Below are positions 1 through 23,643 of a stretch of DNA of 23,643 bases, piece by piece. Positions within the stretch are counted from its first letter, which is position 1; every line of letters begins with the position of its first letter. Where the stretch lies: positions 1 through 23,643 of IMG/VR virus record IMGVR_UViG_3300017987_000365. One strand, given 5' to 3'. The notes under the pieces are model-generated. The model had not been told where the DNA came from, ran no database searches, and saw only the letters and a program-made list of their open reading frames with translations. This DNA comes from a virus. Position numbers and translations under genes: made by a program.

Positions 1-63
1 ATGTCCGCCGAGGACGTCGACCGCGCCCTCGGCGCCGTCGCCGTGCCGATCCTGAAACCGTAG
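1..63 (+). CDS. 3' end of an upstream gene, possibly terminase large subunit (partial)
   Basis: The frame is open from the first base and ends with TAG at 61-63. The last residues read AVAVPILKP. An ATG sits exactly at position 1, so a 20-residue peptide is formally possible, but the tail end of a longer gene cut by the window edge is more likely. In lambda-type phages the gene before the connector and portal is the terminase large subunit. That assignment is from position only, because no terminase motif is visible in 20 codons. The stop overlaps the AGGAG (62-66) that serves the next gene. Confidence 0.4.
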   Translation: MSAEDVDRALGAVAVPILKP

Positions 64-78
64 GAGATGCTTGGTATA

Positions 79-420
79 ATGCGCATCATGAAATCGCTGC
101 GAGCCTGGACAATCGTCGTCTGCCTCATTGCCGGCTGCGCTGCGCCGTCCGTCCTCCATAGCTCTTCGCCGTCGAAGCAGAGCGACGGAGGATGGACCGT
201 CGTCCGCGTCACGGACGGCGACACGTTCATCGTCCAGAATGATGCCGGCAAACGCGAGCGCGTTCGACTTCGCCGCGTCAACGCGCCCGAACTCGACGAG
301 CCGGGCGGACCCGAAGCGCGCGACGCGCTCGAGGCCGCCCTGCTCGGAAAACGCATCAAGCTGACCATCTACGCGCGCGATAAATGGGGACGCATCATCG
401 CCGAGATTCCTACAGAATAG
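79..420 (+). CDS. Truncated staphylococcal-nuclease-like (SNase/TNase) lipoprotein
   Basis: The protein begins with a hydrophobic stretch ending in a lipobox-like L-I-A-G-C followed by AAPS, so it is probably a lipoprotein. Then comes the N-terminal part of an SNase fold: VTDGDTFIV, RVRLRRVNAPE and RDKWGR. These carry the Arg, Glu and Arg that correspond to catalytic R35, E43 and R87 of staphylococcal nuclease. The metal-site Asp of the usual D-x-P-E segment appears as Asn (NAPE). The protein stops at AEIPTE, about 45 residues short of a normal SNase domain, so it lacks the C-terminal helices and may be inactive or a remnant. I chose ATG 79 because AGGAG (62-66) lies 12 bases upstream; ATG 67 directly abuts it and ATG 88 is also possible. 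Lambda has no gene here, so this is an extra (moron-like) gene, perhaps for superinfection exclusion (inference). Confidence 0.6.
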   Translation: MRIMKSLRAWTIVVCLIAGCAAPSVLHSSSPSKQSDGGWTVVRVTDGDTFIVQNDAGKRERVRLRRVNAPELDEPGGPEARDALEAALLGKRIKLTIYARDKWGRIIAEIPTE

Positions 421-438
421 GAAAGTTTTGGGAAACAT

Positions 439-460
439 TCCTACGCTGTAGGATTCTTTT
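439..460 (+). terminator. Rho-independent terminator after the SNase-like gene
   Basis: TCCTAC (439-444) pairs with GTAGGA (448-453) around a GCT loop and is followed by TTCTTTT. The stem is only 6 bp, but the T-run and its place 18 bases after the stop codon fit a terminator. A near copy of the sequence (ATTCCTA...TAGGA at 406-422) covers the stop codon of the gene. Confidence 0.5.
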
Positions 461-482
461 CGCCCTCCCCCCGATTTTACCG

Positions 483-510
483 TTGACATTGCCCGATTCT
501 GATGTAAATA
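483..510 (+). promoter_or_regulatory. Sigma70-type promoter upstream of the connector and portal genes
   Basis: A perfect -35 box TTGACA (483-488) is followed after 16 bases by TAAATA (505-510). The expected start of transcription is about 517. It is the only strong promoter match I see ahead of the head genes. It points into the short hairpin RNA at 517-590 and then the virion operon. Confidence 0.55.
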
Positions 511-516
511 AGAGAT

Positions 517-590
517 AGACGCGGCCACGAGCCGCAACGAAATTCAGAGCGCCTGTGCAGAGGCTGCACCCTCTCGCAGGCGCTCTTTTT
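517..590 (+). ncRNA. Short two-hairpin RNA ending in a terminator: small RNA or attenuated leader of the virion operon
   Basis: Directly downstream of the promoter there is a 5-bp hairpin GCGGC (521-525)/GCCGC (531-535), a 10-base A-rich linker, and a 10-bp perfect stem AGAGCGCCTG (546-555)/CAGGCGCTCT (577-586) running into TTTTT (586-590). Within the loop of the long stem a second pairing is possible: GTGCAG (555-560) with CTGCAC (564-569). The layout (promoter, 5' hairpin, terminator, about 74 nt) is that of a small RNA gene. Because the virion genes start 17 bases later with no other promoter seen, it could instead be an attenuator controlled by antitermination, as with Q proteins or HK022 put RNAs. 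No protein is encoded in 421-606. Confidence 0.5.
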
Positions 591-606
591 CGTTTAAGGC
601 AGAGCG

Positions 607-1086
607 ATGCAGTTTGAGCAACTGACGGAGATCTCGGGCATCACCCTCCTGCACGTTGCGGACGCGCACGACGCCGGCCAGGGCACGCTCACCGCCGAGA
701 CCGCTGACACGCTCACCTGGCTGGCCCCCGGCTCCGAGACCGCAGGCGACGAAGTCACGATCGCCAACGGCGAGACGAAGATCATCGCGGACGGCGATGA
801 CGCGACCCAGTTCATCGTCGTCTCGCGCACGTCCGCGAGCGACCTCGACGGCACGTGCGTCCTGCTGCTTCTCACAACCAAGTCCACGCAGGAGCGCCTC
901 GAGGAAGTTGACGCCGCGATCTCGCAATGTCTGAAGGCACAGGCCTCCGGCCAGGGCGACAGCAACATCACGCGCGCATCGCTCGACAGCCTCCGCCGCT
1001 ATCGCAAGGAACTCTACGCCGAACTGCTCCGCGAGCAGGAAAGCAGCGCGCGCGTCGCGCAGGCCGATATGAGCGGGAACTTCTGA
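607..1086 (+). CDS. gpW-like head-tail connector with an extra N-terminal beta domain
   Basis: 159 residues. The C-terminal part (about 98-145) reads ERLEEVDAAISQCLKAQ...ITRASLDSLRRYRKELYAELLRE. This is the helix, short polar link, helix pattern with a basic R-x-x-L-x-x-L-x-x-Y-R-K-E-L segment found in gpW-type connector proteins, which close the portal ring after DNA packaging. Lambda W also lies immediately upstream of the portal gene B. Residues 1-95 are Thr/Gly/Asp-rich and probably a beta domain that lambda W (about 68 residues) lacks. The Shine-Dalgarno sequence is weak (AAGG, 596-599). The stop overlaps the portal start as TGATG, so the two are probably translationally coupled. Family assignment is moderate; the domain fusion is inference. 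Confidence 0.6.
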   Translation: MQFEQLTEISGITLLHVADAHDAGQGTLTAETADTLTWLAPGSETAGDEVTIANGETKIIADGDDATQFIVVSRTSASDLDGTCVLLLLTTKSTQERLEEVDAAISQCLKAQASGQGDSNITRASLDSLRRYRKELYAELLREQESSARVAQADMSGNF

Positions 1087-2558
1087 TGCCACGAAAACGG
1101 AAAAACAGAAACCGCAATCTGGGGCATCCGAACGCGCCCCTCGCCGACTACGACGCGACGAACAACAAGAAGAAGCGCCAGGCGCCGCGCTCGTCGATCA
1201 AGTCCGAGGACGCGCTGCTCACGACGACGAAGCGCCGCAAGCTCACCGCCACGGCCCAGGATCAGATCCGCAACTTCGCGGTCGCCGCCTGGATGGTCCG
1301 CAAGCACACCTCCTACGTCTCCCGCTTCAACTTCCACTCGTCCATGGAAGACGACGGCTTCGAGAAGGAACTCAAAGCCTTCATCTCATACCGATCCCAG
1401 GGCGCGCAGTTCGACCGCGCCGGCCGGCTGAATCGGCAACGGGCGTTGACGATGACCGAGCGCCACGCCGTGGTCGACGGCGACGTCTTCTGGCATCTCC
1501 TCCGGACCGGAGAGGTGCAGCTCATCGAGGGCGATCTCGTCTGGACGCCGAACGATCTGCCCGCGCAATACAGCGCCGACCGCTACAACTGGGTCCACGG
1601 CATCGACGTGGACGCGGCGACCAAGCCCCGCCGCTACTGCCTCTGTACGCGCGACGGCAGCTCGCGACGATTCGGCATGATCGCCCAGGCGCAGAACATC
1701 CTCCACCGCGCGTATTTCCCGCGCGCGAACACCGTGCGCGGCGTGTCTCCCCTCTCCTCCGCCCTCAACACCCTGCAGGACCTCTACGAGGGATTCGACT
1801 ACCAGCTCATCAAGGCCAAGCTCCACGCGCTCTTTGGCGTGGCGATCCTCAGCGACGGCATCCAGGGCGCCGCCGGATTCGACATCAGCGAGACCGTCAC
1901 CGAAGGCGAGGAATCGTCCGCCGACGCGGACGACGTCACGCACGAGATCAAGCGGCACTACATGAAGCCCGGCGCGGCGAGCGTGCTCACGCTGCCGGCG
2001 GGCACGTCCATCGAGACCTTCGAATCGAAGACCCCCTCCGGCGAGTTCCGCGACTTCTCCGAGCTGATGATGCAGATCGGCATGCTCGCGATCGACCTGC
2101 CCTACATCTTCTTCAACGCCAAGGACGGGAGCTTCTCCATTCATCGGACCGCCCGCCTCGAATACGAGAAATCCTGCAAGGACAAGCGCGACGAGAATAT
2201 CTCGCTGCTCGACCGCTGGACGCTGCGTCAACTCATGATCGGCATCGAGGACGGAACGTTCTCGCTGCCCTCCCGCTGGACGCTCGATGACGTGCTCTGG
2301 GAATGGGTGCCCGAGTCGACCCCCTGGTTCGACGAGATGGACGAGATCGACGCCGCGCTCGCCGGCATCGGCGGCGGCATCGTCGACCCCTACAAATGGC
2401 TCAAAGAGCGCACCGGGCAGGACGGCGACCAGGTCCTCGAGAACATCGCCAAATTCCAGAAGAAGGCCGAGGACCTCGGCCTGCAGCTCGTCTGGGCGCG
2501 CGCCCCCATCACCCTCACCGCGTCCACGCAACCCACACGAAAGGACCGCGACCAATGA
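1086..2558 (+). CDS. Lambda-type portal protein
   Basis: 490 residues, the usual size for lambda gpB-type portals. It forms the dodecameric ring at one capsid vertex through which DNA enters and leaves. It has a very basic N-terminus (MPRKRKNRNRN). Portal-like features include AWMVRKHTSYVSRFNFHS, ERHAVVDGDVFWHLLR, NILHRAYFPRANTVRGVSPLSSALNTLQDLYEGFDYQLIKAKLHALFGVAI and the late segment DLPYIFFNAKDGSFSIHRTARLEYEKSCKDKR. The frame is open back to 927, but ATG 1086 is chosen because it overlaps the previous stop (TGATG) and starts the basic region; the preceding in-frame part is a shadow of the W-like gene. Its end overlaps the protease start as ATGA at 2555-2558. Confidence 0.9.
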   Translation: MPRKRKNRNRNLGHPNAPLADYDATNNKKKRQAPRSSIKSEDALLTTTKRRKLTATAQDQIRNFAVAAWMVRKHTSYVSRFNFHSSMEDDGFEKELKAFISYRSQGAQFDRAGRLNRQRALTMTERHAVVDGDVFWHLLRTGEVQLIEGDLVWTPNDLPAQYSADRYNWVHGIDVDAATKPRRYCLCTRDGSSRRFGMIAQAQNILHRAYFPRANTVRGVSPLSSALNTLQDLYEGFDYQLIKAKLHALFGVAILSDGIQGAAGFDISETVTEGEESSADADDVTHEIKRHYMKPGAASVLTLPAGTSIETFESKTPSGEFRDFSELMMQIGMLAIDLPYIFFNAKDGSFSIHRTARLEYEKSCKDKRDENISLLDRWTLRQLMIGIEDGTFSLPSRWTLDDVLWEWVPESTPWFDEMDEIDAALAGIGGGIVDPYKWLKERTGQDGDQVLENIAKFQKKAEDLGLQLVWARAPITLTASTQPTRKDRDQ

Positions 2559-4171
2559 GCAAAGACCCGTCCCCGCGCCGCCTCAATATCTCGCGCGCCC
2601 TGGCCGGCCGTCTCACGCGGCCCTACGCCATGCGCCGCGCCGACATGCACAGCCTCTTCATCAGCGCGTTTCAGGAGACGCCGTCCGATCTCTATCTCAA
2701 CGACGACGATCTGGGGACCGAGGATCCGCAGCCGCTGAACGTCGTCAACGGCGTCGCCGTCATCACGATCCAGGGCGTCATGATGAAGGGCGCGCCGCGC
2801 TACTACGTCGAAATGGGCTACGCGACCGACACGGACAACGTGCGCGAGCAGGTCCTTATGGCGCTCGCGGACAACTCCGTCAATGCGATCCTCATGCCGA
2901 TCTACAGCCCCGGCGGCGAGGTCTACGGACTTGATCAACTGGCCGACGCCGTATTCCAGGGCCGCGCGTCGAAACCGATCCACGCCTACATCGAGGACCT
3001 CGGCGCCTCGGCGGCCTATCTCGTCGCCAGCCAGGCGACGACGATCAGCGCGAACCGCACGGCCATGATCGGCTGCATCGGCACCTACGTCATGATCGAG
3101 GATATCAATCGGTGCCTGATGGACATGGGCATCGACACGCGCATCGTCTCCAGCGGGCTTCTCAAGGGCGGCGACGCAGGCGGCTCCATCATCACCGAGG
3201 CCATCCTGGCCGACGAGCAGCGCCTCATCAACGGCTTCTCCGCCGACTTCATCAAGGCCGTCGCGCGCGGACGCATGATCCCGGAAGAGACCGCGCAAGC
3301 CTGGGCGACCGGGCAGGTCTGGATCGGCGAGAGCGAGGCCCTGCCCATGGGACTGATCGATTCGTTAGGAACGCTCGACGCGGCGCTGGGCCGCGCCGTT
3401 TCTTCAGGCACTGGCCGGGGCGCGAACCCGGCCGAATCAGAGGAAGGAGACCAGGCCATGAATATCTTTGGCCGGCGTAAGACGGGCTCCGCCGAATCGG
3501 CCGAGGACACCCAGGCCGTTGGTTCGGAGGAGCAGGATCAGGAACAGGTCGGCGAGACCGGCGCATTGCAGGTCACGATCGAACCGCAGGAAGCCGTGGA
3601 CGCGGGCGCGCAGTTCTCCGTCGACGACGGAGAGCCGCTCGACAGCGGAACCACGGTCGAAGGCCTGGCCCCCGGAGATCACGGGGTGAGCTACACCGAA
3701 GTCGAAGGCTTTGTCGCCCCCGGCGATGAAGTCGTCGCCGTGGTCGCGAACGAGACCACGCAGCACACGGCCGAATACGGCCCTGTCGAAGAGGACGAGG
3801 CCGAACCACCCGAAGGCGAACCCACGGAAGGCGAGCAGGCGCAGGCGGGCATGACCCCCGCGCAGGCCCTTCAACTCGCCCAGACGATCGGCGCGGAAAA
3901 GGCCCTCGAGGCCGCCGCCGCCGGCAAGACGGTCGAGGAAGCCCTCACCGAGCACATCAAGACGCTTGAAGCCAAGGATGGCGCTCGCGAGCAGGCCCTC
4001 AAGGACGCCAACGCCCTCGGGTCCGACGACGCCGTGCCGACTCAGGCCGCGGACGCGACCAATCGGAAGCCCAGGGGCTTCCAGAAGAACGCCCCGATCT
4101 CCGAGGACGACCGCATCGGCAAGGCCGCCGCCGCCATCGAGGCCGGACGTCGGAAGAACGCGAAACAGTAG
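2555..4171 (+). CDS. S49/SppA-type capsid maturation protease with C-terminal scaffold
   Basis: 538 residues. Residues about 60-290 form a ClpP/SppA-fold serine protease: VAVITIQGVM, SPGGEVYGLDQLADA, and the nucleophile Ser152 in LGASAAYLVAS. Lys204 (GLLKGG) lies 52 residues on, the order and spacing of the SppA Ser/Lys dyad. This is the counterpart of lambda gpC, which processes the procapsid. Residues about 338-409 are an Ig/PEGA-like module, unusual here. Residues about 410-538 are acidic then Ala/Gln/Lys-rich helical sequence typical of scaffolds. ATG 2555 overlaps the portal stop (ATGA). A second in-frame start at 3458 with a strong ribosome site probably makes the scaffold alone. Confidence 0.88.
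   Translation: MSKDPSPRRLNISRALAGRLTRPYAMRRADMHSLFISAFQETPSDLYLNDDDLGTEDPQPLNVVNGVAVITIQGVMMKGAPRYYVEMGYATDTDNVREQVLMALADNSVNAILMPIYSPGGEVYGLDQLADAVFQGRASKPIHAYIEDLGASAAYLVASQATTISANRTAMIGCIGTYVMIEDINRCLMDMGIDTRIVSSGLLKGGDAGGSIITEAILADEQRLINGFSADFIKAVARGRMIPEETAQAWATGQVWIGESEALPMGLIDSLGTLDAALGRAVSSGTGRGANPAESEEGDQAMNIFGRRKTGSAESAEDTQAVGSEEQDQEQVGETGALQVTIEPQEAVDAGAQFSVDDGEPLDSGTTVEGLAPGDHGVSYTEVEGFVAPGDEVVAVVANETTQHTAEYGPVEEDEAEPPEGEPTEGEQAQAGMTPAQALQLAQTIGAEKALEAAAAGKTVEEALTEHIKTLEAKDGAREQALKDANALGSDDAVPTQAADATNRKPRGFQKNAPISEDDRIGKAAAAIEAGRRKNAKQ
3458..4171 (+). CDS. Nested in-frame scaffold protein (Nu3-like), internal start
   Basis: Inside the protease gene, AGGAAGGAGA (3441-3450) lies 7 bases before an in-frame ATG at 3458 (codon 302). 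Translation from there gives a 237-residue protein beginning MNIFGRRKTGSAES, containing the PEGA-like module and the helical, charged C-terminus but no protease domain. Lambda makes its scaffold Nu3 from an internal start in gene C in the same manner. The ribosome site is better than most in this window, which argues for real use. The length beginning exactly at the protease-scaffold border also supports it. Confidence 0.7.
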   Translation: MNIFGRRKTGSAESAEDTQAVGSEEQDQEQVGETGALQVTIEPQEAVDAGAQFSVDDGEPLDSGTTVEGLAPGDHGVSYTEVEGFVAPGDEVVAVVANETTQHTAEYGPVEEDEAEPPEGEPTEGEQAQAGMTPAQALQLAQTIGAEKALEAAAAGKTVEEALTEHIKTLEAKDGAREQALKDANALGSDDAVPTQAADATNRKPRGFQKNAPISEDDRIGKAAAAIEAGRRKNAKQ

Positions 4172-4232
4172 CACGCCGCGCAATCGCATGCGCCGCACAA
4201 TGAACTTTGACACTACGTAAGGAGAACAAGCC

Positions 4233-5165
4233 ATGTCCCAGCCCACTCTGCTGGACCTCGCGAAGCACACGGCCGACGACGCGATGATCCCCCTCATCGA
4301 GCAGTCGGTCCAGTCCAACCCGGAACTGCGCGTCATCCCCGCGATGCCGATTTCGGGCCAGTCCTTCAAATGCCTCATCCGCACCTCCGTCCCGACCGGC
4401 GGATTCCGCAACGCCAACGAGGGCGCCGCCGCGGTCAAGTCGACCTGGGCGAACAAGCTCATCGAGGCGTTCATCCTCGACCGGGCGATCGAAGTTGACA
4501 AGGCCGTCGCAGACGTACATCCGCGCGGCGCGGCCTATTACATCGCCCTCGAGGGCGCCGGTCTGCTGGAAGGCCAGTTCCGCGCTGCCTGCTCCCAGTT
4601 CTACTACGGCACGGAGAGCGAAGTGGCCTCCTCCGCCGCAAGCAATGCGAGCAAGGGCTTCCCCGGCCTGATCGAGCTCTACGACTCGACGAACATGGTC
4701 GTGAACGCAGGAGGCTCCGGCTCCGACTGCTCATCCGTCTGGCTGCTCGCCACTGGCGACACGAAGGTCCAGTGGGTCGTCGGACAGGACGGCGAGATGA
4801 CGCTCGGGGATCTGCAGGAGGACGTGCGGCTCACCGACGACGACGGCCTGCCGTACAACGGCTATCGCCAGCCGATGCTCGTCTTCCTCGGCGCCCAGCT
4901 CGTCAATCCGAACAGCATGGTCCGGATCAAGAACATCGAGCCGGACAACAAGCTCGACGACGATGACCTCTACGCCGCGCTCGAGCTGTTCCCGACCGGC
5001 ATCGTCCCCAACGTCATCCTGATGACACGGCGGTCCAGAGGCTACCTCCGCCAGAGCCGCACGGCGACGAACGCCACCGGAGCGCCCGCTCCGATCCCGA
5101 CGGAGTTCGAGGGCATCCCGATCGAAGCGACGGACGCCATCAGCGACGCGGAGACCAACGACTAA
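4233..5165 (+). CDS. Major capsid protein (HK97 fold, gp7-like family)
   Basis: 310 residues, directly after the protease/scaffold as in lambda (gene E). The pattern LLDLAKHTADDAMIPLIEQSVQSNPELRVIPAMPISGQSFKCLIRTSVPTGGFRNANEG resembles the N-arm and E-loop of gp7-type HK97-fold capsid proteins. The C-terminal EFEGIPIEATDAI resembles their conserved final P-domain strand (usually EGIPI-x-x-TDAI). The ribosome site AAGGAG (4219-4224) is strong, 8 bases from ATG, consistent with high expression. The 61-base gap before it (4172-4232) has no clear promoter. A 24-base perfect palindrome follows the stop. Confidence 0.85.
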   Translation: MSQPTLLDLAKHTADDAMIPLIEQSVQSNPELRVIPAMPISGQSFKCLIRTSVPTGGFRNANEGAAAVKSTWANKLIEAFILDRAIEVDKAVADVHPRGAAYYIALEGAGLLEGQFRAACSQFYYGTESEVASSAASNASKGFPGLIELYDSTNMVVNAGGSGSDCSSVWLLATGDTKVQWVVGQDGEMTLGDLQEDVRLTDDDGLPYNGYRQPMLVFLGAQLVNPNSMVRIKNIEPDNKLDDDDLYAALELFPTGIVPNVILMTRRSRGYLRQSRTATNATGAPAPIPTEFEGIPIEATDAISDAETND

Positions 5166-5173
5166 CCGGATCA

Positions 5174-5197
5174 GGGGGACGGCGCGCGCCGTCCCCC
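5174..5197 (+). promoter_or_regulatory. 24-base perfect palindrome after the major capsid gene
   Basis: GGGGGACGGCGC is followed immediately by its exact reverse complement. As RNA it would fold into a very stable G+C stem. There is no T-run after it, so it is not a classical terminator. It may protect the 3' end of the capsid message or cause partial termination, setting the ratio of capsid to downstream products (inference). Confidence 0.6.
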
Positions 5198-5228
5198 GCC
5201 CGGCTGGACCTTTGCAGGAGATTGACTC

Positions 5229-5651
5229 ATGTCCAACGAATCCACTTTCCGCAAGCAGGACGCGGAACTCAACGAGACGATCGCCCTCGCCGAGAGCGAC
5301 GGCGCCGTCTACACGACCGGCATCGACCTCGGCGCGACCGCCGATGACGACGCCCGCCTGGCCGGCATGGAGCTGGAGGTCCGCGCCCCCGTGCTCGACG
5401 CAACGGAACTGCCCGTCGGCGGCACAGTGACCTACGTCGTGCAGCACTCCACAGCCCTTGCGAGCGGCTATGCGAGCCTCTACGGCACGGTGCTGACACA
5501 GACGGCCGTCGCCAGCGTGGGAGGCGCGGCCGCCGCGACGAAGCGTGTCCGTCTACCCTCCGACTGCAATCGTTACGTCCGCCTTGCGGCCACAACCGCA
5601 AGCGCGGGCGACTGCTCGGACAGCGACGCCGAACTGCGCCTGCTCACCTAG
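5229..5651 (+). CDS. Small capsid-associated protein, possibly capsid stabiliser (Bbp16-like) or decoration protein
   Basis: 140 residues, mostly beta-prone with Thr, Val, Gly and Asp. Features are GIDLGATADDDARLAGMELEVRAPVLDA, VTYVVQHST and a final LPSDCNRYVRLAATTAS. A late P-x-D-x-x-R-Y-(V/L)-R-L motif is seen in small capsid-binding proteins of the Bbp16 type that accompany gp7-like capsid proteins. It has a clear ribosome site AGGAG (5216-5220). Its place after the capsid gene matches either a decoration protein or an FI-position protein. I am confident that it is a virion gene but not of the exact family. Confidence 0.55.
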   Translation: MSNESTFRKQDAELNETIALAESDGAVYTTGIDLGATADDDARLAGMELEVRAPVLDATELPVGGTVTYVVQHSTALASGYASLYGTVLTQTAVASVGGAAAATKRVRLPSDCNRYVRLAATTASAGDCSDSDAELRLLT

Positions 5652-5666
5652 AGAATTCGGCCGGCA

Positions 5667-5722
5667 CGGTCCTCGGCGGTTGTCGAGAACTCGCGATTAG
5701 CGAGCGACGCCGTCGAGGACCG
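5667..5722 (+). repeat. Long intergenic stem-loop at the border of the accessory insertion
   Basis: CGGTCCTCG (5667-5675) pairs with CGAGGACCG (5714-5722), and the pairing can extend inward (GCGG with CCGT including G-T pairs). A second perfect hairpin CTCGC/GCGAG with loop GATTA (5690-5704) sits inside. There is no T-run after it. The 118-base gap 5652-5769 contains this structure and otherwise only the leader of the next gene. It marks the change from head genes to the accessory block. Confidence 0.5.
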
Positions 5723-5769
5723 CCACCTTGAGACTTTACAGCCTCCAATCTACAGCTTGAGAGAGAAGA

Positions 5770-7848
5770 ATGAACGTCGTTGTCGCCACAAAGAACTGCC
5801 GCGAGTGCCGCGAGCTGAGAAAGCTCCGTCGCGCTCAACCGGGCACGAAGGTCGTCGACTACGAGGACCTCGCCCGCCTCGTCTGCCCCGTGCCGCCCGG
5901 CCGCCGCGATCTCAGCCAAGCGCCACAGCCTGAAGACACCTCACCCCACAACGTCATGGTGAAGATCCCGCCCGCGCCGGAGATCTCCCTCGAGATGTTC
6001 TTCGCGCTTTTCGGCCAGGGCCTGGCCGCGCCGATTCCCGAGTTCGGCAACGGCGTCCCGACGGATCGCCAGTGCCTCCTCAGCCTCTGCCGCACGTTTC
6101 GGCCTCGGCGCGTGATGGAGATCGGCGTGCGCTACGGAGCCACGGCGTATCTTCTCCTGCGCGAATGCCCCTGGATCGAGGAGTACTGGGGCGTCGATTG
6201 CGGCCCCGAATACAAAATGGGAATCCCCACTCAGCACGGCGAGCACCCCGACTGCGTGGGCCACGACGGCATCGACGCCACGCAGGAACACGCCGTCTGG
6301 CGCGAGAAGGATACGGCCTGCGGCAAGTGGGTCGACGATCCACGCTTTGTCCTGAAAGTTCTGCCGAACGGCTCGCACGACATCGATCCGGAGACCTGCG
6401 GCAAGTTCGATGTGATCTTCGTCGACGGAGATCATTCGCGCCCTGGCGTCTGGTTCGACAGCAAACTCGCCCGGCAGATCGTCCGCCGCCCGGGGGGCGT
6501 CATAGCCTGGCACGATTACAAGCGCGGGAATCCGGACCCCGGCGCCGGAGCCGCGCACGATGTTGTTGATTTCCTGAATCGCCGCGAGCGCCGGAAGATT
6601 CATAAAATACAAGGGACATGCCTGGCGTTCAAAATCACCGAGGAAACCGACAATCATCTGCCCTGCAGCACGTTCAAAGCGATCCATATTCCCGACTCGC
6701 CCGTCCAGTTCAATTCCTCCATTGCCGCCGCCGTTCGAGAGCCTCACGGCAAGCCGACCGGCTATCTCGTCGCCCTGCGCCGCGATTATAAGCTGCCGGG
6801 CTCCATGGGCCTCGCCTTCGTTGACGAGGACTTCGAGGCCGCGTCCGACACGCTGATGCAGTGGCCGAACGGCGAGGATCCGCGCCTCGTGCGCGTGCCG
6901 GGCACAAATCGCTACCTCCTGCTGCACAGCCGCCTCGAGGGCGACGTGCCGCGCATCCAGGTCGCCACGGAGATCGAGGCGAGCTATCCGGACAAAGTCA
7001 AAATCGTGCGCCGGACTCGCCTGCGCACCGTCATCGGCGGCAAGGGTCTCGACCCGTCCATCCTCAAAGCCGGGCACGGCGCCGCGCCTCAGCCCGACTA
7101 CAAGCGCAACGAGATCACGCCGCTCGCGATCATCGAGAAAAACTGGGTCCCGTTCATCTACGGGCAGAAGCTGCTCATCTCCTACGGGCTGAACCCGCAC
7201 ATCGTCATGGAAATCGCCGACTGGGACAAGGGCGTCGTCCGCCCGCTCCATGCGACCTACACAGAGCGCCTGCCGATCGACATGCATCTGCACGGCTCCA
7301 CGCCGCACGTCTACGTGCCGGCCCTCGACGCCTATCTCAGCCTATTTCACACGAGTTGGACGCGCCTGAAATACGATCCGCGCCTCTTCGACGCGGCAGC
7401 GGGCTGCTATTCGCTCGGCTTCCTCCTCATCGAGGCCAAACCGCCCTTCAGAATCACGCACGCAAGCCGCCGAGGCGTCACCTTCCACGATCTTTATCCC
7501 GAAATCCACTTCGACACGACGCGGCCCAACGTCACCGGCACGATCTTCCCCGCCGGCCTCGTCATTCGGGGCGACCAGGTCATCGTGAGCTACGGCGAGG
7601 GCGATCTGCGCACGCGCGTCGCCGTCTGCAAGCTCGAAGACGCTCTCAACACGCTCGAACCGATCTACCCCACGATGGAAGAGCCGGACGTCATGGCCTC
7701 TCTGCCGATCGACAGCCCCGGAGCCCCCATCGCGCACGTGGATCGCCGCCTCTTCAAGCCCGGTCCAAGATCCCGGCGGGAGCGCCCGTCCGTCCCCTCT
7801 CCGGACGCCCGCCGGGACCACCGCCAGGAGTACGCGTATCGTGATTAG
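5770..7848 (+). CDS. SAM methyltransferase fused to a GH130-like beta-propeller
   Basis: 692 residues, not a lambda-type virion gene. Residues 1-90 include a small Cys pair (CRECRELRKLRR) in what may be a short metal site. Residues about 100-290 form a class I methyltransferase: motif I at 115-123 (VMEIGVRYG), FDVIFVDGDHS at 214-223, and GGVIAWHDY. From about 300 to 660 there are repeated propeller-like blades: GEDPRLVRVPGTNRYLLLHS (368-387), QKLLISYGLNPHIV, and VIVSYGEGDLRTRVAVCKL (from about 604). The EDPR and YGxxD segments resemble GH130 glycoside phosphorylases and hydrolases acting on mannosides. The methyltransferase type fits sugar O-methylation, but the substrate is unknown. The final 30 residues are Arg/Pro-rich. 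The gene lies between capsid and tail genes and overlaps the next gene by 8 bases. Probable role: modifying a glycan on virion or host (inference). Confidence 0.7.
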   Translation: MNVVVATKNCRECRELRKLRRAQPGTKVVDYEDLARLVCPVPPGRRDLSQAPQPEDTSPHNVMVKIPPAPEISLEMFFALFGQGLAAPIPEFGNGVPTDRQCLLSLCRTFRPRRVMEIGVRYGATAYLLLRECPWIEEYWGVDCGPEYKMGIPTQHGEHPDCVGHDGIDATQEHAVWREKDTACGKWVDDPRFVLKVLPNGSHDIDPETCGKFDVIFVDGDHSRPGVWFDSKLARQIVRRPGGVIAWHDYKRGNPDPGAGAAHDVVDFLNRRERRKIHKIQGTCLAFKITEETDNHLPCSTFKAIHIPDSPVQFNSSIAAAVREPHGKPTGYLVALRRDYKLPGSMGLAFVDEDFEAASDTLMQWPNGEDPRLVRVPGTNRYLLLHSRLEGDVPRIQVATEIEASYPDKVKIVRRTRLRTVIGGKGLDPSILKAGHGAAPQPDYKRNEITPLAIIEKNWVPFIYGQKLLISYGLNPHIVMEIADWDKGVVRPLHATYTERLPIDMHLHGSTPHVYVPALDAYLSLFHTSWTRLKYDPRLFDAAAGCYSLGFLLIEAKPPFRITHASRRGVTFHDLYPEIHFDTTRPNVTGTIFPAGLVIRGDQVIVSYGEGDLRTRVAVCKLEDALNTLEPIYPTMEEPDVMASLPIDSPGAPIAHVDRRLFKPGPRSRRERPSVPSPDARRDHRQEYAYRD

Positions 7849-8872
7849 CGCAAGCAATCTGGTCTATCCCCCGACCGTGACAGCGGACGCGGATCGCTAC
7901 CGCTACCTCTATGCGGCCCTGGAGCAACTCCGCCTCAAGCACAACGAGCGGGCGGGTGATTTGAGTTGCGAAGCCAATTACTTCCGGGGTGAATGGAAAA
8001 AGCCTCACGCCGCTATCATTCACGAGATTCTGCGTCTCAGGCCGTTGGTCAAGACGCCTGATTTTGTAGAGACACTTGAGGCAAAAAACGACCCAAAACT
8101 TATTACGCTGAAGAGTGAAGGAAAGGCTGCTTGCAAGTCTGCTGATTACAAAACCCTGACTGGCGTTGATCTCGATAAGGCCACAGGCACCCTTGAACTC
8201 AGCGACCCTCTCGAAGATTTCACGGGATATACAGAGGATGACACGCCCGGAAGGGCGACCGTAACCGCAAACAAAATAGAGATTCGGGACATTGACCGGG
8301 ATGAGCAAGTGCTGGTTTACGCTGACAAGGGCGTCGCACATTTTGGGGAAACATGGCTTCACTATGTAAAAGAAACGCTCATCAATAACACGGGCGTGGG
8401 CTCGCAGATATGTATGTTTTGGGCGGTATCCAATGTTATCGAAGGGGTGCAGGATTGGGGGACAAACAACCGGGAGGCAATCGGGCTCTGGATTGAAAGC
8501 AACACGCGCTATTTCCGGCTGCAGGATTATAAGACGGGCAGTTCGGATAATAGCGCCGGTGTATATTTACCATCAGCAGGCACACCAGTATACCCCGCCA
8601 TTGAACGCACAAGCGAAACCGCAGTTGAATCTCGACTTTATAGTGATGCGGCGAGAACAGTTTTAGAGGATACGCTGGCAGTCTCAACCACAAGTGGCGA
8701 TCGTCATCGCTACGTGTTCGGATATGTCAGCCACGATCAAGCCGGACAAACTGGGCGTGAGACGGATATCGACATTGAAAACCTTGACCTGAATGAAGGC
8801 GGGGCAGCCGCAGTCGGTCCCTTCGCGGGGGCCTATCCGCTTAAAGGGGCCTTTGATCCGCCTTGGAGATAA
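7841..8872 (+). CDS. Unrecognised protein, possible jelly-roll domain, lower G+C than its neighbours
   Basis: 343 residues starting at GTG 7841 after AGGAG (7826-7830), overlapping the end of the methyltransferase fusion. The N-terminal 80 residues are helical and charged (YLYAALEQLRLKHNERAG). Residues about 150-310 are beta-rich with aromatics (AHFGETWLHYVKETLINNT, ICMFWAVSNVIEG, AIGLWIESNTRYFRLQDY, HRYVFGYVSHDQAG, DIDIENLDL), a pattern seen in concanavalin/LamG-like carbohydrate-binding jelly rolls. The G+C content is visibly lower (28 of 60 bases at 8041-8100), with AT-rich codons absent from adjacent genes, so it looks recently acquired. Possibly a head or tail appendage that binds sugar (inference). 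Confidence 0.6.
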   Translation: MISASNLVYPPTVTADADRYRYLYAALEQLRLKHNERAGDLSCEANYFRGEWKKPHAAIIHEILRLRPLVKTPDFVETLEAKNDPKLITLKSEGKAACKSADYKTLTGVDLDKATGTLELSDPLEDFTGYTEDDTPGRATVTANKIEIRDIDRDEQVLVYADKGVAHFGETWLHYVKETLINNTGVGSQICMFWAVSNVIEGVQDWGTNNREAIGLWIESNTRYFRLQDYKTGSSDNSAGVYLPSAGTPVYPAIERTSETAVESRLYSDAARTVLEDTLAVSTTSGDRHRYVFGYVSHDQAGQTGRETDIDIENLDLNEGGAAAVGPFAGAYPLKGAFDPPWR

Positions 8873-8875
8873 GAA

Positions 8876-10330
8876 ATGATCACTCAACTCGATACCGAAA
8901 ACGCTGACCGCGACCTGACCTCTCTAGTTACGGTGCTGACCGACACGCCCGACGCGAGCAACCCGATGATTTGCCAGGGCCTTGTCCTGTTCGGCGACGG
9001 CGCGAAAGACCTCGACGGCACCGGTGGGACATTCGAGTTGGTCATCACCGTTGGCGGTCAGACCGTGCAGCCCTCACCGCAAGAGGTTGAGTTTGGCACA
9101 GAGGTTCGTAGTTCAGTGTGGACAACGCCCTTCCCCGTGCCCGCAAACATGGAAGTCATCATGCGCGTGAAGTCCCCGAACGCGGGCGACAACGACGTGG
9201 ACGTCACGGCCTATCTTTACGACATCTCGGCGCATCCGAGCCTCGTGCAGAACCATCTCGATCATCTGCTGGCGGCCGACTATGACCCGTCCTCGAAGCC
9301 CGGCGTGGCGACGGCGCTGTTGAACGAGATCGTCGAAAACGACGGCGGCGTGTCGCGCTTTACGGAGAACGCTCTGGAGCAGGGGCCGGACACCACCACG
9401 GGTCTCGCGCTCCACGGTGACTATGACGCGGCGAAAACGGCGGCCTCCAGTACGGATGTGACGACGGCGCATAGTACGACGGACGGGAAAATTGACGCAG
9501 TACAGGACGCTGTGACCACCATTGCCGAGGACGTGGAGAACATTGACGGTGATGCCATGCGCGGGACGGACGGCGCGAACACGACCGTCCCCGATGCCGC
9601 AGGGACAGCCGCCGCGCTCCACGCGATCACGGATGCGCTTGAACCGCATGGGACAGCCATGCGTGGGACGGACGGCGCAAATACCACTGTGCCGGATGCG
9701 GCGGGAACGGCGGCGGGACTACATACAACGACGGACAGTAAGATCGACGGGCTGAACAACTTTGACCCGGCCAATGATGAAGTTGATATCGGCAAGGTCA
9801 AGGGCGTGGCTGTTAGCGGCGTGAATGACTTCAAGGCGACGGGCTTTTCCACGCATGCGGCTGCGGATGTCTGGAGCGTGGCGACGCGCAGCCTGACGAC
9901 ATTCGGGACGCTGGTTTCAGATATTGCAACGGCGGTTTGGGCTGCGGCTGCGCGCACGCTGACGGCCTTCGGGTTTACGCCGTCACTCCACAGCGACTAT
10001 GACGCGGCGAAAACGGCGGCTTCTAGCACGGATGTGACGACGGCGCATAGTACGACGGACGGGAAAATTGACGCAGTACAGGACGATGTGACCACCATTG
10101 CCGGGGACGTGGAGAATATCGACGGTGACGCCATGCGCGGGACTGACAGCGCGGCCACGGCGGCTGAGGTCGTGACGGCGCTATTTGCCAACGCATCCAT
10201 GAAGGAAGTGCTCGCGTTCGCGCGCGGCAAGGTCGTGATCGACGGGAACGATGTCAAGTTCTATGACACCGATGACACCACACTCCTCTACACGATGACC
10301 CTCTCGGCGAGTGGGAGAACCATCTCGTGA
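8876..10330 (+). CDS. Repeat-containing fibre-like structural protein
   Basis: 484 residues. The N-terminus (1-120) is a beta domain (GGTFELVITVGGQTVQPSPQEVEFG, MRVKSPNAGDNDVDVTAYLYD). The remainder is Ala/Thr/Asp-rich with repeated segments: DYDAAKTAASSTDVTTAHSTTDGKIDAVQD twice, AMRGTDGANTTVPDAAGTAA twice plus a partial third AMRGTD, and related VWSVATRSLTTFG/VWAAAARTLTAFG. Such repeats are common in phage tail or head fibre shafts. The C-terminus (GKVVIDGNDVKFYDTDDTTLLYTMTLSASGRTIS) is a short beta element often found at the end of such proteins. Ribosome site GGAGA (8865-8869). It overlaps the next start as GTGA. The exact fibre class is unknown. Confidence 0.6.
   Translation: MITQLDTENADRDLTSLVTVLTDTPDASNPMICQGLVLFGDGAKDLDGTGGTFELVITVGGQTVQPSPQEVEFGTEVRSSVWTTPFPVPANMEVIMRVKSPNAGDNDVDVTAYLYDISAHPSLVQNHLDHLLAADYDPSSKPGVATALLNEIVENDGGVSRFTENALEQGPDTTTGLALHGDYDAAKTAASSTDVTTAHSTTDGKIDAVQDAVTTIAEDVENIDGDAMRGTDGANTTVPDAAGTAAALHAITDALEPHGTAMRGTDGANTTVPDAAGTAAGLHTTTDSKIDGLNNFDPANDEVDIGKVKGVAVSGVNDFKATGFSTHAAADVWSVATRSLTTFGTLVSDIATAVWAAAARTLTAFGFTPSLHSDYDAAKTAASSTDVTTAHSTTDGKIDAVQDDVTTIAGDVENIDGDAMRGTDSAATAAEVVTALFANASMKEVLAFARGKVVIDGNDVKFYDTDDTTLLYTMTLSASGRTIS
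9419..9567 (+). repeat. Direct repeat, copy 1 (149 bases, coding)
   Basis: Matches 9995-10143 over 149 bases with only about ten differences and no gaps. It encodes DYDAAKTAASSTDVTTAHSTTDGKIDAVQD... in the fibre-like protein. Many identical third positions show recent duplication or gene conversion. Confidence 0.9.
9557..9724 (+). repeat. Two diverged tandem-type copies of a 66-base coding unit
   Basis: Units at 9557-9622 and 9659-9724 both encode MRGTDGANTTVPDAAGTAA followed by a His-containing segment. Third-position changes are numerous compared with the 149-base repeat, so this duplication is older. Confidence 0.8.
9995..10143 (+). repeat. Direct repeat, copy 2 (149 bases, coding)
   Basis: Second copy of the unit at 9419-9567, 576 bases downstream and in the same frame. 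Recombination between them would delete 192 codons without shifting the frame. Confidence 0.9.
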
Positions 10331-11031
10331 GCCTGACCAAAGGCGATTATATCAGCATCCTGACCGGCGGGTTGTGGGAGGACGTAACGGCCTCGCCCCC
10401 CACCACGCCCACGCTGTCCGTGACGAATGACGGCGACGGGGATGCTGTGACCGCTACGGTGAGCGGCGACGACGGCGTCACGAATCAGCTTTACTACAAG
10501 AAGACAACGGCCTCGGCCTGGACGGAGGGCGAATCCAGGGCCGGCGATGGCGAGATAGCGCAGGCTGGCCTCGACGAGGACGCCGGCTACGACTTCATCG
10601 TCGTGAGCCAGTCGGGCGGCTATAACTCACTCCCCTCGAATAACGTCCGCCTGGTCGTGCGCTCGACGGACGAGACGCCCGCGGACGCGGCCACGTCCGG
10701 CGTGTTCGATGCCATGATGCGCGATATCGTCGCCAGCACGGACCTGGCCGAGTGGATCGTCTACACGAAGGCGAGCGGGGCGACGCGCCGGATCCGCGCG
10801 GCCGTGAATCGCCAGCCCGCCGCCCCCCTCGACGAAGCGCCCGAAGGCATGCGCCCGTTCATGCTCGTCACCGTCGAGGCCTCAGCCGTCTCCGGCATCT
10901 CGCTCGACGAGCTCGAGACCTCGACCGACACGCTCACATTTCCGAAGCGCTACGGCGGCACGCCGGAGGCCTTTTCCGTCGACAAGATCGCCAGCCACGC
11001 TCGCGGCCGCCTGCAACTGGAGATCCGATGA
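10327..11031 (+). CDS. gpFII-like head-tail joining protein with an N-terminal FN3/Ig-like domain
   Basis: 234 residues from GTG 10327 (GGGAG at 10313-10317). Residues about 20-110 read TPTLSVTNDGDGDAVTATVSGDDGVTNQLYYKKTTASAWTEGE...YDFIVVSQSGGYNSLPSNNVRLVV, a fibronectin-III/Ig-like fold typical of virion surface add-ons. Residues about 115-234 end in MLVTVEASAVSGISLDELETSTDTLTFPKRYGG...FSVDKIASHARGRLQLEIR. The length, the D-T-L-x-F strand and the closing R-L-Q-L-E strand are like lambda gpFII/phage attachment proteins that join tail to head. Its place right before a gpZ-like gene matches lambda. It overlaps that gene as ATGA. Confidence 0.6.
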   Translation: MSLTKGDYISILTGGLWEDVTASPPTTPTLSVTNDGDGDAVTATVSGDDGVTNQLYYKKTTASAWTEGESRAGDGEIAQAGLDEDAGYDFIVVSQSGGYNSLPSNNVRLVVRSTDETPADAATSGVFDAMMRDIVASTDLAEWIVYTKASGATRRIRAAVNRQPAAPLDEAPEGMRPFMLVTVEASAVSGISLDELETSTDTLTFPKRYGGTPEAFSVDKIASHARGRLQLEIR

Positions 11032-11594
11032 AGCCCGAGATCCTCATCAACGAAACGCAGCTTGACGACATCCGCGCGCGGCTGGGCGCGGCGGAGAAAG
11101 AAGCTCCGAAGCTGCTGGCTCGCGCGATGAAGCGCGGCCTCATACGGATGTGGTCGCTGACGACGAAGGCCATCGCCAAGGAAGTCGGGATCAAACAGAA
11201 GACGGCGAAGACGCGCGTCTGGAAGGGCTGGAGCGGGAGCAATCTGCGCGGCCGCATCAGGGTCGGCCGCGTCGGCCTCAGCTATATCGATCTGAGCCCA
11301 AGACGAACGAACAAGGGCGTGAGCATCCGCTGGAAGGGCCGCCGAGAGACGGTCGAGGGCGGTTTCCTCGCGATTCCCCAAAGCAGCCGGCGCGTCCAGG
11401 TCTTCAAGCGCGCGATGAAGAAGCGCCTGCCCATCATCGTCCAGCGCACGCCCGCCCTGGCTGACATCGCGCGCGCGGCAGGCATCCCGGAGGCCGTCAT
11501 CCTGGACGGCCAGATGACGATCAGCAAGGAGATCGACCGGCAGATTCAGCTCGTGCTTGAACGGGGCGGGCTGCCGACTGGAGGGACGACGTAA
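11028..11594 (+). CDS. gpZ-like minor tail protein
   Basis: 188 residues, highly basic. KEAPKLLARAMKRGLIRMWSLTTKAIAKEVGIKQKTAKTRVW, followed by GRIRVGRVGLSYIDLSPRRTNKGVSIRWKGRRETVEGGFLAIP, is the hallmark layout of the lambda gpZ/HK97 gp10-like family: an N-terminal helix with paired Arg/Lys, then beta strands ending in a G-x-F segment. These proteins help finish the tail so it can join the head. ATG 11028 is chosen by the ATGA overlap with the upstream gene, giving a normal family length. Its end overlaps the next start as TAATG. Confidence 0.8.
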   Translation: MKPEILINETQLDDIRARLGAAEKEAPKLLARAMKRGLIRMWSLTTKAIAKEVGIKQKTAKTRVWKGWSGSNLRGRIRVGRVGLSYIDLSPRRTNKGVSIRWKGRRETVEGGFLAIPQSSRRVQVFKRAMKKRLPIIVQRTPALADIARAAGIPEAVILDGQMTISKEIDRQIQLVLERGGLPTGGTT

Positions 11595-12043
11595 TGGCAA
11601 CGTGCGTGCAAGAGACGATTATGGCCTGGCTCGCGACAAAGCTCGACGAGCTCGTCACGAGCGGCGACCTGGCGGCAGTCACGCGGCCCACGCGCGGCGG
11701 CCTGGCCGTGCGTCCTCAGCATCTCCTGGGCGCGCTCTACCAGGACGATCCCGAGGAGATTGAGGCGAGCCAGGGCGCGAAGTACTGGAACATGCCCTGC
11801 GCCGTGGATCTCTACGTGCGCCCCGCCGACGGCTCGACGGCCGCCGTCGACACGACGATCAACAATCTGCGCGCCACGGTCGAGAAGAAGCTGATGGCCG
11901 ATTACACGTGCGGCGGCAACGCCCACTTGCTGACGATCCGCGCGCCCCAGGGCTTCATCGAGGGCGAGGGCTTCGAGGGCGTGCGCGTCAACTTCGACGT
12001 GGAGTTCGGCACGCTGGAGACCGATCCATTTACGGCAGTTTGA
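11594..12043 (+). CDS. gpU-like tail terminator protein
   Basis: 149 residues, in the U position (after Z and before the tail tube). It begins MATCVQETIMAWLATKLDELV and continues with a beta-alpha pattern (WNMPCAVDLYVRPADGSTAAVDTTINNLRATVEKKLMADYTCGGNAHLLTIRAP) ending EGVRVNFDVEFGTLETDPFTAV. This arrangement, an N-terminal helix, a strand with a descriptive VDLYV, and a closing strand of VxxxVEFxT, is usual in gpU/tail-completion proteins that cap the tube and set tail length. The family is inferred from pattern and order. The start is coupled as TAATG. Confidence 0.6.
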   Translation: MATCVQETIMAWLATKLDELVTSGDLAAVTRPTRGGLAVRPQHLLGALYQDDPEEIEASQGAKYWNMPCAVDLYVRPADGSTAAVDTTINNLRATVEKKLMADYTCGGNAHLLTIRAPQGFIEGEGFEGVRVNFDVEFGTLETDPFTAV

Positions 12044-12053
12044 GGACCGACAA

Positions 12054-12320
12054 ATGAACATTGCGGACGTTGACAGGCTGGAAACCGACGGCGTGGAGAC
12101 GACGGCCGGCGAGAACGTGCTGGTCGAGGGACCCCACATCCTCATCCCCAACGACGACCGCCTGCCCCCCGTCGAAAGCCTGGTCGTCCGACTCGCCGAC
12201 GGCCGCGCCCTGAAACTCATCAAACGCGTCGCGCGGAACGCCCGCGCGACCATCTTCCGTTACGAACCGATCGAAGAGGAGGTCCCCGACCATGGCAGTC
12301 ACGCCAGTCCCGCTGATTAA
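12054..12320 (+). CDS. Small hypothetical protein between tail terminator and tail tube genes
   Basis: 88 residues with no family I recognise. It is acidic at the N-terminus, with a central beta segment (SLVVRLADGRALKLIKRV) and a Pro/His end. GAGGA (12042-12046) lies 7 bases before ATG 12054, and its 3' end overlaps the tail tube gene by 29 bases in another frame. This spacing and the good ribosome site argue it is real. It could be a small tail accessory protein. Confidence 0.5.
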   Translation: MNIADVDRLETDGVETTAGENVLVEGPHILIPNDDRLPPVESLVVRLADGRALKLIKRVARNARATIFRYEPIEEEVPDHGSHASPAD

Positions 12321-13224
12321 GCGGATCCGCACGCTCGCCGCAAAGGCCGAGACGACGCCCGGCACGGCGATCGCCGTGACCGCGGACGACGCGGCGTTCA
12401 ACGTCTTCAACGCGATGATCCAGCAGGCGACGGAGCTGGAGCAACGCCAAAAGCAAGGCGGCTTCAGCCAGCTTCCGGCCGTCCCCGCAGCTCGCCAGGG
12501 CCGCTGCACGTTCAGCTCGCATTTCTACGGCGGCTCGGCCACGCCCGCCGGCATGGCAACGTTCCTTCCCGCCGTGGGCATGGGGCTCGACGGCACGTCG
12601 AGCTTCTATCAGCTCGTAACCCCGCCGCCGGAGACGGACGGAGCGACGCAGAAGACGCTCACGCTCGCGACATATCAAAACGGCCGCATCAAGAAGATTC
12701 ACGGCGCCATGGGCAACATGAAATGCACGTTCCCCGCGGGCAAGCTCGCCCTGGCCGAGTTCGATTTCCTCGGCAAATGGAACGCGCCGACGGACGGGGC
12801 GATCCTGGCGCCCACCTATCCAAGCCTCACGCCGCTGCGCATGATCTCCGGCGCGCTCACGCTCGGGGCCTACGGCAGCCTCAAGGTCGCTAACGTCACG
12901 CTCGATCTCGGCAATGTCCTCTATCTGCGCGAGGACGTGTCTGACGCGACAGGCTTCAGCTCGTGCGTGATCGCGGACCGCCTGCCCATCGTCACGATCG
13001 ACCCGGAGTCAAATCTCGTGGCGACCAAGGACATCTATGGCGAATGGCTCGCCTCGACCGAGGCCGATCTATCGCTCGTCCTCAACAACGGGACGGACGA
13101 TTGCACGATCACGGCGAGCGACCTGCAGCTCATGAGTCCGCAGGAGGCCGAGCGCAACGGCCTCGAGGTGGACAACATCAATTGCCAGCTCAACGCCGAC
13201 GACCTGAAGTTCCTGTTCTCGTAA
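12292..13224 (+). CDS. Tail tube protein (gpV position)
   Basis: 310 residues. Features are an N-terminal IKRIRTLAAKAETTPGTAIAVTADDAAFNVFNA, which resembles the opening of tail tube proteins (LAAKxETTPGTP). Long beta segments follow with GRIKKIHGAMGNMKCTFPAGKLALAEFDFLGKW, common in tube subunits as strands that line the lumen, and a C-terminal EWLASTEADLSLVLNNG. GAGGAGG (12276-12282) is a strong ribosome site, as needed for an abundant structural protein. In lambda the tube gene V stands at this place, before G. It is larger than gpV (246 residues), possibly with an extra C-terminal domain. Confidence 0.75.
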   Translation: MAVTPVPLIKRIRTLAAKAETTPGTAIAVTADDAAFNVFNAMIQQATELEQRQKQGGFSQLPAVPAARQGRCTFSSHFYGGSATPAGMATFLPAVGMGLDGTSSFYQLVTPPPETDGATQKTLTLATYQNGRIKKIHGAMGNMKCTFPAGKLALAEFDFLGKWNAPTDGAILAPTYPSLTPLRMISGALTLGAYGSLKVANVTLDLGNVLYLREDVSDATGFSSCVIADRLPIVTIDPESNLVATKDIYGEWLASTEADLSLVLNNGTDDCTITASDLQLMSPQEAERNGLEVDNINCQLNADDLKFLFS

Positions 13225-13230
13225 GGATTC

Positions 13231-13257
13231 ACCACGAAGCACACGAAGAGCACGAAG
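13231..13257 (+). repeat. Three tandem 9-base units NNCACGAAG between tail genes
   Basis: ACCACGAAG, CACACGAAG and AGCACGAAG follow each other directly in the 64-base gap 13225-13288. I recall similar CACGAAG-type short repeats scattered in intergenic DNA of Planctomycetota and Verrucomicrobiota genomes, so it may have been picked up from the host (recollection, not a search). The gap otherwise holds only the ribosome site GGAGG (13274-13278). Confidence 0.6.
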
Positions 13258-13288
13258 AACGGCAACGAATTGAGGAGGTAGAAGACAC

Positions 13289-13792
13289 ATGCCGCTCGCA
13301 ATCGATCCGAACGAGACGTTTGACGTGGTGCTGAAAAACGACGCCGAGAAAGGAACACCCGTCTCATTCCGGTTCCGCTACATGACGGCGCGCGAGTTCC
13401 TCCGCACGGCGAAGATCGGCGACATGCCGGCCGAGGAGCGCGAAGCGCTCGGCACCGAGGCTGTCGTCAAACAGCTTTTCGGCGTCATCCGTTCCAATCT
13501 GATCCAGTTCGCCGGCCCAGGCCTCGAAATCGACGCAGAGATCGAGGACGTGATCACGATCACGGAGGCGTGGGAACTTTACTGGTCATCGCGTCGCCAG
13601 TCCCGGTTGTCGGTGACGGAAAAAAACGACTCAGGGTCGCCCTCGCCTTCCAGTGGGGACGACTCTGCAAAGGATGCCCCGGCCGGGACAAGTGCGTCGA
13701 TCCCGTTGACGAGCGGCAGCCCGCCCTCATCGAATGCGCCGGCTGCGGAGGCGCCGGCTGCGACGAGTGCGACGCCGGAAACGTCCGGCTGA
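13289..13792 (+). CDS. Tail assembly chaperone, short form (gpG-like)
   Basis: 167 residues. The first 113 form a folded-looking domain (NETFDVVLKNDAEKGTPVSFRFRYMTAREFLRTAKIGDMPAEERE...VITITEAWELYWSSRRQ), of the kind found in tail assembly chaperones that bind the tape measure before tube growth. The remainder after the slippery site is low complexity (Ser, Pro, Ala), as expected for a tail that is replaced in the frameshift product. ATG 13289 has GGAGG at 13274-13278. The gene sits between tube and tape measure as in lambda. Confidence 0.75.
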   Translation: MPLAIDPNETFDVVLKNDAEKGTPVSFRFRYMTAREFLRTAKIGDMPAEEREALGTEAVVKQLFGVIRSNLIQFAGPGLEIDAEIEDVITITEAWELYWSSRRQSRLSVTEKNDSGSPSPSSGDDSAKDAPAGTSASIPLTSGSPPSSNAPAAEAPAATSATPETSG

Positions 13793-13989
13793 CAAACTGC
13801 CCGCTGGAGTATGCGGGCAACGACGTATGGGAAGTAATTGAAATGGCCGAACTGACAAAACGCGGATTGCCGCCCGTGCATGGCGGCGCGCTGGACCAGG
13901 CGAAGAAGTTCCTTGACGCCTGCACTTTCGTCTGGACGGAAACCGCCCGCATCAAGGCCGAACTGAAGCTAGAGGCGTTCGATGGCTGA
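13289..13989 (+). CDS. Tail assembly chaperone, -1 frameshift product (gpGT-like) with Cys-cluster extension
   Basis: Reading moves to the -1 frame at A AAA AAC (13621-13627), where the zero-frame codons are AAA and AAC. The new frame continues from 13627 to TGA at 13987-13989, adding 120 residues for a total of 233. The extension has CKGCPGRDKC, then CAGCGGAGCDEC and a later Cys, which look like paired metal knuckles. The CxxCxGxG-like part resembles DnaJ zinc fingers. It ends GALDQAKKFLDACTFVWTETARIKAELKLEAFDG. The extension frame has no convincing start of its own: a GTG at 13570 lies inside the short form with poor ribosome-site spacing. The stop overlaps the tape-measure start at 13982. 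All this matches lambda G/GT. Confidence 0.8.
13621..13627 (+). promoter_or_regulatory. Programmed -1 ribosomal frameshift site
   Basis: The heptamer A AAA AAC is in the correct phase for simultaneous slippage (X XXY YYZ). It follows the chaperone codon GAA. The run is seven A bases, 13620-13626, then C. I do not see an unambiguous pseudoknot downstream, only short G+C-rich pairings. Confidence 0.8.
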
Positions 13990-15202
13990 CAGCACGACGC
14001 GAAAAAATCTCGACATCGTCATCCGCGCGCGGGATGAGACCAAGAAGGGCGTCGCGTCGGCCTCGCGCGGGATGCAGGAGCTGCAGGGGACGATGCACTC
14101 CATGATCGCCGTGGCGGCGCTCGCGAACATAGGCGCTCAGGCCGGGGCCGCAGCGTTCGAGATGTGGGGGGCTGCAAGCCGACGCGCCACAGCCGCCGCG
14201 AAGGCAGATCTCACGGCCATGATGGACGCAGAGATCGAGGACCTCAACGCGTCCACGCGTCTGCTTGCCGGGATCCCCATCCTCGGCCCGCAGATTCAGC
14301 GCGCGCTTGTCCAGGCCTTCGACATCAAGAGCGTCCAGGAGTGGGTCGCACAGATCAAGGAGGCCGACGCGTCGATCCAGAAGCTGGCCGAGAGCGAGGC
14401 CAAGCTCGCGGAGACGGTCGAGGTCCGCATGGCGAAGATGCTCGGCAAGTCCGAGTCCGAGGTGATGAAGATTCAGGCCAAGGGCGAGTTGGAGGCCATC
14501 CAAAAGCAGATCGACGAGGCCAACAAAAACGTCCAGGTCAAGGCGGCCCAATGGAAGGAAATGGAGTCCGAGTTCATCCGGAAATACAGCCGGGGCGGGA
14601 CTGTGGGCAACGAGGAGGAGACTCGGCGGGAAGAGAAGCTGGTCCTGGAGGCGCGACGACAGTTTCGGGAGGCGGCGGCGCAGGCCGCGCAGTTGAGGAC
14701 GGACTTCGCGGACATGACCCTGGTCCAGGAGGGCGAACTGGCGAACCAGCTCTATAAAGAGCAGCGGGCGGCGCTCGACGCGAAGATCGAGCTGGAGAAA
14801 AACACGCAGAAAAAACTCTTCGAGGTCCGCCAGGACGCCCTGCGCGCGGCAGGCAAGACCACGGAGGCCGAGGTCGAGCTGGTCAGGCATCGCTACGCCG
14901 CCGAGCGGGCCGAGATCAAGGAGACGATCAAGGACCGCATTGCCCAGGGCCACGCCTTGCTCATGGCCGACCTGGCGGAGAAGGCCGCGTTGCGCGAGGC
15001 GGTCGGCGCGGAATCCGCCTCGCCGATCTCACGCGACCTGGGCGTGCAGCAGTCGTATCGTTTGCTGCGCAGCGCGCCCGGGCAGTCGGATCCCGCGTGG
15101 GCACAGAAGCAACTCGCGGAGAACAAGCGGACAAACGATCTGCTCGAGAACCTCCTGAAGAAAGACCCGATCGCCGTGCAGAATGTGGAGCTGAGAAGCT
15201 GA
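13982..15202 (+). CDS. Short tape measure protein
   Basis: 406 residues. The N-terminus DIVIRARDETKKGVASASRGMQELQG is close to the usual tape-measure opening (I-x-A-x-D-x-x-S/K...V-x-x-x-x-x-x-L). It is followed by hydrophobic stretches (MIAVAALANIGAQAGAAAFEMWGA and LLAGIPILGPQIQRALVQAF) and long Glu/Lys/Ala-rich coiled coils (about 125-345). Its position after the frameshifted chaperone is the H position of lambda. It is short for the family (lambda H is about 850 residues). By the usual rule of roughly 0.15 nm per residue it would define a tail of about 60 nm. ATG 13982 lies inside the end of the GT reading frame; its 3' end overlaps the next start. Confidence 0.75.
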   Translation: MADSTTRKNLDIVIRARDETKKGVASASRGMQELQGTMHSMIAVAALANIGAQAGAAAFEMWGAASRRATAAAKADLTAMMDAEIEDLNASTRLLAGIPILGPQIQRALVQAFDIKSVQEWVAQIKEADASIQKLAESEAKLAETVEVRMAKMLGKSESEVMKIQAKGELEAIQKQIDEANKNVQVKAAQWKEMESEFIRKYSRGGTVGNEEETRREEKLVLEARRQFREAAAQAAQLRTDFADMTLVQEGELANQLYKEQRAALDAKIELEKNTQKKLFEVRQDALRAAGKTTEAEVELVRHRYAAERAEIKETIKDRIAQGHALLMADLAEKAALREAVGAESASPISRDLGVQQSYRLLRSAPGQSDPAWAQKQLAENKRTNDLLENLLKKDPIAVQNVELRS

Positions 15203-16059
15203 TGGCGCTCGTCAACGTCCAGGAACGCTGGTCCGGCGTCAACGGCCAGATCGAGCAGATCAATATCGAGGGCGCACAGCGCGGCGTGGCCGGGCGAGCG
15301 TTCACCGCGCTTTTCGATGCGGCGCCGACGTGGGTCGATGCGATCGACGCAGACGGCATCCCCGATATCGGGGATCAGCATCCCGACGCAAGCTGGCTCG
15401 CCCTGCGCCGCAAGCGCGTCGTCCCGTTGGGGCCCCTGCTCTTTGACGTGATCTGCGAATACGACGGCCAGGACTCTCCCCTCGTCGCTCCCGTGCAATT
15501 TGCCTGGCAAGAGGCCTCCAGCACGGAGCTTGTCGATCGAGATGCGGACGGGAACGCCCTGGTGAACGGAGCGGGCGAACCCTATCAGCTCCCGAAGCAG
15601 ATCAGCGACCTGGTTGCAGTCATCACACGCAACGAGGCGGCCTATCCGTATTCCACGATGTATGCCTACTGGAACGCCGTCAATTCCGACACGGTCGCCA
15701 GCGTCTGGCCGGCCGGCACCGTCAAAATGTTGCCGATCACGGCCGTGCGTCAGGACGACGGTACGACCTATTACTACGTCGTCACGTATCGCATGCAATT
15801 CAGGTCGCTCGATGCCGACAGCCTGGGCGGATGGAATCCTCGCGTTCCGAACAAGGGCAGGCGCTATCGGGCTGCGCCGGGCGGCGACCTGCTGCGCGTC
15901 AAGGATCTCCTGGGCGTCGATGAGGCCCTGTTGAACGCGGACGGCACGCTGCTCAATGGCGTGGGAGCCGAAATCTCGGGCGGCGATCCCACGGACTGGC
16001 TCACGCCCCAGATCGACAAGTCCATTGCTTTTTCGGCGCTAAGCATCTCATGGCCATAA
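15202..16059 (+). CDS. Tail protein downstream of the tape measure, family not recognised
   Basis: 285 residues from ATG 15202, which overlaps the tape measure stop (TGATG); the frame is open upstream but this start fits the coupling. The sequence is beta-rich with WSGVNGQIEQINIEGAQRGVAGRAFTALFD, LRRKRVVPLGPLLFDVICEYDGQDSPL, and YYYVVTYRMQFRSLDADSLGGWNPRVPNKGRRY. It ends with DLLGVDEALLNADGTLLNGVGAEIS and a final hydrophobic FSALSISWP. The position equals lambda M/L/I, so it may be a distal-tail or tail-tip protein. It contains a perfect 18-base palindrome at 15358-15375. Confidence 0.5.
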   Translation: MALVNVQERWSGVNGQIEQINIEGAQRGVAGRAFTALFDAAPTWVDAIDADGIPDIGDQHPDASWLALRRKRVVPLGPLLFDVICEYDGQDSPLVAPVQFAWQEASSTELVDRDADGNALVNGAGEPYQLPKQISDLVAVITRNEAAYPYSTMYAYWNAVNSDTVASVWPAGTVKMLPITAVRQDDGTTYYYVVTYRMQFRSLDADSLGGWNPRVPNKGRRYRAAPGGDLLRVKDLLGVDEALLNADGTLLNGVGAEISGGDPTDWLTPQIDKSIAFSALSISWP

Positions 16060-16700
16060 GCCCCAACATCCAGGTCCTCGACCCGCGCGCGCTCCGCGAC
16101 ATGGAGCTGCTGATGCAGTGGCGGCGGCGGACCGGGCAACGCCGCGCGATCGTCGAGTCATGGAACGCGCGCGACGATACGCCGGACGCCCAGAGCGTGC
16201 CGATCTACAACGACGTCGGCTCGGAGATCCCGCAGTTCGGAATCATCGAACTCGGGGCGCTGCTCTCGGACGGCGTGCTCCACAACGCCGACAAGCCGGC
16301 CTACAGCTCGATCTCGCGTTACGCGATCGCGTGCACGCCGATCCCGATCGCCAGCCCCGGACGCGCCTGGATCGTCGGCATACATCCCGTGCTCATCATC
16401 CTCAAGGACGGCGAGTCGATCGCCATCCGCGATCACGTCCGGCCGCACAAGAACAGTCACTATGGCCGCATTTTTGAACTCGGCCCGATGATCGTCGAGT
16501 CCGTGATCGGTGACGACTCGAATGACACGGGCGACGATCTGCTCACGTCGGCCTGGGTCGCAATGACCGAGGAGCGTGGCGACCACAAGCTCGCCGACAC
16601 CGGAGGCGTTGCCGACGGCGCCTATCAAGCATTCGCCTTGAGCGCGGCCTATGCGGTCGCCGCGGGCGAGGTCGGCCGGCCCGCGATAGATTTGGCATAA
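16050..16700 (+). CDS. Hypothetical protein, probable tail-tip component
   Basis: 216 residues, start overlapping the upstream gene by 10 bases. It has an N-terminal helical part (LRDMELLMQWRRRTGQRRAIVESWNARDD), a beta-rich middle (YSSISRYAIACTPIPIASPGRAWIVGIHPVLIILKDGESIAIRDHVRP) and an Ala-rich end (AYQAFALSAAYAVAAGEVGRPAIDLA). I recognise no family. Its coupling to tail genes and lack of signals suggest a virion or assembly protein. Confidence 0.45.
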   Translation: MAISPNIQVLDPRALRDMELLMQWRRRTGQRRAIVESWNARDDTPDAQSVPIYNDVGSEIPQFGIIELGALLSDGVLHNADKPAYSSISRYAIACTPIPIASPGRAWIVGIHPVLIILKDGESIAIRDHVRPHKNSHYGRIFELGPMIVESVIGDDSNDTGDDLLTSAWVAMTEERGDHKLADTGGVADGAYQAFALSAAYAVAAGEVGRPAIDLA

Positions 16701-16706
16701 AATGGA

Positions 16707-18233
16707 ATGGCTGTTTACGAAGATGAATTCGATTATTCCCCGCCCGCGCACGTACTGGGCTCTCAGCCGGACGAGCCGTGGGCGAACACGTCCAACATCT
16801 ACACGGGCGAAATCACCGGATTTCCGTGGTCGCATTCCGCCTATATGTATAACAACTGGACCAACGCGTATTCGTACAACACCTTTGCCGATCTGCCGGG
16901 GCGATTCACATACGAAGCCCACGTCAAAACGTTTGGGACGGCGTATCCGAGCGGAAGCGACTGGGTCGACGTCGGGCTCACGATTTATGAGGGCTATTAT
17001 TACGTCCTGTGGACGCACAGCCACAAAGCGGCCACAGGCAAACTACAGTTCTACGCGAACGGCGTTCTCCTCGCCGAGACCGTCGTGCCGTCGCCGGGCC
17101 TCGGGGGCACCTACGCGGGCACGATCAAGGTCGAGGTCAACGGGCCGAATTTCAAGGTCTACTGGAACGACATCTTTTACTTTTCCATCGACGACTCGGG
17201 CGCATCGAGTGGCCGATTCGGCATTCGCGGCTATGAACGCGACTGGCGAGGCGGCGCATGGGATTGGGTCCGAATCACCTATGGCGGTGGAGGTTATCCC
17301 GTGCACATCATAGAGGACTATGAGGGAGAGACCTACGCGGCGAATGCGGCCGTGATCGGCGACTACGTCCAGATCGAGGACACGGAGGGCAACTACGTCA
17401 TCGCGTCGGCGGCCCCCGCGTCGGCCTATGGCGACAAGATTCTGGCGATCGGCCTCGACTCGCTCTGGTCCACGCTGGCAAGCTCTCTGGCGTCATCGCG
17501 CGCATCGAGCCGGGCCTCCTCGCTGGCCAGTTCGCTTGCGTCCTCGCTGGCCAGTTCGCTTGCGTCGAGCCGCGCGAGCGCCTTCGCCTCGAGCGGGGCG
17601 TCGTCCGGCGCGGGCTCTTCCCTCTGGTCCACGCTCGCATCGTCACGCGCATCGAGCCTGGCCTCGTCGCTGGCGAGCTCCCTGGCCTCATCGCGCGCAA
17701 GTTCTTTGGCCTCATCCCGCGCGTCCAGTCTTGCCTCATCGCGCGCGTCCTCGCTTGCCAGCTCCCTCGCGTCCTCACGGGCCAGCTCGCGGGGAAGCAG
17801 TCTGGCGTCGAGTCTGGCCTCATCGCTCGCGTCAAGCCTCGCATCGTCACGCGCATCGTCGCTGGCCTCGAGCCTGGCATCGTCGCTGGCCTCCAGCCGC
17901 GCATCGTCGCGCGCGAGTTCGCTCGCGTCGAGCAACGCCACGGGCTGGCAATCCGTCCCGCCCAGCTCCGGCGGTGGACCGTATCCCGGTGGATCCTATT
18001 GCTGCTACGGCTATCTCTGCCAGCTGAGCGCCGGGGACCCGTATGCCGAGGTCTGCTCGGCGACGGGCCATATTGCCGATTGCTCCACGCAGCCGAATTG
18101 CCATTATGAGCAGTTGGCGGATCGCTGCTCCGCTGATGGCGCCGGCAACGACTCATGCCCCAACGGCGGCGGTGGCCTCCGCTATTGCTATCTGTTGACT
18201 CATTCTGAGTGCTCAAACGATTCCGTGTTGTGA
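16707..18233 (+). CDS. Serine-rich-repeat tail fibre or adhesin: LamG-like head, XASS repeat stalk, Cys-rich tip
   Basis: 508 residues in three parts. Residues 1-235 are a jelly-roll/LamG-like domain with many Trp, Tyr and Asp ([95 protein letters not shown]), typical of carbohydrate-binding domains. Residues 257-409 are about 38 tetrapeptides of the form (L/R/G)-A-S-S with a few breaks, including two SLWSTLASS blocks. Residues 410-508 contain ten cysteines in Gly/Tyr-rich sequence. The ribosome site is poor (AAATGGA only). It follows the tail-tip genes and precedes the glycosyltransferase genes. I infer a receptor-binding fibre or decorated adhesin with O-glycosylation potential. Family identity is unproven. 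Confidence 0.65.
17475..17933 (+). repeat. 12-base-period coding repeat, XASS tetrapeptides
   Basis: 459 bases encode about 38 four-residue units, with L or R mostly in the first place. All six serine codons are used, so the units differ in DNA although the protein pattern is strict. Some stretches, such as gccagttcgcttgcgtc, recur exactly and show recent expansion. The period also makes long artificial open frames on the opposite strand. Confidence 0.9.
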
Positions 18234-18242
18234 GATCAATTC

Positions 18243-18677
18243 ATGGGCAACCCTGTCGAAAAAAATCCGGCTGAGAGCTGCGTCGAGGCGACGATCATCC
18301 GAGACGAGCGTCACGATTCGGTCAAGTGCGCGATCATCAACGGGCTCATGGGCCGCGACGCTGGCATGCACATCGACGGCTGCGCCTTCTGCCGTCATGC
18401 CGACGGCGACGATTCGTTCTGCGTCCGGATGGCAAAAAGCCTTTTGCGCACGTGCATCTCGAGCGGGCGATTTCCAAGTCTGGAGAATTCCAAAGACCTG
18501 GCGACGCTTTCGCAGAACTACGCCGCGCTCGCGACGCGCGAGGAATGCGAATCGTTGCTCGCCCTGGCCACGGCGAAAATCACGGCCACGCAGACGATCG
18601 GCGAGGCGGAGGGCTTGCAGCAGCTACGCGAGATCGACGAGGGACTCGGCACGAACGCACTGGAGACGATGCTATGA
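18243..18677 (+). CDS. Small Cys-rich hypothetical protein linked to the glycosyltransferase gene
   Basis: 144 residues with seven cysteines, six of them in the first 85. Notable are CAII...DGCAFCRHADGDDSFCVRMAKSLLRTC, which could bind zinc, then a helical C-terminal half (LATREECESLLALATAKITATQ, EGLQQLREIDEGLG). I recognise no family. No strong ribosome site precedes ATG 18243. The stop overlaps the start of the next gene at 18674, so it is probably coexpressed with it. Confidence 0.5.
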   Translation: MGNPVEKNPAESCVEATIIRDERHDSVKCAIINGLMGRDAGMHIDGCAFCRHADGDDSFCVRMAKSLLRTCISSGRFPSLENSKDLATLSQNYAALATREECESLLALATAKITATQTIGEAEGLQQLREIDEGLGTNALETML

Positions 18678-20878
18678 GCGACCCGCTTCTGGAAAAGTTC
18701 CGGCAACGCCGCGCCAACGACGGCCACCGCGAACCCTGCATCCATCGGGGGCCAACGATCCGCGTCGAGGAGACGTCCTGCTGCGGCCGCATCGAATTCT
18801 TCCATTGCCCCGCGCGCGGCCGCGAGACGAGGCACACGGAGTGCGTCCAGTGCGTCTATCACGCCGCGGTCCCCCCTCCCGTGCGGACATCCGCCCCGAT
18901 CCTGCTTTGCGTGCGATTTGCGGACTATCGCGAACGCAACTGGCACTTCTTCCGGGAGCCGATCCTGCGCGCCGGCTGGCGCATCGAGTTCGCCGACGTC
19001 GATGAGCGCGGGCCCCTGGCTGCAATCAAGGAGAAGGTCTTCGACATCGGCGTCCCCGACGCGATTGTGCAGTGGGATGAGCACGGCTGCGCGCGGTCAA
19101 TCGCCTCGTGGCGCGAATGCGTTGCCTGGGCGTACGAGCGCGGCGTCGTCCCTCTCATGATGGACTTCGGTTACGTCAGCCACTATGAGCAGTTCATGTT
19201 CGACGTTTATGGACCAGACGGATCGAGCATGATCGACGTCGCCTGGGCGACGATCTCCACAGCGCGCGTGGACTGGGATGATGTGCTCTTCGCCCCTCGC
19301 GATCGCCGTCGCCGCGTGCTCCGCGGCTATAAGGACGCCACGCTGAAGCCTCGCCTCATTGAGGAGCCCTATGTCTGCCTCTGGCTTCAGCAATATGCCT
19401 CGCTCTCGCGATTCGGCGAGCGACACAACGACGAGCTGGTCGCCGCCGCCGCCACGCAGGCCAAACGACTGGGCCTGCACCTGGCCGTGAAGACTGCGCC
19501 GTCCACGCCCGAGCATGAGGCTCTGACGGACGTGCCCGAGGATGTGCTCGTTTTCCGTCACGAGGACTCTGATCGCGACATCAATCAGCGCCTGGCCGTC
19601 CACGCCGAGTACTGCCTCGTGATCTCCAGCTCGATCACGAATGAGTTTGTCCTCAACGGCCTGCCCGTGGTCGCCCTCGGCCGCTCCTGGTTCAACGGCA
19701 AGGGGATCTTCTACGAGCCGGCCACGTGGGCCGATCTGCCGGCGAAGGCCCCGGCGATCGATCAGCTTATGCGCAACCGCTGGCTGCGATGGTGGCTCTC
19801 GCGTCAATTCGCCTCCAGGGACGCCGGGCCCGCCCTGAAGCGCATCGTCCGCCAGGCGCGCCGTCACAACCGCGCCTCAGCCGAGCGCCCCGGATCGAGC
19901 GTCACGTGTGTCTACGCCCCGGACGCGCAGACGGAGGCCGTGGCCACGCGCAGCCTGCAATGCACGCGCGAGGCCCTGCCCGACTGGAAGACGATCGTCG
20001 CCGTGGACGCGGCGTCGCCCGCCTTCCTGATCCGCGCGCTCAAGTCCGGCATCAATCTGATTGCCGACGGCGAGGGCGCGCCCCCGCGCATGGGGCGTCT
20101 GCTGGCCGCATCGCTCGCCCAGGCCGAGGGCCCCTACGTCTTCACGATCGAGCACGACTGCTTCATCGACCGCGACCAGGCCGAGCGGGCGGTCCGCCTG
20201 ATGGACACGCTCCCCGCGCGCGTCGCCGGCCTCTATCTTCAGTCCGTCACGACCGAGGGTCAGCCAACTTACCCTTGGACGAACGACTGGCCGCACGCGC
20301 AGGCATGGGAGGGCCGCCCGCGCTTCAGGCGCCCCGCGTGGTCGACGCTGAGCTGCACGATCTGGCGCGCGTCGGCGCTAAAACACGTCCGATGGGATCG
20401 CGTCCCGGAGCTCGAGTACGTGGACGGCTACATCTGCAAGCAGCTTACGGCCATGGGCTATTGCACGCTGATGACGGACCGCGTCCACGCGATCCATCTG
20501 CCCCACACGGGCCGGAAGTCTCTGGCCGGCCAGGCGCGCGTGCTCGCGATCGGATGCGATCGTCATTGGGCGTCGTTGCGCGGGATCCGTTTCGGATGGA
20601 ACGGGGAGCCCGGCCTCGACGTGCGCGGGGCAGTCCCGGGCGCCCTGCCCTTCGACGATGCGTCCTTTCGCGAGATTTGGATCGGGCGTCTGCTGTCCGA
20701 CCTCGACGATCAGCAGCACGCCGTGTTCCTGGCCGAGGCCGCGCGCGTGCTCCGGCCGGGCGGCCGGCTGCACGTCAACGTCCATGACGAGCGCATGCGG
20801 ATGCAGCTCGGCGAGAGTCCATTGAAAATCGTGCGCGAGGCCGAGGGCCGCATCAAGGCCCTTGCGCCGGGAGGATAG
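18674..20878 (+). CDS. Multidomain glycosyltransferase: Cys-rich N-terminus, GT-B-like domain, GT-A domain and methyltransferase
   Basis: 734 residues. An N-terminal Cys/His cluster (C22, C36, C37, C45, C57, C60; CIHRGPTIRV...CCGR...HC...CVQC) resembles a zinc ribbon that I associate with glycosyltransferases of environmental phages and bacteria (recollection). Residues about 70-400 resemble capsule-type GT-B enzymes (VISSSITNEFVLNGLPVVALGRSWFNGKGIFYEP). Residues about 415-620 resemble a GT-A family 2 enzyme with the DxD-like EHD (493-495) and DGYICKQLTAMGY. Residues about 622-734 are a class I methyltransferase (VLAIGCD, LPFDDASFREIWIGRLLSDLDDQQHAVFLAEAARVLRPGGRLHVNV). ATG 18674 is chosen by the ATGA overlap with the upstream stop; the frame is open further back. 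It lies beside the Ser-repeat fibre gene, so the fibre is a plausible acceptor (inference). Confidence 0.7.
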   Translation: MSDPLLEKFRQRRANDGHREPCIHRGPTIRVEETSCCGRIEFFHCPARGRETRHTECVQCVYHAAVPPPVRTSAPILLCVRFADYRERNWHFFREPILRAGWRIEFADVDERGPLAAIKEKVFDIGVPDAIVQWDEHGCARSIASWRECVAWAYERGVVPLMMDFGYVSHYEQFMFDVYGPDGSSMIDVAWATISTARVDWDDVLFAPRDRRRRVLRGYKDATLKPRLIEEPYVCLWLQQYASLSRFGERHNDELVAAAATQAKRLGLHLAVKTAPSTPEHEALTDVPEDVLVFRHEDSDRDINQRLAVHAEYCLVISSSITNEFVLNGLPVVALGRSWFNGKGIFYEPATWADLPAKAPAIDQLMRNRWLRWWLSRQFASRDAGPALKRIVRQARRHNRASAERPGSSVTCVYAPDAQTEAVATRSLQCTREALPDWKTIVAVDAASPAFLIRALKSGINLIADGEGAPPRMGRLLAASLAQAEGPYVFTIEHDCFIDRDQAERAVRLMDTLPARVAGLYLQSVTTEGQPTYPWTNDWPHAQAWEGRPRFRRPAWSTLSCTIWRASALKHVRWDRVPELEYVDGYICKQLTAMGYCTLMTDRVHAIHLPHTGRKSLAGQARVLAIGCDRHWASLRGIRFGWNGEPGLDVRGAVPGALPFDDASFREIWIGRLLSDLDDQQHAVFLAEAARVLRPGGRLHVNVHDERMRMQLGESPLKIVREAEGRIKALAPGG

Positions 20879-20882
20879 CATC

Positions 20883-21386
20883 GTGCATGAAAGCTCGTGG
20901 ACGCACATGAGAGAGATCATCGACCGGCGTTTCCGCCTCGTGCGAGAGCGCACGATCTGCGTTCTGGACGTCGGCTCGATGAGCGTCAACAGGAGCTATC
21001 CGCACACGTATCGCGAGCACATGCCCCCCGCGTGGATCTACCGCGGCTGCGATATTGCGCCGGGCAAGAACGTCGACCTGGTCCAGGCGGACCCCTACAT
21101 CCTGCCGGCCGTGGACGGGGAGTTCGACATGGTCATCAGCGGCCAGTGCCTCGAGCACGTCCGCTATCCCTTCAAGCTGGTCGCCGAGATGGCGCGCGTC
21201 ATGAAGAGCGGCGGCGCCATCATCCTGACGGCCCCATGGAATCAACGCGAGCACCGTTATCCGAAGGACTACTGGCGGATTTTCCCAGACGCCATGCACG
21301 CCATGATGGAAGACGCCGGCCTGCACTGCATCGAGGCCTATACGCGCGAGAACGATTGCTGGGCACTCGGCGTGAAACCGAATTGA
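20883..21386 (+). CDS. Class I SAM-dependent methyltransferase (methyltransferase 11 type)
   Basis: 167 residues from GTG 20883, 8 bases after GGGAGG (20869-20874). Motif I is VLDVGSMSVN, then DIAPGKNVDLVQADPYILPAVDGEFDMVISGQCLEHVRYPFKLVAEMARVMKSGGAIILTAPW, a clear Methyltransf_11-like core with the EHV of motif post-II, and a C-terminal YPKDYWRIFPDAMHAMMEDAGL. Such enzymes methylate small molecules, sugars or lipids; the type with DxWRIF-like endings is common in glycan clusters. It lies 4 bases after the GT-fusion stop and probably acts in the same pathway. It is not a DNA methylase by motif (no target-recognition domain, no DPPY). Confidence 0.85.
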   Translation: MHESSWTHMREIIDRRFRLVRERTICVLDVGSMSVNRSYPHTYREHMPPAWIYRGCDIAPGKNVDLVQADPYILPAVDGEFDMVISGQCLEHVRYPFKLVAEMARVMKSGGAIILTAPWNQREHRYPKDYWRIFPDAMHAMMEDAGLHCIEAYTRENDCWALGVKPN

Positions 21387-21405
21387 AACGAAAGGGAGGT
21401 ATGAG

Positions 21406-21720
21406 ATGGGGCCGAGCAGAGATGAGGAGATGGGCTTCATTCGCGCATCGTTGCAATCGATCAACAGCGAAATGGAGCGGACGAGGGGGACGCTGTCCAG
21501 ACTCTTCGTCCGGATGGACGAGAGCGATCGCAGTCATGCTGACGCCTGGCGCGAGACGGACAACAACCTGGCAAAAACAGTCAGATCGATCACGCAAGGC
21601 TGCGCAAAGCACGCCGAGCGGATTCAAGGCAACTCGGCGCGGATCACCGTCTTTCTGTGGCTACTCGGGATCCTCGTCTCGCTCGATCTGTTCCTGATCG
21701 GCTGGGTCATCGCGCACTGA
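21406..21720 (+). CDS. Holin-like or coiled-coil protein with one C-terminal membrane segment
   Basis: 104 residues. Residues 1-75 are charged and helical (FIRASLQSINSEMERTRGTLSRLFVRMDESD). Residues about 79-101 form one membrane helix (ITVFLWLLGILVSLDLFLIGWVI) with a very short end. This C-tail-anchored layout with an N-terminal coiled coil is common in proteins of the XhlA/holin-accessory type next to lysis genes. The strong ribosome site GGGAGG ends 6 bases before ATG 21406. It is followed at once by a terminator. A role in lysis is inferred from size, topology and place. Confidence 0.55.
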   Translation: MGPSRDEEMGFIRASLQSINSEMERTRGTLSRLFVRMDESDRSHADAWRETDNNLAKTVRSITQGCAKHAERIQGNSARITVFLWLLGILVSLDLFLIGWVIAH

Positions 21721-21728
21721 TTTCATTT

Positions 21729-21753
21729 CCTCACAGTGAGGGATTTCTTTTTT
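21729..21753 (+). terminator. Rho-independent terminator after the holin-like gene
   Basis: CCTCA (21729-21733) and TGAGG (21737-21741) enclose CAG, followed by a run TTTCTTTTTT at 21744-21753. It separates the virion/glycan genes from the next gene. No clear promoter was found between it and the next start, so read-through may supply the downstream genes. Confidence 0.6.
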
Positions 21754-21769
21754 GGAAAGGAGGGACGTG

Positions 21770-22273
21770 ATGGACTTATGGCATGCCGTGACGAACTGGG
21801 TTGATCGGAATCGTGGTGTGGCGTTCGGCCTCTTGCTGAGCGTACTGGCCTGTCTCTGCCTCGTGGGTTGCCCGATCACGACGACGAGCTTAAGAGATCC
21901 GGGGCAGAAAGTGACGGTCGCCGAGCTCGAGGCTGAAGACATCGCTCTGACGGCCGGCCTCGAGAAGCGGAAGGTCGGTATCGAGGCGGACCTGGCTTCC
22001 TACAACGTGGACGTCCACGCCCATAACGCAAAGGTCGAGGCAGCGAACGCAGACATTGAACGCAAGGCCGAATGGCGCGCGAAGATCGTCGAGACCATCG
22101 GAGGGATCGGAACCGCCGCGGCCACGGGCACATTGACGCCTGAGGCGGGCGTCGCCGCCGTGATTCAGTTGACGACGCTGTTCTCTGCCCTGGGACTGGC
22201 GTACGACAACAGGCGGAAGGACAAGGTCATTACGGCGAAATCGGCCGCGGCCGAGTCGCCATCGACAGGATAA
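21770..22273 (+). CDS. Lipoprotein with coiled coil and C-terminal hydrophobic segment, u-spanin-like
   Basis: 167 residues from ATG 21770 with AAGGAGG (21757-21763), a strong site; an upstream TTG is not needed. The signal peptide LLLSVLACLCLVGC has the lipobox L-V-G-C at its end. It is followed by a helical charged part (TVAELEAEDIALTAGLEKRKVGIEADLASYNVDVHAHNAKVEAANADIERKAEWRAKI) and then a hydrophobic stretch (ETIGGIGTAAATGTLTPEAGVAAVIQLTTLFSALGLAYD) with a basic tail. An outer-membrane lipid anchor plus a second membrane segment linked by a rod is the layout of unimolecular spanins, which join the two membranes in Gram-negative lysis. The second segment is only moderately hydrophobic, so this is a candidate role. 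Confidence 0.5.
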   Translation: MDLWHAVTNWVDRNRGVAFGLLLSVLACLCLVGCPITTTSLRDPGQKVTVAELEAEDIALTAGLEKRKVGIEADLASYNVDVHAHNAKVEAANADIERKAEWRAKIVETIGGIGTAAATGTLTPEAGVAAVIQLTTLFSALGLAYDNRRKDKVITAKSAAAESPSTG

Positions 22274-22274
22274 G

Positions 22275-22547
22275 ATGAAGTCGATCGACGACCTGGTCTC
22301 AGACGTGAATGACGCCGTGGAGAGATTTTCGCGCTCCACGGCGTCTTCGCCCGAAGTCGACTTCTATATCTGGATGCGCCAGGCCCGCTTCGATGCGGCC
22401 GTCGCGCACTGGCGCGCCGCCCCGACGTATAACCTCAAGGCCCACTACGCCGATCTCGCACGCAAACGCGCGCGCACCGTGATCAACCGCATCAAAGCAG
22501 CCCAGCTGCTGCGGCGGGTCTGCGCGGAGGCGCGCGCCAAGAAATAA
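22275..22547 (+). CDS. Small basic helical hypothetical protein
   Basis: 90 residues, basic and probably helical (DLVSDVNDAVERFSRS, AHWRAAPTYNLKAHYADLARKRARTVINRIKAAQLLRRV). No family recognised. The start is 1 base after the previous stop (taagATG), with a weak AGGA upstream, which suggests coupling to the spanin-like gene. It is the last + strand gene before a convergent terminator. Confidence 0.5.
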   Translation: MKSIDDLVSDVNDAVERFSRSTASSPEVDFYIWMRQARFDAAVAHWRAAPTYNLKAHYADLARKRARTVINRIKAAQLLRRVCAEARAKK

Positions 22548-22562
22548 ATTCAGGCGCAAAGC

Positions 22563-22600
22563 AAGCGGGCGGCCTGTCCAGGGTCGCCCGCTTCGTTTCC
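22563..22600 (+). terminator. Stem-loop between convergent genes, possible bidirectional terminator
   Basis: AAGCGGGCG (22563-22571) and CGCCCGCTT (22585-22593) form a 9-bp stem with 13-base loop, followed by cgtttcc on the + strand. The T-run is poor in both directions, but the place between converging genes fits termination. Confidence 0.5.
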
Positions 22601-22628
22601 AAGCTGGTCGTCTTACCGTTGCCCGCAG

Positions 22629-22901
22629 TCACTTTGCCCACATCCAGGCGAGGACGTTCAACGCGATCGCGAGCACGATCACGAAGATGAGCGCGTAGCC
22701 GAGAAAGCGATAGAGCTTGAGGACCTCGACAAGCAGCGCCTCCGTGGCGCCGCCCGTTTCGATCTTCGCCCGCTTGCCTCCGGCCTCCCGCCGCCCCTCT
22801 GCATCCTGCATGCGTGTCTGCATCGCCCTGGCCGCCCGCCGCCTGGCGAGATCGGCCCCGACGGAGCCCAAGGACTCGCCCGCCTGCATGCGATCTCCCA
22901 T
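22629..22901 (-). CDS. Small C-tail-anchored membrane protein (only minus-strand gene)
   Basis: 90 residues from ATG at complement 22901-22899, with AGGAGG 9 bases upstream; a further upstream ATG at 22919 would abut no ribosome site. The N-terminal part is helical and basic (MGDRMQAGESLGSVGADLARRRAARAMQTRMQDAEGRREAGGKRAKI); residues about 60-88 are a membrane helix (LYRFLGYALIFVIVLAIALNVLAWMWAK). Family unknown. It is transcribed away from the leader region and could be a prophage-expressed or superinfection-exclusion protein, or part of lysis (inference). Confidence 0.55.
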   Translation of the reverse strand: MGDRMQAGESLGSVGADLARRRAARAMQTRMQDAEGRREAGGKRAKIETGGATEALLVEVLKLYRFLGYALIFVIVLAIALNVLAWMWAK

Positions 22902-22922
22902 AATCAAGTCCCTCCTCATAAG

Positions 22923-22933
22923 CCCGTTCTGTC
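22923..22933 (-). promoter_or_regulatory. GACAGAACGGG element in the minus-strand leader
   Basis: Exact copy of the 11-base element that starts the divergent + strand transcript (23041-23051). It lies between the promoter and the ribosome site of the minus-strand gene. Possible operator or RNA target shared by both transcripts. Confidence 0.5.
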
Positions 22934-22946
22934 TGCCTCAATCATG

Positions 22947-22975
22947 AGACTACATCATTTTCTGCCGTGCGTCAA
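22947..22975 (-). promoter_or_regulatory. Minus-strand promoter for the small membrane protein
   Basis: On the minus strand TTGACG (22975-22970) is followed after 17 bases by TAGTCT (22952-22947). The match to -10 is weaker than that of the + strand promoter. Its transcript begins shortly before GACAGAACGGG (complement of 22923-22933). Confidence 0.5.
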
Positions 22976-22987
22976 GATCAATTTCGG

Positions 22988-23021
22988 CTCGCGCGGATTT
23001 TTTTCTTGACAAGCGCGCGAG
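22988..23021. promoter_or_regulatory. Inverted repeat over the -35 box, operator candidate
   Basis: CTCGCGCG (22988-22995) and CGCGCGAG (23014-23021) are exact inverted copies whose centre (about 23004) lies just before the TTGACA box of the + strand promoter. A dimeric repressor or activator could bind here, but no regulator gene is visible in the window. Confidence 0.4.
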
Positions 23022-23034
23022 ACCCTGCTATATA
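23006..23034 (+). promoter_or_regulatory. Strong sigma70-type promoter of the rightward transcript
   Basis: TTGACA (23006-23011), a 17-base spacer and TATATA (23029-23034) make the best promoter match in the window. Transcription should start about 23041, at GACAGAACGGG. Confidence 0.75.
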
Positions 23035-23039
23035 GTCAT

Positions 23040-23197
23040 TGACAGAACGGGAGGAGTCAGATGTCTTTGATCCAAAATTCGCAGCATAGGCTCGTGCCGG
23101 CAGGATCCCCACCTCGTGGGCTTCCCCGTTCTGTCACCGGCATGCGCCGCGCCGCCGTTCGGGCCGTGAGGTCCGGCGGCGGCCCCTCTTCCCTTTT
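23040..23197 (+). ncRNA. Structured 5' leader with pseudoknot-type pairings and an attenuator-like stem
   Basis: TGACAGAACGGG (23040-23051) is exactly complementary to CCCGTTCTGTCA (23125-23136). TGCCGG (23095-23100) is complementary to CCGGCA (23137-23142), which lies just outside, giving an interlocked (pseudoknot) order. CCCAC/GTGGG (23108-23112/23116-23120) forms a small hairpin inside. CGCCGCCG/CGGCGGCG (23150-23157/23174-23181) is followed by CCCCTCTTCCCTTTT and may terminate transcription. The whole looks like a regulated leader or small RNA. An open reading frame overlaps it, described separately. Confidence 0.5.
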
Positions 23198-23414
23198 ACC
23201 ACAAGATACATTATCGGACGTTGGGGGCAAATACCACAAGATACAGTGGTATTTCCGATGTAACATAACAAGTGATTTCCGGCGCTGTGTGGCGCCGGCC
23301 GCCGCCCCGATCGTGCGCGCCATCCCCCGGCCGCGTCGATCGGGGCGTTCTATTTCGGGCTGGCTGGAGTGGCAGATCAAACGGCGGGCACTGACAAATG
23401 AGGAGGCATCATGA
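23061..23414 (+). CDS. Doubtful reading frame over the leader region
   Basis: A 117-residue frame starts at ATG 23061 after GGGAGGAG (23049-23056) and ends in an ATGA overlap with the zinc-ribbon gene (23411-23414), which favours coding. Against it: the protein has no recognisable domain (MSLIQNSQHRLVPAGSPPRGLP...), uses rare codons for this genome (two AGG, two TTA, two ATA), and spans strong inverted repeats and a terminator-like stem. I consider it more likely a structured leader, perhaps with translation of part of it. Confidence 0.25.
   Translation: MSLIQNSQHRLVPAGSPPRGLPRSVTGMRRAAVRAVRSGGGPSSLLPQDTLSDVGGKYHKIQWYFRCNITSDFRRCVAPAAAPIVRAIPRPRRSGRSISGWLEWQIKRRALTNEEAS
23197..23252. repeat. 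14-base direct repeat TACCACAAGATACA, second copy palindromic
   Basis: Copies at 23197-23210 and 23232-23245 are 35 bases apart, start to start. The second is followed by GTGGTAT, giving ATACCAC-8-GTGGTAT (23231-23252). Paired, partly palindromic repeats of this kind are typical operators. The shape recalls NrdR boxes, but the spacing and first copy do not fit well. Confidence 0.5.
23303..23356 (+). terminator. Stem-loop with partial T-run, terminator or attenuator before the zinc-ribbon gene
   Basis: CGCCCCGATC (23303-23312) and GATCGGGGCG (23338-23347) form a 10-bp perfect stem followed by TTCTATTTC. The loop is 25 bases and G+C-rich. It lies 55 bases before the next gene's start, so read-through must be controlled if both belong to one transcript. 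Confidence 0.5.
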
Positions 23415-23643
23415 CGCAGGGTCATACGCAGGCGATGGGTGCGGCGGTGCGGCCGGGGTCGATGCGGACGCCGCTCGAGGAGGATAAGGCCTTCGGGACG
23501 GATCATCGGCAACGTCCGCACAAGACGTGCCGGGCGTGCGGGACGCCGCTGCATTGCGAGGCGAGCAGACGCGCGGGCTTCTGCCGCGTGTGCCGGCCGC
23601 ATGCCCGGAAGAAGCTGCCAAAGCAAGGCAGCCGGCGGAAGAG
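23411..23643 (+). CDS. Zinc-ribbon protein (partial, runs off the window)
   Basis: The frame opens with ATG 23411 after AGGAGG (23401-23406) and stays open to the last base (77 codons). After a Gly/Arg-rich start it has CRACGTPLHC and FCRVC, a C-x2-C...C-x2-C pattern spaced for one zinc, then a basic stretch (RPHARKKLPKQGSRRK). Phages often carry such small zinc-finger proteins among early or regulatory genes. The start of the gene overlaps the stop of the doubtful frame as ATGA. Function unknown. Confidence 0.6.
   Translation, partial: MTQGHTQAMGAAVRPGSMRTPLEEDKAFGTDHRQRPHKTCRACGTPLHCEASRRAGFCRVCRPHARKKLPKQGSRRK

Follow-up and report, generated by a model that had tools for sequence, protein, structure and literature searches.

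The window analysed here, a 23,643-nucleotide stretch of viral DNA (IMG/VR record IMGVR_UViG_3300017987_000365, positions 1 to 23,643), probably contains an operon that encodes a mucin-like tail-tip fibre together with its own enzymes for glycosylating the fibre and capping the glycan with methyl groups. The recurrence of the same kind of pairing in related viruses suggests that members of this group add sugars to their own tail fibres. We favour this fibre-modifying reading because the operon is tight and co-directional and because the pairing recurs in relatives. The four genes lie on one strand after the tail proteins, in the order fibre, 144-residue protein, 734-residue enzyme and methyltransferase. 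Counted from the preceding tail gene, the first two gaps measure 6 nt and 9 nt, the next junction is an ATGA overlap, and a likely GTG start at 20883 follows after 4 nt. The features discussed below are as follows.

4233–5165, + strand: major head protein (phrog_212, E 7e-23), the basis of the query for relatives.
5770–7848, + strand: 692-residue protein in the head-neck gap, Methyltransf_24 (PF13578, E 7e-9) with a GH130-like propeller (PF04041, E 0.0018).
16050–16700, + strand: open reading frame for a 216-residue tail protein directly 5' of the fibre, in the place of the relatives' tail-tip protein.
16707–18233, + strand: 508-residue tail-tip fibre; in the translation, head approximately residues 1–250, XASS array 257–409, Cys-rich tip 412–508.
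17475–17933, + strand: array of XASS tetrapeptides within the fibre (residues 257–409), 34 exact units, the proposed O-glycan acceptor.
18243–18677, + strand: 144-residue protein with Cys pairs; its stop overlaps the next start (ATGA).
18674–20878, + strand: 734-residue fused enzyme; Cys cluster, candidate GT-B domain (approximately 45–400), GT-A segment (approximately 415–640) and methyltransferase (approximately 640–710).
20883–21386, + strand: 167-residue SAM-dependent methyltransferase (Methyltransf_11; PF08241, E 8e-11; phrog_32762, E 8e-11).

Profile searches identify the virus as a siphovirus with genes for portal, head protease, major head protein, neck, tail terminator and tube. Its large terminase was found on a longer contig of the same virus (IMGVR_UViG_3300029258_003829, 32,614 bases), of which the window represents positions 7965–31607 with 2 mismatches. 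A search with an alignment of three head proteins returned 79 viral loci and five prophage loci, and the named hosts of all five prophage matches are planctomycetes. A match to the head protein was located in Thalassoglobus neptunius KOR42 (L214). The virus is a member of a planctomycete siphovirus lineage. The record of its closest relative, L132 (head protein 84%), stops before the fibre. L132 has a homologue, 75% identical, of the 692-residue protein, whose propeller end matches a beta-1,2-mannosidase model (E 8e-5) and which is a possible further glycan enzyme. The gene for this fusion sits between the decoration and neck genes, and two fibre-like genes that follow it (7841–10330) are apparently missing from L132.

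The tail protein that precedes the fibre matched no profile in Pfam or PHROGs, and its position after the tape measure and g15202 agrees with that in the relatives. The fibre itself is dominated by its repeat, with 75 Ser between residues 255 and 412. The earlier note counted about 38 XASS tetrapeptides, a figure that is right if near-matches are added to the exact units; the degenerate units RASA, GAGS and RGSS stand beside the latter. Its description of a Cys-rich tip also holds, as the final ~97 residues contain 10 Cys. At the DNA level the array consists of tandem repeats with periods of 12, 24 and 60. Of 35 DNA units 30 are distinct, third codon positions vary freely, the first and second positions of the Ala codons are invariant, and the Ser codons are a mixture of TCN and AGY (27% AGY). 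Since the units are distinct, the third positions free and the Ser codons mixed, the array points to selection on the amino acids and not to recent expansion of the DNA. We read the open antisense frame across the array as a by-product of the same codons. The lectin-like head once proposed for this protein lacks profile support: searches of Pfam and PHROGs with the fibre gave no match, and those of the PDB gave weak ones, of low complexity and with E values of 0.37 or worse. No signal peptide or hydrophobic segment was found in the fibre. Searches of IMG/VR for homologues of the head and the Cys tip gave nothing beyond the same virus, and tblastn of the fibre against INPHARED gave no match. 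A DNA-pattern search of IMG/VR for XASS arrays returned coincidental AASS and GASS arrays in unrelated frames, which were discarded.

The small Cys-rich protein expected right after the fibre is present as the 144-residue product, for which no profile match was found. The next gene had been read as a GT-B/GT-A/methyltransferase fusion, a description of which the methyltransferase and a GT2-type domain stand and a firm GT-B domain does not. The C-terminal methyltransferase (PF08241, 23.4 bits, residues 651–699) lies over the Pfam cut-off. The GT-A segment alone gives a weak match to PF00535 (E 0.011) and retains an acidic EHDCFID motif. Over 96 residues it shares 30% identity with a planctomycete protein (BLASTP E 5e-9) that is a clear GT2 (PF00535, E 1e-13). 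Because this relative is a clear GT2, a GT2-type glycosyltransferase is supported as the middle domain of the predicted enzyme. In the N-terminal half the only match is to PF05159, Capsule_synth (E 0.28), over a segment resembling a GT-B nucleotide-sugar loop, and we treat this half as a weak, Capsule_synth-like candidate for a GT-B domain. A single-sequence AlphaFold model of the protein has a pLDDT of 38. An IMG/VR search with the whole fused enzyme returned the same virus only, and tblastn against INPHARED returned nothing. The second methyltransferase is confirmed by its profile matches; its likely start is the GTG at 20883, which follows GGGAGGA, rather than the TTG at 20862. No membrane segment and no DNA-methyltransferase motif was found in the 734-residue enzyme or the methyltransferases, which argues against modification of the host envelope or of DNA. 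Clusters of C-x-H-R and C-x-x-C occur at the N-terminus of the window enzyme (18674–18830) and at the C-terminus of an enzyme in a related virus, G036 (L249:1450–1605). A Zn-ribbon common to the two was considered and rejected, the clusters being alike by eye with no significant BLASTP match.

Five viruses in the head-protein set have a low-complexity Ser/Thr-repeat tip with sequence beyond it: the window virus, G023, G027, G036 and G043. An enzyme counted as a glycosyltransferase, in one of them by a DxD motif only, adjoins the repeat tip or lies within a few genes of it in all five. In G023, two Ser/Pro-rich proteins precede genes for a heptose-1-phosphate adenylyltransferase, a methyltransferase and a GT9-like protein. 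The adenylyltransferase (L228:2349–3632, minus strand) is of the D-glycero-beta-D-manno-heptose 1-phosphate type (TIGR02199, E 1.5e-49, just below the cut-off), suggesting that these virions may be decorated with heptose. G027 has STTGGG repeats and a Cys-rich end with a GT2 directly after it. The SSSSIV repeats and Cys of G036 precede a 432-residue protein with a DxD motif that no profile confirms, and the TGTGE repeats and Cys of G043 precede a 561-residue fusion with a GT4 domain and a methyltransferase. By comparison, a glycosyltransferase lies beyond the tip in 3 of the 15 repeat-poor viruses of this set (G039, G040 and G047), for which at least 2 kb of sequence beyond the tip was required. 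The Ser/Thr arrays of G033, G035 and L162 reach the contig end. The head-neck gap of G035 holds two GT-B genes and a methyltransferase. A further planctomycete phage carries a tail fibre with a major tropism determinant N-terminal domain (L247:11259–12347; PF18454, E 2.6e-16), near which there might be a diversity-generating retroelement.

A second set was anchored independently on the tail protein before the tip, with a five-sequence alignment as the query; 80 loci were examined among at least 551 matches. Three families were used to search 44 records, of which 2 that end before the Ser-rich gene were set aside. A glycosyltransferase or methyltransferase match was present in all 28 records with Ser/Thr-rich tips, compared with 0 of 14 repeat-poor records that extend 3 kb or more past the tail protein, the matches being counted in most records anywhere in the whole record and not only at the tip. 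As many as 25 of the 28 belong to one lineage, L297 included, in which the Ser-rich protein also has a Hint-like domain, leaving three independent types (L268, L302 and L305). Three GT-type genes occur in L268, GT25 and GT8/GT32-type genes in L302, and a GT25 fused to a sulfotransferase in L305; the families represented across the three are GT4, GT2, GT25 and GT8/GT32-type. The 25 records of the Hint lineage carry a methyltransferase or a GT25, and nearly all have a methyltransferase and an MptE-like protein between the tail tip and the Ser-rich gene. In four of them (L279, L297, L306 and L344) a GT32-type gene lies behind the Ser-rich gene. The MptE-like protein is possibly a glycosyltransferase, judging from a PF01973 match below the Pfam cut-off (E 0.0056) and a sialyltransferase lead (E 0.068); a PDB fold search with a poor-quality model of it gave no match. 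In L272, L275, L284, L285, L294 and L323 the Ser-rich Hint protein adjoins the methyltransferase and the MptE-like protein, and the genes behind it resemble restriction- or helicase-type defence islands. Tail-tip glycosyltransferase fusions also occur at L231:12093–14567, L252:9391–11187, L268:7161–8552 and L305:13499–14827. The glycosyltransferases there are joined to B12-binding/radical SAM, radical SAM or sulfotransferase domains, a hint that the fibres may be modified in unusual ways.

When the Hint lineage enters as a single case, the combined table gives an enzyme in 9/9 repeat viruses and 3/29 repeat-poor viruses (Fisher p 1e-6). If the window and the whole Hint lineage are removed and G036 is scored as having no enzyme, it gives 6/7 and 3/29 (p 3e-4). 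The Fisher values ignore kinship, the records being fragments and phylogenetically non-independent; repeat-poor status was judged partly by eye, and the enzyme calls combine profile searches with reading by eye. The expectation that related phages would keep the repeat gene and glycosyltransferases together is borne out, in that the two occur together well in excess of the background, the repeats and the enzymes being non-homologous. The relatives' repeats (STTGGG, TGTGE, SSSSIV, SSP and poly-Ser) have mainly Ser/Thr and small residues in common. As repeats and enzyme families alike vary from lineage to lineage, the pairing looks convergent, and its recurrence with non-homologous partners argues for function over shared descent. 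Position and pairing stay constant while repeats and enzymes change, as one would expect of enzymes that are matched to their acceptors. The finding named in advance as damaging to the idea, the same glycosyltransferases in phages with no serine-repeat fibre, did not turn up, since no phage has the same fused enzyme; other tail-tip glycosyltransferases do occur with no Ser/Thr repeat in G039, G040 and G047. These cases imply that the acceptor need not be a repeat and that other virion proteins may be acceptors too.

In the mechanism that we propose, the 734-residue enzyme would act in the host cytoplasm late in infection and glycosylate the XASS serines from host nucleotide sugars. Its two transferase domains would extend the glycan, and the sugars would then be capped by its methyltransferase domain and by the separate methyltransferase. 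Once glycosylated, the stalk would be stiff and stretched out, keeping either the Cys-rich tip or the head domain off the tail, and in this form it could alter contact with the planctomycete surface. The fibre's role as acceptor, the sugar that is used, the sequence of steps, the presence of a GT-B domain and any effect on binding are our inferences.

The acceptor could instead be a different protein of the virion, from the head, the decoration or elsewhere in the tail, with the Ser-rich fibre serving as a flexible spacer. We regard this as unlikely, though it is the best placed of the alternatives. Capsid glycans have been reported for the mycobacteriophages Che8 and Rita (cited in PMC11256854), and enzymes also occupy the head-neck gap, namely the methyltransferase of the window and the glycosyltransferases and methyltransferase of G035. 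The tail-tip glycosyltransferases of G039, G040 and G047 would likewise fit, but enzymes adjoin Ser/Thr-repeat genes far more often than repeat-poor tips. It is more doubtful still that the enzymes alter the host surface, by receptor masking or lysogenic conversion, and that the place after the fibre is a cargo site. Some phages are known to encode glycosyltransferases that alter the sugars of the host surface (PMC10955285), and cargo-like restriction- or helicase-type genes follow the tail in L272, L275, L285 and L294. Against this, the enzymes have no membrane segment, among their neighbours neither a flippase nor a membrane transferase was noticed, their genes are tightly enclosed by the tail fibre and likely late genes, and the bias towards Ser/Thr-repeat neighbours would be left unexplained. 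An unmodified flexible or helical linker, with enzymes acting on small molecules or nucleic acid, is the least probable reading: in its favour, no acceptor motif is known, and the Ala, Leu and Arg between the serines of the array could by their sequence favour a helix, but the very different repeats of the relatives share mainly Ser/Thr and small residues and the enzymes have no DNA-methyltransferase motif.

Modification of the fibre by its neighbouring enzymes, the reading that we prefer, has parallels in bacterial adhesins. The transferases that glycosylate Fap1 are encoded in a cluster around its gene, and the adhesin leaves the cell through the accessory Sec system (PMC5207161). As in Fap1, GspB and SraP, the window has a long Ser-rich repeat domain of exact XASS units, and a multi-domain glycosyltransferase candidate (GT2 via its relative, GT-B weak) adjoins the repeat gene. 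Cytoplasmic O-glycosylation of repeats would be a logic common to both (PMC5207161). Membership of that family, which the earlier note had brought into play, is not borne out, as homologous enzymes, a signal peptide and accessory Sec are all missing. No profile of the conserved initiating pair Gtf1/Gtf2 (GtfA/GtfB) was returned for the operon genes tested in Pfam and NCBIfam, the fibre has no hydrophobic N-terminus, signal peptide or wall anchor, and no SecA2/SecY2-like gene was noticed among the neighbouring open reading frames examined. The window protein also differs in being a phage tail-tip protein, with methyltransferases, planctomycete hosts and enzymes that are non-homologous by the profiles used. 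In a second bacterial system, the enzyme TibC adds heptose to serines of two adhesins, TibA and AIDA-I (PMC4358343). G023, with its Ser-rich fibres, heptose adenylyltransferase and heptosyltransferase-like protein, resembles this arrangement of a dedicated enzyme that modifies adhesin serines. Unlike the TibC systems, the window operon has no heptose gene or TibC profile match, and its proposed substrate is a virion protein. The window system thus appears to be functionally like the Fap1/GspB and TibA systems without being homologous to them. Among phages, phage-encoded glycosyltransferases have been linked to covalent glycans on capsid proteins in Che8 and Rita (as cited in PMC11256854). The window likewise has a glycosyltransferase candidate, in an operon with a tail-tip virion gene. 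In contrast to those capsid targets, what we propose as the target in these planctomycete phages is a dedicated tail-tip fibre with a Ser/Thr repeat, whose glycans would also be capped with methyl groups.

Reports of phage enzymes that glycosylate the virion have so far concerned a few mycobacteriophages, with capsid proteins as the main targets, and our literature search found no paper on serine-rich phage proteins in planctomycetes. What we infer to be new here is a form of phage virion glycosylation whose target is a dedicated, mucin-like fibre of the tail. Whether planctomycete siphoviruses share a modular form of fibre glycosylation seems to us evenly balanced. Such a system would combine interchangeable Ser/Thr-repeat, often Cys-tipped fibres with interchangeable glycan kits made up of glycosyltransferase fusions, heptose supply, methyltransferases, sulfotransferases and radical-SAM fusions. 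If it exists, every virus would have a mucin-like fibre with its own sugar chemistry. It would also yield many new protein-glycosylating enzymes matched to their acceptors and offer a direct handle on host recognition in Planctomycetota. If such an arrangement for the fibre that contacts the host is widespread and has been reinvented repeatedly, it would show phages to evolve mucin-like adhesins with glycan chemistry of their own.
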